From contig NZ_RFSK01000005.1 of the NCBI RefSeq assembly GCF_009923995.1, positions 1 through 64,000 of the forward strand: 64,000 bases of DNA, read 5' to 3'. Below are positions 1 to 64,000 of this stretch, piece by piece. Made by a program: the position numbers and the translations under genes. Source of the stretch: Janthinobacterium sp. (GTDB taxonomy: Bacteria; Pseudomonadota; Gammaproteobacteria; Burkholderiales; Burkholderiaceae_D). The notes below the pieces were generated by a model, which saw nothing but the letters and a program-made list of their open reading frames with translations, was not told the DNA's origin and searched no databases. How positions within the stretch are numbered: the stretch's first letter is position 1; each line of letters opens with the position of its first letter.

Positions 1-2
1 GC

Positions 3-593
3 AGGGGCACGAGATCGATTTCGCGCTGCTCGTCGACGGGCTGGCGGCAGAGCGCGGCCGTCGGCCTGGCGGCGCTCGTCGTAGCCGTGCTCGTCCATGA
101 AGTGGCCGGCCCGCCCGCGCCGCCGCTGGCCGCACGCGAACCGCCCCCCGCCCGCGCGGCAGCGCCGGCCCCGTCCCTGCCCGTTCCGGCACCGCCGCCC
201 ACCGAGCACAGCGTGCAGGCCGCCACCATCGTCAATGACGCCCTGCCCGCCTCGCCGGCGGCGCCGGCCGTGACCGTGGCCACGGCGACGAGCGCCAGCG
301 TACCGCGCAAGGCGGCGCCGCCCCTGCGCCAGGCGGCCGCGCGCGCGCCGGCGTCCCGGCCGGCAGCGGCGCCGCCGGGCGACAGCGACGTCGCCTTGCT
401 GACGGCCATGGTCGCGCATGCACATCGACAAGAAAGCACGGCGTCCCCCGTGCGCGACGTGGTGCTGCGCCAGGGGGAGGAGGACACGGCTAGCCTGCTG
501 CAGCGCTGCAAGCAGCTGGGCATGATCGAAGGCATGCTGTGCCGCTCGCGCATCTGCTCGGGCCGCTGGGACAGCGATTCCGCCTGCCGCTGA
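3..593 (+). CDS. Pro/Ala-rich single-pass membrane protein, 5' end cut by window edge
   Basis: The frame is open from the left edge, so the start lies outside. About 196 residues are visible: a short basic stretch, one hydrophobic segment (AAVGLAALVVAVLV, visible residues about 19-32), roughly 100 residues of proline/alanine-rich sequence, and a C-terminal tail with four cysteines (around LLQRCKQLGM, MLCRSRICSG and the last residues). A GTG at 87 could start a shorter protein but would remove the membrane segment, so I prefer the long frame. The topology (cytoplasmic N-terminus, one helix, Pro-rich periplasmic stalk, small Cys-containing domain) recalls TonB-like or pilus-assembly anchor proteins, but I recognise no family. 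It converges on the VOC gene, with no clear terminator between. Confidence 0.6.
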   Translation, partial: RGTRSISRCSSTGWRQSAAVGLAALVVAVLVHEVAGPPAPPLAAREPPPARAAAPAPSLPVPAPPPTEHSVQAATIVNDALPASPAAPAVTVATATSASVPRKAAPPLRQAAARAPASRPAAAPPGDSDVALLTAMVAHAHRQESTASPVRDVVLRQGEEDTASLLQRCKQLGMIEGMLCRSRICSGRWDSDSACR

Positions 594-626
594 ACGGGGG
601 CGGCGCGAACGGCGGCTCCGCCAGGC

Positions 627-1004
627 TCAGGCGCGCTCGGACACTTCGATCAGGTTGCCGTCCGGATCGCGCAGGTAGATGGAACGGATGGGCCAGTTGG
701 CGCCCGTGCGGGCCACCGGCCCTTCCTCGATGGCCACGCCCAGGCCGGACAGATGGGCGATCACGACATCGAGGGGCACGGCGGCGATGAAGCACAGGTC
801 CAGCGAGCCGGGCGTCGGCAGTGCGGCCTTGGGCAGGAATTCCTTGCCGTACTCGTGCAGATTGATCTTTTGCGCGCCGAACTTGAACGCATGGCGTCCG
901 GCGTCGAAGGTGTCCAGCTGCATGCCCAGCACGCGCGTATAGAAATCGATGCAGGCGGCCTTGTCGCGGGTCGTCAGCACCAGGTGGTCCAGGTGGGAAA
1001 TCAT
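627..1004 (-). CDS. VOC (glyoxalase/bleomycin-resistance) superfamily protein
   Basis: 125 residues, the length of a one-module VOC protein. It begins ISHLDHLVLTTRD, with the family's first metal-ligand position (HLDHLVL), has a central INLHEYGKEF strand, and ends with LRDPDGNLIEVSE, which supplies the last ligand position (Glu) of the paired beta-alpha-beta-beta-beta fold. Such proteins are metal-dependent lyases, isomerases, dioxygenases or resistance proteins; the substrate cannot be told. The ATG overlaps the stop of the upstream hydrolase (ATGA), so the two are probably translationally coupled and may act on the same compound. This start fits the family; the frame is open further upstream but lies inside the hydrolase gene. 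Confidence 0.85.
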   Translation of the reverse strand: MISHLDHLVLTTRDKAACIDFYTRVLGMQLDTFDAGRHAFKFGAQKINLHEYGKEFLPKAALPTPGSLDLCFIAAVPLDVVIAHLSGLGVAIEEGPVARTGANWPIRSIYLRDPDGNLIEVSERA

Positions 1005-1804
1005 GCTGTCCTCGGGGGATGGGGCGCGTCCATGCGCCCCCTTAAAAAACCTTCCATCAGCGCCAGCAGGGCTGGCGGCTGCTCCTGGTGCGGCGTATGG
1101 CCGCACTGCTCGACCATGGCCGGCATGGCGTTGAGCGCCTGCGCGACGATGGCATCGACCTGGGCCGCACTGCCATACTGGTCTGCCGTGCCCTGCACCA
1201 CCAGCGCGGGGCATTCGACGGACGGCAGCAGGTATTCGATATTCCAGAACTGGAAGCCATAGCTGAGCCAGGTGTCGGCCCAGGCCTTGAAGATGGCTGG
1301 CGTCTTTTCGCCGTGGTACTTCGCCAGCGCGCGCAGCTTGCCCGCGCCGAAGGCGGCATCGGCCGTGCGGATGCCGTCGAGCGTCATGCTTTCCACGAAC
1401 ACGTGCGCCGCCTCCGTGATGATGCCGCGCAAGCGGGGCGGCTGCTGCGCCGCATAGATCAGGGCGATGCTGCCGCCATCGGAGTGGCCGACAAGAAAAT
1501 GGTCCTGTCCCGGCAGCACGGCGGCGAGCACTTGCGGCAGCTCGCACAGGGCGTAGTCATGCAGGTAATGGATCTGGCGGCGGGCCGCCAGCGGCGAGGA
1601 CAGGCCATAGCCGAGGCGGTCATACAGCAGGCCGCGGCAACCCGTGGCCTGGCATAGCTGCAGGGGAAAATCCTTCCACATCGCGCAGCAGCCCAGTCCC
1701 TCGTGCAGGAAGACCAGCCAGGGCTTGGCGGGATCGCCGTCGATCAGTTCGTAATAGATATCGTTTTCGGCGCTCAGGTTGAGTATCGGCATGGTCTGGG
1801 GCAT
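1001..1804 (-). CDS. Alpha/beta hydrolase
   Basis: 267 residues with the alpha/beta-hydrolase layout: an oxyanion-hole region (LVFLHEGLGCCAMW), the nucleophile elbow GHSDGG, an acid in VVQGTADQYG and the catalytic histidine in QCGHTPHQE. HEGLG before the nucleophile resembles small esterases and haloalkane-dehalogenase-like hydrolases rather than lipases. I start at MPQTMPILN; an ATG four codons later is equally possible, and an open extension to 1903 is judged non-coding because it lacks a ribosome-binding site. It is the first gene of a two-gene unit with the VOC protein (4-base overlap). Substrate unknown. Confidence 0.85.
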   Translation of the reverse strand: MPQTMPILNLSAENDIYYELIDGDPAKPWLVFLHEGLGCCAMWKDFPLQLCQATGCRGLLYDRLGYGLSSPLAARRQIHYLHDYALCELPQVLAAVLPGQDHFLVGHSDGGSIALIYAAQQPPRLRGIITEAAHVFVESMTLDGIRTADAAFGAGKLRALAKYHGEKTPAIFKAWADTWLSYGFQFWNIEYLLPSVECPALVVQGTADQYGSAAQVDAIVAQALNAMPAMVEQCGHTPHQEQPPALLALMEGFLRGRMDAPHPPRTA

Positions 1805-2112
1805 GGGCTGGACAGGCGACCTATTGTGCCATTGTCCGCCCGCGTCTGCGCGCTCCGCCCATAAAAATATCCTGACGGAAAATACACGAACGCTTGCCCG
1901 CACGCTCTTTGCGCCAGCGCAAATTCACGCCGTCTTTCGCCGTCCGTGCGGGCCTTTTTGCCGCGCCACGGGCCTAGAATGAACGTCTCCCCCTTCGGAG
2001 CAGACGGCTACCTTATCAGCCAGGACGCGTCACTAGCAGCCGCGGCAACAGATAGGGCGTCTTGCCGCACGACGTCAGGCGCGGTGTCCAAACTATCGAT
2101 CAGGAGTGCATC
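1805..2112. other. Divergent intergenic region with a nested inverted repeat
   Basis: 308 bases between the minus-strand hydrolase and the plus-strand 128-residue protein; no gene supported. It should hold the promoters of both. At 1896-1953 a 9-bp inverted repeat (GCCCGCACG / CGTGCGGGC) encloses a perfect 7-bp hairpin (1908-1923) and is followed on the plus strand by a T run at 1955-1959, so a structured, terminator-like plus-strand RNA is possible. See findings. Confidence 0.5.
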
Positions 2113-2499
2113 ATGGAAATGAAAGTAGAAGACAGGACCGGCAGCAATCTTGCCGAACAAGAACTCGCCGACTTGCCCGTCCAGCAGGAAAGCAAAACGG
2201 CGAAAGGTACGGCCGCAAAGGATCTGAACCTGAGCGGTAATGCCTTCACCACGTATTACACGTGGCGCGCCAACGGCGTTTTCCACGCCGTGAATTTCGT
2301 CAATGGCAGCGTGAATGCCAATTCGCGCGTGTTCCTCAATATCAGCGAATACAGCACGGACCCGCAGCACCGCTTCATCGGTGCCGCCCGCATGGCGGTG
2401 TACAACATCGCCCCATACAACGGCGGCTTCCTGGCGTGGGTGGAAATTTCCTGGGGCAGCCCGCTCAATATCCGCTTCGACGTGTTCGTCGATCCCTGA
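2113..2499 (+). CDS. Unrecognised small soluble protein
   Basis: 128 residues. The start is set by AGGAG six bases before the ATG at 2113; the upstream 17-codon extension lacks such a site. There is no signal peptide or membrane helix. The first 35 residues are charged and probably disordered (EMKVEDRTGSNLAEQE). The rest alternates aromatic and small residues (AFTTYYTWRANGVFHAVNF, VFLNISEY, WVEISWGSPLNIRFDVFVDP), as in a compact beta-sandwich. The composition is tryptophan- and asparagine-rich and unlike its GC-driven neighbours. I cannot name a family. It stands alone, followed by the tRNA-Asn terminator on the other strand. Confidence 0.75.
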   Translation: MEMKVEDRTGSNLAEQELADLPVQQESKTAKGTAAKDLNLSGNAFTTYYTWRANGVFHAVNFVNGSVNANSRVFLNISEYSTDPQHRFIGAARMAVYNIAPYNGGFLAWVEISWGSPLNIRFDVFVDP

Positions 2500-2601
2500 T
2501 CCGGGAAAGCCAGCCACGCAGCCGGCCCCTGCCACCAGCAGGACGGTAGCGCGTGCCATGGACCATTGCTGAAAGAAAGCGAAACAGCGACAAGCGGGCG
2601 C

Positions 2602-2638
2602 ACAAAACAAAAGGGCCACGTGTTGCCACGTGGCCCTT
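2602..2638 (-). terminator. Rho-independent terminator of tRNA-Asn copy 1
   Basis: On the minus strand a 12-bp stem (AAGGGCCACGTG / CACGTGGCCCTT) with a GCAA loop is followed by a T-rich tail (TTGTTTTG). It lies 16 bases downstream of the tRNA 3' end. Confidence 0.9.
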
Positions 2639-2653
2639 AGCTGCTGCTTGTTC

Positions 2654-2729
2654 TGGCTCCCCGACCTGGACTCGAACCAGGGACCTGCGGATTAACAGTC
2701 CGTCGCTCTACCAACTGAGCTATCAGGGA
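2654..2729 (-). tRNA. tRNA-Asn (GTT), copy 1
   Basis: 76 bases including an encoded CCA. The minus strand folds into a full cloverleaf: acceptor TCCCTGA paired with TCGGGGA (one G-T), D arm GCTC-AGTTGGTA-GAGC, anticodon loop CTGTTAA giving anticodon GTT, and T arm with GGTTCGAGTCC. It is identical over its length to the copies at 12150, 12769 and 12980. Confidence 0.97.
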
Positions 2730-2740
2730 AAGGAGGCCGA

Positions 2741-2769
2741 ATTATATACGTCCATAATGCCCATGTCCA
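2741..2769 (-). promoter_or_regulatory. Sigma-70-type promoter of tRNA-Asn copy 1
   Basis: Minus-strand -35 TGGACA (2769-2764), 17-base spacer, -10 TATAAT (2746-2741), ending 11 bases before the tRNA 5' end. Equivalent elements at the same distance precede the other three copies. Confidence 0.8.
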
Positions 2770-3125
2770 GTTGCAATCTGCCTACACCGAAAAAACCGGC
2801 CGCCGACGGCTGCCTGCCGTGACGGGATGCGGGGGCATGTCCTGTGCCACGGCGTGCGTGCGGCAGGCCGGCAGCAGTTGCAGCAGTTGCAGCGGCATGG
2901 CGCGCGGGCACGGGGTTTGCCGCAGGCTTACGCCAAACGGAGCAAGGTGGCGGAAAGCGCCTGAGTCCGTCTGCGCGGCGCCACGCAAGATAGTAGAATA
3001 GCCGGGCCATCCCCACACGGAAGGCGCAAACCGGCATGCCGGCAGCGGGGCGTCAAACGCGCCGCCGCACCGGTACGCACTTGCAAGGCCTGGCCTTGCC
3101 CCTGGCTTTTTGCTCTCAAGCTGAC
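2770..3125. other. Intergenic region without a supported gene
   Basis: 356 bases between the tRNA-Asn promoter and the GntR gene. It is GC-rich with a short imperfect GCAGTT repeat near 2873-2896. Short open frames on both strands lack ribosome-binding sites. It presumably carries the GntR promoter, which I cannot place. Confidence 0.4.
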
Positions 3126-3833
3126 ATGACCGAATCAAGCGCACCCGTGATGGACAAGCCCGGCAGCGGCGACAGCTCGGCCGAAATTGCCGAACATATG
3201 GCCGCCGCCATCGTGGCGCGCCAGTTGCCGCCTGGAACCCGGCTGCGCGAAGAGGCGCTGTGCCGCTTGTATGGCGTCAGCCGCACGAAGATCCGCGCCG
3301 CCCTGCTGATCCTGTCCAAGGATAAATTGATACGCATGGTGCCCGACAAGGGCGCCTTCGTCAGCCAGCCCACGGAAGCGGAAGCGCGCGACATCTTCGC
3401 GGCGCGGCGCATCATCGAGGCGGCCCTGGCGCGCACCTTCGTCGCGCGGGCCAGGCCGGCCGACTACCGCATGCTGGAACGGCACCTGAAAGCGGAACGC
3501 CAGGCGCTGGCCCAGGCCACGCCGCTGCGCTCGCAGCTGCTGGGCGACTTCCACGTGCTGCTGGCCGACATCGCCGGCAACGCCGTCCTGCGCGATATCG
3601 TGCGCGAACTGGTGGGACGCAGTTCCTTGATCACCATGCTGTACCAATCCGGCCACGATGCGGCCTGCTCGTGCGACGAACATGGCCGCTTTCTCGAGGC
3701 GGCGCGCAGCGGCGACGCGGACCTGGCCGCGCACCTGATGGTGGAGCACCTGACGCACGTGGAAGCGGCCTTGCGTTTCGACGGCAGCGCGGGTCCCGAC
3801 AAAAAAGACCTGGTGGCGGCGCTGCTGATGTAA
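3126..3833 (+). CDS. GntR family transcriptional regulator (FCD type)
   Basis: 235 residues. An N-terminal winged helix-turn-helix (about residues 18-85) has the GntR signature LPPGTRLREEALCRLYGVSRTK and then a wing (MVPDKGAFVSQP). A C-terminal all-helical FCD ligand-binding domain (about 95-220) follows, with the usual acidic/histidine positions (DFHVLLADIAGN, EHGRFLEAARSGD). FCD regulators bind small organic acids, often with a metal. The start is the ATG before TESSAPVMD; the frame is open for 30 codons upstream but not convincing. The gene is monocistronic and shares a terminator with the convergent purine permease, so its target is not evident. Confidence 0.9.
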   Translation: MTESSAPVMDKPGSGDSSAEIAEHMAAAIVARQLPPGTRLREEALCRLYGVSRTKIRAALLILSKDKLIRMVPDKGAFVSQPTEAEARDIFAARRIIEAALARTFVARARPADYRMLERHLKAERQALAQATPLRSQLLGDFHVLLADIAGNAVLRDIVRELVGRSSLITMLYQSGHDAACSCDEHGRFLEAARSGDADLAAHLMVEHLTHVEAALRFDGSAGPDKKDLVAALLM

Positions 3834-3850
3834 AAGGCCCGGCCCAAAGA

Positions 3851-3890
3851 AAAGGCCTCCCTGCGGGTGCACGGGAGGCCTTTGTTTTCT
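3851..3890. terminator. Bidirectional terminator between gntR and azgA
   Basis: An 11-bp stem AAAGGCCTCCC / GGGAGGCCTTT (3851-3861, 3873-3883) carries a T-rich tail on the plus strand (TTTGTTTTC) and also on the minus strand (TTTTCTTT). It serves both converging genes. Confidence 0.88.
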
Positions 3891-3920
3891 GCGGCAATGG
3901 GATTGCCGCCGAGGCACGGC

Positions 3921-5219
3921 TTATTCGCCCAGGTAAATGAACTTGAACAGGAAGATGGCGGCGATGATGTAGGCCACCACGGACACTTGCTTGCCCTTGC
4001 CCGTCAACAGTTTCAATACGGCATAGGTAATGAAGCCGAAGGCCACGCCGCTGGCCACCGAATACGTAAACGGCATCATCAGGGCCGTGATGGCGGCCGG
4101 GATACTTTCCGTGCTGTCATCCCAGTCGATGAAAGTCAGTTCGCGCAGCATCAGGCAGGCCACGTACAGCAGCGCGGGCGCCGTCGCATACGGCGGCACC
4201 GTGTGTGCCAGCGGAGCGAAGAACAGGCTGCCCAGGAACAGCAGCGCAACGGCCACGGCCGTCAAGCCCGTGCGGCCACCGGCCTGCACGCCGGCGGCGC
4301 TTTCCACGAAGGCCGTGGTGCTGGACGTGCCCAGGCAGGCGCCGGCGGCGATTGCCGTGCTGTCGGCCAGCAAGGCCTTGTTCATGCGCTCCATCTTGCC
4401 GTCCTTCAGCAAGCCGGCGCGGTTGGCCACGCCCATCAGGGTGCCCGTCGCATCGAACAATTCCACCAGGAAAAACACCAGCACCACGTTGACGATGCCG
4501 AACGACAGTGCGCCCATGATGTCGAGCTTGAACAGGGTCGGCTCGATGGCGGGCGGCGCGGAAACGATGCCGTTGAACTGGTTGCCGCCAAAGAAGAAGC
4601 TGGCGATGGTGATGGTGAGGATGCCGATCAGGATGGCGCCCGGCACTTTCAGGCGGTCCAGGGCGACGATGATGAAGAAACCGACGATGGCCAGGATGGG
4701 CGCCGCCTGGTGCAGGTCGCCCAGGGCGATGATGGTGGCGGGATTGGACACCACCACGCCCGCGCTTTTCAGGGAAATGATGGCCAGGAACAGGCCGATG
4801 CCGACCGTGATGGCCGTGCGCAGCGCGGGCGGGATGCTGTTGATGATCATCTCGCGCACCTTGAACAGGCTCACCAGGATGAACAGGCAGCCGGAAATGA
4901 AGACGGCGCCCAGCGCCACTTCCCAGCTCATGCCCATGCCCTTGACGACCGTGTACGAGAAATACGCGTTCAGGCCCATGCCCGGCGCCAGGGCGATCGG
5001 ATAGTTCGCGTACAGGCCCATGATCAGGGTGCCGATGGCGGCCGCCAGGCAGGTGGCGACGAAGACGGAATCTTTCGGCATGCCCGCGTCGCCGAGGATG
5101 GACGGGTTGACGAAGATGATGTAGGCCATCGTCAGGAACGTGGTCAGGCCGGCCAGCAGCTCCGTGCGCACGGTGGTCCCGTTGTCCTTCAGTTTGAAAT
5201 AGCGTTCCAGGAACTGCAT
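3921..5219 (-). CDS. NCS2 family (AzgA-type) adenine/guanine/hypoxanthine permease
   Basis: 432 residues of mostly hydrophobic sequence, predicted to form the 13-14 helices of the NCS2/AzgA fold. Family marks are the N-terminal RTELLAGLTTFLTMAYIIFVNP, the substrate-site segment ALAPGMGLNAYFSY, and ACLGTSSTTAFVESAAGVQAGG in the second half. AzgA transporters import purine bases by proton symport across the inner membrane. The ATG at 5219 is preceded by AAGGGG six bases upstream; an open 41-codon extension is rejected. It lies 70 bases downstream of the GtrA-like gene on the same strand and ends at a shared terminator. Confidence 0.92.
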   Translation of the reverse strand: MQFLERYFKLKDNGTTVRTELLAGLTTFLTMAYIIFVNPSILGDAGMPKDSVFVATCLAAAIGTLIMGLYANYPIALAPGMGLNAYFSYTVVKGMGMSWEVALGAVFISGCLFILVSLFKVREMIINSIPPALRTAITVGIGLFLAIISLKSAGVVVSNPATIIALGDLHQAAPILAIVGFFIIVALDRLKVPGAILIGILTITIASFFFGGNQFNGIVSAPPAIEPTLFKLDIMGALSFGIVNVVLVFFLVELFDATGTLMGVANRAGLLKDGKMERMNKALLADSTAIAAGACLGTSSTTAFVESAAGVQAGGRTGLTAVAVALLFLGSLFFAPLAHTVPPYATAPALLYVACLMLRELTFIDWDDSTESIPAAITALMMPFTYSVASGVAFGFITYAVLKLLTGKGKQVSVVAYIIAAIFLFKFIYLGE

Positions 5220-5289
5220 GATTAACCCCTTGTTTTGGTAGAACCGGGCGCCTGCGTGTGGCCAGTGCGCTCTTTTTATTGCAATACGA

Positions 5290-5706
5290 CTACTTTCCCG
5301 GCACGCTGGCCGGCTTGAAGGCCCACCAGCGGCTGCCTGCAAAATTCCACATCAGGCCGATGCCCGTCGCCAGCACCTGGGCCAGCCAGTAATACCAGCC
5401 CAGCTGGTGCACCAGCAGCCACATCAGCCCCGTATTGATGCACCAGCCTATGCCCAGCAGGGTGAAATACTTGCTGGCCGCCTCGCCATGGCCCTTGTCG
5501 CTCTTGAACGTGAAAAAGTAATTGAGCACATAGTTGACCAGCGAGCCGAAGATATAGCCGATGCCGGAAGCGGCGGCGGCGCTGATGCCCGCCCATTCCA
5601 CGCCGCTCCACAGCACGGCATACTGCACGGCCGTGCCGGAAGCACCGACGGCGGCAAAACGGAGGAACTGGTGATGCAGGGCATGCGAAGTGGTCGATTC
5701 GGACAT
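5290..5706 (-). CDS. GtrA family membrane protein
   Basis: 138 residues with four hydrophobic helices (starting at FLRFAAVGASGTAVQY, IGYIFGSLVNYVLNYFFTF, YFTLLGIGWCINTGLMWLL, WLAQVLATGIGLMWNF), the size and topology of GtrA/DPMS-like proteins. The helix-2 NYVLNYFFTF and the terminal NFAGSRWWAFK are typical. The family is linked to moving polyprenyl-linked sugars across the inner membrane for surface polysaccharide modification. No glycosyltransferase partner is nearby, so the role is open. The gene sits just downstream of the terminator that closes the dehydrogenase operon. Confidence 0.85.
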   Translation of the reverse strand: MSESTTSHALHHQFLRFAAVGASGTAVQYAVLWSGVEWAGISAAAASGIGYIFGSLVNYVLNYFFTFKSDKGHGEAASKYFTLLGIGWCINTGLMWLLVHQLGWYYWLAQVLATGIGLMWNFAGSRWWAFKPASVPGK

Positions 5707-5748
5707 AGTGATTTTCAAATGGGCGGTAGCCGGGGCCGGGCAAGAATA

Positions 5749-5780
5749 AAAAATGGCTACGATTGCTCGTAACCATTTTT
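5749..5780 (-). terminator. Rho-independent terminator of the GMC dehydrogenase operon
   Basis: Minus-strand stem AAAAATGGTTACGA / TCGTAGCCATTTTT (one U-G pair) with a GCAA loop, continuing into a T run. It lies about 40 bases after the cytochrome c stop. Confidence 0.85.
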
Positions 5781-5820
5781 CAGCCTGCATTTTACTGCAA
5801 GTTGCGCCTGAGGTTCAGAT

Positions 5821-7293
5821 TCACGCCCGCTTTGCCGCTGCCGCGTGCCGCCGGCGCAGCCACACCAGCAGCGCGATCAGCAGCAGCGCGCCCGCCACGC
5901 CAGCGGGCAGCATGAAGGGTTGCATGCGCGCCAGCAAGGGCTTGTCGCCGCCGCTGCGCGCCTGCGCCACGTAGGCGGGCGTGACGGATACGTCCGGATT
6001 GCCATACTGCTTCAGCACGTAATTGGCGATCGAGGCGATCTGCTCATCCGTCAATGGCTGCACGTAGGAACGCTGGTCGAAACGGGGCATGAAGGCTTCG
6101 TGCTCTTCCCCTTCGATCTTGCGCTCGACGCCGAACAGGATGGCCGACACCAGGTTGGCCGGCGTGGTGCCGCCCGTCGCCGTGTTGTGGAACAGGGCCG
6201 GATAGGCCTGGCCCGTGCTGCCGGCGCCGCTGGCCGAGTGGCAGCTGGCGCAGTAGCCGGAAAACAGCACGGCGCCGCTGTTGAGCGATTGATGCTCGGT
6301 GGAACCGGCCATGCCGCGCCGTGCCGCTTCTTCGCTGGCCGCGCTGCCATGGCTGAAAGCAGCCCTGGTTTGCCCGGGCGCACGCACGGGCGGCACGGTG
6401 CGCAGGTACGCCACGATGGCGGCCACGTCGTCGTCGCGCAGGAATTGCAGGCTGTTCTGGATGGCTTCGGCCATGCCGCCGGCCGCCTGTCCCTTGCCTT
6501 CCACGTGGCCCGTCTTCAGGTAGGCGGCGAGCTCCGCATCCGTCCACGCGCCGATGCCGCTGACCTTGTCGGACGTGATGTTCGGTGCATGCCAGGAACC
6601 GAGCGATGCGCCCGCCAGGGTCTGGCTGCCGATTTCCGCCATCAGCGCGTTGCGCGGCGTATGGCAGGCGCTGCAGTGCGCCAGGCCTTCGGCAAGATAA
6701 GCGCCCCGGTTGATCTGCGCACTCTTTGCCGGGTCCGGCACGTAGCGTTTATTGTCGAGGAACAAGGTGTTCCAGCCCAGCATGGACAGGCGCACATTGA
6801 AGGGGAATGGCAGGGCCGTCTGGCGCGCCGGCTCGTCGACGGGCTTGACCGCCTGCATGAAGTAGTAATACAGGTCGCCCACGTCCGCGTCCGTCAGCCG
6901 CGCATAGCTGGTGTAGGGCATGGCCGGGTACAGATGGCTGCCGTCGGCGCGCACGCCTTCGCGCAGCGCGCGGGCAAAGTCGGCCTCGCTGTAGTGGCCG
7001 ATGCCGCCCTTTTTCGACGGCGTGATATTCGTCGCGTAGATCGTGCCCAGCGGCGAATCGATGGCGTAGCCGCCCGCGTACGGCTTGCCGCCGGCCGCCG
7101 TATGGCAAGCCATGCAGTCGGCTGCGATGGCCAGGTAGCGGCCCCGCTCCAGGCGCGCATCGGGCGTGGCGGCCGCCGGCGCGGCGGGACGGTCCGGCGT
7201 CAGGGTGACGGGTGGCGCCGAGGCTGGCACGGCAGCGATGGCGCCGCCGGCCAGCAAGGCCAGGCCGAGAGCGAAGGACAGGCGGCGCATCAT
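5821..7293 (-). CDS. Triheme cytochrome c subunit of membrane-bound GMC dehydrogenase
   Basis: 490 residues: signal peptide (RRLSFALGLALLAGGAIAAVPASA), three class-I cytochrome c domains with haem motifs CMACH, CSACH and CASCH, and a C-terminal membrane helix (LPAGVAGALLLIALLVWL) followed by a basic tail. This is the architecture of the cytochrome subunits that take electrons from FAD-dependent alcohol, gluconate or sorbitol dehydrogenases and pass them to quinone or a terminal oxidase. The start overlaps the flavoprotein stop (ATGATGA); the ATG at 7290 is equally good. Third gene of the operon, ended by the hairpin at 5749-5780. Confidence 0.92.
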   Translation of the reverse strand: MMRRLSFALGLALLAGGAIAAVPASAPPVTLTPDRPAAPAAATPDARLERGRYLAIAADCMACHTAAGGKPYAGGYAIDSPLGTIYATNITPSKKGGIGHYSEADFARALREGVRADGSHLYPAMPYTSYARLTDADVGDLYYYFMQAVKPVDEPARQTALPFPFNVRLSMLGWNTLFLDNKRYVPDPAKSAQINRGAYLAEGLAHCSACHTPRNALMAEIGSQTLAGASLGSWHAPNITSDKVSGIGAWTDAELAAYLKTGHVEGKGQAAGGMAEAIQNSLQFLRDDDVAAIVAYLRTVPPVRAPGQTRAAFSHGSAASEEAARRGMAGSTEHQSLNSGAVLFSGYCASCHSASGAGSTGQAYPALFHNTATGGTTPANLVSAILFGVERKIEGEEHEAFMPRFDQRSYVQPLTDEQIASIANYVLKQYGNPDVSVTPAYVAQARSGGDKPLLARMQPFMLPAGVAGALLLIALLVWLRRRHAAAAKRA

Positions 7294-8948
7294 GCGGCCT
7301 CCCGTGCCAGGGTGCGGGCGATGTCGTCGGCCGCGCGCAAGCCGAGCGCGGCCATGCTGAGGGTGGTGTTGACGACGCTGGCCGACGGCATGGCGCCGCC
7401 GCCCGGCAGCCACAGGTTGGCGTGGTCGTGGGCGCGGCAGTTGCCGTCGACGACGGAATCGGCGCGGTTCGAGCCCATGATGACGCCGCCCATGATGTGG
7501 TTGTTCGCGTTCAGGCTGCTGGTGATGTTGAATTCCACGGCGCCGAACAGCTTGCCGATGTGCTCCAGCTGCGCATGCGCGGCCTTGGCGCCATTGCGCA
7601 CGTAGTCGCCCACGTCGTAATAAATGTCAGGACAGGCCAGGCCCAGCGGGTCCTTGCGCGTCTTGCTCAATGTCAAGCGGTTGTGCGCTTCCGGCAGCGG
7701 CTCCAGGCTGATCGACAGGTCCACGCCAAACGCGGCGCGGCGGCGGATTTCATCATCGAGGTCCTTGCCCACCAGGCCCAGCTTGAGCGACTGCTGCGTC
7801 GCCGGTCCCACGCGCGTGATGTTGTTCAGGATCATCTTGTTGGCCGAATACTGGCCACGGAAGGCGCCGTCACGCGGCCCCACCAGGCAGCTGCTCTGCG
7901 CGGGGCCACGGCCCGTCCAGATCGGCTCGTTGGCGAGGAAGGTACAGTGGAAACCGGAATGGTCCATCATGTTGCGGCCCACCTGGTCGGAACTGTTGGC
8001 GATGCCGTTCGGATTGTTCTGGTTGGCCGCCAGCAACAGCAAGCGGGGCGTCTCGATGCCGTTGCAGGCGATGACGAAAGCCTTGCCCGTCGCCATGTGC
8101 GACTGCTTCTTCGCGTCGTACCAGTGCACGGCCGTCACGCGGTTGTTCTGGTCCGTGTCGATGCGGTAGACGACGGCTTCGGCCAGCACGCCCGCCCCTT
8201 TCAGTTCGGCCCGCTCCACGTGGTGGATGCCGTTGTACATGGCGCCGATGGGGCAGATGGGCTGGCAATTATTATTGCCGCAGCAAGTCGGGCGGCCCTG
8301 CCACGGGCGCGTCGAACGGCCCTGCGGGATCGGCACGGAACGGTAGCCGTGCGGGTTGACCACTTCGGCGAAGCGCTTGTCACCATAGCCCCAGGGCACC
8401 ATGTCCATCGGGTAAGGCTTGCTGCGCTCGCTGGGCGACTGCAGCGCCGGATCGTTGGGGCCGGCCACGCCCATTTCCTGCTCGGCGCGGCAATAGTACG
8501 GTTCCAGCTCATCGTAGGAAATGGCCCAGTCGCGCCCTACCCCGTAATCGCTTTTCATGCGCATGTCGGACGGCAGGTGGCGCCAGCACGACGCGGCCCA
8601 GTGCCAGGTGGTGCCGCCCACCGTGCGCAGATATCCCTGCTGGAAACTGCTACCGCTGGGGCCGGACAGTTCCACATAGTTATTCTTCGGGAAGTACAGG
8701 GGCGCGGGCGCGTTCTCCGCCTGCGGATACAGGCCCTGGAAGTCCGAGCCGACGCGGTTTTCGAACGGCATGTTGCGCCAGTTTTCCACGGCCTGCCCCC
8801 GCTCGATGCGCAGGCCCGCTTCCAGCATGATCACGGAATGGCCTTGCGCGGCCAACTGGTCGGCCATCATGGCGCCGACGACGCCGGAACCGACAATGAC
8901 GACATCGGCGACGACGTCGCCATTACTCTTGAATTGGGGGGATTTCAT
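7290..8948 (-). CDS. GMC-family FAD-dependent dehydrogenase, large subunit
   Basis: 552 residues. The N-terminal Rossmann fingerprint VVIVGSGVVGAMMADQLAAQGHSVIMLEAG binds FAD. GTTWHWAASCWRH and the late NNHIMGGVIMG / PGGGAMPSASVVNTTLSM blocks are GMC_oxred signatures. A CCGNNNCQPICPIG cluster, common in the gluconate 2-dehydrogenase/sorbitol dehydrogenase branch, could coordinate an iron-sulfur centre or form disulfides. No signal peptide of its own is seen; it presumably crosses the membrane bound to the Tat-exported small subunit encoded just upstream (ATGA overlap at 8945-8948). Likely reaction: oxidation of a sugar, polyol or sugar acid in the periplasm. Substrate not predictable here. 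Confidence 0.92.
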   Translation of the reverse strand: MKSPQFKSNGDVVADVVIVGSGVVGAMMADQLAAQGHSVIMLEAGLRIERGQAVENWRNMPFENRVGSDFQGLYPQAENAPAPLYFPKNNYVELSGPSGSSFQQGYLRTVGGTTWHWAASCWRHLPSDMRMKSDYGVGRDWAISYDELEPYYCRAEQEMGVAGPNDPALQSPSERSKPYPMDMVPWGYGDKRFAEVVNPHGYRSVPIPQGRSTRPWQGRPTCCGNNNCQPICPIGAMYNGIHHVERAELKGAGVLAEAVVYRIDTDQNNRVTAVHWYDAKKQSHMATGKAFVIACNGIETPRLLLLAANQNNPNGIANSSDQVGRNMMDHSGFHCTFLANEPIWTGRGPAQSSCLVGPRDGAFRGQYSANKMILNNITRVGPATQQSLKLGLVGKDLDDEIRRRAAFGVDLSISLEPLPEAHNRLTLSKTRKDPLGLACPDIYYDVGDYVRNGAKAAHAQLEHIGKLFGAVEFNITSSLNANNHIMGGVIMGSNRADSVVDGNCRAHDHANLWLPGGGAMPSASVVNTTLSMAALGLRAADDIARTLAREAA

Positions 8949-9610
8949 TTTGCTTGCTTGCCTTTCGGTTCGGGAGTGCCGGTGGTGGCCGGCGCGGGCA
9001 CGGGCTTCGGTGCCACGGGCGCGGCAACGCCCACGGCCGGCGGCGCCTTCAGCCACCACAGGGGGCCGTAATTGCAATACGTGGGCACGACCTGGCCATC
9101 GGCCACCGTGCGGTACATCAACGCTTCCGCATACGCGACGACGACGGACTTCGTGCCCTGCGCCGCGTTGCCGGCGACCGTGCCCGTGTACCAGGCGGCG
9201 ACGATGGCCAGCGCCAGCTCGCGCAGGCCGGCGCCGGCGGCGGTGGCGGCCGCCAGCAAGGTCCTGGCTTCCTGTCCCGTGACGAGCAGCGCGCCCAGGC
9301 GCGGCAACTGTTCGACGAAGCCGGGCACGTTGATGCGCATGGCCTGTTCGATGCGTGCCGCCGTGGCTGCCGACAGGTCGCGGTGCCCCGTGATGGTTTG
9401 CGACAGGGTATAGAACAGCATGCTGCCCGGCGCCAGGCCGGCAGCGGGTGCGCTGGCCGGCGCCTGCATGGCGGCCGACAGTGGATTGCTCCAGAAGCCA
9501 GCCTGCGCCAGCAAGGCGGCCAGGCCGATCAGGGCGTGGCGGCGGCTGATGCGCGTGGTGGTGGACGGTGCTGCTGGTGGCCCGGATGGTGCGTTGCCTG
9601 GATGATTCAT
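8945..9610 (-). CDS. Tat-exported small subunit of the GMC dehydrogenase (sorbitol dehydrogenase-like)
   Basis: 221 residues. A twin-arginine signal (TRISRRHALIGLAALLAQAGF, residues about 20-40) precedes an alanine-rich helical domain and a low-complexity Pro/Ala/Lys tail. Near the C-terminus, AYAEALMYRTVADGQVVPTYCNYGPLWW matches the conserved end of small subunits of membrane FAD-dependent sorbitol/fructose/gluconate dehydrogenases. Its job in the family is to carry the flavoprotein through the Tat pathway and stabilise it. The ATG at 9610 is chosen over a TTG at 9628. First gene of a three-gene operon with ATGA-type overlaps throughout. Confidence 0.85.
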   Translation of the reverse strand: MNHPGNAPSGPPAAPSTTTRISRRHALIGLAALLAQAGFWSNPLSAAMQAPASAPAAGLAPGSMLFYTLSQTITGHRDLSAATAARIEQAMRINVPGFVEQLPRLGALLVTGQEARTLLAAATAAGAGLRELALAIVAAWYTGTVAGNAAQGTKSVVVAYAEALMYRTVADGQVVPTYCNYGPLWWLKAPPAVGVAAPVAPKPVPAPATTGTPEPKGKQAK

Positions 9611-9696
9611 GAGACGAGACTCCCGCAAGACTTGCTATTTTATTGACTACGATGATTGCGTTAAATCACATTTGAGCAAATGCAATCCGTGCCGTT

Positions 9697-9726
9697 ATTA
9701 TCCTACAGAAATAAATTGTTTGCCAA
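9697..9726 (-). promoter_or_regulatory. Candidate promoter of the GMC dehydrogenase operon
   Basis: Minus-strand -35 TTGGCA (9726-9721), 18-base spacer, -10 GATAAT (9702-9697), about 90 bases before the first ATG, in the only AT-rich part of this intergenic region. Confidence 0.45.
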
Positions 9727-10166
9727 TGTAGTATTACTACGCGAACACCATCCATTCACCCGGTTGTGTGCCGCATCGCATGATCCCGTCCTGCCCCTGG
9801 GGAGGCAGTCATGGCCCGCAACAGCATGGCGGCTGGCCCGAGACGATTGCAAATTCGCTTATGAATTGGCGGCATGACAGACAAGCATACCCGTTTAATG
9901 CGCACCCATCCGCCACGCACCGAAGCCCACCTTGCCGCTTGCCGCCTTCGCCTGCCTGCCCACGGCACAGCAACCGCAAGCCACGCGCGAACGGCGCGCA
10001 TGCGAGATATGGCACGGCATGTCAGGGGGATGTCACGGCAAAACCGGCAAGACATCTTGTCCGCGTCGGGGAACAGCTGCAGGGAGAAATACGGGGTGGC
10101 GATCGGGCGCTTGAGGCCCTGCGCACGGCAAGGGAGACCGCATCGCCCGGCGCGTCGCAAACAAAT
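9727..10166. other. Intergenic region without a supported gene
   Basis: About 440 bases between the dehydrogenase promoter and the PEP-CTERM terminator. A 150-codon minus-strand frame (9756-10208) is open, but it has Arg/Cys-rich shadow-like composition, no ribosome-binding site, and runs into the terminator hairpin. I see no RNA gene either. Confidence 0.4.
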
Positions 10167-10196
10167 AAAAGCCCGGTGCATGGACCGGGCTTTTTC
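10160..10196. terminator. Terminator downstream of the PEP-CTERM gene (bidirectional shape)
   Basis: An 11-bp stem AAAAGCCCGGT / ACCGGGCTTTT (10167-10177, 10184-10194). On the minus strand it is followed by TTTTATTTGTTT, about 105 bases after the PEP-CTERM stop. The plus strand also ends in a T run. Confidence 0.82.
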
Positions 10197-10299
10197 GTGC
10201 AATGGCATGCGCTACGGAGGGCGCTCGCAGCGCGGGCCGCAGAAACCCGTCGCGGCGCCCCTGCCTGCGGCAGGCGCACGCATCTGCAGGGGCAGGCTT

Positions 10300-10923
10300 C
10301 TAGCCCCTGCGCGCGCGACGCCGGCGCGCCACCAGGCCCATCAGACCCAGGCCGGCAGCCAGCATGGCATAGTTCGCAGGCTCGGGCACGGCGGCGGTTA
10401 CCGACACATTGTCCAGTGCCGCACCCCAGGCGCTATTCTTGCTGTAGCCCTGAAAGTACAAGGTACTGCTGGCATTGGTGGCAACAAAGCTGAAACCTTC
10501 TGTCACCCAGCCCATGTTCGACGGCGACCTGCCCGTGCTGTCGAAACTGAAGGTGTGCACGCCTGTCACGCCCGCATCCAGCAGTTTGAGGCTACCGCCG
10601 CCTTCGGCATTGCCCGCCAGGCTGAAACTGACGTTATACAGCTGTCCGACCACGGTGCCGAAGGACTGCGAAATGCGTCCGCCAGTATTGCCATTCAAAT
10701 CCAGGCTGTAGCGCCCCTCCGCATGCTGCCAGTAGCGATTGACGATGTCGACACTGCCGCTGTCAACGCTCCAGGCACCCAGATGCGCGCCGCTGTTCAG
10801 CTGCGCGAAGGGGCCGTCAAACGTGCTCGATTCGAGGCCGCCGTTGCTCAACAAGTTAGCGTGCGCCATAGGCGCGGCCAGAATCAGGGCCGCCACACCG
10901 GCCAATACCGTCAACTTACGCAT
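10300..10923 (-). CDS. PEP-CTERM sorting domain surface/exported protein
   Basis: 207 residues: a classical signal peptide (RKLTVLAGVAALILAAPMAHA), a beta-rich extracellular domain of about 150 residues beginning NLLSNGGLESSTFDG (the 'choice-of-anchor'/DUF642-like jelly-roll pattern, with LYNVSFSLAGN and LDNVSV), and a C-terminal sorting signal VPEPANYAMLAAGLGLMGLVARRRR. In the family this tripartite tail (PEP motif, helix, arginine cluster) is cut by an exosortase (EpsH-type) and the protein is exported with extracellular polysaccharide. AAGGAT lies upstream of the ATG. No exosortase is in the window. The AT-rich 260 bases upstream hold its promoter. Confidence 0.9.
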   Translation of the reverse strand: MRKLTVLAGVAALILAAPMAHANLLSNGGLESSTFDGPFAQLNSGAHLGAWSVDSGSVDIVNRYWQHAEGRYSLDLNGNTGGRISQSFGTVVGQLYNVSFSLAGNAEGGGSLKLLDAGVTGVHTFSFDSTGRSPSNMGWVTEGFSFVATNASSTLYFQGYSKNSAWGAALDNVSVTAAVPEPANYAMLAAGLGLMGLVARRRRARRG

Positions 10924-11183
10924 AATCCCATCCTTTTTATTTTGTTCAAGAAATTTATTTTTCTTGCAACGATCAGCTTAGGGATGAGAAATTAAAATAC
11001 AAATAATATTTTCAAGTTAACAATGGATGATTTATCCAGATCAAGAAAACCAGCCATCCGGCGGCGATGCCCCCTATCCAGGCGGCCACCCGGCCCGCAC
11101 TCTGGAGAGCAAGGCACTGGCACGTCCCGGCATCCACGGACGCGCCAACTGGGGACGGACGCGCCGGCCTGCCGCTTTTTGGC

Positions 11184-11903
11184 TTACCGATCCCGCACCG
11201 CGGCAATACCGGCCAGGGCTTTCATGATCAAGGACGCCGTTGCGTGCGGCCGGGATATGTAGATGGCATGGCTGCCGGCGGCTTCGGCCACCGTCGAGCC
11301 GGCACGCCGCGCCATCTGGCGTTGCGCCACGGGTGAAATCATCTTGTCCTCGGTGGCAACCAGATACCAGCTGGGCTTGCTCCTCCAGGCTGGCACCGCA
11401 ACCACGCCCGTCAATGCGGCAAGCCCCCACGGCACCTGCGCCGCCGCCATGAAGTTTGCCTTGTGCCTGGGAACATCGGCCGCGAACGCTGCCGCAAACT
11501 TCTTCTGCTCAAGCAGCAGGAAACCATCCTGCGGCGGCAGGATCGGCGGGACCGGCGCATCAGGCGGCGCATTGCGCAGCAGCGTCTCGACAGACTCGCC
11601 CTGGTCCGGCACGAATGCCGCAATGTAGACCAGTGCCTCGACCTGAGGGTCGTTCCCCATGGCCGTGACCACGGCGCCGCCGTAGGAATGCCCGACGAGG
11701 ACTACGGGTCCCGGAGCCGCGCGGATGACCCTCAGGGTGGCCGCAACATCGTCGGCCAGCGATAGCGTAGGGTTTTGCACGATGGACACGTGACAGCCAT
11801 CCTGGCGCAGCGCCATGTACACGCCTTCCCAGCCAGAGCCATCCACAAAACCACCATGCACCAACACGACCGTTGGCCGTCCAGCACCTGTCGTTTCTGC
11901 CAT
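11184..11903 (-). CDS. Alpha/beta hydrolase (esterase/hydroxynitrile-lyase-like)
   Basis: 239 residues without signal peptide. The N-terminal VVLVHGGFVDGSGWEGVYMAL holds the oxyanion-hole HGG. The nucleophile elbow is VGHSYGG, the acid lies in VATEDKMISP, and the histidine in AGSHAIYISRPHA. This is the pattern of the small EstC / salicylic-acid-binding-protein-2-like subfamily (alpha/beta fold hydrolase_6). GGGAGG precedes the ATG. It is monocistronic and unrelated to the hydrolase at 1001-1804 beyond the fold. Confidence 0.88.
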   Translation of the reverse strand: MAETTGAGRPTVVLVHGGFVDGSGWEGVYMALRQDGCHVSIVQNPTLSLADDVAATLRVIRAAPGPVVLVGHSYGGAVVTAMGNDPQVEALVYIAAFVPDQGESVETLLRNAPPDAPVPPILPPQDGFLLLEQKKFAAAFAADVPRHKANFMAAAQVPWGLAALTGVVAVPAWRSKPSWYLVATEDKMISPVAQRQMARRAGSTVAEAAGSHAIYISRPHATASLIMKALAGIAAVRDR

Positions 11904-12103
11904 TTGAGCCTCCCAGGAAATCGGAACTGACGGGAATGACGTCCCCTCCGGCGCTGCGAGCGCATGACAAGGCGGGCTGGGATACTGGCGCCGCGGCCAA
12001 CACTCGCTTGTACAAGCTTATCGCCTTGGACTTGACGACCTGTGCGATTGATCAATAAGCGTGCCGCAATCGGCCCTGCGCAGACGAGCCGGCCCGAAAA
12101 TGC

Positions 12104-12135
12104 AAAAAGCCCAACCGGTAAAGGCTGGGCTTTTT
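12104..12135 (-). terminator. Terminator of tRNA-Asn copy 2
   Basis: Stem AAAAAGCCCA / TGGGCTTTTT (12104-12113, 12126-12135), 14 bases beyond the tRNA 3' end, T-rich on the minus strand. Confidence 0.85.
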
Positions 12136-12149
12136 GCTACTACATGTTC

Positions 12150-12225
12150 TGGCTCCCCGACCTGGACTCGAACCAGGGACCTGCGGATTAACAGTCCGTC
12201 GCTCTACCAACTGAGCTATCAGGGA
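12150..12225 (-). tRNA. tRNA-Asn (GTT), copy 2
   Basis: 76 bases, identical to the copy at 2654-2729: same cloverleaf, GTT anticodon and encoded CCA. Separate transcription unit with its own promoter and terminator. Confidence 0.97.
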
Positions 12226-12236
12226 AAAGAGGCCGC

Positions 12237-12265
12237 ATTTTATAGGGCTAGGTTGCAGATGTCCA
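12237..12265 (-). promoter_or_regulatory. Promoter of tRNA-Asn copy 2
   Basis: Minus-strand -35 TGGACA (12265-12260), 17-base spacer, -10 TAAAAT (12242-12237). Confidence 0.7.
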
Positions 12266-12318
12266 GATTTCCGCCGCAAAATATGTATTTTTTTCCATAT
12301 GGCGTCGCTTGAGCATGC

Positions 12319-12645
12319 TCAACCCGGATGGGTCTGCGGGTGATAGTCAAAGACCAGCACGCGCCCCAGCCATGGCTTGAGAAGTTCGACGAAGGCCAGG
12401 TGCGCCGGATGGGTCAGGTAAGCGTCGCGCGCTCCGGCATGGTCGAAAGTCAGGGTAAAGCAATCGGTGAAGCCATCCTCGAGGCCTTCCGGACTGACAT
12501 TCGGCCCCCATTCGAATTGCTGCACGCCGGGTATGCGGTGTTTCAGCTGCGAGAACTCGTAGACGAGCTCGGCGTGCTTGGTGGACGTGATGCCGTCAAG
12601 AAAGTCGCACAGGACAATATGGCGCAAGGCAGAGGTACAAGTCAT
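12319..12645 (-). CDS. Dabb family (stress-responsive A/B barrel) protein
   Basis: 108 residues forming a single dimeric alpha/beta-barrel module: the first strand LRHIVLCDFLDG, a helix, QLKHRIPGVQQFEWGPNVSPEGLEDGFTDCFTLTF in the middle, and RDAYLTHPAHLAFVELLKPWL at the end. This YLTHPAH block is the most conserved part of Dabb proteins. The family includes small cyclases, isomerases and stress proteins of unknown chemistry. The ATG at 12645 follows an AGGAG and fits the family; the open extension upstream runs into the next terminator. It lies between tRNA-Asn copies 2 and 3 on the same strand. Confidence 0.88.
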   Translation of the reverse strand: MTCTSALRHIVLCDFLDGITSTKHAELVYEFSQLKHRIPGVQQFEWGPNVSPEGLEDGFTDCFTLTFDHAGARDAYLTHPAHLAFVELLKPWLGRVLVFDYHPQTHPG

Positions 12646-12728
12646 GGGGTGGCGCTCCTGAAGTGATACGGTCAGGATAGCGCAAAACGCGATATCGCAC
12701 CGGCCGGCCCTGCCGGCGGCGGCGGAAA

Positions 12729-12760
12729 ACAAAAAAGGCCATGTTTTTCAACATGGCCTT
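12729..12760 (-). terminator. Terminator of tRNA-Asn copy 3
   Basis: Stem AAGGCCATGTT / AACATGGCCTT (12735-12745, 12750-12760) followed on the minus strand by a T run. It differs from the copy-4 terminator by one compensated base pair. Confidence 0.9.
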
Positions 12761-12768
12761 CCGAATTC

Positions 12769-12844
12769 TGGCTCCCCGACCTGGACTCGAACCAGGGACC
12801 TGCGGATTAACAGTCCGTCGCTCTACCAACTGAGCTATCAGGGA
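12769..12844 (-). tRNA. tRNA-Asn (GTT), copy 3
   Basis: 76 bases, identical to the other three copies: GTT anticodon and encoded CCA. Confidence 0.97.
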
Positions 12845-12855
12845 AAAGAGGCCGC

Positions 12856-12884
12856 ATTATATAGGGCAAATTTTCAATTGTCTA
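12856..12884 (-). promoter_or_regulatory. Promoter of tRNA-Asn copy 3
   Basis: Minus-strand -35 TAGACA (12884-12879), 17-base spacer, -10 TATAAT (12861-12856). Confidence 0.78.
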
Positions 12885-12939
12885 GATTTCCATAGGGAAA
12901 TTCTCATCCATGCCCCGGCATCCACGCCGATGGCACGCA

Positions 12940-12971
12940 ACAAAAAAGGCCACGTTTTTCAACGTGGCCTT
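12940..12971 (-). terminator. Terminator of tRNA-Asn copy 4
   Basis: Stem AAGGCCACGTT / AACGTGGCCTT (12946-12956, 12961-12971) with loop and T run like copy 3. Confidence 0.9.
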
Positions 12972-12979
12972 TCGAATTC

Positions 12980-13055
12980 TGGCTCCCCGACCTGGACTCG
13001 AACCAGGGACCTGCGGATTAACAGTCCGTCGCTCTACCAACTGAGCTATCAGGGA
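12980..13055 (-). tRNA. tRNA-Asn (GTT), copy 4
   Basis: 76 bases, identical to the other copies. Lies 135 bases upstream of copy 3 on the same strand, with an independent promoter and terminator. Confidence 0.97.
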
Positions 13056-13066
13056 AAAGAGGCAAT

Positions 13067-13095
13067 ATTATATGTCGCTTATTCCATATTTGCAA
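13067..13095 (-). promoter_or_regulatory. Promoter of tRNA-Asn copy 4
   Basis: Minus-strand -35 TTGCAA (13095-13090), 17-base spacer, -10 TATAAT (13072-13067). Confidence 0.75.
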
Positions 13096-13186
13096 GACTC
13101 AAACTGCATCTCGCCGCATACGGCCATCACCGACTTTCTACTGCCATCAGCGCCGCACTTGCATGCAGCGCCGAAGAAGCAAGATC

Positions 13187-14401
13187 TTAAAGCACTTTGG
13201 CGATCGCGTCAATAACGATGTCGATATTGCGCGAATTCAATGCTGCCACGCAGATACGGCCCGTGTCGACGGCGTAGATCGACTGCTCGCGCAAGGACGC
13301 CACCTGCTCCTTGGTGAGACCGGAGTACGAGAACATGCCGATCTGCTGGCGCACGAATTCGAAATCATGGCCTGGCGCCTTGGCTTTCAGCTTTTCCACG
13401 AAGGCGTTGCGCATTTCGCGGATGCGCACGCGCATGCCGGCCAGCTCCTCTTCCCACAGCTGGCGCAGTTCCGGCGTGGCCAGCACGGTGGCGACCACCT
13501 TGCCGCCGTGCGTAGGCGGGTTCGAGTAGTTGGTGCGCACGACGCGCTTCAATTGCGACAGCAGGCGTGCCGCCTCATCGGCGCTGGCAGCGACGACGCT
13601 CAGGGCGCCCACGCGCTCGCCGTACAGCGAGAACGATTTGGAGAACGAGTTCGACACCAGCAGCGGGCCGCCCGCGTCGGCGAAGCGGCGCACCACGGCG
13701 CCGTCTTCGGCGATGCCGTTGGCGAAGCCCTGGTAGGCCATGTCCAGGAACGGCACCAGGCCGCGCGACGTCACGACGCTGATGATCTGGTCCCACTGGG
13801 CCACGCTCAGGTCCGCGCCCGTCGGGTTGTGGCAGCAGGCGTGCAGCACGACGATGGAGCCGGCCGGCATGGCATCCAGGCTGGCCAGCATGCCGTCGAA
13901 GTTCACGCCATGGGTGGCGGCATCGTAGTAGGTGTAGTTATTCACGACGAAACCGGCGTTCTCGAACAGCGCGCGGTGGTTTTCCCAGCTTGGGTCGCTG
14001 ATGTAGACTTGCGCGCCCGGCGCGAAGCGCTGCAGGAAGTCGGCGCCGATCTTCAGCGCGCCCGTGCCGCCGATGGCTTGCACGGTGACGGCGCGGCGCT
14101 CTTGAATTACGGCGCTATCGGCGCCAAATACGAGTTCTTGCACTGCCTTGTCGTAGGCGGCCAGGCCTTCGATCGGCAGGTAGGTGCGCGGGGCAGCCTG
14201 TTCGATCAGGATGGCTTCCGCCTTGCGTACGCAAGCTAACAGAGGCACCTTGCCGTTGTCGTCATAATAGACGCCGACGCCCAGATTGATCTTGGCGGGA
14301 TTCTGGTCCGCGTTAAATGCTTCGGTGATGCCCAGGATCGGGTCGCGTGGGGCCATCTCGATGGCGCTAAACAGACTGGCAGAAACAGTTGGGTTCGTCA
14401 T
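13187..14401 (-). CDS. Aromatic/aspartate aminotransferase (class I, PLP-dependent)
   Basis: 404 residues, the length of TyrB/AspC-type enzymes. Visible marks are the N-terminal [22 protein letters not shown], the PLP-phosphate region [15 protein letters not shown], the [13 protein letters not shown] motif with the Asn that contacts the cofactor, [14 protein letters not shown] with the pyridine-binding Asp, and [18 protein letters not shown] with the Schiff-base lysine. It transfers the amino group between aspartate, tyrosine or phenylalanine and 2-oxoglutarate. I place the start at the ATG before TNPTVSAS; the upstream 37 codons lie in the divergent promoter region shared with uvrB. TyrB and AspC cannot be separated by eye. 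Confidence 0.92.
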
Positions 14402-14512
14402 GATAAGATTGGATTCGATTGGAAGCAGGTTCACAGCGGAGTTGTAGACAGCGCCCCGAATACAACGCCAGGGCCGCCAGCAGAGCACTATTCTAACAAA
14501 GGTCTGATTCAC

Positions 14513-16600
14513 ATGCCCGAATTATCTACCGCCAGCGAGGCGGAAAGCGCAATTATCTCTTTCCCGGACTCCCCCTTCAAGCTGCACCAGCCCTTCCCTC
14601 CGGCCGGTGACCAGCCCACGGCGATCGCCCAGTTATCCGAGGGGATTGCCGATGGCCTGGCCTTCCAGACCCTGCTGGGCGTGACCGGTTCGGGCAAGAC
14701 CTACACCATGGCCAACGTCATCGCGCGCATGGGCCGGCCCGCCATCGTCTTCGCCCCGAACAAGACCCTGGCGGCGCAGCTGTACAGCGAATTTCGCGAC
14801 TTTTTCCCGCAGAACGCCGTCGAATACTTCGTCAGCTACTACGATTACTACCAGCCGGAAGCCTACGTGCCCCAGCGCGACCTGTTCATCGAGAAGGATT
14901 CGTCGATCAACGAACATATCGAGCAGATGCGCCTGTCGTGCACCAAGTCGCTGATGGAGCGGCGCGACGTCATCATCGTCGCCACCGTCTCGGCCATCTA
15001 CGGCATCGGCAACCCGAACGAATACCACCAGATGATTTTGACGCTGCGCGTCAAGGACCGGGTCAGCCAGCGCGACGTCATCGCGCGCCTGATCCAGATG
15101 CAGTACACGCGCAACGAAGTCGATTTCGGCCGCGGCACCTTCCGCGTGCGCGGCGACACCATCGACATCTTCCCCGCCGAGCATGCGGAACTGGCCGTGC
15201 GCCTGGAAATGTTCGACGACGAGATCGAATCGATCCAGCTGTTCGACCCGCTGACGGGCCGCGTGCGGCAAAAGATCCCCCGCTTCACCGTGTACCCGGG
15301 CTCGCACTACGTGACGCCCCGCTCCACCGTGCTGCGCGCCGTGGAAACCATCAAGGACGAGCTGCGCGAACGCCTCGAGTTTTTCCGCAAGGAAAATAAA
15401 CTGATCGAAGAGCAGCGGCTGGAACAGCGCACCCGCTTCGATCTGGAAATGATGGCGGAAATCGGTTTCACCAAGGGCATCGAGAACTACTCGCGCCACC
15501 TGTCCGGCGCGCTGCCGGGCGAGCCGCCGCCGACCCTGGTCGACTACCTGCCGCCCGACGCCCTGATGTTCCTCGACGAATCGCACGTGCTGACGGGCCA
15601 GCTGAGCGCCATGTACAACGGCGACCGCTCGCGCAAGACGAATCTGGTCGACTACGGCTTCCGCCTGCCGTCGGCGCTGGACAACCGGCCCTTGAAATTC
15701 GAGGAATTCGAACAGAAGATGCGCCAGACCGTGTTCGTCTCGGCCACCCCGGCCGAATACGAAAAGAACCATTCCGACCAGGTGGTCGAGCAGGTGGTGC
15801 GCCCCACGGGCCTGGTCGACCCGCAGATCATCGTGCGCCCGGCCAGCAGCCAGGTGGACGACCTGATGTCGGAAATCGTCGAACGCATCAAGAAGGACGA
15901 GCGCGTGCTGGTGACCACCCTCACCAAGCGCATGTCGGAGCAGTTGACGGAATACCTGGGCGACCATGGCATCAAGGTGCGCTACCTGCACAGCGATATC
16001 GAGACGGTGGAGCGCGTGGAAATCCTGCGCGACCTGCGCCTGGGCACCTTCGACGTGCTGGTGGGGATCAACCTGCTGCGCGAAGGCCTGGACTTGCCGG
16101 AAGTGTCGCTGGTCGCCATCCTCGACGCGGACAAGGAAGGCTTCTTGCGCTCCGAGCGCAGCCTGATCCAGACCATCGGCCGCGCCGCACGTAACCTGAA
16201 CGGCACGGCGATTTTGTATGGCGACCGCATCACGGACTCCATGCGCCGGGCCATCGACGAGACGGAACGCCGCCGCGCCAAGCAGATCGCCTTCAATACG
16301 GCCAACAACATCGTGCCGATCGGCGTGAAGAAATCGATCCGCGAAATGATCGACGGCGTCTACAGCCCGCAGGAAGCGCGCGAAACCCTGCAGGTGGCGC
16401 AGGAAGCGGCGAAGTTCGAGTCCATGAGCGAGAAACAGGTCAGCAAGGAAATCAAGCGCCTGGAAAAACTGATGGTCGACCACGCCAAGAACCTGGAATT
16501 CGAAAAGGCGGCGCAGGTGCGCGACCAGCTGCACATCCTCAAGCAGCAGCTGTTCGGCGCCCCCGGTACGGACAACGTGGCCTCGATCCTGGGCAAGTAA
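14513..16600 (+). CDS. uvrB: Excinuclease ABC subunit B (UvrB)
   Basis: 695 residues, full length. UvrB is the helicase-like damage-verification subunit of nucleotide excision repair and acts with UvrA and UvrC in the cytoplasm. Seen: helicase motif [16 protein letters not shown], the damage-sensing beta-hairpin region [19 protein letters not shown]-like motif II FLDESHV, motif [13 protein letters not shown], motifs [31 protein letters not shown] and QTIGRAARN, and a C-terminal UVR domain (about 650-685) for UvrC contact. The ATG at 14513 gives a slightly long N-terminus before [17 protein letters not shown]. It is divergent from the aminotransferase. I found no convincing LexA box upstream. 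Confidence 0.98.
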
Positions 16601-16623
16601 GCGCGGGGCCGGCGGCCCGCAAC

Positions 16624-16671
16624 GCATGCAAAAAGCCGCGCGGCCCCAGGCCGACGCGGCTTTTTGCATGC
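16624..16671. terminator. Terminator after uvrB
   Basis: Long 17-bp stem GCATGCAAAAAGCCGCG / CGCGGCTTTTTGCATGC starting about 20 bases after the uvrB stop. The symmetric shape with A and T runs inside the stem can work on either strand. Confidence 0.85.
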
Positions 16672-16732
16672 CGTCCGGCACGGCAACATAAAAACTTCAC
16701 TGCGTATATATAAGCACTGATATTATTTCCAC

Positions 16733-17218
16733 ATGAAAAAATCTTCGCTGGGCACGCAGCTGCGCCATTTGATCGAATTGCTCGACGGCGCCGTCGGCGC
16801 CGCCTATGAAGAAGCGGGCCTGCGCTACCGTCCCCGCTACACGCCCGTGATGCGCGTGCTGATGGCGCAGGACGCGGCCAGCATCGGCAGCATTGCCGCG
16901 GCCGCCGGCATCACGCAGCCGGCCGCCACGCAAACGGTGGCGCTGATGATCAAGGAAGGCCTGGTCTTCGCCTCCGCCGGCCCCGAAGACGGGCGCCAGA
17001 GACTGATACAACTGACGGCGCAGGGGCGCGCCATGCTGCCGGCGATCCAGCGCTGCTGGCAAGCGACGGCCGGCGCCGCCGCCAGCCTCGATGCCGACCT
17101 GCCGTTCCCCCTCTCGCAAGTACTGGCTCACGCCATCACGGCGCTGGAAAGCAAACCGTTCGGCGCGCGCATCCGCGAGGCGGGCGAGTGCCTGGACGAC
17201 ATCGGCAAGGCATCCTAG
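16733..17218 (+). CDS. MarR family transcriptional regulator
   Basis: 161 residues with a winged helix-turn-helix in the middle: VMRVLMAQDAASIGSIAAAAGITQPAATQTVALMIKEGLV is the helix-turn-helix, followed by the wing with the MarR-type PEDGRQRLIQLTAQGRAML (D and R of the DxR motif). Flanking helices form the dimer interface. A short AT-rich stretch (16690-16730) upstream probably holds an autoregulated promoter. Its stop overlaps the convergent denD stop (both use the CTAG at 17215-17218). Whether it touches the tetronate genes or only itself cannot be read here. Confidence 0.9.
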   Translation: MKKSSLGTQLRHLIELLDGAVGAAYEEAGLRYRPRYTPVMRVLMAQDAASIGSIAAAAGITQPAATQTVALMIKEGLVFASAGPEDGRQRLIQLTAQGRAMLPAIQRCWQATAGAAASLDADLPFPLSQVLAHAITALESKPFGARIREAGECLDDIGKAS

Positions 17219-18192
17219 CAGGCTGCCTTGACGTCCTCGAGATACGCGCGAATGATGCTGGCGAAATCCGCGTCGGCCGTCAGGCCCAGCGCTGCAGCGC
17301 GGGCCGTATCCCAGGCGCCGGGCCAGCTCTTGACGATGCGCTCGATGGCGGGATCGGGCGCGTAGCTGATGCGGGCCGTCACGTCGCTGCCGGCCACCTG
17401 TTCGAGGGCGGCGATCATCTCGCCCACGCTCACGCTCAGGCCCGGCAAGTTCACCGTGCGGCTGGCACCGAAGGCCTCGCCCGCCAGTTCATGGCCGGCG
17501 ATCAGGGAGGCGATGGCGCCGCGCGGTGACAGCAACCACAGGCGCAGGTCGGTGGACACGGGGCAGACGGCCGCTTCGCCGTTCAGCGGTTCGCGGATGA
17601 TGCCGCTGGCGAAGGACGACGCCGCCTTGTTCGGTTTGCCGGGACGCACGCTGATGGTCGGCAGGCGCAGCACGCGGCCATCGACGAAGCCGCGCCGGCT
17701 GTAATCGTTGAGCAGCAATTCGCCGATGGCCTTTTGCGCGCCGTACGACGATTGCGGATTCAGGGCGGTCGTGTCCTGCACCACGGCCGGCAGCTGGCCG
17801 CCATACACGGCCACGGAGCTGGTAAACACCACTTTCGGCTTGTGTCCCAGTTCGCGGCAGATATCGAGCAGCAAACGCGACGCGTCCAGGTTGATGCGCA
17901 TGCCCAGGTCGAAATCGGCTTCCGCCTGGCCGCTGACGATGGCCGCCAGGTGGAAGATCGACGCCGTCCGCGCGTCGATGGTGGCGCGCATCAGGGCGCC
18001 GTCGGCGATGTCGCCCGTGACGACTGTCACGCGCGCGTCGCCGAAGTCGTGCGCGGCCACCACGTCGACCAGCACCAGCTCGGTGATCGTCTGCATTTGG
18101 CCGCCGCTGTCCGTCAGCCGACCTTGCGCCAGCAACTGGCGCGCCAGGCGCTGGCCCAGGAAACCGGCGCCGCCGGTAATGAGTACTTTCAT
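17215..18192 (-). CDS. denD: D-erythronate dehydrogenase (SDR family)
   Basis: 325 residues. An extended SDR with the NAD-binding GGAGFLGQRLA at the N-terminus, the catalytic Ser in VVFTSSVAVYGG and the YxxxK pair in SSYGAQKAIGELL, matching DenD. It oxidises D-erythronate to 2-oxo-tetronate in the cytoplasm. The start is decided by spacing: AAGGAG ends one base before the ATG at 18198 but seven bases before the ATG at 18192, and the protein then begins MKVLITGG like its family. Last gene of the tetronate operon, two bases after the otnI stop. It converges on the MarR gene with overlapping stop codons. Confidence 0.92.
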   Translation of the reverse strand: MKVLITGGAGFLGQRLARQLLAQGRLTDSGGQMQTITELVLVDVVAAHDFGDARVTVVTGDIADGALMRATIDARTASIFHLAAIVSGQAEADFDLGMRINLDASRLLLDICRELGHKPKVVFTSSVAVYGGQLPAVVQDTTALNPQSSYGAQKAIGELLLNDYSRRGFVDGRVLRLPTISVRPGKPNKAASSFASGIIREPLNGEAAVCPVSTDLRLWLLSPRGAIASLIAGHELAGEAFGASRTVNLPGLSVSVGEMIAALEQVAGSDVTARISYAPDPAIERIVKSWPGAWDTARAAALGLTADADFASIIRAYLEDVKAAC

Positions 18193-18194
18193 CT

Positions 18195-18986
18195 TCATGC
18201 TCCTTGTTTGTTGTTGTAAGCGGCGAGCCAGCCGAGGCCATCCTCGGTACGCCCGCGCGGACGGTATTCGCAGCCGATCCAGCCGTCATAGCCCAGTTCA
18301 TCGAGCAGGCTGAATAAATACGGGTAATTGACTTCGCCATCGTCCGGCTCATTGCGCGCCGGGACGCTGGCGATCTGCACGTGGCCGATGCCGTCGAAGT
18401 TGTTCCTGAACGTCATGGCGATATCGCCTTCGACGATCTGCGTGTGGTAAAAGTCCATCTGCACCTTGACGTTCGGCGCGCCCGATTCCAGCCGCAACGC
18501 ATGGCCCTGCGCCTGCGTGACGAGGAAGTAGCCGGGCATGTCGCGGCCGTTGATCGGTTCGATCAACATTTCGATGCCATGCGCGCCCACGGCCTTGGCC
18601 GCGTACTGCAGGTTCGCCAGGTAGGTGGCGCGGTGCAGGGCCAGGTCGGCGCCGGCAGGCACCAGGCCCGCCATCATGTGCACGCGCGGGGTACCCAGCG
18701 CCAGCGCATATTCGATGGCGCGCGCCACGCCAGCACGGAACTCTTCTTCGCGGCCCGGCAGCGAGGCGATGCCCCGCTCGCCGGCCGCCCAGTCGCCCGG
18801 CGGCAGGTTGAACAGCACATTCGTCAAGCCGTGCTCGCGCAGCCAGCCGGCCACTTCCTGCGGCGCATGGTCGTAGGGGAACAGGAATTCGACGCCCTGG
18901 AAACCCGCTTGCGCGGCGGCGGCAAAGCGCTGCGGGAAAGGCACTTCGTTGAACATCATGGTCAGATTGGCGGCAAAGCGGGGCAT
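18195..18986 (-). CDS. otnI: 2-oxo-tetronate isomerase (hydroxypyruvate isomerase family)
   Basis: 263 residues of a xylose-isomerase-like TIM barrel. Marks: [35 protein letters not shown] at the start, [15 protein letters not shown] with a metal-binding Glu, [14 protein letters not shown] (Asp/His ligands), [19 protein letters not shown], and the final Glu in [10 protein letters not shown]. OtnI interconverts 2-oxo- and 3-oxo-tetronate, feeding the kinase OtnK. It lies between otnC (19-base gap) and denD in the operon. Old annotations call such proteins hydroxypyruvate isomerase (Hyi), but the neighbours argue for OtnI. Confidence 0.93.
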
Positions 18987-19004
18987 GCGTGTCTCCTGGG
19001 TTGC

Positions 19005-19676
19005 TTAGACATCGAGTTTGAACGTGTGTTTCAGGTCGGCGATCTGCGCCGCGTCGAGAGGGCGCGTGGGAACATCGCGCAGCAGCAGGAACAGCTTGGC
19101 CGTCTCTTCCAGCTCCTCGGCCGCATACACTGCCGCTTCCAGGCTGCTGCCCGAGACGACGGGGCCGTGATTGGCCAGCAGGACGGCCGAATGCTTGCGC
19201 GCCATGGCGCCGATGGCGCCCGCCAGCGCCGGGTCGCCCGGACGGTGGTAGGGCACGAGCGGCAGGCGCCCCACCTTCATCACAAAATACGGCGTCAGCG
19301 GCGGAATGCAATCGTCATGGTTCAAGCCGCACATGCAGGACACGGCGGCCGAATGCGTCGAGTGCAAATGCACGATGGCACCGGCGCCGCCCCGCTCCGC
19401 GTACATGGCGCGGTGCAGGAACGCTTCCTTGGACGGCGGCGCGCCGCTGATCAAGTTGCCGTCCCAGTCGAGCTTGGACAATTGCGCGGGATCAAGCCGC
19501 CCCAGGCTGGCATTCGTGGGCGTGAGCAGCCAGCCGTCGGACAGGCGCACGCTCAGGTTGCCGCTGCTGCCGGCCGTCAGGCCACGCTCGTACAGGGACT
19601 TGCCGAAGTCGACGATCTGCTCGCGCTGGCGCATTTCCTCGGGTGCGACGTGGATGGCAGGCGTCGCGGTACTCAT
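19005..19676 (-). CDS. otnC: 3-oxo-tetronate 4-phosphate decarboxylase (class II aldolase/adducin family)
   Basis: 223 residues. Class II aldolase fold with GLTAGSSGNLSVRL near the N-terminus (phosphate binding), catalytic Glu in PSKEAFLHRAMY, zinc ligands in VHLHSTHSAAVSC, and the third histidine in LLANHGPVVSG. OtnC decarboxylates 3-oxo-tetronate 4-phosphate to dihydroxyacetone phosphate, joining glycolysis. Its ATG overlaps the otnK stop (19673-19676), so kinase and decarboxylase are coupled. The operon context separates it from L-fuculose- or ribulose-phosphate aldolases of the same fold. Confidence 0.93.
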   Translation of the reverse strand: MSTATPAIHVAPEEMRQREQIVDFGKSLYERGLTAGSSGNLSVRLSDGWLLTPTNASLGRLDPAQLSKLDWDGNLISGAPPSKEAFLHRAMYAERGGAGAIVHLHSTHSAAVSCMCGLNHDDCIPPLTPYFVMKVGRLPLVPYHRPGDPALAGAIGAMARKHSAVLLANHGPVVSGSSLEAAVYAAEELEETAKLFLLLRDVPTRPLDAAQIADLKHTFKLDV

Positions 19677-20974
19677 GCCAGCACCTGCCAGGCCTTGCTG
19701 AAGAAATCCACCGTGCCGAAATTGCCGGACTTGAGCGCCAGCGCCAGAGGGGCCGCGCCATCGTCGCCCAGCGCGGGCAAGGCTTGCGTCCAGGGCACAC
19801 CGGGGTCGATCTCGGGGCCGATGCGCAGGCCCGCCACGCCCAGCGCCTTGACCACCGCGCCCGACGTTTCGCCGCCGGCGACGATCAGCTGGCCCACGCC
19901 CAGGCGCACCAGGCCTTGCGCGATGGCGGCCAGGGTTTCCTCGACGAGGGCGCCGGCCCGCTCCACGCCCAGCTGCGCCTGTACGGCGCGCACGGCGTCC
20001 GGGGTGGCCGTGGCATACACCAGCACCGGGCCTTGCGCCAGGTGCCCGGCCGCCCAGGACAGCGCCTGTTGCACCACGGCGTCCACCACTTCGCCACCGG
20101 CCGCCAGCTGCAAGGGGTCGACGTGAAAGGCAGGCGCCACTTCGCGCAGGTGCGCCACCTGCTGCTGCGTGGCCACGGAGCAGCTGCCGGAGATCACGGC
20201 GCGCCAGCCGGCCGGCGGCGGCAGGCGCCCCGCCTGGCCCGCGGGCGATGGCGCCAGCTGGCCCCGCTGGCGGAAATTCTGCGGCAGCCCCAGCGCGATG
20301 CCGGAGCCGCCTGTGATCAGCTTCAAGTCGGCGCAGGCGGCGCCGATGGCTTCCAGGTCGCGGTTCGAGACGGCATCGACGACCGAAAAATGGCAGCCCT
20401 GGCCGCGTAAGTCCGTAAAGCGCTGGGCGATGGCGGCCGCGCCCTTCTCCACCACGGAGAAATCAGCCAGGCCCACCTTGCCTTGCACCTGCTGCTGCAG
20501 CACGCGCACCAGGTTCGAATCCGTCATCGGCGTCAGGGGATGCTCGCGCATGCCCGATTCGGCCAGCGGCACGTCGCCGACGAACAGGTTGCCCTTGTAG
20601 ATGGTGCGCCCGTTGGCGGGGAAGGCGGGGCAGGCGATCGTGAAGTCCGTATCGAGCGCCTGCATCAGCGCCTCGGCCACGGGGCCGATATTGCCGCGCG
20701 GCGTGGAGTCGAAGGTGGAGCAGTACTTGAAGTAGAACTGGCGGCAGCCTGCCTGCTGCAGCCAGCGCAAGGCGGCCAGCGACTCGGCCACCGCTTCCTG
20801 CGGCGCCGTCGTGCGCGACTTGAGCGCGATGACGACGGCATCGACGTCGGCCGGCGGCGGCCCTTGCGGCACGCCGATCAGCTGCACGGTGCGCATGCCA
20901 GCCTTGACCAGCATGCCGGCCAGGTCGGTGCCACCCGTGAAGTCGTCGGCGATACATCCCAGTAGTACGGTCAT
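19673..20974 (-). CDS. otnK: 3-oxo-tetronate kinase (former DUF1537 family)
   Basis: 433 residues. The N-terminal half begins LLGCIADDFTGGTDLAGMLVKAGM, the hallmark of the four-carbon acid sugar kinase family. FYFKYCSTFDSTPRGNIGPV is the substrate-domain signature. The C-terminal nucleotide-binding domain holds LIVAGGETSGAVVKALG and ends near ALALKSGNFG. It phosphorylates 3-oxo-tetronate at O4 using ATP. It sits between ltnD and otnC, 21 bases from ltnD and overlapping otnC. Confidence 0.95.
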   Translation of the reverse strand: MTVLLGCIADDFTGGTDLAGMLVKAGMRTVQLIGVPQGPPPADVDAVVIALKSRTTAPQEAVAESLAALRWLQQAGCRQFYFKYCSTFDSTPRGNIGPVAEALMQALDTDFTIACPAFPANGRTIYKGNLFVGDVPLAESGMREHPLTPMTDSNLVRVLQQQVQGKVGLADFSVVEKGAAAIAQRFTDLRGQGCHFSVVDAVSNRDLEAIGAACADLKLITGGSGIALGLPQNFRQRGQLAPSPAGQAGRLPPPAGWRAVISGSCSVATQQQVAHLREVAPAFHVDPLQLAAGGEVVDAVVQQALSWAAGHLAQGPVLVYATATPDAVRAVQAQLGVERAGALVEETLAAIAQGLVRLGVGQLIVAGGETSGAVVKALGVAGLRIGPEIDPGVPWTQALPALGDDGAAPLALALKSGNFGTVDFFSKAWQVLA

Positions 20975-20995
20975 GATTGTTCCTTCCTGATTCAG

Positions 20996-21895
20996 TTACG
21001 CTTTCGCCGGCAAGTCGATGCCCGGGAAAGTCTTGATGACGGCAGAGTCGTCCTCGCCGCCAAAGCCTGCCGCCGACGCCTGCATGAACATCTGGTGCGC
21101 CGTGGCCGACAGGGGCAATGGAAACACGCTTTTTTTCGCGTAATCGAGCACGATGCCCAAGTCCTTGACGAAGATGTTCACGGCCGACAGCGGCGTGTAG
21201 TCGCCCTTCAAAATGTGCGGCACCCGGTTCTGGAACATCCAGGAACTGCCGGCGCTGTTTGAAATGACTTCGTACAGGGCATCGGCGTCGCAGCCGGCGC
21301 GCAGGCCCAGCGCCATCGCTTCGGCGGCGGCTGCGATGTGCACGCCAGCCAGCAGCTGGTTGATCATCTTGACTTTCGAGCCTTGCCCCGGCTGTTCGCC
21401 CAGGCGGTACAGCTTGGCGCAGATGGCGTCAAAGACGCCGGCGCAGGCCGCGAACGCATCGGGCGCGCCGGCCGCCATGACGGACATCTCGCCGGCGGCC
21501 GCCTTGGCCGCTCCGCCGGAAATGGGCGCGTCGATGAAGCGCAGGTTCATGGCCGCCAGGCGCGCCCCCAGCGCTTCGGCAAATTCGGGCGCCACGGTGG
21601 CGCAGGCGATCACCACGCTGCCCGGCGCCAGGCTGGCCGCCGCGCCATGCTCGCCAAACAGCACGGTTTCCGTCTGCTGCGCATTGACGACGACGATCAG
21701 CAGGGCTTGCACCTGGGCCGCCAGCGCGGCGGGCGATTGCGCCGCATGGGCGCCCTTGTCCACCAGTTGCTGCACGGTGTCGGGGCGCACGTCGCAGGCA
21801 TGCACTTCGAAGCCGCCGCGCAGCAGCGACTGCGCGATGCCCATGCCCATGGCGCCCAGCCCGACCACGCCCACTTTTTCGATTCTTGCGCTCAT
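20996..21895 (-). CDS. ltnD: L-threonate dehydrogenase (3-hydroxyisobutyrate dehydrogenase family)
   Basis: 299 residues. The N-terminal Rossmann domain begins VGVVGLGAMGMGIAQSLL. The substrate signature FIDAPISGGAAKAAAGEMSVM follows, and the catalytic lysine lies in GSKVKMINQLLAGVH; the C-terminal half is the helical dimerisation domain. LtnD oxidises L-threonate to 2-oxo-tetronate with NAD+. The start at 21895 follows GGAG by about six bases; a GTG four codons upstream is less likely. It is directly downstream of the MFS transporter. With denD it lets the operon take two C4 sugar acids into the same intermediate. Confidence 0.92.
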   Translation of the reverse strand: MSARIEKVGVVGLGAMGMGIAQSLLRGGFEVHACDVRPDTVQQLVDKGAHAAQSPAALAAQVQALLIVVVNAQQTETVLFGEHGAAASLAPGSVVIACATVAPEFAEALGARLAAMNLRFIDAPISGGAAKAAAGEMSVMAAGAPDAFAACAGVFDAICAKLYRLGEQPGQGSKVKMINQLLAGVHIAAAAEAMALGLRAGCDADALYEVISNSAGSSWMFQNRVPHILKGDYTPLSAVNIFVKDLGIVLDYAKKSVFPLPLSATAHQMFMQASAAGFGGEDDSAVIKTFPGIDLPAKA

Positions 21896-21911
21896 TATTT
21901 GCTCCACTTGT

Positions 21912-23240
21912 TTACTTGTTCACCAGTTTGGCCGGCACGCGCATGATGATGGCCGCGCCGATCACCAGGATGGCCGCCAGCAGGTAGATGGCGATGTCCG
22001 TCGACTGCGTCAGATCCTTGATCGAACCGATCATGTAGGGCGCGGCGAAGCCGGCCAGGTTGCCCACCGAATTGATGGCGGCGATGCCGGCGGCGGCGGA
22101 GACACCGCCAAGGAAGGCCGTCGGCAGGCTCCAGAACATGGGCGAGGCAGCCAGGATGCCGCCGGCGGCAATCGTCAGGAAGAAGATGGCCCAGCCCGTG
22201 TTGTGGGCGCCGGCCAGCGCGCTGCAGACGATGGCGGCGGCGCCCACCACCAGTGGGATGGCCATGTGCCAGCGGCGTTCGCGGTACTTGTCCGAGCTGC
22301 GCCCCAGCAGGATCATGGACGCCACGGCCACCGAATACGGAATCGCCGTAAACAGGCCGATATTGAGCACGCCCGTCACGCCAGCCGCCTTGATCAGGCT
22401 GGGCAGCCAGAAGGTCAGCGAGTACTGGCCCATCACGCAGCAGAAATAGATCAGGGCCATGACCCAGATGCGCGGATCGGCGAACATGGCGCGGATCGAC
22501 GGATGCGAGACCTTGCCCTTCGCTTCCGTGGCGATGCGCTGTTCGAGCAGGCACTTTTCGTCTTCCGTCAGCCACTTCGCGGCGCGGATGCTGTTATCGA
22601 GGTACAGCAGCACGGCCACGCCCATCAGCGCGGCGGGAATCGCTTCGAGCACGAACATCCATTGCCAGCCCGCGTAGCCATGCCAGCCGGCGAAGGTTTC
22701 CATGATCCAGCCCGACAGGGGGCCGCCGATCAGGCCCGCCACGGGAATGGCGGCCATGAAGGTGCACACCATGCGCGCGCGGCGCTCGGACGGATACCAG
22801 TAGGTCAGGTACAGGATGATGCCAGGGAAGAAGCCCGCTTCGGCGATGCCGAGCAGGAAGCGCATGATGTAGAACATGGTCGGCGTGGTGACGAACATGA
22901 AGGCGCCCGAGATGATGGCCCAGGTGATCATGATGCGGGCGATCCACACACGGGCGCCGATCTTGTGCAGCATCACGTTGCTGGGCACTTCGAACAGGAA
23001 GTAGCCGAGGAAGAACACGCCGGCACCCAGGCCGTACACGGTTTCGGAAAACTGCAGGTCGGCCAGCATTTGCAGCTTGGCAAAACCCACGTTGACGCGG
23101 TCCAGGTAGGCGACGATGTAGCACAGCATAAGGAATGGGATGATGCGCCACGTCACCTTGCGGTAGACGGCGTCATCAATGAGTTTCTGGCTTGCGGCGG
23201 CGCCTGCCGGCTGGCCCGGCATTGCTTGTGACACTTCCAT
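21912..23240 (-). CDS. MFS transporter, anion:cation symporter (ACS) family, probable tetronate importer
   Basis: 442 residues with 12 predicted helices. The N-terminal RRIIPFLMLCYIVAYLDRVNVGFAKLQM-type segment (here beginning RIIPFLMLC) and GIAEAGFFPGIILYLTYWYPSERRARM are ACS-family landmarks, shared with tartrate, glucarate and phthalate permeases. It is the first gene of the tetronate operon, with GGAG six bases before the ATG, and most likely takes up D-erythronate and/or L-threonate by proton symport (inferred from context). The operon promoter lies about 90 bases upstream. Confidence 0.9.
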   Translation of the reverse strand: MEVSQAMPGQPAGAAASQKLIDDAVYRKVTWRIIPFLMLCYIVAYLDRVNVGFAKLQMLADLQFSETVYGLGAGVFFLGYFLFEVPSNVMLHKIGARVWIARIMITWAIISGAFMFVTTPTMFYIMRFLLGIAEAGFFPGIILYLTYWYPSERRARMVCTFMAAIPVAGLIGGPLSGWIMETFAGWHGYAGWQWMFVLEAIPAALMGVAVLLYLDNSIRAAKWLTEDEKCLLEQRIATEAKGKVSHPSIRAMFADPRIWVMALIYFCCVMGQYSLTFWLPSLIKAAGVTGVLNIGLFTAIPYSVAVASMILLGRSSDKYRERRWHMAIPLVVGAAAIVCSALAGAHNTGWAIFFLTIAAGGILAASPMFWSLPTAFLGGVSAAAGIAAINSVGNLAGFAAPYMIGSIKDLTQSTDIAIYLLAAILVIGAAIIMRVPAKLVNK

Positions 23241-23323
23241 GCTTGTCTCCTGATCGCTGGGGGATCGACCGTGCCGGGTTTTTATGGTCCACCGGAGGTG
23301 GCTGGCAACTTGTCTAAAATTTG

Positions 23324-23380
23324 TATGGATGTATATTATGTGTGTGTTTTATGTGTGTCAAGCTGTATATTCCATATAAT
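23324..23380. promoter_or_regulatory. Promoter/operator region of the divergent tetronate operon and its GntR gene
   Basis: Minus-strand promoter for the operon: -35 TTGACA (23361-23356), 17-base spacer, -10 TAATAT (23338-23333). The spacer region carries a direct repeat TTATGTGTGT (23336-23345 and 23349-23358, 13-base period), and the block is flanked by inverted TATGGA / TCCATA (23324-23329, 23372-23377). A plus-strand TATAAT at 23375-23380 may serve the regulator. The repeats are plausible operator sites (inference). Confidence 0.65.
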
Positions 23381-23429
23381 GGCAAGCAGGCAATCCCCTT
23401 TGAAAACCGTTAGCGCAAGGATGCACCCG

Positions 23430-24242
23430 ATGGACCGCACGTTCAGCTTCACCCTTCCCGCGCCGGAGCCCGCCGCGGGCAGCTTCACCACCGGCACCCT
23501 GGGTGCGCGGGTGGCGGCCCGCCTGCGCCAGCAGATCCAGCACGATGGCCTGGCCGGCGGCACGCGCCTGCCGTCGGAACAGGCGATGGCCGAACATTTC
23601 GGCGTCAGCCGCACGGTGCTGCGCGAAGCCATCGCCCTGCTGCAGGCGGAAGGCATCCTCGTCACACGCAAGGGCAGCGGCACCTTCGTGTGCGCGCAGG
23701 ATGGCGCGAAGGGCGGCGAACGGGGTGACGCGCTGACGGAGCAGTCGGTGCAATCGCTGCTGAACCTGATCGAGGTGCGCCAGGGACTGGAAGCGGAGAT
23801 CGCCGCGCTGGCGGCCGTGCGGCGCACGCCGGGCCAGCTGGCGGACATCGAGCACGCGCTGCGGCGCATCGAGGAAGCGGTGGCGGCCGGTGTCGACGGC
23901 GTGGAAGAAGACGTGCGCCTGCACCTGTGCATCGCCGAGGCGACGGGCAATCCCTACTGGCCGAAGTTCGTCGCCATGTTCGCCGACCCGATCCGCTCGG
24001 CCGTCAAGGTGACGCGCGCGAACGAGGCGCGGCGCGCCGACTTTTCCGCCGAGGTGCGGCGCGAACACGAAAAGATCGTGCAGGCCATCGCCGCCGGCGA
24101 CCCGCAGCTGGCGCGCCAGGCGGCCATGGAACACATGCAGCATGCGGCCGAACGGGTGCGCCTGGCCGACCGCGAATTCTGGCGCGGCGACGGCGGCGCG
24201 CTGGCACGCACCCTGGGGCGCGATCCCATCATGCAGAAGTAG
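23430..24242 (+). CDS. GntR family regulator (FadR subfamily), probable tetronate operon repressor
   Basis: 270 residues. The winged helix-turn-helix (about residues 25-90) reads GTRLPSEQAMAEHFGVSRTVLREAIALL and then a wing (RKGSGTFV). The FCD effector domain contains IEVRQGLEAEIAALAAVRR, DVRLHLCIAEATGN with metal-ligand positions (D, H), and REHEKIVQAIAAGD. It is divergent from the tetronate operon across 189 bases, the usual place for its local repressor; erythronate, threonate or an intermediate would be the inducer. The ATG at 23430 is preceded by AAGG nine bases away, whereas the ATG at 23421 touches it. Confidence 0.9.
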   Translation: MDRTFSFTLPAPEPAAGSFTTGTLGARVAARLRQQIQHDGLAGGTRLPSEQAMAEHFGVSRTVLREAIALLQAEGILVTRKGSGTFVCAQDGAKGGERGDALTEQSVQSLLNLIEVRQGLEAEIAALAAVRRTPGQLADIEHALRRIEEAVAAGVDGVEEDVRLHLCIAEATGNPYWPKFVAMFADPIRSAVKVTRANEARRADFSAEVRREHEKIVQAIAAGDPQLARQAAMEHMQHAAERVRLADREFWRGDGGALARTLGRDPIMQK

Positions 24243-24251
24243 CGCGCCGGC

Positions 24252-24878
24252 TCAGGGATAGGCCGGACGGCGCATCCGGAACAGGCTGTCCGCGGCAATT
24301 TCAAAATAATCGGCCGGTCCGCCGCCGCGCAGTATCGGCGCAGCGGCCGCCGTGTCGTACACGCCGTCCTTGAGCAGGTGGCGCGCGATATGCACGCCCA
24401 CCACTTCGCCCAGCACCAGCCAGCTGCCGACGCCCTCCCCGTTCACGCCCTGCAGCTCGATGATCTGCGTGCGCCGGCATTCGAAGGACACGGGGCTTTC
24501 GGCCACGCGCGGCACCGCGACGAGGCGCGAGGCGGCCGGCGTCAGCCCGGCCAGCACGAATTCATCGACCTCGGGCGGCGCCGGCGCGCAGCTGGCATTC
24601 ATGGCATCGGCCAGCGGCCGCGTCGCCAGGTTCCACACGAATTCGCCGTTCTCCTCGATATTGCGCAGGGTATCCTTGCGCCCGATGCTGGCAAAGCCGA
24701 TCAGCGGCGGCGTGTAATTGAAGGCGTTGAAAAAACTGTAGGGCGCCAGATTGAGCACGCCTGCGCCGCTGCGCGTGGCGATCCAGCCGATGGGGCGCGG
24801 CCCGACAATCGCGTTGAAGGGATCGTGCGGCAGGCCGTGGCCCTGCGCAGGTTCATAGAAATAGCGTTCGTCGGTCAT
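24252..24878 (-). CDS. Flavin reductase-like (DIM6/NTAB) FMN-binding protein
   Basis: 208 residues. The split-barrel flavin fold is shown by NAIVGPRPIGWIATRSGAGVLNLAPYSFFNAFNYTPPLIGFAS (FMN-phosphate and isoalloxazine contacts) and by DTLRNIEENGEFVWNLAT. Relatives reduce FMN for two-component monooxygenases or act as stand-alone flavoproteins. No monooxygenase partner is adjacent. It ends 10 bases from the convergent GntR gene and its start faces the TonB-like gene across 164 bases. Confidence 0.87.
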   Translation of the reverse strand: MTDERYFYEPAQGHGLPHDPFNAIVGPRPIGWIATRSGAGVLNLAPYSFFNAFNYTPPLIGFASIGRKDTLRNIEENGEFVWNLATRPLADAMNASCAPAPPEVDEFVLAGLTPAASRLVAVPRVAESPVSFECRRTQIIELQGVNGEGVGSWLVLGEVVGVHIARHLLKDGVYDTAAAAPILRGGGPADYFEIAADSLFRMRRPAYP

Positions 24879-25042
24879 GCAATTCCTGTCGTGTATGGCG
24901 GGAGCCGGTATGGCAGCTTAGCAAAATCACCGCCTGGATGCATTTTCCGCTACCTTCGGGAGCGCCATCCGCCTTCTGCCCGAAAGCTGTTTACACCGCT
25001 GTTGCAACTTTGCATACTGGTGGCATCGCAATCCGGAGAAGC

Positions 25043-25762
25043 ATGGAACTGATGAGTATCAACCCTGCGCAGCATGACTTTCTCATCCACCGACGCCGCC
25101 AAGGCTGGTACGTGGCAGCCATTGCCGTCCTGCATGTGGCGGTGTTCTGGCTAGCCACGCGGCCGGCACGGCAAGACGTGCCACACGACGGCCGGGTCTG
25201 GCTAACATTGATGCCGTCGCTGCCGCCAGCGCAGGAGCCCGTCCCCCCTGTCACGCCTGCGCCCAGGCCCCTGCCGGCTGCGCGTGTGGCACCGGCTAGC
25301 CCGCCGGATGCGTCACCGCCCAAGGCCGCTTCGCCCGCCGCAACAGTGTCACCGCCAGACAGGCCTGAAGAGCATGCCGTCACGACCGCGCCAGCGACGC
25401 CCGCCTCCGGCACGTCCACCCTGGCGCAACAGGCGCTGCAGGCGGTCGGCGCCATCGACCGCCAGCTGCGCGCCGAGCATCCGCAGGAGTTCACGGCGCC
25501 GCCCGATACGCCGCAGTCGCGCCTGGCGAAAGGCTTCGCGGAAGCGCATGCGGCGGTCAAGCCGAAGTGGTTCGAAGCGGCCCGCATCGAGCTGTTCAGC
25601 GCACCAAACGACCCCAGGCGCATTTACCGCATCATCACGGCGAGCGGCGAATACTGCATCTATTTACCGGACAAGGGCAGCATGTCGCTGAACCTCAGCG
25701 CGCGATCTGGCTACGCCGGTTTTGGCGAGGGAACGGCGGCGCCTTGCCCGATCCGGTTCTGA
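25043..25762 (+). CDS. TonB-like-topology membrane protein of unknown function
   Basis: 239 residues. A cytoplasmic basic N-terminus (LIHRRRQGW) is followed by one membrane helix (WYVAAIAVLHVAVFWLAT), about 90 residues rich in Pro/Ala/Ser, and a C-terminal domain of about 90 residues (LAQQALQAVGAIDRQL, KPKWFEAARIELFS, RIYRIITASGEYCIYLP, ending APCPIRF) with two cysteines that could pair in the periplasm. The stalk and anchor resemble TonB, but the C-terminal domain is not the TonB fold as far as I can tell. GGAG four bases before the ATG fixes the start. No ExbB/ExbD genes adjoin. I cannot name a family. Confidence 0.75.
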   Translation: MELMSINPAQHDFLIHRRRQGWYVAAIAVLHVAVFWLATRPARQDVPHDGRVWLTLMPSLPPAQEPVPPVTPAPRPLPAARVAPASPPDASPPKAASPAATVSPPDRPEEHAVTTAPATPASGTSTLAQQALQAVGAIDRQLRAEHPQEFTAPPDTPQSRLAKGFAEAHAAVKPKWFEAARIELFSAPNDPRRIYRIITASGEYCIYLPDKGSMSLNLSARSGYAGFGEGTAAPCPIRF

Positions 25763-25906
25763 TTTTTTCAGCCGCTCCATCAGCAGCGTGCCGCAGATGC
25801 CATGACAATGGTGGCATGGCGCACGCAACGCCACAATTGTGTAGCCCGGGCGCCCAGGCCTCGCTTATGATGAGGTAACTCAACCATTATCATTCCGCTA
25901 CCGCCC

Positions 25907-26965
25907 ATGCCCACCCTCACGCTGCACCAGAAAGTGTTCTTGCTCCTGCTGAGCATCGTCACCATCGGCTTCGGCTGGATACTGGCGCCGTATGCGGGCG
26001 CCATCTTCTGGGGCGTGGTGCTGGCCATCCTGTTCGCGCCCGTCTACCGCTGGCTGCTGCGCAAGACGCGAGGGCGCGCCGGGCTGGCTTCGCTGCTGAC
26101 CTTGCTGCTGATTATCGTCATCGTCATCCTGCCGCTGTCGCTCATTTCCGTGTCGCTGGTGAACCAGGCGGCGGGCGTGGTGGAGATGGTGCGTTCGGGT
26201 GAAGTCACGGTCGGCATGTTCTTCAATAAAATCATGGCCGTGCTGCCGCAATGGCTGATCAACCTGCTTGAGCGCTTCAACCTGTCCAGCCTGGCGAGCC
26301 TGCAGGACAAGCTGGCCGAGGGCGCCAAGCAGGTGAGCCAGGTGGTGGCCGTGAAAGCCATCAATGTGGGCCTGTACACCTTCGAATTCCTGACCAGCCT
26401 GTGCATCATGCTGTACCTGCTGTTTTTCCTCATGCGCGACGGCTCGACCCTGTCGGCCCGCATCCGCGATGCCGTGCCGCTGAGCCGCAAGTACAAGCAG
26501 CGCCTGTTCACCAATTTCACCACGGTGATCCGCGCCACGGTGAAGGGCAACATCCTCGTGGCGATCGCCCAAGGCGCCCTGGGCGGCCTGGCATTCTGGT
26601 TCCTCGACGTGCCGGCACCCCTGCTGTGGGCCGTGCTGATGGCCTTCCTTTCGCTGCTGCCGGCCGTCGGTGCCGCCCTCGTCTGGGCGCCGGTGGCCAT
26701 CTACTTCCTGGCCACGGGCGCCATCTGGCAGGGCGCGGGCCTGGCCGCCTTCGGCGTCTTCGTCATCGGCCTGGTCGACAATGTGCTGCGCCCCGTTCTG
26801 GTGGGCAAGGATACCAAGATGCCCGACTATGTGGTGCTGCTGTCGACCGTGGGCGGCATGGCCCTGTTCGGTCTGAACGGCTTCGTCATCGGCCCCGTGG
26901 TGGCCGCCCTGTTCATCGCGTCGTGGGACCTGTTCGTCTCGGCCAGCGAATTCCATGCGGACTGA
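25907..26965 (+). CDS. AI-2E family transporter (PerM-like)
   Basis: 352 residues with about eight hydrophobic segments in the order typical of the AI-2E/UPF0118 family: two at the N-terminus (VFLLLLSIVTIGFGWILAPYAGAIFWGVVLAILF), LLTLLLIIVIVILPLSLISVSLV, a long amphipathic stretch, then the conserved C-terminal cluster with ATVKGNILVAIAQGALGGLAFW, FLSLLPAVGAALVWAP and LVDNVLRPVLVG. Members have been reported as autoinducer-2 exporters or Na+/H+ antiporters. No quorum-sensing gene is nearby, so the substrate is open. Confidence 0.92.
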   Translation: MPTLTLHQKVFLLLLSIVTIGFGWILAPYAGAIFWGVVLAILFAPVYRWLLRKTRGRAGLASLLTLLLIIVIVILPLSLISVSLVNQAAGVVEMVRSGEVTVGMFFNKIMAVLPQWLINLLERFNLSSLASLQDKLAEGAKQVSQVVAVKAINVGLYTFEFLTSLCIMLYLLFFLMRDGSTLSARIRDAVPLSRKYKQRLFTNFTTVIRATVKGNILVAIAQGALGGLAFWFLDVPAPLLWAVLMAFLSLLPAVGAALVWAPVAIYFLATGAIWQGAGLAAFGVFVIGLVDNVLRPVLVGKDTKMPDYVVLLSTVGGMALFGLNGFVIGPVVAALFIASWDLFVSASEFHAD

Positions 26966-27148
26966 GTCCGCCACCCGCGCGCAAACACGGGGCGCGGGAA
27001 ACTGCGCGCAATAACGGCCGCCAGGATGCGCGGCCGCAACGGCAAGGCGCTGACGCCCTGCCAGGACCGCTTGCATTGCGCCCGGCATTGCACTATCGTT
27101 GCAGCACGCGCGTGTTGCCAACCTTGCAAAATAACGGGAGATTCCATC

Positions 27149-27808
27149 GTGTCGCTCATCCTCTACGGCCATCCTTTTTCCTCGTACACGCAGAAGGTGC
27201 TCATCGCCCTGTACGAGAACGCCCTGCCCTTCGATTTCCGCTGCCTGGCGCCGGACATGCCGCAACACCTGCAGCAGTGGCTGGAGCGCTGGCCGCTACG
27301 CAAGTTTCCGCTGCTGGTGGACGGCGAGCGCAACGTCGCCGAGACGAGCATCATCATCGAATACCTGCAACTGGCCCATCCCGGCCCGCTGCCCCTGCTG
27401 CCGGACGACCCGATGCAGGCGCTGGACGTGCGTTTTCTCGACCGCTACTTCGACCTGCACGTCATGACGCCCGTGCAGCATGCCGTCGGCGCCGCCCTGA
27501 CGGGCGACCCGGCAAAGACGCGCGAAGGCCGCGCGCATGCCGGAGAAAAGCTGGACCTCGCCTACGCCTGGCTGGAAACCCGCCTGGCCGGCAGGACCTG
27601 GGCCACGGGCGAACACTTTACGCTGGCCGACTGCGCCGCCGCCCCCTCGCTGTTCTATGCGGACTGGACGCAGCCGATTCCCGCCACCCTGCCCCTGCTG
27701 CGCGCCTACCGCGCGCGCCTGCTGGCCCGCCCGTCGTTCGCGCGCGCGGTGGAAGAGGCACGCCCGTACCGCCACCTCTTCCCCCTCGGTGCGCCGCAGC
27801 GCGACTGA
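27149..27808 (+). CDS. Glutathione S-transferase family protein
   Basis: 219 residues with a GTG start, chosen because GGGAG lies eight bases upstream and the protein then begins VSLILYGHPFSSYTQKVLIALYE, the thioredoxin-like N-terminal domain. RKFPLLVDGERNVAETSIIIEYL supplies the cis-Pro and glutathione-binding Glu-Thr/Ser. The helical C-terminal domain includes WATGEHFTLADCAAAP with the N-capping box. The Ser of FSSYTQK is the probable activating residue. Its role is detoxification or conjugation of an unknown substrate. It converges on the NIPSNAP gene with six bases between. Confidence 0.92.
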   Translation: MSLILYGHPFSSYTQKVLIALYENALPFDFRCLAPDMPQHLQQWLERWPLRKFPLLVDGERNVAETSIIIEYLQLAHPGPLPLLPDDPMQALDVRFLDRYFDLHVMTPVQHAVGAALTGDPAKTREGRAHAGEKLDLAYAWLETRLAGRTWATGEHFTLADCAAAPSLFYADWTQPIPATLPLLRAYRARLLARPSFARAVEEARPYRHLFPLGAPQRD

Positions 27809-27814
27809 AGCGTA

Positions 27815-28120
27815 TCAGGCAAACACGGGCCGGAAGAAACTGCGCTCGTAGCTGACGATGCAGCGCGTCTCTTCCGCGTAGCGGAAGGCGGCCTGGCATT
27901 CGGCGTCCTGCATGGAATCGCTGCGGTACTGCTCGTACAGGGTCAGACTGGGAAACGAGAACATGGCCAGCGCCACGTTGCTGGCGCCCTCGGACGGCAA
28001 AAAGTAGCCGTGGTGCTGGCCGCCGAAGCGTTCGACGAGCGGTATCCACAGCTTGCCGTAGGCTTCGAATTCCTTCAGTTTGTATGGATCGATGATGTAG
28101 CGCAAATAACAGGTGATCAT
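27815..28120 (-). CDS. NIPSNAP family protein
   Basis: 101 residues of one ferredoxin-like dimeric alpha/beta-barrel. It begins ITCYLRYIIDPYKLKEFEAYGKLWIPLVERFGGQHHGYF and contains ASNVALAMFSFPSLTLYEQYRSD, the NIPSNAP pattern; it ends YERSFFRPVFA. Bacterial members are uncharacterised. It is the third gene of an operon; its ATG overlaps the stop of the WD40-like gene (28117-28120), implying coupled translation. Confidence 0.87.
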   Translation of the reverse strand: MITCYLRYIIDPYKLKEFEAYGKLWIPLVERFGGQHHGYFLPSEGASNVALAMFSFPSLTLYEQYRSDSMQDAECQAAFRYAEETRCIVSYERSFFRPVFA

Positions 28121-29043
28121 GCGGTTTCCTTGTGAAGTTTCAGATGTGTCAGCATGCCCGCCTCCCACGAGCCGATGGCGGCCAGTGGCGAGGCAGGCAG
28201 AAAGTCCAGCGCGCAGGGATACGTAAAATCTTCCTGCGCCAGCACGTCGAGACCGGGCCAGCCGTAGAACAGCAGCTTGCCCTTGCCGATGCGCCCCAGC
28301 GCGCTGCCGTCGGGCAGCCAGCGCAGGGCATTGCCCGTGCCGCCGCCCGCCTCCACGGGCACCGTGGCCAGGCGGCGCCCATCGTCGATCGCATGCACGG
28401 ACAGGTACTCTTCGCCGCCGGCGTGGTGCAGCACGGCCAGGCGCTCGCCATCGGGCGATGGCGCGCATGACATGATGCCAGGCAGCGACAGCACCACGCG
28501 GCCGCCGCCCGCCTGTAACGGCCAGTCCCACAGGCTGCAGTAGTCGGGCGGCTGCACCAGCCCTTCCTCCGCCGATTTGACGCCATGCTGCACCAGCAAA
28601 CGCCGTCCGCCGTCGATGGCGCAAACGCTGCGCAGCATCTCGCGCGCGTGCTCCTGCATGAAGAGCACCTCGCCCGTCTGCGCGTCGCGCACCCGCAGGC
28701 GGCCGTCCCAGCCACCGTCGGCCAGATACCGGCCGCAGGGCGACCATGCGGGAGCACAGCCCTCGCCATCCTTTTTATTCTGGAAGTTGAGCAGTAAATT
28801 CCCCGATGCGGCATCGACCACGGCCATCTGGCCCGTCGTGCTCTTGATGGCAATCCGGCTGCCGTCGGGCGAAAACGCCATGCTGGAGCAATGCGCGATG
28901 AATTTGCGGCGCCACAGTTTCTGGCGCGATGCCACGTCCCACAGGACCAGGTCGCGGCCCAGCACGGCCAGGCGAGCGCCATCCGGTGAAAACCGCACGC
29001 CGTAGCTGCAGCCCAGCTTCAGGGGCTTCACGCTTGCCGTCAT
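28117..29043 (-). CDS. WD40/beta-propeller repeat protein
   Basis: 308 residues made of about six to seven blades. Repeats carry SPDGxRLA/xIA motifs (YGVRFSPDGARLAVLGRDLVLWDV, MAFSPDGSRIAIKS, PAWSPCGRYLADGGWDGRLRVRDAQTGEVL, SPDGERLAVLHHAGG, LRWLPDGSALG). No signal peptide, membrane helix or catalytic domain is seen, so it is probably a cytoplasmic scaffold or binding protein. It sits between GNAT and NIPSNAP genes with 4-base overlaps at both ends. Standalone short WD40 proteins in such an operon are unusual; the function is unknown. Confidence 0.85.
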   Translation of the reverse strand: MTASVKPLKLGCSYGVRFSPDGARLAVLGRDLVLWDVASRQKLWRRKFIAHCSSMAFSPDGSRIAIKSTTGQMAVVDAASGNLLLNFQNKKDGEGCAPAWSPCGRYLADGGWDGRLRVRDAQTGEVLFMQEHAREMLRSVCAIDGGRRLLVQHGVKSAEEGLVQPPDYCSLWDWPLQAGGGRVVLSLPGIMSCAPSPDGERLAVLHHAGGEEYLSVHAIDDGRRLATVPVEAGGGTGNALRWLPDGSALGRIGKGKLLFYGWPGLDVLAQEDFTYPCALDFLPASPLAAIGSWEAGMLTHLKLHKETA

Positions 29044-29549
29044 GGGCGCGCCAGGCGGTACACCACGCTGTCGATGTCGTAGTGGCGCTCCATGCCGACG
29101 TACTGCATGCCCAGGCGCGTCATGACCTTGATCGAGGCGGCGTTGTCGGGATGCGCCACCGCCACCACTTCGGGTGCGCCGACGACGTCGAAGGCATGCG
29201 CGACGATGACATTGGCCGCCTCGCTCGCATAACCCTTGCCCCAGCCGGCGCGCGCCAGGCGCCAGCCGATTTCGTGCGGTTTCTCCTTGTCGCCGCCGAT
29301 ATGCTGCAGGCAGGCCAGCCCCACCAGCACCTCGTCCTCGGTACGGATCAGGGCCCACCACGAATAACCCCACTCGGCCCAGCGCCCCATGATGCGGGCA
29401 ACGGCGGCACGTGTATGTTCCTCCGTCTCCGGCTGGCCCGCGTTGAGGTAGGTCATCACTTCGGTATCCGAGTTCATGGCGTGCATGGCGTCGTAATGCT
29501 TGTCGGTGACAGGTTCGAGGCGCAGGCGCGCCGTGTGCAGGATGGTCAT
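29040..29549 (-). CDS. GNAT family N-acetyltransferase (RimJ/RimL-like)
   Basis: 169 residues. The RimJ/RimL-type pattern starts TARLRLEPVTDKHYDAMHAMNSD. EIGWRLARAGWGKGYASEA is the acetyl-CoA pyrophosphate-binding loop (motif A, G-x-G-K/G-x-A), and HPDNAASIKVMTRLGMQYVG is the conserved C-terminal strand-helix (N-x-x-S). It acetylates an amine of a protein N-terminus or small molecule; the target is unknown. First gene of the GNAT-WD40-NIPSNAP unit. Confidence 0.9.
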   Translation of the reverse strand: MTILHTARLRLEPVTDKHYDAMHAMNSDTEVMTYLNAGQPETEEHTRAAVARIMGRWAEWGYSWWALIRTEDEVLVGLACLQHIGGDKEKPHEIGWRLARAGWGKGYASEAANVIVAHAFDVVGAPEVVAVAHPDNAASIKVMTRLGMQYVGMERHYDIDSVVYRLARP

Positions 29550-29565
29550 GGCAATTCCTTGGTCG

Positions 29566-29597
29566 AAAAAAAAGACGATACACGATCGTCTTTTTTT
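29566..29597 (-). terminator. Terminator of the phosphoribosyltransferase gene
   Basis: Stem AAAAAAAGACGAT / ATCGTCTTTTTTT with a short loop, T run on the minus strand, about 18 bases after the stop at 29616. It separates this gene from the GNAT operon. Confidence 0.88.
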
Positions 29598-29615
29598 AGC
29601 AAGAGTGCAAGCGAA

Positions 29616-30161
29616 TTACTTGCCTGCTTCGCCCTTCTTGATCCACGCCGCCAGCTGGTGCGGGCGCAGGCCATCGTAGTCTTCGAATGGCTGGTGAATC
29701 CATGGGTTGTGCGGCAGTTCGTCCAGGAAGTAGTCGGGACGCACGACGGAGCAGCCTTTCAGCCAGATCACGGCCGACTTGACTTCGGTCACGTCAGGGA
29801 AGTTTTCCTTCAGGTGACGCGTGACCTTGTCCAGGGTGACGCCCGAATCGGCCAGGTCGTCGACCAGCAGGATGCGGCCGGCCAGCGGGCCCTTGGTCAT
29901 CGTCATGTACTTGGCGATATCGAGGTCGCCGCGCACGGTGCCCGCGTCTTCGCGGTAGGAGCTGGTCGACAGGATGGCCAGCGGCAGGTCAAAAATGCGC
30001 GAGAACACGTCGCCAGGACGCACGCCGCCGCGCGCCAGGCACAATACCTGGTCGAATTTCCAGCCCGATTCGTAGACCTTGAGCGCGAGGCGCTCGATCA
30101 GGCGGTGGTACTCTTCCCAGTTGACCCAGAGATGTTGATCGTTCGATTGTGGGGTAGTCAT
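29616..30161 (-). CDS. Purine phosphoribosyltransferase family protein (Gpt/Hpt-like)
   Basis: 181 residues of the type I PRTase fold: a core strand FDQVLCLARGGVRPGDVFSRI with a PPi-binding loop, and ILLVDDLADSGVTLDKVTRHL with the PRPP-binding acidic pair and D-S-G-V-T loop. Relatives salvage hypoxanthine, guanine or xanthine using PRPP. The C-terminal RPDYFLDELPHNPWIHQPFE resembles the xanthine-guanine branch. It lies downstream of purA, but a terminator at 30191-30215 separates them, so they are functionally related yet separately transcribed. Confidence 0.88.
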   Translation of the reverse strand: MTTPQSNDQHLWVNWEEYHRLIERLALKVYESGWKFDQVLCLARGGVRPGDVFSRIFDLPLAILSTSSYREDAGTVRGDLDIAKYMTMTKGPLAGRILLVDDLADSGVTLDKVTRHLKENFPDVTEVKSAVIWLKGCSVVRPDYFLDELPHNPWIHQPFEDYDGLRPHQLAAWIKKGEAGK

Positions 30162-30188
30162 GATAGTGGAATCTTATTATTGGCTTGA

Positions 30189-30215
30189 TTAAAAAAATCC
30201 GCCTTGCGGCGGATT
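30189..30215 (-). terminator. Terminator of purA
   Basis: Stem AATCCGCC / GGCGGATT (30196-30203, 30208-30215) with a T7 tail on the minus strand, 13 bases after the purA stop. Confidence 0.9.
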
Positions 30216-30227
30216 GTGTCCAGCAGC

Positions 30228-31544
<1,317 letters not shown>

Positions 31545-32705
31545 TCAACCTAAGTTTTTAAGAATCCAGCTACTACCATTATCGGCAAGTACCAGCACGC
31601 GATCGCACTCGAACTCGTCTTGTTCATTACTGTGACCCGGCATACTCTGGATCACGACCTCGCCCGCCTTGCGCAACTCGGCGATTTTTTCCTTCAATTC
31701 TGGCGCGCTGCCCCATGGGGCGCGGATCGAATGCTTCCGTTCCGCCGTGGGGAGCAGGCGCGCCAGTTCGCGCAAATCGAGCGAGAAGCCGGTCGCGGGA
31801 CGTGCCCGGCCGAACGCTTCGCCGACGTGGTCATAACGGCCGCCGCGCGCAACCGCGTTCGGCAAGCCAGGTACATACAGCGCAAACATCGCGCCGCTTT
31901 CATATTGGTAGCCGCGCAGGTCGGCCAGGTCGATCGCCACTTCGGCGCGGCCCAGCGCAGATCCTGCCAGCGCGGCCAGTTCGGCCAGCGCCTTGAGCAC
32001 GCCCGGCAGCGGCGGCAGCACTTCGCGCGCGCGCGCCAGCACGTCGATGTCGCCATACAGGTTCGGCAGGGCCAGCAGCGCATCGCGCGTCACGGCGTCA
32101 TAGCTGGCCGTCAGGGCGCGCAGGCCCGGCGCATCCTTCGCGCGCAGCAGGGTGTACAGCGCAGCCTCGTCGCGCACGGCGGCGGCGTCTTGCGCAATGA
32201 TAGCGCGCAACAGGCCCACGTGCGACAAATCCAGGCGCACGCTGTCGAAACCGGCCAGTGCCAGCGAGGCGAGCGCCAGTTCCTGGATCTCGGCGTCCGC
32301 TTCCAGGCCGGCGTGGCCATAGATCTCGGCGCCGATCTGCAGCGGCTCGCGCGTGGCGTGCAGGCCCGACGGACGGGTATGCAGCACGCTGCCGGCGTAG
32401 CACAGGCGCGTCACGGTGGCACGGTTCAGCAGGTGGGCGTCGATGCGCGCCACCTGGGTGGTCATGTCGGCGCGCAGGCCGAGCATGCGGCCGGACAGCT
32501 GGTCGACCAGCTTGAACGTGCGCAGGTCGGTATCCTTGCCAGCGCCGGTCATCAGCGATTCCAGATACTCGAGCAGCGGCGGCATGACCAGTTCATATCC
32601 GTACAGACGGAAATTATCCAGCATGAGGCGACGCAGCTCTTCGATCTTGCGCGCTTCCGACGGCAGAACATCGGCAATATTTTCGGGCAAAAGCCAATTC
32701 GGCAT
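31545..32705 (-). CDS. hisZ: ATP phosphoribosyltransferase regulatory subunit HisZ
   Basis: 386 residues, a catalytically inactive histidyl-tRNA-synthetase paralogue that activates the short HisG enzyme at the first step of histidine synthesis. It begins [24 protein letters not shown]. The class II aminoacyl-tRNA synthetase core is recognisable ([68 protein letters not shown]), while the C-terminal tRNA-binding domain is missing, as expected. Position between hflC and purA is conserved in Betaproteobacteria. A strong terminator upstream of it suggests its own promoter at about 32706-32890. Confidence 0.96.
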
Positions 32706-32892
32706 GAGGGAGCGAGATACGGAAGAAAGTTGAAAAATGCATCATGCGAGGCAGCGGCGGGCGCGCCAGGCAAGAGGCCGAACCTGATATTTTACGCGAA
32801 AACACGGGCCTTTAGGGATAAGTTGTCCGAATCGGTGCCGCGCAAGGCGAAAAACACCCCATTTTACGCCTTCCCGCAACAGCATGGCAGGC

Positions 32893-32928
32893 ACAAAAAA
32901 ACGGGGCCGGCGTCAGACGCCGGCCCCG
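32893..32928 (-). terminator. Terminator of the hflX-hflK-hflC unit
   Basis: 12-bp GC-rich stem CGGGGCCGGCGT / ACGCCGGCCCCG (32902-32913, 32917-32928) with a T run on the minus strand, 46 bases after the hflC stop and upstream of hisZ. Confidence 0.92.
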
Positions 32929-32974
32929 CTGGTACCGCCCCCGCCCTTGCGGACGGAAGCAGCGTGCTGCTGCC

Positions 32975-33862
32975 TTACTTCTTGGCCGGAGCGGCTGCGC
33001 CGCTGCCCTTGAAGTACTTGAAGAATTCCGAGCTTGGATCGACCACCATCACGTCGCCCTTGTCCTTGAAGGTGGCGCGGTAGGCTTCCAGGCTACGGTA
33101 AAACTTGTAGAACTCCGGATTCTTGCCGAAGGCTTCCGCATAGATCTGCGACGCCTGGGCATCGCCCTCGCCGCGGGTCTTTTCGGCTTCGCGGTAGGCT
33201 TCGGCCAGGATCACCGTGCGCTGCTTGTCGGCGTCGGCGCGGATTTTCTCGGAGTCGGCCGAACCGGTCGACCGCAGTTCGTTGGCAACGCGCACGCGCT
33301 CGGACTTCATGCGGTCGTACACGGAGTTGTTGATCTGCTCGACGTAGTCGACGCGCTTCAGGCGCACGTCGACGATGCCCACGCCGATGGACTTGGCTTC
33401 CGCCGAGACCTTGGCCTGGATCGCCTCCATCACCTTGCCGCGCTGGCCCGAGATCACTTCGCGCACGGTGCGCTTGGTGATTTCATCGTTCAGGGCGGCC
33501 TTGACGATTTGCGACATGCGGTTGCGGGCACGGCCCTCATCGCCGCCGAAGCTGCGGAAATACAGCTTCGGATCGGTGATGCGCCATTTGACGAAGGCAT
33601 CGACGAGGATGTTCTTCTTCTCGGCCGTGATGAAGCGCTCCGGCTCCGGCGTGTCGATGGTCAGCACGCGCTTGTCCAGGTACATGACGTTCTGGAATGG
33701 CGGCGGCAGCTTGAAGTACAAGCCCGGGGTGCTGATCACTTCCTTGACCTCGCCCAGGGCGAAGACGATGGCGTATTTACGCTGATCGACGACGAACACG
33801 GTCGAGGACAGGAGCATGATCGCGATAAAGCCCGCGATCAGGGCGGCAACGATACGGTTCAT
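32975..33862 (-). CDS. hflC: Protease modulator HflC
   Basis: 295 residues. An N-terminal membrane anchor (IVAALIAGFIAIMLLSSTVFVV) is followed by a SPFH/prohibitin domain (about 20-190: YAIVFALGEVKEVISTPGLYFKLPPPFQNVMYLDKRVL, FVKWRITDPKLYFRSFGG) and a coiled-coil region (KIRADADKQRTVILAEAYREAEKTRGEGDAQ). With HflK it forms a large periplasm-facing cage around FtsH in the inner membrane and tempers its proteolysis. The ATG overlaps the hflK stop by one base (TAATG). Confidence 0.97.
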   Translation of the reverse strand: MNRIVAALIAGFIAIMLLSSTVFVVDQRKYAIVFALGEVKEVISTPGLYFKLPPPFQNVMYLDKRVLTIDTPEPERFITAEKKNILVDAFVKWRITDPKLYFRSFGGDEGRARNRMSQIVKAALNDEITKRTVREVISGQRGKVMEAIQAKVSAEAKSIGVGIVDVRLKRVDYVEQINNSVYDRMKSERVRVANELRSTGSADSEKIRADADKQRTVILAEAYREAEKTRGEGDAQASQIYAEAFGKNPEFYKFYRSLEAYRATFKDKGDVMVVDPSSEFFKYFKGSGAAAPAKK

Positions 33863-35157
33863 TAACGGCTCTCCCGTTCACGCGAAGAGCGGCTCTCGCG
33901 ACGCGAATTGACTTCTACTGTCTGCATGGCTTCCTGTGGCATTACGGTATTGGCTGCGGGTGCGGCCGCCGCTGCGCGCGCTGCCGCGGCCGAGGCGTCC
34001 GACGCCGCCTGCTGGGCGATCAACTTGTCGAGCGGCAGATACAGCAGGTTGCTGCCCGTCTTGGCATCGACCATGACCTTGCTGGCACTGCTGAACACCT
34101 GCTGCATGGTTTCCAGGTACATGCGGTCACGCGTGACGGCCGGCGCCTTCTGGTACTCGACCAGCACCTGCTTGAAGCGCGACGCGTTACCCGCGGCGTT
34201 CTCGGTCACCATGGAACGATACGCCTCGGCTTCCTGGATCAAACGGAATGCGGCGCCGCGCGCTTTCGGAATGACGTCGTTGGCGTAGGCCTGGCCTTCA
34301 TTCTTCTGGCGTTCACGGTCCTGGCCGGCCTTGACGGCATCGTCGAAGGCGGCTTGCACCTGCTCCGGCGGCTGCACGGCCTGCATCGTCACGTTGGTGA
34401 TGACGACGCCGACGTTGTAGCGGTCGAGGATCTGCTGCATCAGCTGCTGCGTTTCGTAGGCGACCTTCTCGCGTCCTTCATACAGGACGAAGTCCATCTT
34501 GCTGCGGCCGACCACTTCGCGGATCGCCGTTTCGGCGACCTGGCGCAAGGTATCTTCCTGGTCGCGCACGCTGAACAGCCAGGCCACCGGGTCTTTCAGG
34601 GTGTACTGCACCGCGAACTGGATATCGATGATGTTTTCATCGTCCGTCAGCATCAGCGATTCGCTGGCCTGCTTGTTGCGCAGCGACGTGCGATAACCCA
34701 CTTCCACCGTGCGCACCTGCGACACGTTGACGGTTTCGTCGGTCTGGAACGGGTACGGCCAGCGCCAGTTGAAACCGGCCGGCGTGGTGTGGCTGTATTT
34801 GCCGAACGTGAGCACGACGCCGCTCTGCCCCTCCTGCACGATGAAGGCGCCGCTGGCGAGCCAGATCAGCACGGCGATCACGCCGACGACGCCGGCCGTG
34901 ATGCCGGCGCCCTTCATGTCGGGGCGCGGGCCGCCGCTATTGTTGCCGCCATTGCCGCCGTTATCGGGACGGTTCTTCTGTCCGAAAAAGGCATTCAGGC
35001 GCTGATTGAAATCGCGCCACAGCTGGTCGAGGTCCGGCGGACCTTCGCCGGGCTTTTTGCCTTCTTGGGCTTTCTTGCCGTCGTCCTTGCGATTGCCCCA
35101 GCGGGGATCGTTCAGGGACAACTTCAAGCCTGTTTTTTTGAGTAGGGAGACAAGCAT
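33862..35157 (-). CDS. hflK: FtsH protease modulator HflK
   Basis: 431 residues. A Gly/Asn/Pro-rich cytoplasmic N-terminus (LNDPRWGNRKDDGKK onward) precedes a membrane helix (ITAGVVGVIAVLIWLASGAFIV, about 85-106), the SPFH domain (EGQSGVVLTFGKYSHTTPAGFNWRWPYPFQ), and a coiled coil that runs into an Ala-rich and then Arg/Ser/Glu-rich tail (RRESRSSRERESR). It partners HflC around FtsH. The start lies two bases from the hflX stop; spacing and overlap show one transcription unit hflX-hflK-hflC. The tail is longer than in enteric HflK. Confidence 0.96.
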   Translation of the reverse strand: MLVSLLKKTGLKLSLNDPRWGNRKDDGKKAQEGKKPGEGPPDLDQLWRDFNQRLNAFFGQKNRPDNGGNGGNNSGGPRPDMKGAGITAGVVGVIAVLIWLASGAFIVQEGQSGVVLTFGKYSHTTPAGFNWRWPYPFQTDETVNVSQVRTVEVGYRTSLRNKQASESLMLTDDENIIDIQFAVQYTLKDPVAWLFSVRDQEDTLRQVAETAIREVVGRSKMDFVLYEGREKVAYETQQLMQQILDRYNVGVVITNVTMQAVQPPEQVQAAFDDAVKAGQDRERQKNEGQAYANDVIPKARGAAFRLIQEAEAYRSMVTENAAGNASRFKQVLVEYQKAPAVTRDRMYLETMQQVFSSASKVMVDAKTGSNLLYLPLDKLIAQQAASDASAAAARAAAAAPAANTVMPQEAMQTVEVNSRRESRSSRERESR

Positions 35158-35159
35158 AA

Positions 35160-36383
35160 CTATCGTGTTCCGACTTGGGAGTGGGTGGAAAACCTATCGT
35201 CCTCGCCAGGCTCTTCGTCCTGGTCCGGGGCGGCGCCATCGTGCTGGTCGTGCTGACCGTCAAACTGATCTTCCTGCTGTGCCTCATCGTTCAGATACAG
35301 GTGGGCCGAACCGGGCGCCTTCCTGGCCATTTCGACAATGGCGTCGCGCAGCAGGTCGAGACCGCTGCCCTTCTGCGCACTGACGAACACGCGACTGATC
35401 GTAGCATATTCATCGCGTTCCACCGAAGGTTCCAGCCCTGCCGCATCGATCTTGTTCCACACAAGGATTTGCGGGATATGATCGGCGCCGATCTCTTTCA
35501 GGACCAGGTTGACCTGCTCGATCTGCTCCATGCGCACCGGCGACGCGGCGTCGACGACGTGCAGCAGCAGATCGGCATGGATGGTCTCTTCGAGCGTGGC
35601 GCGGAAGGCGGCCACCAGCTGGTGCGGCAGCTCGCGCACGAAGCCGACCGTGTCGGAGATCACCACATTGCCCACTTCCTGGCCCAGGTAAACCCGGCGC
35701 GAGGTGGTGTCCAGGGTGGCGAACAGCTGGTCGGCGACATACACGCCGGCCTTGGTCACGGCATTGAACAGGGTCGACTTGCCGGCATTGGTATAGCCGA
35801 CCAGGGACACCGAGAATGTGTGATTGCGGCCGCGCGCGCGGCGCTGCGTTTCGCGCTGCTTGTGCAGCTTTTCCAGGCGCGCGCGCAGGGACTTGACACG
35901 CTCGCCGATCAGCCGGCGGTCGGTCTCGAGCTGCGTCTCGCCGGGACCGCGCAAGCCGATACCGCCCTTTTGCCGTTCCAGGTGAGTCCAGCCGCGGATC
36001 AGGCGCGTGGCCAGATGCTGCAACTGGGCCAGCTCGACCTGCAGCTTGCCTTCGTGGCTCTTGGCGCGCTGCGCGAAGATGTCGAGAATCAGGCTGGTAC
36101 GGTCGAGCACGCGCACATTCAGGCGCTTTTCCAGATTGCGCTGCTGGGCAGGTGACAGGGCATGGTTGAAGATGACGATTTCCAGGCCATCGTTGACGAC
36201 GGCGTCGCCAATTTCATCGGCCTTGCCGCTGCCGACAAAATACGCGGAATCCGGACTGGAACGCTTGGCCGTGATGGTGGAAATCGGGTCCGCACCGGCG
36301 GAACGCGACAACAGCATGAGTTCCTCCATGCTGGCGGCAAAGTCGCTGTGACCGAAGTCAACCCCGACTAGTGCCGCGCGCAT
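35160..36383 (-). CDS. hflX: Ribosome-associated GTPase HflX
   Basis: 407 residues. The HflX N-terminal domain (ALVGVDFGHSDFAASMEELMLLSRSAGADPI, NLEKRLNVRVLDRTSLILDIFAQRAKSHEGKLQVELAQL) precedes a TRAFAC GTPase domain with G1 GYTNAGKSTLFN, the G3 DTVGFV and the G4 NKID. RGPGETQLETDRR is the conserved linker. HflX splits or rescues stalled 70S ribosomes. A short C-terminal extension (EDQFDGQHDQHDGAAPDQDEE) is acidic and His-rich. Lies between hfq (114-base gap) and hflK (2-base gap). Confidence 0.96.
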   Translation of the reverse strand: MRAALVGVDFGHSDFAASMEELMLLSRSAGADPISTITAKRSSPDSAYFVGSGKADEIGDAVVNDGLEIVIFNHALSPAQQRNLEKRLNVRVLDRTSLILDIFAQRAKSHEGKLQVELAQLQHLATRLIRGWTHLERQKGGIGLRGPGETQLETDRRLIGERVKSLRARLEKLHKQRETQRRARGRNHTFSVSLVGYTNAGKSTLFNAVTKAGVYVADQLFATLDTTSRRVYLGQEVGNVVISDTVGFVRELPHQLVAAFRATLEETIHADLLLHVVDAASPVRMEQIEQVNLVLKEIGADHIPQILVWNKIDAAGLEPSVERDEYATISRVFVSAQKGSGLDLLRDAIVEMARKAPGSAHLYLNDEAQQEDQFDGQHDQHDGAAPDQDEEPGEDDRFSTHSQVGTR

Positions 36384-36497
36384 GATGGCATCGGATACGT
36401 TGAGGCGGACGCCGACGCCGATGCAAACGCATCAGCGCCGCTGGCGCGGACGGGGGCGATGGGGAGTGAAAGGCGCTGGGCCGTCAAGCTCAACGCT

Positions 36498-36734
36498 TTA
36501 CTCCGCTTCAGATTCAATATTGAGATTGACGGCACGGGCCGGCACCACCGTCGAGATGGCATGCTTGTAGACCATCTGCGTGACCGTATTGCGCAGCAAT
36601 ACGACATATTGATCGAACGATTCGATATGGCCCTGCAATTTAATGCCATTGACCAGATAAATCGAGACAGGAACATGCTCTTTGCGTAATGCATTGAGGA
36701 ATGGGTCTTGTAACAGTTGCCCTTTGTTGCTCAT
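36498..36734 (-). CDS. hfq: RNA chaperone Hfq
   Basis: 78 residues. The Sm1 motif [41 protein letters not shown] and the Sm2 motif [11 protein letters not shown] are intact, with Q8, F42 and the KH pair that bind U-rich sRNA ends on the proximal face. The C-terminal tail after VPARAV is very short, as is normal in Betaproteobacteria. GGAG five bases upstream supports the start. Hfq hexamers pair sRNAs with mRNAs; hfq-hflX-hflKC order is conserved. Confidence 0.98.
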
Positions 36735-36921
36735 AACAGCTCCGTTGTTTATGTTGTTGTGTAAGAATTGGAGGCGACTCGCTTGATTTCAAGTGCTCTC
36801 ACACCTTTCAAAGAGAGAAAGATGCATCGCAGCTACTGTAACCTGTTTTTGCGATCGCTGTCGCGCATGGCGCATTAACACTTTATTATTTCCGTGCAAA
36901 TGGCCCTATTTATTTGCTGTC

Positions 36922-36946
36922 GGCGCCGCATTATCTCTGCGGCGCC
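36922..36946. other. Stem-loop between der and hfq
   Basis: Perfect 9-bp stem GGCGCCGCA / TGCGGCGCC with a 7-base loop, 18 bases after the der stop. It is probably der 3'-end structure; the minus strand lacks a T run, so intrinsic termination is doubtful. The remaining 190 bases to hfq are AT-richer and should carry the hfq promoter. Confidence 0.5.
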
Positions 36947-36963
36947 TTAATATGCACTTAATT

Positions 36964-38310
36964 TTACTTGCTTGGCGTGCGCGCAAACGGGTTTTTACCC
37001 GTGCGCAACTCGATGCGCAGCGGCGTACCGACCAATGCAAACGTATCGCGGAAATGTTTTTCCAGATAGCGCTTGTACGGATCGCCCACGGCGTCGAGCG
37101 CATTGCCGTGAATCACGATCACAGGCGGGTTCATGCCGCCCTGGTGGGCATAACGCAGCTTCGGACGGATCGAGCCCTTGCGGCGCGGTTCCTGCTTCTC
37201 CACGGCCTCGATCAGGGCGCGCGTCAGCTTCGGCGTCGACAGGTCGCACATGGCTGCCGCATAGGCCGCGTTAAGCGACTTCATCAGCGGACCGATGTTG
37301 GTGCCCTTCAGCGCCGAAATGAAATGCATCTGCGCGAACGACAGGAAATCGAGCTTGCGGTCGATATCGATCTTGATTTCGTCGCGCTGGTGCGATTGCA
37401 AGCCATCCCATTTGTTCACGGCCACGACCAGTGCGCGGCCCGATTCCAGGATGAAGCCGGCGATATGCGCGTCCTGCTCGGAAATATCCTGCTGCGCGTC
37501 GAGCATCAGCACGACCACGTTGGCTTCGGAAATCGACTGCAGGGTTTTTACCACCGAGAATTTCTCGATCGCTTCGAATACCTTGCCGCGGCGGCGGATG
37601 CCGGCCGTGTCGATCAGCGTGTATTGCTGGCCATCGCGCTCGAACGGAATCTCGATCGAATCGCGCGTCGTGCCCGGCATGTCGAAGGCGATCACGCGCT
37701 CTTCGCCCAGCAGGGTATTGATCAGGGTCGACTTGCCCACGTTCGGACGGCCGACGAGGGCGATCTTGATGCCGCGGTCCGTCTTTTCCAGCTCTTCGGG
37801 CTCATCCGGACGCTGCGCGAAGGCCAGGTCCAGCATCACTTCAACGAGGTCGTTGACGCCGTCGCCGTGCGCCGACGAGATCGCATACGGATCGCCCATG
37901 CCCAATTCATAGAATTCGGACACGACGGCCGTATAGCGCATGCCTTCGCTTTTGTTAACCACCAGCAAGACCGGGCGGCCGCTCTTGCGCAGGAAGTCGA
38001 CGATGGTCTTGTCATGCGGGGTCAGGCCCTGGCGGCCATCCACGATGAACACCACCACGTCGGCCTCGGCCACGGCCTGCTTCGTCTGCAGTGCCATCTG
38101 GTGCATGATGCCTTCCTTGGCGACGGGTTCGAAACCACCCGTATCGATGACGAGGAAGGGACGTTCGCCGACACGGCCTTCGCCATAGTGACGATCGCGC
38201 GTCAACCCAGGCAAATCCGCCACCAGCGCATCGCGCGAGCGGGTCAGACGATTGAATAAGGTCGATTTCCCAACATTGGGTCGACCAACAAGTGCAATTA
38301 CCGGCTTCAT
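36964..38310 (-). CDS. der: Ribosome biogenesis GTPase Der (EngA)
   Basis: 448 residues with the family's two tandem G domains: the first P-loop [15 protein letters not shown] near residue 7 and the second [18 protein letters not shown] near 185, each with DTGG/DTAG G3 and NKSEG/NKWDG G4 motifs. A C-terminal KH-like domain includes [21 protein letters not shown]. Der acts in 50S subunit assembly. It is directly downstream of bamB (4-base gap), the order shared by most Beta- and Gammaproteobacteria. Confidence 0.98.
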
Positions 38311-38314
38311 TACA

Positions 38315-39460
38315 TTACTCGACCGCGAGAGCGGTCACTGTCCCTGATTGGGTTTGAAAAATCAAATTCGAACCGGCAACAACGGGAGCCGCAACAATCG
38401 GGCTGCCGTCGGTGCTGATCCGACCTATTAATGCGCCATCTTCCCGTGACAGGAAGTGGATATAACCCTGATAGTCGCCGACGGCGACGCTGCGGCCGAA
38501 GGAGGCCGGCGTCGACAGGCGGCGGCGTGCCAGCGCGTCATTCTTCCAGGCGCTCTGGCCGCCTTCGCGGCTGAACGCCACCACGGCGCCCTGGTCATCG
38601 GCGGTAAACACGAAACGCTGGTCGACGGCCACGCCCACGTCGGACGAGATCGGCTTGGTCCAGCGCGGCACGCCCGTGGCGGCGTCGAAGCAGCCCGCCT
38701 TGCCCTGGTACGTGACGGTGCACACTTCGCCTTCGAACACCACCGGCGTGCCGGCGATGTCGGAGACGCGCTCCAGTTCGGTGGCGCCGCGCGGTTCGCT
38801 GACGATGATCTCCCAGCGTACCACACCGGTGGCCGCCGTCAGTGCCAGCAGTTTGCCGCCCGGCTGGGCCACGTAGACGTTCGCGCCGCCCAGCACCATG
38901 CCCGGTGCATTGCGCAGGGTCAGTGCCGGCGTGGCGCGCTGCACGGTCCACTTGCGCTCGCCCGTCTTGGCGTCCAGGCCGACGATGCGGTTGTCCACGC
39001 TGCGCACCACCACCACGCCCTGCCCCACCACTGGCGGCGTCAGCACTTCGCTGGACGCCTGCGCCTTCCACAATTGCTTGCCATCGGCATCGAAGGCCAG
39101 CACGGCGCCCTTGGCGGCGCCCACGGCCACGACGCTGCCGTCGCTGCCGGCACCCGACGTGATGTCGCTGCCCGCCTTGATGCGCCACGCTTCACGGCCG
39201 CTGGCTGCATCGAGGCGCGCCAGCGCGCCATCGGCGCTGACCACGTACACGCTGCTGCCCGCCAGCGCCGGCGAGAACGCATACACGCCCGCCTTGCCGA
39301 TCGAATATTTCCAGGCGTCGCGCACGGCAAGGCTCGATTTTAACTCGACCAGCTTGGCTGGCTCGGTTTTCGGATCTTTCGAGGCGAACGGATTCCAGGA
39401 AGAGCAACCGGCCATCAGGGCCAACAGGCTTGCAGCTACCAGCTTTTCAGTGACACGCAT
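38315..39460 (-). CDS. bamB: Outer membrane protein assembly factor BamB
   Basis: 381 residues. A lipoprotein signal ([16 protein letters not shown]; lipobox LMAGC) and a PQQ-like beta-propeller of repeated blades ([69 protein letters not shown], and similar). BamB is the periplasmic lipoprotein of the BAM complex that inserts beta-barrel proteins. The ATG before RVTEKL is used; a 17-codon extension would bury the signal peptide. Follows yfgM (84-base gap). Confidence 0.95.
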
Positions 39461-39544
39461 AAGTGTTATCCAACCTTTTTCTTGTACTTGTAAGGGCAAG
39501 GCCGGCGGCAAAAACGCCGCGCGGCCGCACCATCAGTGTTCCTG

Positions 39545-40213
39545 TCAGGCGGCAGCCTTGTCAGCCTTGGCCTTGTCTTCCGGTACCGTACCGCCGATCG
39601 CTTCCAGTTTGACCTGGATCAATTGACGGCCTGGATTATTCTTGTCCGTCGCGGCTATCGCGGCCAGGTAGGCGGTGCGGGCATCGGCCAGCTTGTTTTG
39701 CGCCACCAGGATGTCGCCCTTGCGGTCGGCCACGGCGCCGGCAAATTGCGGCACGGTCGCCGTCGCCAGTACCTTCAGCGCTTCGTCGTAGGCTTTCTCA
39801 TCCAGCAGAACGCCGGCCAGGCGCAGCTTGGCGATGGCCTTGTACTCTTCCGTGCCATGCTCGGCCACCCATTGCAGCTGGGCCTTCGCCGTTTTCAGGT
39901 CGTTCGCGTCGAACGCCACCTTGGCCGCGGCCAGGGCGCTCATCTGCGCATACGCCGTGCCGCTGAAGCGCGACTGCATGTCGCCGGCGGCGCGCATCAC
40001 CTTGGCCGTATCCTTGGCGGTGATGGCGTTTTGCAGTTCATCGTACAGCTGGCCCGCTTGCGCCGCCTGCGTGCGCTGGTAGTACTGCCAGCCGGCCCAG
40101 CCGCTGTAGCCTGCCAGCGCCACGATCAGGACCCAGGAGGTCAGATTGCCATTGCGCTGCCACCAGGCCTTGAGGGTTGCCAGTTGTTCTTGTTCTTCGT
40201 GATCGTATGCCAT
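39545..40213 (-). CDS. YfgM family tetratricopeptide membrane protein
   Basis: 222 residues. A basic cytoplasmic N-terminus (YDHEEQEQLATLKAWWQRNGN) precedes one membrane helix (LTSWVLIVALAGYSGWAGWQYY) and periplasmic TPR-like helices (AQLYDELQNAI onward). This is the YfgM/ancillary SecYEG-translocon architecture, and the position between hisS and bamB is diagnostic. In E. coli YfgM works with PpiD at the translocon and affects the Rcs response. Ends in a short Lys/Ala tail. Confidence 0.92.
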   Translation of the reverse strand: MAYDHEEQEQLATLKAWWQRNGNLTSWVLIVALAGYSGWAGWQYYQRTQAAQAGQLYDELQNAITAKDTAKVMRAAGDMQSRFSGTAYAQMSALAAAKVAFDANDLKTAKAQLQWVAEHGTEEYKAIAKLRLAGVLLDEKAYDEALKVLATATVPQFAGAVADRKGDILVAQNKLADARTAYLAAIAATDKNNPGRQLIQVKLEAIGGTVPEDKAKADKAAA

Positions 40214-40267
40214 GGGTCGTCAGTTTTAATGAGTAGTTGATCGAGGGTGGAACGGTCTTGCTTCAAA

Positions 40268-41629
40268 TCAGTGGTGGTGATGCACGTGGCCGCCTGGGCC
40301 ATGGTCGTGGCCGCAATCGTGGTCGCCGATGATCTGGTCCACCACGTAGTCGACGACATCGTCGAACGGCACCGTATTCTGCTGCGCGCCCGCATCGGCT
40401 TCGCGCATGGCTTTCACCGTGGCGACATGGTTGGCGATTTCATCGTCGCCCAGGATCACGGCAAACGCCGCGCCGCTGGCATCGGCCTTCTTCATTTGCG
40501 TCTTGAAGCTGCCGCCGCCGTTGCTCGCTGCGCAATGTAGCACAACGTCCAGGCCCGCATCGCGAATCCGCTCGGCCAGCACGAAGGCTTGCAAGCCTGC
40601 CTGCTCGCCCTGGTGCACCAGGTAGACGTCGCACTGGGCCGGGGCTTCCGGCTCGGCCGCGTCCTTCATCAGCAGCACCAGGCGTTCCACGCCCATGCCG
40701 AAACCGACGGCGGGCGTCGGCTTGCCGCCGAACATTTCCACCATGCCGTCGTAGCGGCCGCCGGCGCAGACCGTGCCCTGTGCGCCCAGCTTGTCGCTGA
40801 CCCACTCGAACACGGTGCGGTTGTAGTAATCGAGGCCGCGCACCAGGCGTGGATTGATGGTGAACGGAATATTGTTGTGATTCAGGATCTTCTGCACGCC
40901 GTGGAAGTGGGCCAGCGATTCCTCGCCCAGGTAGTCCAGCAGCTTCGGCGCGCCATTGACCAGGTCCTGCATGGCAGGGTTCTTGGTGTCGAGGATGCGC
41001 AGCGGATTGCTGTGCAGGCGGCGCTTGGCTTCTTCGTCGAGCAGCTCGCTGTGGCTTTCCAGGTAGGCGATCAGGTCGGCGCGGTGGCGCAGGCGCTCGG
41101 CCGCGTCGCCGATCGAGTTCAGTTCCAGGCGGATGCCTTCCAGGCCCAGGTCATCCCACAGGCGGCGCGACAGCATGATGATTTCCGCGTCGATGTCCGG
41201 GCCCGTGAAGCCGATGGCTTCCACGCCGAACTGGTGGAACTGGCGGTAGCGGCCCTTCTGCGGACGCTCGTGACGGAACATCTGGCCCTTGTACCACAGG
41301 CGTTTCGGGCCTTCGTAGACGAGGTTATGCTCGACGACGGCGCGTACCACGCCGGCCGTGCCTTCGGGACGCAGGGTCAGGTTGTCGCCGTTCATCGAAT
41401 CGGTGAACGAATACATTTCCTTTTCCACGATATCGGTCACGGCGCCGATGGCGCGCGCGAACAGTTTCGTCTCTTCCACGATCGGCGTGCGGATTTGCTG
41501 AAAGCCATAGCTTTGCAGCACGGACTGCGCCGTGTTTTCAAACAATTCCCACAGCGGGGCGTCGGCGGGCAGCACGTCATTCATGCCTTTCACCGCGGTA
41601 ATTTTATCGAATTTCTTATTTTCGGACAT
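40268..41629 (-). CDS. hisS: Histidyl-tRNA synthetase
   Basis: 453 residues. Class II motifs: motif 1 region [15 protein letters not shown], motif 2 [20 protein letters not shown], histidine-binding [15 protein letters not shown], and motif 3 [14 protein letters not shown]. The C-terminal anticodon-binding domain (about 330-430) follows. An odd feature is a His-rich tail, eight histidines in the last 17 residues ([19 protein letters not shown]), absent from E. coli HisRS. It charges tRNA-His in the cytoplasm. In the order ispG-hisS-yfgM-bamB-der. Confidence 0.97.
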
Positions 41630-41712
41630 AGTATTCTTCTTTGCTTTAACTTGATTGTCGGATGACGCGCGTAACGCCTCGGCGGCCCCGCTAATCCGAC
41701 CTACCCGACCGA

Positions 41713-42987
41713 TTACGCGGCAACCGGTGCGGCTTTGCCATAATGGCTTTTAACATAATTCAAGACGATGTCCTGGAATTCCTCGACGATGCGCTCGCCG
41801 CGCAGGGTGACGACTTTTTCGCCGTCGACAAACACGGGCGCGGCCGGCGATTCGCCCGTGCCGGGCAGGCTGATGCCGATGTTCGCATGCTTCGATTCGC
41901 CCGGACCGTTGACGATGCAGCCCATGACGGCCACGTTCATCGCTTCCACGCCCGGATACGCTTTCTTCCATTCCGGCATCTGCTCGCGCAGGTAGGTCTG
42001 GATGTTGTCGGCCAGCTCCTGGAAGGTGGTCGACGTCGTGCGCCCGCAGCCAGGGCAGGCGATCACCATGGGCGCGAACTTGCGCAAGCCCATGGTTTGC
42101 AAGATTTCCTGGCCGACGATGACTTCACGCGTGCGGTCGCCGCCCGGTTCCGGGGTGAGCGAAATGCGGATGGTGTCGCCGATGCCTTCCTGCAACAGCA
42201 CGGCCAGGGCCGCCGTGGACGCGACGATGCCCTTGCTGCCCATGCCCGCTTCCGTCAGGCCCAGGTGCAGCGGATAGTCGCAGCGCTGCGCCAGTTCGCG
42301 GTACACGGCGATCAGGTCCTGCACGCCGGACACCTTACAGGACAGGATGATCTTGTCGCGGCCCAGGCCCAGCTCTTCGGCGCGCACGGCGTTTTCAATC
42401 GCCGACGTCACCAACGCCTCGTACATGACGGCTTGCGCCGGCCATGGTTCGGCGCGGCCCGCGTTCTCGTCCATGATGCGCGCCAACAAGGCCTGGTCCA
42501 GGCTGCCCCAGTTCACGCCGATGCGCACCGGCTTGTCGTAGCGGCACGCCGCTTCTATCATTTGCGCAAATTGCGTATCGCGCTTGGCGCCCTTGCCCAC
42601 GTTGCCCGGATTGATGCGGTACTTCGACAGCGCGCGCGCGCAATCGGGATAATCGTTGAGCAGGGTATGGCCGTTATAGTGGAAATCGCCCACCAGCGGC
42701 ACGTCGATGTCCATCTTGTCGAGCTGCTCGCGGATGTAGGGCACGGCCGCAGCCGCTTCCGGGCGGTCCACCGTCAGGCGCACCAGTTCCGAACCGGCAC
42801 GCGCCAGTTCCTTGATCTGGATCGCCGTGCCGATGGCATCGGCCGTATCCGTATTCGTCATCGACTGCACCACCACGGGGGCGTCGCCGCCCACCCAGAT
42901 CTGGCGCTGGCCGTGCGCGATCAGCACCTTGCGGCTGTCGCGCCGATCGGAAGGGCCGGAGCCGATCGCTGTTTTCGAAGTCGCCAT
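41713..42987 (-). CDS. ispG: 4-hydroxy-3-methylbut-2-en-1-yl diphosphate synthase (flavodoxin)
   Basis: 424 residues. The TIM-barrel part begins [22 protein letters not shown]. The [4Fe-4S] ligands are in [11 protein letters not shown] and in [16 protein letters not shown]. IspG reductively opens methylerythritol cyclodiphosphate in the MEP isoprenoid pathway. The protein has the insertion typical of proteobacterial IspG. Spaced 83 bases from hisS and 81 from rodZ on the same strand. Confidence 0.97.
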
Positions 42988-43068
42988 AATATTATCTTCT
43001 GAGTTTGCTTATTTAAACTACTTGCTTAACCGACTAATTTCAATGCCTGATTGATGCTTGTTTGATAA

Positions 43069-44076
43069 TTACTTAATGCTCACGCGCGAAATCGTGCCGC
43101 CCGCGACGGTCGGCAAGTCCAGCTTGGCGCCGCGCAAGGTTGCCTGCACAACACCCGGCTTGCCCACCACCAGGGTGGCCGGACCCGTGATATCGAACGT
43201 TTCCGTGCTGCCCGCCTTGACCATGCGCGAAATCAGCGGCGTGGTGCCGGGACGGCGGATCTCGACCCACGAATCCTGCTCCACCTTCAGCACCAGCGCA
43301 TTCGCGCCAACGGCCGCAGCGGCGGCAGGCGGCGTGACGGCGGCCGGCGTGGCCGCTGCCGGCGCAGTCGCGGCCGGTGCCGCGGCCGGCGGCACTGCGG
43401 CGGCGGCCGGCGCCGAGGCGATGGCGGAAGCGGCCGGTGCGCCCGTCTGCGTGTCGTTGCCTGGCGGCGGCGGCACGGAAATGAGCGGCACGGACGGCGT
43501 CTGCACGGGCGTCAAGTCCTGGCCCGGCTTGATCAGGGTCGTTTCCACGGGACCCACGTCCGCATGCACGGCTTCCTTCTCGGCATGCGAGGACAGCAGG
43601 CTGGCCGGCACATAGCCGAGCTTGTACGCGCCGAAGGCAACGGCCACGACGGCCACGACGCCGGCGATCCAGAGGGGTGCTTGGCTCGACGAACGCTGCG
43701 TCATCGACGGGAAGCGCGATTCGGAAAACGTGGCGGAAATTTCACGCCGCACGGGCGCGGCCGGGTCCTGCGCCGGCGCCGGGTGGACTTCGATCATGGC
43801 CACCAGCGGTGCCGCGTCGAGACGCACCACCTTGGCATAGGCGCGCACGAAACCGCGCACGACGGCCAAGTTCGGCAAGGCCGCCATGTCGCCCTCTTCC
43901 AGCGCGATCACCTGGCGCGGCGCCAGCTTGAGCTGGTCCGCCACCTGCTCCACCGGCCAGCCCAGCGCTTCGCGCTGCGCCTTCAACTGCGCGCCAGCCG
44001 ACGCCAGATTGCCCTGGGGCTGCTGCCGAGGCGTTTCTGCCCACTCTGAATTCATTGGTATCCCTGTCTCACTCAT
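43069..44076 (-). CDS. RodZ-like helix-turn-helix membrane protein
   Basis: 335 residues. An N-terminal Xre-type HTH (GAQLKAQREALGWPVEQVADQLKLAPRQVIALEEGD, about 30-95), one membrane helix (APLWIAGVVAVVAVAFGAYKLGYV, about 150-173), a long Pro/Ala-rich periplasmic linker, and a C-terminal DUF4115 beta-domain (VLKVEQDSWVEIRRPGTTPLISRMVKAGSTETFDITGPATLVVG). This is the RodZ layout that couples MreB filaments to the wall-elongation machine. The ATG at 44076 overlaps pilW by 8 bases; an ATG at 44055 with AGGGA five bases upstream is a real alternative. Position between pilW and ispG is conserved. Confidence 0.88.
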   Translation of the reverse strand: MSETGIPMNSEWAETPRQQPQGNLASAGAQLKAQREALGWPVEQVADQLKLAPRQVIALEEGDMAALPNLAVVRGFVRAYAKVVRLDAAPLVAMIEVHPAPAQDPAAPVRREISATFSESRFPSMTQRSSSQAPLWIAGVVAVVAVAFGAYKLGYVPASLLSSHAEKEAVHADVGPVETTLIKPGQDLTPVQTPSVPLISVPPPPGNDTQTGAPAASAIASAPAAAAVPPAAAPAATAPAAATPAAVTPPAAAAAVGANALVLKVEQDSWVEIRRPGTTPLISRMVKAGSTETFDITGPATLVVGKPGVVQATLRGAKLDLPTVAGGTISRVSIK

Positions 44077-44869
44077 CAAACGCCCCATTTTGATAAGCAG
44101 CATATTCGGGCGAGCCGGAATGGTGGTTGCGCAAATGCGCCCCCAGGCCAGCTTCCGCACCCGCATCCCCGAGCTTATGCTGCACCTTGATCCCGAGCCA
44201 CAGCACATCGGCCGTCTGGCTCCCCATTGTCGCTATCTTACCGAGCCGCTGCAAATAATAGGCCGCTTGCCGGTAGTCTTGCTGTTGGTAATACACGCGC
44301 ACTAGGCCGGCGTTCGTCACTGCCACGTCCGGTGCGATGCGTACGGCGCGCAACAAATATGCGCCCGCACGCGGGTAATCTTGCAGGGCCAGGCTGCAGG
44401 CGCCCCCGTTATTGAGCGCTTTTTCCGGCGATACATACGCCGCGTCGGCCAGGGCCGCATCGAAATACGCCAGCGATTGCGCGGCGCGTCCCGTCTGGCA
44501 CAAAAACAGACCGTAATTATTGCTCAACTCAGGATTGTGGGGCGCCAGGCGCAAAGCGTAAAGGAAATCTTTCTCGGCAGGCAAAGTTTGCCGCTGGGCC
44601 GCGAGGATCAGGGCACGCATGCCATACGCTTGCGCATCGTCCGGCGCCAGCTGCACGGCCTGCTCCACTTCCGCCAGGGCCACGTCCAGCTGGCCTTGCG
44701 CATAATACGCGCTGGCCAGCTGCAGGCGCAGCGCGGCACGCTGCGGGGCGCTGGCCTGCGCATCCTGGCGCGCGGACCTGGCGCCGGCGTCCGGCGTGGA
44801 AGAGGCACAGCCGACCAGCAGCACAGCCAGGCTAACAGCGGCCACAGCGAGCGAGCGATGGTAAGCCAT
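44069..44869 (-). CDS. pilW: Type IV pilus biogenesis/stability lipoprotein PilW (PilF)
   Basis: 266 residues. A lipoprotein signal (LAVAAVSLAVLLVGCAS; lipobox LLVGC) precedes about six TPR units (LRLQLASAYYAQGQLDVALAEVEQAVQLAPDDAQAYGMRALI, and so on to YYLQRLGKIA). In the family this outer-membrane pilotin helps the secretin PilQ multimerise. The ATG at 44869 is chosen because GGGGGAAGG precedes it; an ATG at 44881 overlapping the rlmN stop would add GEG. The rlmN-pilW-rodZ-ispG order is widely conserved. Confidence 0.92.
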   Translation of the reverse strand: MAYHRSLAVAAVSLAVLLVGCASSTPDAGARSARQDAQASAPQRAALRLQLASAYYAQGQLDVALAEVEQAVQLAPDDAQAYGMRALILAAQRQTLPAEKDFLYALRLAPHNPELSNNYGLFLCQTGRAAQSLAYFDAALADAAYVSPEKALNNGGACSLALQDYPRAGAYLLRAVRIAPDVAVTNAGLVRVYYQQQDYRQAAYYLQRLGKIATMGSQTADVLWLGIKVQHKLGDAGAEAGLGAHLRNHHSGSPEYAAYQNGAFDE

Positions 44870-44880
44870 GCCTTCCCCCA

Positions 44881-46062
44881 TCAGGAGCGGATCTCCACGA
44901 TCTTGCCGAAATTGGCGCCGAATTTCTGTTGATACTCCGTCATTTTTTCCATGCGTTCCTGCACCCGCGTGCGGTCCTTGACTTCGCCGGCCAGCTGGCC
45001 GCAGGCCGCATCGATATCGTCGCCGCGCGTCTTGCGCACGGTGGTGATGATGCCGCCATCCATGAGCACCTGGGCAAAGGCCTTGATGCGCGGGTTTTTC
45101 GAGCGGAACAGGCCCGACTCGGGGAAGGGATTGAACGGGATCAGGTTGAACTTGCAGTTCACGCCGAACTCGCGGTCTTGCACCAGCGCCAGCAGTTCGC
45201 GCGCGTGCTCGTCGCTGTCGTTGACGCCGTCGAGCATGCAGTATTCGAACGTAATGAAGTCGCGCGGGGCGAATTCCAGGTAGCGCTTGCAGGCCGCCAT
45301 CAATTCCTTCAGCGGGTATTTCTTGTTGAGCGGAATCAAACCATCGCGCAAGGTGTCGTTCGAGGCGTGCAGCGAGACGGCCAGGGCCACCGGCACTTCC
45401 TGCGACAGCTTGTCCATCATCGGCACCACGCCCGAGGTCGACAGGGTGACGCGGCGGCGCGACAGGCCGTAGGCGTTGTCGTCGAGCATCAATTTCAGGG
45501 CCGTGACGGTCGGCTCGAAGTTCAGCAGGGGCTCGCCCATGCCCATCATCACCACGTTGGTGATCTGGCGCTCCCCTTTCGGGCCCGGTTCGATGCCCTT
45601 GGTGCGGCGCAATTCGAATTCCGCCATCCACAGCTGGCCGATGATTTCGCCGACGCTGAGGTTGCGGTTGAAGCCTTGCTTGCCCGTCGAGCAGAAACGG
45701 CAGTTCACGGCGCAGCCGGCCTGGGTCGAGATGCACAGGGTGCCGCGGTTATCTTCCGGAATGAACACGGTTTCCACGGCATTGCCATTGCCCACGTCGA
45801 CGAGCCACTTGCGCGTGCCGTCCGTCGAGGTGTGGTCGCTGATGATGGCCGGGGCGCGCACTTCGGCGCGCGTGGCCAGCTTGTCGCGCAGCGACTTGGC
45901 CAGGTCCGTCATGGCGTCGAAATCGGAAGCGCCGAACTGGTGTATCCAACGTTGCAATTGTTTCGCACGAAACGGTTTCTCTCCCAACTCGGCGCAGTAG
46001 GCGATGAGTTGCGCGGGATCGAGGTCCAGCAAGTTGGTGAGGGTCGTCGTATTCATGATCAT
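44881..46062 (-). CDS. rlmN: Dual-specificity RNA methyltransferase RlmN
   Basis: 393 residues. Radical-SAM enzyme: the CX3CX2C cluster is CAVNCRFC in [24 protein letters not shown]. The N-terminal helical RNA-binding part ([26 protein letters not shown]) and the conserved C-terminal cysteine region ([20 protein letters not shown]) are present. It methylates C2 of A2503 in 23S rRNA and A37 in some tRNAs. The ATG at 46056 (two codons later) is an equal start choice. Confidence 0.97.
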
Positions 46063-46181
46063 GTCTATTCTAAAAATCCGTCCCCGCGCGCATCCGGAGC
46101 GAAAACTCCACAGCGCAGCGGGAACAGGGGGTGATAAGTTATTTCACAGATAACGCCAGGAAATAACGTTATCTAAGGCAA

Positions 46182-46598
46182 TTAAGCCTTCAGTTCTGGG
46201 AAGAAGTAAGCGATTTCCACTTTAGCAGCTTCGACAGCGTCGGAGCCGTGTACGGCGTTGGCGTCGATCGAATCGGCGAAATCGGCGCGGATCGTGCCTT
46301 TTTCTGCTTTCTTCGGATCGGTCGCGCCCATCAGGTCACGGTGGGCCAGAACGGCGTTTTCGCCTTCCAGGGCTTGGATCATGACTGGACCGGAAACCAT
46401 GAAGTCAACCAGATCCTTGAAGAAGCCGCGCTCTTTGTGCGCTGCGTAGAAGCCTTCAGCTTGTTCGCGGGTCAGTTGGGTCATGCGCGCAGCGATGATT
46501 TTCAAGCCAGCGTTTTCAAAACGGGTGTAGATTTGACCGATTACGTTTTTTGCAACTGCGTCTGGTTTGATGATCGACAGGGTGCGTTCGATTGCCAT
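46182..46598 (-). CDS. ndk: Nucleoside diphosphate kinase
   Basis: 138 residues. [12 protein letters not shown] at the start, [16 protein letters not shown], the Arg-rich [21 protein letters not shown], and the active-site histidine in [13 protein letters not shown]. It balances NTP and dNTP pools by phosphotransfer through the phosphohistidine. GGAG about ten bases upstream supports the ATG before AIERTL. The C-terminus (FFPELKA) is slightly shorter than in Burkholderia. A GATAACG / CGTTATC inverted repeat (46149-46155, 46167-46173) follows the stop. Confidence 0.97.
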
Positions 46599-46819
46599 GT
46601 GTGAAAACTCCAATAAAAAGAAAGGTTTAAAACGGTAAATTGATAACTCAATCAACCTTTGATTTTACCATACTCCACCCCATATCACCCAGACAGGCTG
46701 GGGGCTTCTTCTGCCCTTGCCTGTGTTTAATTAAATCTTAAGCTGGTTTTTTTGTAAAAACCGGGGTCCATGCTATCCTTGGGCAAAGTAGTAATTTGAA
46801 TTGACAACACGGAGGCACT

Positions 46820-47506
46820 ATGAATCAGAACATGCAACGCACCTTTGACCTGTCGGGGGGCATGCAGCAAGTCCGCCACCAGGTCTTGCGCAACACTTAC
46901 TGGCTGCTGGCACTGTCCATGATACCGACCGTGCTGGGCGCCTTCATCGGCGTGCAGATGCATTTGCCGATGCTCACCGGCGGCATGGGCTTCATCATCT
47001 TCATGGTCGTCGCATTCGGCTTCATGTACGCGATCGAGAAAACCAAGAACTCGGGCCTGGGCGTCGCCGTCCTGCTGGGCTTTACCTTCTTCATGGGCCT
47101 GATGCTCACGCCTATCCTGACGCGCACGCTCGGCTACTCGAACGGCGGCATGCTGATCATGACGGCGTTCGGCGGCACGGCCACCATCCTGGCCGTGATG
47201 GCGACGATCGCCACGGTATCGAAGCGCGATTTTTCCGCGATGGGCAAGTGGCTGTTCGCCGGCGTGATCGTGCTGATCCTGGCATCGGTGGCGAACATCT
47301 TCCTGGGCCTGTCGGCACTGTCGATCGTGATCTCCATGGTCGCCATCGCCATCTTCTCGGCCTACATCCTGTATGACGTGCAGCAAATCATCAACGGCGG
47401 CGAGACCAACTACATCTCGGCCACCCTGCGCATCTACCTGGACGTGTACAACATCTTCACCAGCCTGTTGTCCCTGCTGGGCTTCGCCGGCGGCAGCCGC
47501 GACTAA
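46820..47506 (+). CDS. BAX inhibitor-1/YccA family membrane protein
   Basis: 228 residues with seven predicted helices (starting at VLRNTYWLLALSMIPTVLGAFIG; later LGVAVLLGFTFFMGLMLTPILTRTLG, GMLIMTAFGGTATILAVMATIATV, WLFAGVIVLILASVANIFL, IVISMVAIAIFSAYILYDVQQII). The C-terminal TLRIYLDVYNIFTSLLSLLGFAGGSRD is a family signature. Bacterial homologues are proton-sensitive calcium leak channels or interact with FtsH (YccA). GGAGG four bases before the ATG. Divergent from ndk and ended by the hairpin at 47582-47610. Confidence 0.95.
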   Translation: MNQNMQRTFDLSGGMQQVRHQVLRNTYWLLALSMIPTVLGAFIGVQMHLPMLTGGMGFIIFMVVAFGFMYAIEKTKNSGLGVAVLLGFTFFMGLMLTPILTRTLGYSNGGMLIMTAFGGTATILAVMATIATVSKRDFSAMGKWLFAGVIVLILASVANIFLGLSALSIVISMVAIAIFSAYILYDVQQIINGGETNYISATLRIYLDVYNIFTSLLSLLGFAGGSRD

Positions 47507-47581
47507 GCGCTAACGCAAAAACGCCCAAGGCCGCATTGCAGTGCCTCGCCCTGAACGTTTTATGCACTGCGATTAAGAATC

Positions 47582-47612
47582 AAAAAGCCGACCCTCGGGT
47601 CGGCTTTTTTAC
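47582..47612. terminator. Bidirectional terminator between the BAX-inhibitor-like gene and lysR
   Basis: Stem AAAAAGCCGACC / GGTCGGCTTTTT with a CTCG loop, A and T runs on both sides; 75 bases after the plus-strand stop and 14 bases after the lysR stop. Confidence 0.92.
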
Positions 47613-47623
47613 GTCTGCAGCAT

Positions 47624-48472
47624 CTACCTGACCTTCTCGGCCACGTCGAGCAGGCAGGCGCGGGCGCGGTCCAGGGTGGGGTTGTCGCGCTGCGCCGCAT
47701 ACACGGCGTAGGCGGAGTGCGAGAATTCGGGCGCGTCGCGCACGCGGTGCAGGAGGCCCGCATCGAGGTAGGGCTGGGCCGAGCCGATGCGAAAATAACT
47801 GGCGCCGCCCACCTCCAGCAGATACACGAGGGCCAGCGGTCCCAGCGAGATGGAGACGGGCGGGCTGCTCAGCTCCGGATAGGCCGCCTGGTGGTTGGCG
47901 GCAAACGCCGGCCCCCAGTCCACGTACACATACGCATCGGCATGCATCTGCCCGTCTTCGCACGAGGTCACCATCACGAGCTTTTCCTCGGCCAGCAGTT
48001 CGCTGACGAGGCCCGGGCGCTGGGGTGGGTTGTACAGCACGGCCAGGTCCAGCGAACCGTCGTGCACGGCATCGAGCAGGCGCGCGGGGCTGTCGACTTC
48101 CGCGCGCAGGGCGATCTCGGGGCAGTCGCGGCTCATGCGTATGAGCCAGTCGCCCAGCAGCGGCTGCCACAGGCTCAGTTCGCAGCCGATGCTGACGGCA
48201 TCGTCGCGCCCCGGCGGCAGCGCCACCTGGTGGCGCGCCCGCTCCCACACCTGCACCATCGTGGCCGCGTGGCGCATGAAGCGTTCGCCGGCCGACGTCA
48301 GGCGCGCGCCCGCCTTGTTGCGCACGAAGAGCTGGCGCCCCAGCTGCTGTTCCAGGGTGCGGATGCGGGCACTGACGGCCGTCTGCGTCAGGTGCATGCG
48401 TTCGGCCGCCATGATGAAACTGCCGCAGGAGGCCACTTCCAGGAAGGTGCGTGCTTGATTGATATCCATCAA
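47624..48472 (-). CDS. LysR family transcriptional regulator
   Basis: 282 residues. The N-terminal winged HTH (INQARTFLEVASCGSFIMAAERMHLTQTAVSARIRTLEQQLGRQLF, about 3-50) is typical. The C-terminal periplasmic-binding-like effector domain (about 90-280) includes RDCPEIALRAEVDSPARLLDAVHDGSLDLAVLYNP and GPALVYLLEVGGASYF-like segments. The effector is unknown. It lies ten bases beyond the cfa stop on the same strand and could be cotranscribed with cfa. Confidence 0.92.
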   Translation of the reverse strand: MMDINQARTFLEVASCGSFIMAAERMHLTQTAVSARIRTLEQQLGRQLFVRNKAGARLTSAGERFMRHAATMVQVWERARHQVALPPGRDDAVSIGCELSLWQPLLGDWLIRMSRDCPEIALRAEVDSPARLLDAVHDGSLDLAVLYNPPQRPGLVSELLAEEKLVMVTSCEDGQMHADAYVYVDWGPAFAANHQAAYPELSSPPVSISLGPLALVYLLEVGGASYFRIGSAQPYLDAGLLHRVRDAPEFSHSAYAVYAAQRDNPTLDRARACLLDVAEKVR

Positions 48473-48481
48473 GCCATGATA

Positions 48482-49669
48482 TCAGCTGACCCGCTCGTAG
48501 CCACCGAGCACGCCCTGCTTGGACAGCACCCATTGCCACAGCTGCAGGTCGCGCGCACGGAAGGCGCCGGCGCAGGACAGCAGGTAGTACGACCACATGC
48601 GGTGGAAGCGCTCGCCCAGCTGGGCGGCAAACTGCGGCCAGGCCTGCTCGAAGTTCGCGTGCCAGGCCATCAGGGTCTTGTCGTAGTCGGCGCCGAAATT
48701 GTGCAGGTCCTCGGCCACGAACAGGTCGTCCATGGCGTCGCCGATCTGCCCGATCGACGGCAGGTCGCCATTCGGGAAGATGTATTTGTCGATCCACGGG
48801 TCGCACGTGGAGTGGCGCTTGTTCTTGCCGATCGTGTGCAGCAGGAACAGGCCGTCGTCTTCCAGGCAGCGGTGCGCCACTTCCATGAAGGTGCGGTGGT
48901 TCTTGTGGCCCACGTGCTCGAACATGCCGATGCTGACGATGCGGTCGAATTTTTCATCCGTGTCGCGGTAATCCTGCAGGCGGAAGTCCAGCTGCGCGCC
49001 GCCCGGCATGGCGCGCGCGTAGGCGGCCTGCTCTTTCGAGATCGTCACGCCGACGCACTGCACCTGGTATTTTTCGGCCGCATAGCGCATGAAACTGCCC
49101 CAGCCGCAGCCGATGTCGAGCACGCGCATGCCCGGCTCCAGGCGCAGCTTGCGGCAGATCAAATCGAGCTTGGCTTCCTGCGCCTCGGCCAGGTTGGCCG
49201 CATCCTTCCAGTAGCCGCAGGTATAGGTCATGCGCGGGTCCAGCATGGCCGCATAGAAGGTGTTGCCCAGGTCGTAGTGCTCCTTGCCCACCATCCAGGC
49301 GCGGCGCTCCGTCTGCAGGTTGAACAGGCGTGCATACAGCGCGTGGAAGGCCATGCGCATGGGGCGCACGTCGTCGGCCACCCGGGCGCGCAGCAAGTGG
49401 CAAAAGAATTCATCGAGCTGCTTCGCATCCCAGTCGCCGTCCATGTAGGCCTCGCCCAGGCCCAGGTTGCCGCTGGCGAAGGCCCGCTCCGGCACGCCCG
49501 GCTTGCGCAGCTGCATGTCCCAGGCGGCGCGCCCGTTCAAGTGGATGTCCGCCCTGGCCAGCAGTTCGGCCGCTTCGCGGGTCAGCCGCGTGTCGAGCTG
49601 CAGCCCGGCGCTGCCTGCTGGTGTTTGTTGCAACTGCATTCGTGCTTGTGTGGTTTGCTGCGTGTTCAT
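48482..49669 (-). CDS. cfa: Cyclopropane-fatty-acyl-phospholipid synthase
   Basis: 395 residues. An N-terminal lipid-binding region (LLARADIHLNGRAAWDMQLRKPGVPERAFASGNLGLGEAYMDGDWD) precedes the SAM-dependent methyltransferase core: YDLGNTFYAAMLDPRMTYTCGYW, the SAM loop VLDIGCGWGSFMRYAAEKY, ISKEQAAYAR, and FDRIVSIGMFEHVGHKNHRTFMEVAHRCL with the bicarbonate-binding Glu/His. It adds a methylene bridge to unsaturated membrane acyl chains, usually in stationary phase under RpoS control. An FNR-type palindrome lies 155 bases upstream. Confidence 0.95.
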   Translation of the reverse strand: MNTQQTTQARMQLQQTPAGSAGLQLDTRLTREAAELLARADIHLNGRAAWDMQLRKPGVPERAFASGNLGLGEAYMDGDWDAKQLDEFFCHLLRARVADDVRPMRMAFHALYARLFNLQTERRAWMVGKEHYDLGNTFYAAMLDPRMTYTCGYWKDAANLAEAQEAKLDLICRKLRLEPGMRVLDIGCGWGSFMRYAAEKYQVQCVGVTISKEQAAYARAMPGGAQLDFRLQDYRDTDEKFDRIVSIGMFEHVGHKNHRTFMEVAHRCLEDDGLFLLHTIGKNKRHSTCDPWIDKYIFPNGDLPSIGQIGDAMDDLFVAEDLHNFGADYDKTLMAWHANFEQAWPQFAAQLGERFHRMWSYYLLSCAGAFRARDLQLWQWVLSKQGVLGGYERVS

Positions 49670-49766
49670 GCCCTGCCGCCTCCAGATGGTTGTCGGTGCC
49701 GGCGCGCACCGGCACGTCTACATCAGGTGCCCGGCGGCGCATCAGCCATAAAATTATCCGCCCGCC

Positions 49767-49837
49767 ATGACCATCTGGATAATGAAACATCATGGTCATT
49801 CATATCAAAATATTTGCATTGAAATGATTTAAATCAA
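49767..49837 (-). promoter_or_regulatory. Regulatory region upstream of cfa
   Basis: AT-rich stretch with two palindromic elements: ATGATTTAAATCAA (49824-49837), one mismatch from the FNR/Anr consensus TTGAT-N4-ATCAA, and an 8-bp inverted repeat ATGACCAT / ATGGTCAT (49767-49774, 49792-49799). The cfa promoter should be here; a -10 cannot be fixed with confidence. Confidence 0.4.
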
Positions 49838-49879
49838 TTATTTTATGGAAATATCTTCGGCACGAAGGGCGCCAAAGCA

Positions 49880-49905
49880 TGAAAAAAGCCGCCTGTTCGG
49901 CGGCT
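49880..49905 (-). terminator. Terminator of the cupin-like gene
   Basis: Stem AGCCGCC / GGCGGCT (49887-49893, 49899-49905), T run on the minus strand, 35 bases after the stop at 49940. Confidence 0.88.
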
Positions 49906-49939
49906 GTTCCCTGCGCGTTCGCGGCAATGCGCACGACGA

Positions 49940-50974
49940 TCAAAAGTCGTGATTCGATGGATACTTGGTGTAAAAATCGTTATCCCATTTGAAGTTGGTG
50001 AACGCCACCGTCATGGAAACATCGAGCGCTTCGACGAAATGCCAGCAGCCGACGGGCAAGAACAGGATCTCGCCCGGCGCCAGCACGCATTCGCGCACCT
50101 GCACGTCGGCCATCAACGGGTAGCGCTGCACGTCGATGGCGCGCCCGTCGACGGGCGTGAAGCAGTGGCGCTGGTTGTACACGCGCGCCACTTCGCAGGC
50201 GGCCATGATGCGCAGGCGCTTGCGCCCCGCCACTTGCGCCATGAAATTGTTCGTCAGGTCGTGGTGGAAGGGCGTCACCGTGCCGGCCGGGCCGAACCAC
50301 AGGAAGCCCGTGGGAGCGCCCTCCTGCTTCAGGTATTCGGGCAGCTGGCCGATATCGTCCCACAGCTCGCGCAAAGCTTGCCGGTTCTGCGAATTGTTGT
50401 TCGCCGTCATGTAGAAATCGTTGGTCGCGCCGCTGCCCTCGACGAGGCTGGCGTAGTCGCCGAAGGCCATCTTGCGCTTGTGCGCCACGCTGTTCATTTC
50501 GTACTGGGCGTCCGCTTCGCGGCCGAACTGCACTTCCACTTCGCGCTGCGCGAAATGGTCGCGGAAGTAGGCGGGACTCCACCTGGCCATGGCGGGCCAG
50601 TCATCCATCATGCCCGTGATGATGACGGGCTGGTTGAGGGAATAGTATTCTTCCAGGAATGCCTGCGCGGACAGCTTGTCGCGGCGGGGAATCTCGGGGG
50701 TACGCAGCTGGTTCAGCCGGCGCTGGATGTCGATCACCCAGTCGCGCTTGGCCAGCCGGTTCGACAGGCGCACGGCGCCGGCCAGGTAGGGACTTTGCAG
50801 GGCCAGCTCCACTTCGCGGCGCGCCAGGGGCTCCGCGATGCCGGCCTGCTGCAGCACCGGCATCAGCGCCGACGGGTGGCTGCCCAGCATGAGGTTTTCC
50901 GCGATCCAGCTGCGCCATTCGCGGCTTAGCTCCTGTTCCTGCTGCTTGACTCCGAATGTCGATACCGCCGCCAT
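49940..50974 (-). CDS. Cupin-like (JmjC/FIH-type) 2-oxoglutarate oxygenase
   Basis: 344 residues. After a helical N-terminus comes a cupin_8 fold: SLNQPVIITGMMDDWPAMARWSPAYFRDHF, then the iron-binding HxD in GTVTPFHHDLTNNFMAQVAGRKRLRIM, and the distal histidine in LFLPVGCWHFVEALDVSMTVAFTNF. This is the factor-inhibiting-HIF-like/JmjC arrangement of Fe(II)/2-oxoglutarate hydroxylases acting on protein side chains or small molecules. The substrate is unknown. Monocistronic, between cfa and the chitinase gene, with terminators on both sides. Confidence 0.87.
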   Translation of the reverse strand: MAAVSTFGVKQQEQELSREWRSWIAENLMLGSHPSALMPVLQQAGIAEPLARREVELALQSPYLAGAVRLSNRLAKRDWVIDIQRRLNQLRTPEIPRRDKLSAQAFLEEYYSLNQPVIITGMMDDWPAMARWSPAYFRDHFAQREVEVQFGREADAQYEMNSVAHKRKMAFGDYASLVEGSGATNDFYMTANNNSQNRQALRELWDDIGQLPEYLKQEGAPTGFLWFGPAGTVTPFHHDLTNNFMAQVAGRKRLRIMAACEVARVYNQRHCFTPVDGRAIDVQRYPLMADVQVRECVLAPGEILFLPVGCWHFVEALDVSMTVAFTNFKWDNDFYTKYPSNHDF

Positions 50975-51004
50975 CGCCCGCCTCCCGTGTTTTTATATAA
51001 ATAG

Positions 51005-51034
51005 ACGGCCGGACAGCAGGGCTGCCCGGCCGCG
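51005..51034 (-). terminator. Probable terminator of the chitinase gene
   Basis: Ten-base-pair stem GGCCGGACAG / CTGCCCGGCC (one G-U pair in RNA), 20 bases after the stop. The minus-strand tail is only moderately T-rich. Confidence 0.6.
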
Positions 51035-51052
51035 TCTTACGCTACATCAACA

Positions 51053-53008
51053 TTACCGCACTTTCCACACTTCCGTTGCCAGCACGCCATTCGCGTCACC
51101 GTCGAGTTCCCACGAGAACGCGCCGCGCAAGCCCTGGTCCTTGACGTATTTCACCTTGGTGCCGATGACGGTCGGATCGTCATAGCTCCACCACTGGCCG
51201 CCCGCCCCCGTGTACAGGTACAGCTGCTTGGTGACGGGATGGTAGTAGCGCGTGCCGGACTTGGCCACCAGGACCTTGTAGTCATCGATGCCCGACTCGT
51301 ACGTGCCGGGCGCCGTGCCCGTGGCCGTCTGGTACAGGCCATCGCCATTCGGCCCCGGCGCCACGCCTGTCCAGCCGCGGCCATAGAATGGAATGCCCAG
51401 CAGCAGCTTGTCACGCGGCACGCCGGCGGCGATCATGTACTGCACCGCCTTGTCACCCACGTATTCGCGCGCCATGCCCGTCGACGGATCGGCAGGGTCG
51501 GCAAACAGCTGGGCGTTGAAGTTGGTGCTGTTTTCCCAGCCGCCGTGGAAGTCGTAGGTCATCAGGTTGATCCAGTCCATGTACTGCGAGTACAGGGCCG
51601 GTTCCGTGTTGTCGATCTTGTCCTTGCCCGCGCCGACGGCGGCCGTCAGCAGGTAGCGCTTGCCGTTGGCGGCGCCCAGCGCATCGAGCTGGCTGCGGAA
51701 TTCCGCCATCAGCAAGGTGAAGTTGCGCTTGTCATTCGGGCTGACCGTGTTGTACGGCTGGCCGCCGCCGACCGGGTATTCCCAGTCGATGTCGATGCCG
51801 TCAAAGATGTTGGCCGCCGAACCCGGACCACCGCGCCCTTGCGAGAGCGGCAGGTTGCCCTTGATGTACAGGTCGATGCAGGAGCTGACCATCTGCTTGC
51901 GCAGCGCATCGGTGGCAGATCCCACCGAGAAATTCTTCGACCAGCTCCAGCCGCCCAGCGAGATGAACAGTTTCAGGTTCGGGTGCGCCGCCTTGAGCTT
52001 TTTCAGCTGCAGGAAGTTGCCCGACAGGGGAGCATCCCACGGAATGGCCTGGCCATCGACGGTGCGCTTCGGCGTGCGGATGTAGTCGGCCTCGGCATCG
52101 CCGCCCGTGCCGGCATCCGGCGCATTCGGATTCGTCGCGCCCGGCTCGGCCTTGGTGATCATGCCGCATTCGTAGCCGCCGTTTTTCGGATAGATGTTGC
52201 CGAAGGCGTAGTTGATGAAGGTCAACTTGTCGGCCACGCCGCTCGTGTGCACGTTCGCCACTTCATAGTCGCGGCCATACACGCCCCACTGCGCGAAGTA
52301 GGAACCGACTTCGCGGCCCGTTGGGGTCGGTGTCGGCGTTGGCGTTGGCGTTGGCGTTGGCGTTGGCGTTGGCGTTGGCGTCGGCGTTGGCGTTGGCGTT
52401 GGCGTCGGCGTCGGCGTTATGCTGCACAGTTCCTGGCTGGTCCATGGCTTGCCCGTGCCGGCGGCGCCGTTGTTGGTCGACGGATTGTCGCCCAGGGTCC
52501 AGTAGTTGGCACGGTAATTGGTGCCGGCAAAGCTGACGACGGCGCCCGCGCTGTAAGCCGTGCCCGAGGCCCAGGCCAGCGCGCAGGTGCTGCCCGTGGG
52601 TGTCGGTGCCGGGGTCGGCGTAGGCGTCGGGGTGGGATTCGGTGTCGGCGTCGGCGTCGGTGTCGGCGTCGGGGTGGGCGTCGGCGTTGGAGTCGGCGTG
52701 GTGCCGCCGTCGCAGGCGCCGCCCGCGCTCCACAGGCTCGGCGTGGAAACGGGATTCCAGCCGGACCCCACGTGATCGGTCTGCGTCACCAGGGCCGTGT
52801 AATTGGCGCCCAGGTAGGTGACCACCGTGCCCGCGTTATACGTGCCGCCCTCTTGCCACGGTATGCAAGCCACCGTGCTGACGGCCAGCAATTGCGAACT
52901 GGCCGGCGCGCTGGCATCGCCACCACCGCCGCATGCCGCCAGCACACCGCCGCTGGCCAGGCATACCATCATGTTCCTGATCGTTTTTCTGAGTATTAAA
53001 TTTTCCAC
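51053..53008 (-). CDS. Modular lipoprotein chitinase (GH18 with two carbohydrate-binding modules)
   Basis: 651 residues. A lipoprotein signal ([14 protein letters not shown]; lipobox LAAC) is followed by two CBM5/12-type modules ([26 protein letters not shown], about 48-98; [35 protein letters not shown], about 142-195), each followed by a Thr-Pro linker. The C-terminal GH18 barrel (about 233-650) has the catalytic [10 protein letters not shown] (DxxDxDxE), [21 protein letters not shown] and AFSWELDGD. It hydrolyses chitin; the lipobox suggests surface attachment. Both linkers are encoded by hexamer repeats (52322-52418 and 52598-52705). Confidence 0.94.
52322..52418. repeat. Hexanucleotide tandem repeat coding the second Thr-Pro linker
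   Basis: About 16 units of GGCGTT with GGCGTC variants on the plus strand, read as Thr-Pro on the minus strand. A central run of identical units makes slippage likely; any change in unit number stays in frame. Confidence 0.92.
52598..52705. repeat. Degenerate hexanucleotide repeat coding the first Thr-Pro linker
   Basis: About 18 units related to GGCGTC (GGTGTC, GGGGTG, GGCGTT variants), encoding Thr-Pro with single Asn and Ala replacements. More diverged, hence probably older or more stable than the other array. Confidence 0.88.
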
Positions 53009-53429
53009 GCTGTCTCCTGTTCAGGTTTGCGGAAAGACCACTCTGCTTCAATAAAAGCTACCCTGTGTTATCGTTTTTTTGCAGTTGCAAGAACAGCATG
53101 CTGCTGAAAAAATAGGCGGTCAAGTGGTTTTGAAGTGGCATCAGACCGACCAATACCACTTCGCGCAAAAAGCACAGCAGCTTATGCGGACGGCGTGTTG
53201 TCCTACTGGAGAACGAAAAAAATGCAGGGGGAAGAGGAAGAAAAGCGCTTGATCCGGAAAAAACAGACCAATTTTATACAACAGTGTAAGTGGTATTGCG
53301 GTGGCTTGTTGCCTTGCTGCACTGAGCAACGGCGGGTGCCGCCGTGTCTTATACTTCAACCCGCGCGCTACGCGCCTGAAAAACGTTCAGGCAAGGCACG
53401 CAGCCATAGGCGTGCTCTCAGGTGCGCCA
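53009..53429. other. Intergenic region between chitinase and rlmD
   Basis: 421 bases without a supported gene. The left part (53009-53110) is AT-rich and should contain the chitinase promoter. At 53374-53392 an inverted repeat GCCTGAA / TTCAGGC lies 38 bases after the rlmD stop and may be its 3'-end structure, though no T run follows. Confidence 0.45.
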
Positions 53430-54770
53430 TCAGGCCAGGTCAAATACCGCCATCGATTCCACGTGGGACGTATGCGGGAACATGTTCACCACGCCGGCCT
53501 TGCTCAGTACGTAACCCGCTTCCAGCGCCAGGATGCCGGCGTCGCGCGCCAGGGTCGAGGGGCTGCAGGACACGTAGACGATGCGTTTGGGCAGCATGTC
53601 CGGGCGCACTTGCGCCAGGCCGACCAGGGCCTGGCACAGGGCCATGGCGCCATCGCGGGGCGGGTCGATCAGCATGCGGTCGAACTTGCCCAGCGCGATC
53701 AGGTCGTCCGTCGTCACTTCGAACAGGTTGCGCGTGGAGAAGGAGGTTTTTTCCGCCAGGCCATTGGCCAGCGCGTTTTCCAGCGCCCGCTCCGTCAGCG
53801 TGGTGCTGCCTTCGATGCCCACCACCGTGCTGCCCTGCGTGGCCAGCGGCAAGGTGAAATTGCCCAGGCCGCAGAACAGGTCGGCCACGCGGTCCGTCGG
53901 CTGCACTTCCAGCAGGCGCAGGGCTTTCGACACCAGCACGCGGTTGATGTGGTGGTTCACTTGCGTAAAATCAACAGGCTTGAACGGCATCTTGACGCCG
54001 AATTCCGGCAGCAGGTAATGCAGCTGCTTGTCCAGCGGATAGAACGGCACGGCCGTTTCCGGCCCCTTCACCTGCAGCCACCATTGCACGCCGTACTCGT
54101 CGGCAAACGCTTTCAGCTTCGTTTCATCGTCGGCCGTCAGGGGCGCCATGATGCGCAAGACCATGGCCGTGACGTCTTCGCCGACGGCCAGCTCGATCTG
54201 CGGCATCTGGTCGAAGATGGACAGCGACGCGATCAGCGCGCGCAGCGGCAGCAGCATGGCGGAGATGTGCGGCGGCAGGATTTCACAGCTGTCCATGTCG
54301 GCCACGAAGGCGGATTTCTTTTCATGGAAGCCCACCAGCACGGCGTCCTTCTTCTTGACGTGGCGCACGGACAGGCGCGCGCGGTAGCGGTAGCCCCACG
54401 TCGGGCCATACATGGGACGCATGATGCTTTGCGGACGCACCTTGCCGATGTGCCACAAGTTGTCTTCCAGTACGCGCTGCTTGATCGCCACCTGCGCCGA
54501 CGGCTCCAGGTGCTGCATGGAGCAGCCGCCGCAGTTGTCGAAATGCTTGCACTTGGGCGTGACGCGCATCGACGATTCGCGGTGCAGCGACGTCATGCGG
54601 GCCATTTCCCAGTTCTTCTTTTTCTTGAACGTCACGAAGCTGACGCGCTCGCCCGGCAGCGCGCCCTCGACAAACACGACCTTGCCCGGCGAGCCGTCTT
54701 CGTTCTCAATATGGCCAACGCCACGGGCGTCCATGTCGAGCGATTTGATTTCGATGATATTTTCTTGCAT
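53430..54770 (-). CDS. rlmD: 23S rRNA (uracil-1939-C5)-methyltransferase RlmD
   Basis: 446 residues. An N-terminal TRAM-like domain (IIEIKSLDMDARGVGHIENEDG, VFVEGALPGERV) is followed by the iron-sulfur cysteines CKHFDNCGGCSMQHL, the SAM-binding VADLFCGLGNFTLPLA, the catalytic region LIDPPRDGA, and the nucleophile motif YVSCSPSTLARD. The start before QENIIEIK fits the family. It methylates U1939 of 23S rRNA. Downstream of rpoS on the same strand, 240 bases away. Confidence 0.96.
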   Translation of the reverse strand: MQENIIEIKSLDMDARGVGHIENEDGSPGKVVFVEGALPGERVSFVTFKKKKNWEMARMTSLHRESSMRVTPKCKHFDNCGGCSMQHLEPSAQVAIKQRVLEDNLWHIGKVRPQSIMRPMYGPTWGYRYRARLSVRHVKKKDAVLVGFHEKKSAFVADMDSCEILPPHISAMLLPLRALIASLSIFDQMPQIELAVGEDVTAMVLRIMAPLTADDETKLKAFADEYGVQWWLQVKGPETAVPFYPLDKQLHYLLPEFGVKMPFKPVDFTQVNHHINRVLVSKALRLLEVQPTDRVADLFCGLGNFTLPLATQGSTVVGIEGSTTLTERALENALANGLAEKTSFSTRNLFEVTTDDLIALGKFDRMLIDPPRDGAMALCQALVGLAQVRPDMLPKRIVYVSCSPSTLARDAGILALEAGYVLSKAGVVNMFPHTSHVESMAVFDLA

Positions 54771-55010
54771 AGCGATCAATAGGTAAGAGTGGGCCAGGAC
54801 GCAGGGCCGCGCTGGAACTTGCAAACAATGGGGGAAAGGTCAGGCGCCGCGAGCGGGGCGTATGATAGCAGATCGCGACCGGCAAAAGCCGCTCAAGCCC
54901 GCACCGGCCAGCAAGCCTGAGAAAATGCGCAGGGCAAGGCGCGTGGCCGAAGACAGTACGCCAGTACGGCGAGGCCATGCAACGCCGCCATGCGCGTTTT
55001 ATCAGACTTG

Positions 55011-56042
55011 CTACAGCAGGGAGTCACGCACGACGCCGCGCGCCGCCATAGCCCGCTTGAGCTTGATCAAGGCTTCCTGCTGGATCTGGCGCACGCGCTC
55101 GCGCGTCACGCCCATTTCCTCGGCCAGGGTTTCCAGGGTGGCGGGATCGTCGTTGTCCAGTCCGAAACGGCGCATGATGACCACGCGCTGCTTGTCGGGC
55201 AGCTTGGTCAGCCAGTCGCGCACGAGCACCGTCATTTCATGGTGTTCCGCGCGCGCGTCGGGGCTGTCTTCGCTGGCGCCGGGCAACATGTCCATCAGGG
55301 ACGACTGCGGGTCGTTGTCGAGCGGCGCGTCGAGCGAGGTCGCGTGCTCGGACAGGGCGAGGATATCCTGTACCTCTTCCACGGGCCGCCCCACCAGGTG
55401 GGCGATGTCTTCCGCGGTGGCATCCTTGCCGTCGTGGTGCTGGGCTTCCAGGTGGTATTTGCCGCGCAGGATCTGGTTCAGCTCGCGCACCATGTGCACG
55501 GGCAGGCGCACCGTGCGCGCCTGGTTCATGATGGCGCGCTCGATGCTCTGGCGTATCCACCACGTCGCATAGGTGGAGAAACGGAAACCGCGCTCGGGCT
55601 CGAACTTGTCGATTGCGCGCATCAGGCCGATGTTGCCTTCCTCGATCATGTCGAGCAGCACCACGCCGCGGTTGATGTAATGCTTGGCGATCGACACGAC
55701 GAGGCGCAGGTTGTGCTCGATCATGGTTTGCCGGGCTTCGAAGTTGCCCTGCTTGGCCAGGGTGGCGTAATGCACTTCCTGCGCCGCCGTCAGCAGGGGC
55801 CGCGTGCCGATCTGGTTCAGGTAATGCTGCGTGGTATCGGTCGACAGTTCGGCCGCCAGCACTTTCTTCAGTTCATCGACACTTTCGACCAGCACGCTGA
55901 CGCTGGCCACTTCGCCCCCTTCGCCCGCCTCGACGGCATCAATACCGTCGAGTTCGCCCGCATCGTCCGTCACGACATCGTCCGCCCCCTCTTCCGGCGG
56001 TTCCGGGTCATCGTCCAGCGGGTCGTGCGGCGCGTGTGTCAT
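55011..56042 (-). CDS. rpoS: RNA polymerase sigma factor RpoS
   Basis: 343 residues. The acidic N-terminus ([15 protein letters not shown]) is followed by region 1.2 ([21 protein letters not shown]), region 2 ([40 protein letters not shown]), region 3 ([15 protein letters not shown]), and region 4 with its HTH ([27 protein letters not shown]). It directs transcription in stationary phase and general stress. Placement directly downstream of nlpD (8-base gap) is canonical; in relatives the main rpoS promoter lies within nlpD. Confidence 0.97.
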
Positions 56043-56050
56043 TGCTTTAC

Positions 56051-56977
56051 CTAACGGTTAGGCAGGAATTTCGAAGGATCGACAGGCTTGCCTTGCTGGC
56101 GGATTTCAAAGTGCAGCTTCACGCGGTCGGCATCGGAATCGCCCATCTCGGCGATGGCCTGGCCTTTGTTGACGTTCTGCCCTTCCTTCACCAGGATGCT
56201 GCGGTTATGCGCATACGCCGACAGCAAGCTGTTACTGTGCTTCACGATAACAAGATTACCATAACCACGGATTCCGCTCCCGGCATACATGACTTTTCCT
56301 GCGCCGGCGGCCACGACCTGCTGGCCCGCCTTGCCGGCGATGTCGACGCCCTTGTTCTTGCCTTCGTCGAAAGTGCCGATGACCTTGCCCTCGGACGGCC
56401 ACATCCAGCTGATCTTGTCATCGCCAGGCGCCGATGCCGCAGGGGCAGCCGCGGCGGCGGCCGGTGCGGCGGCGACGGCCGCTGCCGGGGCAGGCGCCGC
56501 GGCAGGCTTGGCGTCGCCGCTGCCATCGGCGCGCAGCTCGGCCAGGGTGGCATCGGAATACGCGCGCTTCTCGCCGCGCGGTCCCGTCTTCTTCGGCACG
56601 ACGGGCGCGGCCGGCTTGACTTCCGTCACGGGCGGCATGACGATGGCCGACGTTTGCGCGCCGCCCGCGTCGCCGTTCGGCGGCAGCACGCGCAGCACCT
56701 GGTCCACCTTGATGTCGTTCGGATTGCTCAAGTCATTCCACGCCACCAGGTCGCGGTAGTTCTGGCCGTGTTCCAGGGCGATGCGCAGCAGCGTATCGCC
56801 GCGCTTGACCGTATAGAAGGCGGGATCGCGGTCGCGCGGGTCGCTGGCGGCGGCGCTGCTGCTCGATGGCTGGCGTTCCACCACCGGCGCCTGCACGCCG
56901 GTCGTGCCGCAACCGCTCAACAGGGCGGCCAGCGTGACGCTGCATATCAGTATGTTACTTTTCTTAATCATTCGCAT
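56051..56977 (-). CDS. nlpD: NlpD-type murein hydrolase activator lipoprotein (LysM + M23)
   Basis: 308 residues. A lipoprotein signal ([19 protein letters not shown]; lipobox LLSGC), a LysM domain ([44 protein letters not shown]), an Ala/Pro-rich linker, and an M23 peptidase-like domain ([43 protein letters not shown]). The zinc-binding residues of active LytM enzymes look incomplete (NKGVDI in place of HxGxD), as in NlpD, which activates amidase AmiC at the septum. An ATG at 56971 is an alternative start. Confidence 0.94.
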
Positions 56978-57013
56978 GTAATTGTATGTCCTGCTTGCTA
57001 GCTGATCCGGGGA

Positions 57014-57904
57014 TCATATGGTGCCCGGGCGCAAAGGCACGAAATGGCAATCTTCCAGGGTTTGGCTGGTCCATTCCGTTTTCCCCACCCGGGTAATGAG
57101 TTGTAAGTGTTGCAATTTAGCACCGACTGGCGCGACCAGACGCCCGCCTGGCGTCAGCTGTTCCAGCAGGGCTTGCGGGACCTCCAGGCCGGCTGCGGCA
57201 AGGATGATCCCGTCAAAGGGCGCCGCCTGCGGCAGGCCAAGCATACCATCTCCGTACTGCAAGCGCAGATTCGACACGCGCAGCGGCCGCAGATTGGCCT
57301 TCGCCAGCTCGTGCAGGGGCCGGATGCGCTCGATCGAATACACCTCTTTCGCCACCAGCGACAGCACCGTGGCCTGGTAGCCGCAGCCGGTGCCGATTTC
57401 CAGCACGCGCTGCAGCGCCCCGCCGTTGCGCATCACCTCGATCATGCGCGCAACGATGTACGGCTGGGAAATGGTCTGGTGGTGGCCGATGGGCAGCGAA
57501 GCGTCGATATACGCCTGCGAGGCCAAAGCCTCGTCCATGAACATGTGGCGCGGCACGGCCTGCATGGCGTCGAGCACCACCTGGTCCTTCACGCCCTGCC
57601 TGGCGATGCGGGCCACCATGGCGCGCCGCACGGCATCCGACACGAGCGGGTTTTGCCGTGGCGCCGCCGCTATCGCCGGCTGCGCCCGCTCATTGGCGAT
57701 GGCCTGCGCGCGCGACGGCGCGATGGGCGGCGTGGCAGCATGGTGCGGCACCCCGCCGCGGGCCGCGTTTTGCGCCGCATTCTGCGTGGCCGTCTGCGGC
57801 GTGGCAATCCTGGACTGGGCCAGCGACTGTCCCCCGCCCTGCCTGGCGGGCTTGCCGGCCAGCGAATCGAGGGTGAGGGGGAAGGTACGCGGCTTGTCGG
57901 TCAT
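57014..57904 (-). CDS. pcm: Protein-L-isoaspartate O-methyltransferase with N-terminal extension
   Basis: 296 residues, about 80 longer than E. coli Pcm. The core (from about residue 90) has [48 protein letters not shown], the SAM-binding [16 protein letters not shown] and [18 protein letters not shown]. It methylates L-isoaspartyl residues for repair of aged proteins. The first 85 residues are Gln/Ala/Pro/Arg-rich, low complexity and probably disordered. The ATG overlaps the surE stop (57901-57904). Part of surE-pcm-nlpD-rpoS. Confidence 0.95.
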
Positions 57905-58638
57905 GCCAGGCCTTTTGCCAGTGCAGCGAGTTGGGTGGTATGCGTCAGGTCAATCTGCAGCGGGGTAATCGAGACCTGTCCTTGCGCGACCGCATGAAAA
58001 TCCGTGCCGGGGCCGCCTTCCTTGGCAGCCCCGGCGGGGCCGATCCAGAAGATTTCCCGGCCACGGGGATCGAGCGCGCGGATCACCGGCTCGGCCGAAT
58101 GGCGCTTGCCCAGGCGCGTGGCCGCCACGCCTTGCATTTGCTCGTAGGGAATCGCCGGGATGTTCACGTTCAGCAGATACGGTTTTTGCAAGGCATCGTA
58201 GCGGCGCTCGACGATCTCGCGCGCCACGCGGGCGGCCGCATCCAGGTTGGCCCAGCCGAATTCGGACTGGGAAAAGGCGATGGCGGGAATGCCGAACAGA
58301 TAGCCTTCCGTCGCGGCGGCCACGGTGCCCGAATACAGGGTGTCGTCGCCCATGTTGGGGCCGTTATTGATGCCGGACACCACCAGGTCGGGACGCTCGA
58401 TGAGCATGCCCGTCAGCGCCACGTGCACGCAGTCCGTGGGCGTGCCGTTGACAAAATAAAAGCCGTTGGCGGCCTTGTGTACGGACAGGGGCCGGTCCAG
58501 GGACAGGGAATTGGAAGCGCCCGAGCGGTTGCTGTCGGGCGCCACCACCACGATTTCGGCGATGGGCGCCAGCGCGTCGGCCAGTGCGGCAAGGCCAGGC
58601 GCAAGGTAGCCGTCGTCGTTACTGATAAGAATTCTCAT
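57901..58638 (-). CDS. surE: 5'/3'-nucleotidase SurE
   Basis: 245 residues. The metal-binding start [17 protein letters not shown], the substrate-region [19 protein letters not shown], and [27 protein letters not shown] are SurE signatures. It dephosphorylates nucleoside monophosphates and short polyphosphate, with a stationary-phase survival role. It starts the classical surE-pcm-nlpD-rpoS block. The 94 bases upstream separate it from the TPR-ATPase gene; no clear terminator was found there. Confidence 0.96.
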
Positions 58639-58732
58639 AACGCGATTTTACCTGAAGCATTGCCAACACTGCGCGTGTGGCACGCCCTTCGGCAGCATTT
58701 TTTCTGCCGGCGAGCCGGCATGGCGCGCCGCC

Positions 58733-61192
58733 TCAGCGCTGCTCGATGCGCGCCTCCGACAGCGCCCCCTCCAGCGCCTGCACCTCGTCTTCCTGCAAGG
58801 CCAGCAAGGCATCGAGGTCGCCTTGCAATTTGTACATTCTTTTGAGCTGGGCCATGCCCCGCTTGCGCAGCTTGCCCGGCACGCCTGGGCGCAGCAGGCA
58901 CGATTTCAAATGCTCGGCCAGTTCGCCCGCCTGCGCATACTGCTCGCGCTCTATCATGCCTTGCAACATGCCGATCATGCTGGCCAGGGTGTCCGGTTCC
59001 GCCCCGTCGTGGCCGTTGGCGCGGCCCGCGAGTATGGTTTCCTGCAGGTGGCGCGCGCCGTCGAGCACGCTGTCGGCATGTCCCGTGACGGGCGCATTCA
59101 GGAGACGGTCACTGCCGCTGAGCACGTCGTCCTCCAGCAGGCGCGCCGCGGCGCTGTCGCCCTGCTGCAGCAGGGTGCCGGCCAGCTGTTTCTTGCTGTG
59201 CAGGGTATCGAGGTGGTCCTCGCCCAGCAGGCGCGCATGCACTTCCAGCACCTGCTCCTGCACGCTGCGCGCCGCATCGAGCTCGCCGCGCCGCAGCAGC
59301 GCCTCGGCCAGCTTGCGCTGGCTCATCAGGGTTTCCGGATGGTCGAGTCCCTGCGTGCGCTCGCGTGCCGCGACCTGGTCTTCATGCAGCTGGCGCGCGC
59401 CGGCCCAGTCACCCTGCCCGGCCATGATGTCGGCCAGCAAGTCGCGCGTGGCCAGGGTCGCCGCGTGGTCCACGCCCAGGCGCCGCCCCTGGGCCTGCAG
59501 CACGGCGTCGAGCAGGCGCCGCGCGCCGTCCAGGTCGCCATCGCGCCCCAGCGCCTGCGCCAGGGCCAGCTTGCTGCGCAAGGTGTCACCATGCTCGGCG
59601 CCGAGCAGGCGGGCGCGCGCCGCCACCACCCTGACCAGCACCTGCTGCGCCTGCGCCAGACGCCCCATGCGCAACAACGTGGCGGCGCGACTGTCCATCG
59701 CTCCCAGGGTCATCGGGTGCTCCTCGCCCAGCAGGCGTGAATAACTGTCCAGCACGTAATCCTGCAGCAGCAGCGCGGCCGCCAGCTCGCCCTGCTGTGC
59801 CAGGGTCTGCGCCAGGCACGCCCGCGCGGCCAGGGTATCGGGATGGTCGGCGCCCTGCAACCGTTCGCGCACGTCGGCCACGTCTTCCTCGAGGAAGCGG
59901 GCTTCGTCGAGCTTGCCCACCTGGCGCAGCAGGCGCGCCATGCCGCTCTTGCCGGCCAGGCTGTCGGGATGCTCCTCGCCCAGCAGGCGCACGCGGATCT
60001 CGACGCTTTGCCGAAAGGCATCGAGGGCCTGCGTGCTGCGGCCATCCTTGCGGTACAGCTCGCCCAAACGGGCCAGGTCGCGCGCCAGCGGCAGGGCCAC
60101 GGCGCGGCCCGGTTCCAGCTGCAGCGCCTGGCGCGCCTCGCCGATGGCGGCCAGCAAGGCGATTTCGCGGCTCGACTGCCAGGGGAAATAGCCGCCCGTC
60201 AGCCAGTGCAGGAAGGCTTCGAAGGTGCGCGTGAGGGAAAAGCGGTCGCCGCCCTGGTCGATGCGCACGGCCAGCTGCTCGCCGTAGGCAAAGGTTTTCG
60301 TCTGCTGCAGCTGCACTTCGTCGAAATAGCTGTCGAGGGCGATCTGCGGCAAGCCGTAGGAGGCACGCAGCAGGCGCTCGAACATGGGTTGGAAGCCGGC
60401 GATGCCCTTGTGCGCGTCGCCGCGGCGCCACTCGGCGCGCTGCGCCCCGTCGCCCATTTCTATGCGCGAGGGCAAGGGATACACGAGCAGCGGGCGCTGC
60501 TCGTCTTCGTGGCTGCGGCGGTATTCGATGGCCCGCGTGACGAGCGCGTCGACGCCTTCCAGGCTTTGCCGGTTCGGCGTGAAGACCACCACCAGCTTTT
60601 TCGGCAGCAGGGTGGTGCAGATGCCGGCGCTGTCCGTGCGCCCCGTGCGCGAATCGACCAGCACGTAGCGGAAATGCTGGGCCAGGGTATCGGCGAAGCA
60701 GCGGAACAGGGCCGGGCAGGTGTCGAACAGGTGATCCCAGCGCATCTGCGCCAGGCGCTCGCTGTAGCTGGCATCGAAGCGCCCCGCACGCATCAGGTAC
60801 AGGGGACTGCCCTGGTCGACGCGCACCACGTACTGCTGCCAGTCGATGGCGTCGAGCACGCGCTGCGCCAGGGCCGCGTCGTCCGCGCCCTCGCCCGCGC
60901 CGCGCTGGCCGGCCGTCTCCAGGCCGATGCGCTCGAGCTGCTGGCGGCAAGCCTCGAAGAATTCCAGCACGCCCGGGCGTTCCTCGTGCTGCTCGAAATA
61001 ATGGTGCAGGCCGGGCGCCTCCATGTCCCAGTCCAGCATCAGCACCGGCACGCTGGCGTTTTCGCGCCGCGCCAACAGCACGGCGATATTCGACAGCGCC
61101 ATGGTGCGGCCCGTGCCGCCCTTGTAGGAATAGAAGGTGACGACTTCGCCAGGGGCGCTCAAAGGCGGCAGGGAGAGGCGTTGGCTTTCCAT
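58733..61192 (-). CDS. Variant P-loop (KGGTGRT) ATPase fused to kinesin-light-chain-like TPRs
   Basis: 819 residues, no signal or membrane segment. The N-terminal MinD/ParA-type domain (about 15-330) has the deviant Walker A KGGTGRT (residues 24-30, arginine where Soj/MinD have lysine), LDWDMEAPGL (53-62) and a Walker-B-like YVLVDSRTGRTD (177-187). From about residue 375 there are some eight TPR units of roughly 42 residues with LLGxEHPDTL spacers (RVRLLGEEHPDSLAGKSGMARLL and so on), ending in helices. I recall that KGGVGR-variant ATPases occur beside TIR-like genes in actinomycete FxSxx peptide systems (recollection). Here it follows a TIR gene by 19 bases. Function unknown; a ligand-sensing, oligomerising regulator is likely. 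Confidence 0.88.
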   Translation of the reverse strand: MESQRLSLPPLSAPGEVVTFYSYKGGTGRTMALSNIAVLLARRENASVPVLMLDWDMEAPGLHHYFEQHEERPGVLEFFEACRQQLERIGLETAGQRGAGEGADDAALAQRVLDAIDWQQYVVRVDQGSPLYLMRAGRFDASYSERLAQMRWDHLFDTCPALFRCFADTLAQHFRYVLVDSRTGRTDSAGICTTLLPKKLVVVFTPNRQSLEGVDALVTRAIEYRRSHEDEQRPLLVYPLPSRIEMGDGAQRAEWRRGDAHKGIAGFQPMFERLLRASYGLPQIALDSYFDEVQLQQTKTFAYGEQLAVRIDQGGDRFSLTRTFEAFLHWLTGGYFPWQSSREIALLAAIGEARQALQLEPGRAVALPLARDLARLGELYRKDGRSTQALDAFRQSVEIRVRLLGEEHPDSLAGKSGMARLLRQVGKLDEARFLEEDVADVRERLQGADHPDTLAARACLAQTLAQQGELAAALLLQDYVLDSYSRLLGEEHPMTLGAMDSRAATLLRMGRLAQAQQVLVRVVAARARLLGAEHGDTLRSKLALAQALGRDGDLDGARRLLDAVLQAQGRRLGVDHAATLATRDLLADIMAGQGDWAGARQLHEDQVAARERTQGLDHPETLMSQRKLAEALLRRGELDAARSVQEQVLEVHARLLGEDHLDTLHSKKQLAGTLLQQGDSAAARLLEDDVLSGSDRLLNAPVTGHADSVLDGARHLQETILAGRANGHDGAEPDTLASMIGMLQGMIEREQYAQAGELAEHLKSCLLRPGVPGKLRKRGMAQLKRMYKLQGDLDALLALQEDEVQALEGALSEARIEQR

Positions 61193-61211
61193 AACGGTAC
61201 CTTTAACGTGA

Positions 61212-61817
61212 TTAACGTGGAAAGTGAGGAGGCGGAACGGCGCGCCATTCCGGCGGAATCCCGGGCAGCACGAAGCGGCTGCAATCGTGGCCCGGCGGCG
61301 TGGACCGCTTGAGCAGGTGGTAATGCGTGGCGATGCGCTGCACGATGCGGTCGATGTCGGGCAGGTATTGCGGATTCGATTTCAGGTCGCCGCTGGCCAG
61401 GGTGTAGCCGGAAAAGTCGACGTACAGGCCCCACTCCGTGATCTGCTGCGGCAAGCCATCGGGATGGCGCGTCATGATGATGGGAATGATCAGATGGCTG
61501 GGCAATTCATACCAGGCGCGGCGCTCCTGCTCGATCAGTTGCATGGCAGCAAATTCCCGCCGCGTGTAACCGTGCGCTTCGTATTTCGGCGTGTACAGCA
61601 CGATCATGCACACGCTCTGGCACATGGCGCGCGCCACGCGCAGGTCGATGTCGTCGCCGCCGCCCAGCTGCTCGCTGTCGATGAACAGGACTTCCTCGCG
61701 GTCCAGGTGCGGCTCCAGATAGCAGGCCAGGGCCTCGATGAGGTCATTCTTGAACTTGTTCATGAACGCATATTGGCCGTGTGCATAGCTCAAGAAACAG
61801 CCGTAGCGGATATCCAT
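61212..61817 (-). CDS. TIR-domain protein
   Basis: 201 residues, soluble. The TIR fold is indicated by YGCFLSYAHGQYAF (strand A and box 1, residues 5-18), EVLFIDSEQLGGGDDIDLRVARAMCQSVCMIVLYTPKYEAHGYTRREFAAM (BB loop through strand D, 42-92) and IIPIIMTRHPDGLPQQI. Glu88 in TRREF sits where TIR NADases carry the catalytic glutamate, so NAD+ cleavage or nucleotide-signal production is possible; this is inference. GGGGGA six bases before the ATG fixes the start. Encoded 19 bases upstream of the KGGTGRT-TPR protein and presumably cotranscribed; together they look like effector and sensor. Confidence 0.85.
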   Translation of the reverse strand: MDIRYGCFLSYAHGQYAFMNKFKNDLIEALACYLEPHLDREEVLFIDSEQLGGGDDIDLRVARAMCQSVCMIVLYTPKYEAHGYTRREFAAMQLIEQERRAWYELPSHLIIPIIMTRHPDGLPQQITEWGLYVDFSGYTLASGDLKSNPQYLPDIDRIVQRIATHYHLLKRSTPPGHDCSRFVLPGIPPEWRAVPPPHFPR

Positions 61818-62045
61818 GGCATCCCCCTGTTCCCCGTGCGGCCTGCCACCGCCGCGCCTTGCTCCCACAAGGCATGAGGTCACTGTAAACCGCTGGGCAA
61901 CGGCCTGTTTGCGCTGGCGCAAAGATGTGTCTGGCGTCCAGGACATTCCCGCTCACGCCAGAATATGGCGCAATCGTGCCGCAAGCTGGCATGGCCGGCG
62001 CGCAGGCAGCGCACGGCGCCCGCGCGCCATGCCATTGATTGCAAA

Positions 62046-62075
62046 GGGGAAATGCCCGGCACGCCAGCGCCGGGC
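62046..62075 (-). terminator. Probable terminator of the DinG-like helicase gene
   Basis: Stem GCCCGGC / GCCGGGC (62054-62060, 62069-62075) with a weakly T-rich minus-strand tail, a few bases after the helicase stop. It separates the helicase from the TIR operon, whose promoter must lie in 61818-62045. Confidence 0.5.
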
Positions 62076-62082
62076 GGGAAGC

Positions 62083-64000
62083 TTACTGCGCCCGGGCGGG
62101 CAGGTTGCGGAAGAATTCCACCACTTCGGCGGTGTCGCGCGTACGCTTGAACGGCGGCAGGCTTTGCCAGATGCGCTTGCCATATGGCTTGGAAATGAGG
62201 CGGGGATCGCAGATCATCAGCACGCCGCGGTCGCCCTCGTCACGGATCAGGCGGCCCGCGCCCTGCTTCAGGTTGATGATGGCTTCCGGCAGCGAGTGGT
62301 GCATGAAACCGTTCTTGCCCTGCTTTTCCATCACTTCGATGCGCGCCGCCAGCACCGGGTCGTCGGGCGGCGCGAACGGCAGCTTGTCGATGATGACCAG
62401 CGACAAGGCATCGCCGCGCACGTCGACGCCTTCCCAGAAGCTCTGGCTGCCGATCAGCACGCCATTGCCGGCCGCGCGGAACTGGTCCAGCAATTCCGTG
62501 CGGCCGCGGTCGCCCTGCACGAACAGGGGGAAGTCCAGCCCCCGCTTTTTAAATTCGTCGGCAAGGCGCTCGGCGGCCCGCTTGACGGCGCGCAAGGTGG
62601 TGCACAGGAAGAAGGTGCGCCCGCCCGCCGCCTCGATGATGGGCAAGGCGCAGTCGATGACGGCATCCGTGTAGCCCAGCGAATTGGGCTGCGGCAAGTT
62701 CTGCGGCACGAACAGCAAGCCCTGCTGCCCATAGTCGAACGGGCTCGGCCACGTATGCGACGGTTCGCCCGTCAAGCCCATCTGTTCCGAAAAATGCTTG
62801 AAATCGTTCTTCACGGCCAGGGTCGCCGACGTGAAGATCCAGCTGCGCGGCGTGCCTTCGCGCTGGTTGTTGAAGATGGGCGCGATCGACAATGGCGTTT
62901 TATGCAATTGCAGGGAACTGGAAAACGCTTCCACCCAGAACACGGCCTCTTCACCGGCCGCCACCTTGGCTTTCGGGTCGAACTTCCAGCCGCTCAGCTG
63001 CTGCGCCAGCTCGACGCCGCGCACGCGGCACTGTTCCAGCGTTTCCGCCCGTTCCGCCTGGGTTTCCAGCACGGCCACCATGCCATCGAGTTCGTCCTTG
63101 AGGGTGTCGAGCGCGGGGAAGAAATCGCTGGACGGGGCGATCTGCGGCAGGGACAGGCGCACGATATCCTGCGGGAACGTCAAGCGCAGGTCGCGCGCCG
63201 CCTTTTCCACCACCGTGACGGTCTTGGCCCAGTCGATGCCGCGCGCGTGCGCCAGGCCTTCGGCCAGCACGTCGCGGCACAGTTCCAGGATCTGCGACGT
63301 CGACACGGTATTGCCAAAGAACAAAGTGGCCGTGTCGGGCAGCTGGTGCGCTTCGTCGAAGATGATGGTGTTAGCCGAGGGCAGCAATTCGGCCACGCCC
63401 GTGTCCTTCAGGGCCACGTCGGCGAAGAACAGGTGGTGGTTGACCACCACCACGTCGGCCTGCTGGGCTTCCTTGCGGGCCTTCATGACGAAGCAGTCCT
63501 GGTAATACTGGCATTCGGCGCCCATGCAGGTGTCGCGCGTGGACGTCACCAGATTCCAGATCATGGCATTTTCCGGCACCTTGGCCAGTTCCGCCTTGTC
63601 GCCGGAGCTGGTCATCTTGATGAAACGCGAGATCTCACGGAGGTGGCCCACGTCGTCGCGCGACGTCATGCGCCCGTTCTGCAAGGTGCGTTCCAGGTGG
63701 TAATGGCAGACGTAGTTCGAGCGGCCCTTGAGCAGGGCCACGGAGACGGGCGCCTGCAGCGCGGCGCGCACGGTGGGGATGTCGCGCAGAAACAGCTGAT
63801 CCTGCAAGTTCTTCGTGCCGGTGGAGACGATGGTCTTGCCGCCCCACATCAGGGCCGGCACCAGGTAGGCAAAGGTCTTGCCCGTGCCCGTGCCCGCCTC
63901 GGCGATCAGGGTGGTCTGGCTGTCGATGGCGCTGGCGATGGCTTTTGCCATCTCGGTCTGCGAACGGCGCGGCTTGTAGCTGCCCACGGCGGGACCGAGC
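62083..64000 (-). CDS. DinG/YoaA-type ATP-dependent DNA helicase, 5' end cut by window edge
   Basis: About 639 residues are visible. The frame continues to the right edge (reading LGPAVGSYKPRRSQTEMA), so the GTG at 63985-63987 is an internal valine. XPD-like superfamily 2 helicase: motif I LIAEAGTGTGKTFAYLVPAL, four iron-sulfur cysteines (YVCHYHL, DTCMGAECQYYQDC), motif II IIFDEAHQL, SATL, and motifs V/VI SQSFWEGVDVRGDALSLVIIDKLPF and QGAGRLIRD. Such helicases unwind forked or damaged DNA during replication stress; the YoaA branch is more likely than DinG given the four-cysteine cluster and length, but this is not certain. Confidence 0.93.
   Translation of the reverse strand, partial: LGPAVGSYKPRRSQTEMAKAIASAIDSQTTLIAEAGTGTGKTFAYLVPALMWGGKTIVSTGTKNLQDQLFLRDIPTVRAALQAPVSVALLKGRSNYVCHYHLERTLQNGRMTSRDDVGHLREISRFIKMTSSGDKAELAKVPENAMIWNLVTSTRDTCMGAECQYYQDCFVMKARKEAQQADVVVVNHHLFFADVALKDTGVAELLPSANTIIFDEAHQLPDTATLFFGNTVSTSQILELCRDVLAEGLAHARGIDWAKTVTVVEKAARDLRLTFPQDIVRLSLPQIAPSSDFFPALDTLKDELDGMVAVLETQAERAETLEQCRVRGVELAQQLSGWKFDPKAKVAAGEEAVFWVEAFSSSLQLHKTPLSIAPIFNNQREGTPRSWIFTSATLAVKNDFKHFSEQMGLTGEPSHTWPSPFDYGQQGLLFVPQNLPQPNSLGYTDAVIDCALPIIEAAGGRTFFLCTTLRAVKRAAERLADEFKKRGLDFPLFVQGDRGRTELLDQFRAAGNGVLIGSQSFWEGVDVRGDALSLVIIDKLPFAPPDDPVLAARIEVMEKQGKNGFMHHSLPEAIINLKQGAGRLIRDEGDRGVLMICDPRLISKPYGKRIWQSLPPFKRTRDTAEVVEFFRNLPARAQ

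Follow-up and report, generated by a model that had tools for sequence, protein, structure and literature searches.

Background

The VMAP/vWA-MoxR ternary conflict systems and the FxSxx loci contain TIR, TPR and MinD/ParA-like domains, the last of which are predicted to be inactive, according to PMC7159879. FxSxx-COOH loci of actinomycetes (NF040588, TIGR04276, NF040586) likewise encode a TIR-like protein (FxsC) together with a TPR protein. A search of the open-licence literature returned no description of a TIR protein paired with a KGGTGRT MinD/ParA-TPR protein. Such a pair is encoded in the stretch of Janthinobacterium sp. DNA analysed here (64,000 nucleotides of contig NZ_RFSK01000005.1, hereafter the window), where the two genes lie between yoaA and surE (Table 1).

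Table 1. Features of the TIR-partner locus, with positions in the window
Feature	Position	Strand	Basis or remark
yoaA, DNA repair helicase; upstream neighbour, left border of the site	62083..63987	-	NF053712, 866.5 bits (cut-off 680)
TIR-domain protein, 201 aa	61212..61817	-	Pfam TIR_2, 33.7 bits (cut-off 28); predicted structure
Glu88 codon in YTRRE motif, putative position of the NADase glutamate	61554..61556	-	judged from sequence
Conserved C-terminal tail of TIR protein, residues ~168-201		-	
Partner protein, 819 aa, KGGTGRT domain and TPR array	58733..61192	-	NF047398; TPR_10/TPR_12; structure model
Variant Walker A KGGTGRT of partner, residues 24-30	61103..61123	-	intact in window
MinD/ParA-fold domain of partner, residues 14-340	60173..61153	-	
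TPR array of partner, kinesin-light-chain-like, residues 365-697	59102..60100	-	TPR_10/TPR_12
surE; downstream neighbour, right border of the site	57901..58638	-	NCBIfam SurE, 380.5 bits (cut-off 295)

The TIR protein and its partner

An earlier reading made from the sequence only had recognized a TIR protein with glutamate at the NADase position, and this identification is borne out by a TIR_2 score above the cut-off, by the TIR fold of the model (pLDDT 83.5), for which the best-ranked structural matches are TIR structures, and by the YTRRE motif, which is retained in all 107 distinct TIR sequences collected (a set that excludes the deletion remnant of genome G371). The nearest solved structures include AbTir and SARM1, TIR proteins that cleave NAD+. 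Foldseek backing of the model is modest, weaker than that of the other structure comparison, and the alignment of Glu88 with the glutamate of the WPARE motif in the TIR proteins behind 4c7m and 4lqc is weak.

The partner gene follows on the same strand after a gap of 19 bases. Its coordinates, its score against NF047398 (a KGGVGR-motif variant ATPase domain; 122.8 bits, cut-off 90), its TPR_10/TPR_12 matches and its structure model (pLDDT 84.4, fold supported) agree with the proposed combination of a variant-Walker-A MinD/ParA-like domain and TPRs, and the modelled domain matches McdA, MinD and Soj (VIA-align). The label of ATPase given to it in the sequence-only reading fits the window protein, in which the motif is intact, but many relatives apparently possess a pseudo-ATPase instead, Walker A being lost in 37 of 97 rows of the alignment.

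Gene order and distribution

The gene order at the locus is yoaA, TIR, partner, surE, pcm, an nlpD-like gene and rpoS. Family models identify the products of pcm (PCMT, 223.6 bits, cut-off 188) and rpoS (NCBIfam RpoS, 470.8 bits, cut-off 394), and the NlpD-like protein scores below its cut-off (215.6 of 311 bits). A scan of named genomes found 143 relatives, of which 80 were kept; these belong to Janthinobacterium, Duganella, Rugamonas, Pseudoduganella and Massilia, with a few assigned no further than to Oxalobacteraceae or Burkholderiaceae, and the TIR protein is 97-98% identical to that of several Janthinobacterium. The partner follows the TIR gene in 79 of these 80 loci, and yoaA likewise occurs in 79. 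The contig includes surE at 75 loci, at 2.7 kb in one of them (L158) and within about 0.25 kb in the other 74. A quinone-oxidoreductase-like gene lies on the opposite strand between yoaA and the TIR gene in all seven of the longer-gap loci examined (in L103, the sole one scanned against families, it scores 266 bits versus a cut-off of 297).

Among 40 genomes of the window's genus, the TIR search gave matches in 36 and the partner search likewise in 36, one of the latter (G037) on TPR matches alone. Both genes are present in 35 genomes, the TIR gene alone in one (G024), and the partner alone in none, so that the anticipated co-conservation of the two proteins is evident both here and in the named loci. 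Two further genera have the TIR gene in 57 of 62 and 74 of 74 genomes (the latter count includes the G371 remnant). Over the family as a whole, 163 of 392 genomes give a TIR match, in a few cases a partial one, and these genomes come from 5 of the 44 genera. Four of 300 genomes sampled from the order and two of 349 from the phylum matched, all six within the same family, leaving no TIR match outside the family in these samples at E 1e-5. The pair is near-core in one Oxalobacteraceae clade, but it has no known housekeeping role and is cleanly absent from some genomes.

Three of the four window-genus genomes that do not have the TIR gene (G022, G028, G037) have yoaA adjoining surE, and the contig of the fourth (G031) is broken at the site. 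Representatives of five outgroup genera (G041, G053, G054, G057, G064) have yoaA no more than about 2 kb away from surE and are devoid of the pair, and eight more outgroup loci possess surE with neither yoaA nor the pair. These empty sites and the fixed synteny point, as the most likely history, to arrival of the pair at this site in an ancestor of the clade followed by vertical inheritance, with loss being possible. Distances among homologs correlate with those of housekeeping proteins (94 rows) for both the TIR protein (r 0.85) and the N-terminal domain of the partner (r 0.79).

The sequence-only reading had looked to enrichment in defence islands, a view that has to be abandoned: the pair is single-copy at a fixed site, its prevalence is high, and close TIR relatives on plasmids or phages were not found (tblastn of the TIR protein gave zero matches in 72,556 plasmid records at E 1e-3 and in 50,697 phage records at E 1e-2; viral contigs gave a single weak match of 33 residues). 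The N-terminal domain of the partner has no phage match and 11 distant plasmid matches. Recently acquired foreign DNA is likewise not supported, as the codon GC of the pair is like that of neighbouring genes and of the host. When 51 window proteins (from 53 frames, two short ones omitted) were scanned with PADLOC, 18 families matched at E 1e-5 and no clear second defence system emerged. The tally names families rather than members; by fit, typeIV_DinG corresponds to YoaA, MzaA to RpoS (also matched by NCBIfam MzaA, under its cut-off), LeoA/LeoBC to a GTPase and PDC-M28B to the partner, and the further families matched include mad2, PbeA, PsyrT, mREase_IV, DpdF and Csx3. The partner matches the candidate family PDC-M28B in part (2.7e-14, residues 15-73), and the TIR protein has a negligible match; no named PADLOC system fits the pair, in line with the remark in the sequence-only reading that this ATPase type is not known from the named TIR systems.

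Asymmetric evolution of the two proteins

A species tree was built from YoaA, SurE and RpoS of 97 of 99 loci (two were dropped for short sequence) by a quick search without a mixture model; the tree gives no direction of change by itself. Walker A is intact in 58 of the 97 rows and lost in 37, one row has no partner, and one is undecided. Changes between the intact and lost states of KGGxGR[TS] number at least five on this tree, four of which are forced by well-supported branches alone; they are read as losses because rhizobial relatives carry KGGVGRS and KGGTGRS. Among the lost forms are ESGTARS, EGGPARN, DSAPVRS, RGGAGCT, QDGCGRS and RDDGSRS. All 58 intact rows retain the Walker B residue Asp182, compared with 26 of 36 lost rows.

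Simple pairwise dN/dS estimates were made for close Janthinobacterium (16 loci), divergent Janthinobacterium (6), Duganella/Rugamonas (11) and Massilia (8), discarding pairs outside dS 0.02-1.5 (for the TIR gene in Duganella/Rugamonas, 42 of 55 pairs were kept). In that order of groups, the medians were 0.053, 0.137, 0.069 and 0.101 for the TIR gene; 0.055, 0.128, 0.139 and 0.148 for surE; 0.065, 0.151, 0.186 and 0.529 for the MinD-like domain, the Massilia value being that of Walker-less proteins; and 0.171, 0.473, 0.420 and 0.547 for the TPR part, where indels may inflate the estimates. The TIR gene is about as constrained as surE, and purifying selection on it is strong in all four groups. 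At matched housekeeping divergence, the ratio of TIR to housekeeping divergence is 1.57 where Walker A is intact versus 1.52 where it is lost, whereas that of the MinD-like domain is 2.00 versus 3.32, i.e., evolution is nearly twice as fast after loss. Repeated loss of the ATP motif with no relaxation of constraint on the TIR protein indicates that the ATP site is no strict requirement for the selected role of the TIR protein, and the best reading is that the working of the module does not strictly need it.

The partner varies further in its number of TPR units (about 0-9) and its length (346-950 aa for complete proteins). Strain FT58W has deleted the partner and kept an intact TIR gene; in G371, a deletion has fused the front half of the TIR gene, which does not include Glu88, in frame to the TPRs.

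Possible functions of the pair

The explanation that we favour, at a probability of roughly 0.45, is that the pair is a two-gene TIR sensor-effector module, domesticated at one fixed place on the chromosome. Its effector would most likely be the TIR protein, which would cleave NAD+ or make a signal from it once assembled, and the partner would keep this protein silent or assemble it. The TPRs of the partner may recognise the trigger, which would be a protein or peptide from a phage or from the cell itself. The MinD/ParA-like domain may serve as a dimeric or oligomeric scaffold, with a nucleotide site that would tune the switch in some lineages and be dispensable in others. We infer complex formation, NAD cleavage, trigger sensing, and an immune or stress-exit role from these comparisons. 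Two patterns lead us to favour a TIR effector held or assembled by a TPR partner, with the MinD-like domain as scaffold: an effector and its sensor typically pair a conserved, catalytic-type protein with one that changes fast and is rich in repeats, and the ATP motif has been lost repeatedly while the TIR protein stayed constrained. The partial match of the partner to the defence candidate PDC-M28B also counts in favour of a sensor-effector module, as do the NAD+-cleaving TIR proteins among the nearest solved structures, the partner gene behind the TIR gene in 79 of 80 named loci, and the invariant YTRRE motif. Counting against it are the modest Foldseek backing of the TIR model and the near-core, non-mobile, vertically inherited character of the pair, which is unusual for a phage-defence system. 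In FT58W the TIR gene stays intact with no partner beside it, so that the TIR protein may not depend on the partner. An immune-type function is possible. That the TIR protein is gated without nucleotide, by binding of a ligand to the TPRs alone, and that a mobile conflict system has here been turned into a fixed checkpoint between yoaA and surE-rpoS, is a bolder proposal that we consider rather unlikely.

The neighbourhood of surE and rpoS makes a stress or stationary-phase role the main rival: a vegetative regulator acting with surE-pcm-nlpD-rpoS, in which the TIR protein adjusts NAD+ or is an adaptor and is no anti-phage effector. The fixed site just upstream of surE in 74 of the 80 named loci speaks for such a regulator, as do the spacing in the window, where 94 bases with no terminator-like site on that strand separate the partner from surE, and the near-core, single-copy status and host-like codon GC of the pair. 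It is nevertheless doubtful, given the three window-genus genomes with yoaA adjoining surE, the restriction of TIR matches to one family among the order and phylum genomes sampled, the distant kin in conflict-type settings, and a TPR part that evolves faster than the neighbouring genes.

Positioning by MinD/McdA-type proteins requires an ATP cycle, and the lost Walker A of 37 of 97 rows, accompanied by loss of Asp182 in 10 of 36, is therefore hard to reconcile with a localisation system in which a MinD/McdA-like partner would place a non-catalytic TIR adaptor within the cell. The retention of the NADase-position glutamate in every distinct TIR sequence also argues against this explanation, which is improbable despite the resemblance of the partner domain to McdA, MinD and Soj and the scaffold role that is common for TIR domains according to the abstract of PMC7075850. 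Least probable is that the pair is the relic of an ancient conflict module drifting to loss. The Walker A and TPR losses, the FT58W deletion, the G371 remnant and the failure to find the TIR gene in four of the 40 genomes of the window's genus (clean empty sites in three, a broken contig in one) might point to such a relic, but TIR dN/dS of 0.05-0.14 in four groups, the invariant YTRRE motif and the prevalence in the two further genera argue against it.

The pair offers a natural experiment on TIR control: at a single syntenic position, the same TIR protein occurs beside partners with or without an ATP site and with 0-9 TPRs, and a comparison of these natural variants can show whether ATP and the repeats are needed. 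The locus further hints that a pair of genes built around an immune-type TIR can settle into the near-core genome of an entire clade.

Comparison with known systems

Kinship with the FxSxx loci, proposed in the sequence-only reading, holds as a distant relation, which on the side of the partner is carried by the TPRs. The window TIR protein scores 38.9 bits against the FxsC N-terminal model, under the cut-off of 130, and has no match to the C-terminal domain (TIGR04276) at E up to 1. The partner scores 169 bits against FxSxx_TPR (NF040586), under the cut-off of 300; its best stretch is the TPRs, and residues 1-340 alone give no match. The absence of a radical SAM gene, noted earlier for the visible sequence, extends to the whole genome of the window (154 contigs), in which the best match to FxsB is 36.2 bits versus a cut-off of 370; similarly weak matches occur in 11 of 14 control genomes.

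Unlike Thoeris, the pair has no SIR2/SLOG, Macro or related effector, its partner having MinD/ParA-like and TPR matches only, and the TIR protein scores 14.7 bits against ThcB4 (cut-off 220). Bacterial TIR NADases and the TIR-APAZ protein of SPARTA appear to share the fold and the glutamate position with the window TIR protein, by a weak alignment, but the pair has no Ago/APAZ partner. STAND or NLR-like systems (Avs, bNACHT, TIR-NB-ARC) differ in that the partner has no NACHT or NB-ARC Pfam match at E up to 1, and its modelled domain resembles MinD/McdA.

FxsC-type TIR proteins and KGGVGR domains rarely occur together in the phylum: among 249 genomes, 35 have a KGGVGR domain over the cut-off and six have an FxsC-type TIR (E 1e-6 or better), and only the window's genome has both. 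At 20 other KGGVGR loci from the phylum list, no neighbour matches the clade TIR model at E < 0.1. This rarity counts against the sensor-effector explanation. Plasmid-borne KGGVGR ATPases are preceded by HTH or MqsA-like genes instead of a TIR gene at two loci (L214, L217), the gene upstream of an FxsC-type TIR gene encodes an AAA/MoxR ATPase on two actinobacterial plasmids, and a Streptomyces chartreusis plasmid (L216) was rejected as kin (TIR match weak, E 0.11; KGGVGR partner not found).

The VMAP/vWA-MoxR systems share TIR, TPR and MinD/ParA-like parts with the window pair, according to PMC7159879, but the pair has no adjacent MoxR or vWA gene and is instead flanked by yoaA and surE. Two rhizobial plasmids, of Sinorhizobium chiapasense (L213) and Rhizobium beringeri (L215), have a TIR gene directly before a KGGxGRS ATPase gene, in the same order as in the window. 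In L213, the TIR gene (clade TIR model E 1.8e-6; FxsC_Nterm 56.9 bits) ends 1 base before the gene of a KGGVGRS ATPase that bears a second TIR_2 domain; in L215, an FxsC-like TIR gene (clade model E 0.026; FxsC_Nterm 119.3 bits, cut-off 130; FxsC_Cterm 31.6 bits, cut-off 55) overlaps that of a KGGTGRS ATPase with an FGE-sulfatase domain at its C-terminal end. These kin pairs, the FxsC-type TIR genes behind AAA/MoxR genes on actinobacterial plasmids and the predicted conflict systems of PMC7159879 count for a sensor-effector module. The rhizobial pairs are plasmid-borne, carry a C-terminal TIR_2 or FGE-sulfatase domain where the window partner has TPRs, and are 30-33% identical to it in the ATPase domain.

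Related loci and additional features

The annotation of the Sinorhizobium chiapasense plasmid locus, in which a TIR gene precedes a KGGVGRS ATPase gene, seems to miss the TIR protein: the annotated 106-residue hypothetical protein (5673-5993) is about half the length of the TIR frame, which was therefore apparently overlooked. In genome G371, which retains a remnant of the TIR-ATPase/TPR pair, a natural in-frame deletion fuses the front half of the TIR protein to the TPRs of its partner.

A 619-residue KGGVGR-type frame in G032, a genome of the same genus as the window, is similar in size to the Massilia forsythiae plasmid protein. The KGGVGR ATPases of the Massilia and Rhizobium plasmids, each immediately preceded by an HTH or MqsA-like gene, represent a different KGGVGR module, and the Rhizobium module has defence-like surroundings, lying near genes for SIR2, nucleoside deoxyribosyltransferase and FRG-domain proteins.

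Within the window itself, less than 1 kb holds three of the four identical tRNA-Asn(GTT) genes.

Coordinates of features in the window and in comparison loci
Feature	Source	Position	Remark
TIR frame	L213, Sinorhizobium chiapasense plasmid	5367-5993	
Distant KGGVGR-type protein	G032, contig C3	30967-31560	second in genome; within 619-residue frame
TIR-TPR in-frame fusion by deletion	L242 (G371)	about 10386-10667	reverse complement
tRNA-Asn(GTT), four identical genes	window	2654-2729, 12150-12225, 12769-12844, 12980-13055	
Large protein with FxsC-type TIR region	L262 and L263, Streptomyces and Kitasatospora plasmids	L262 4608-9182; L263 5178-9191	
KGGVGR module	L214, Massilia forsythiae plasmid	5434-7854	
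KGGVGR module	L217, Rhizobium sp. CC1099 plasmid	5324-8199	

In both L262 and L263, an AAA/MoxR ATPase gene is immediately followed by that of the large protein containing the FxsC-type TIR region, an arrangement consistent with candidate ternary conflict systems.
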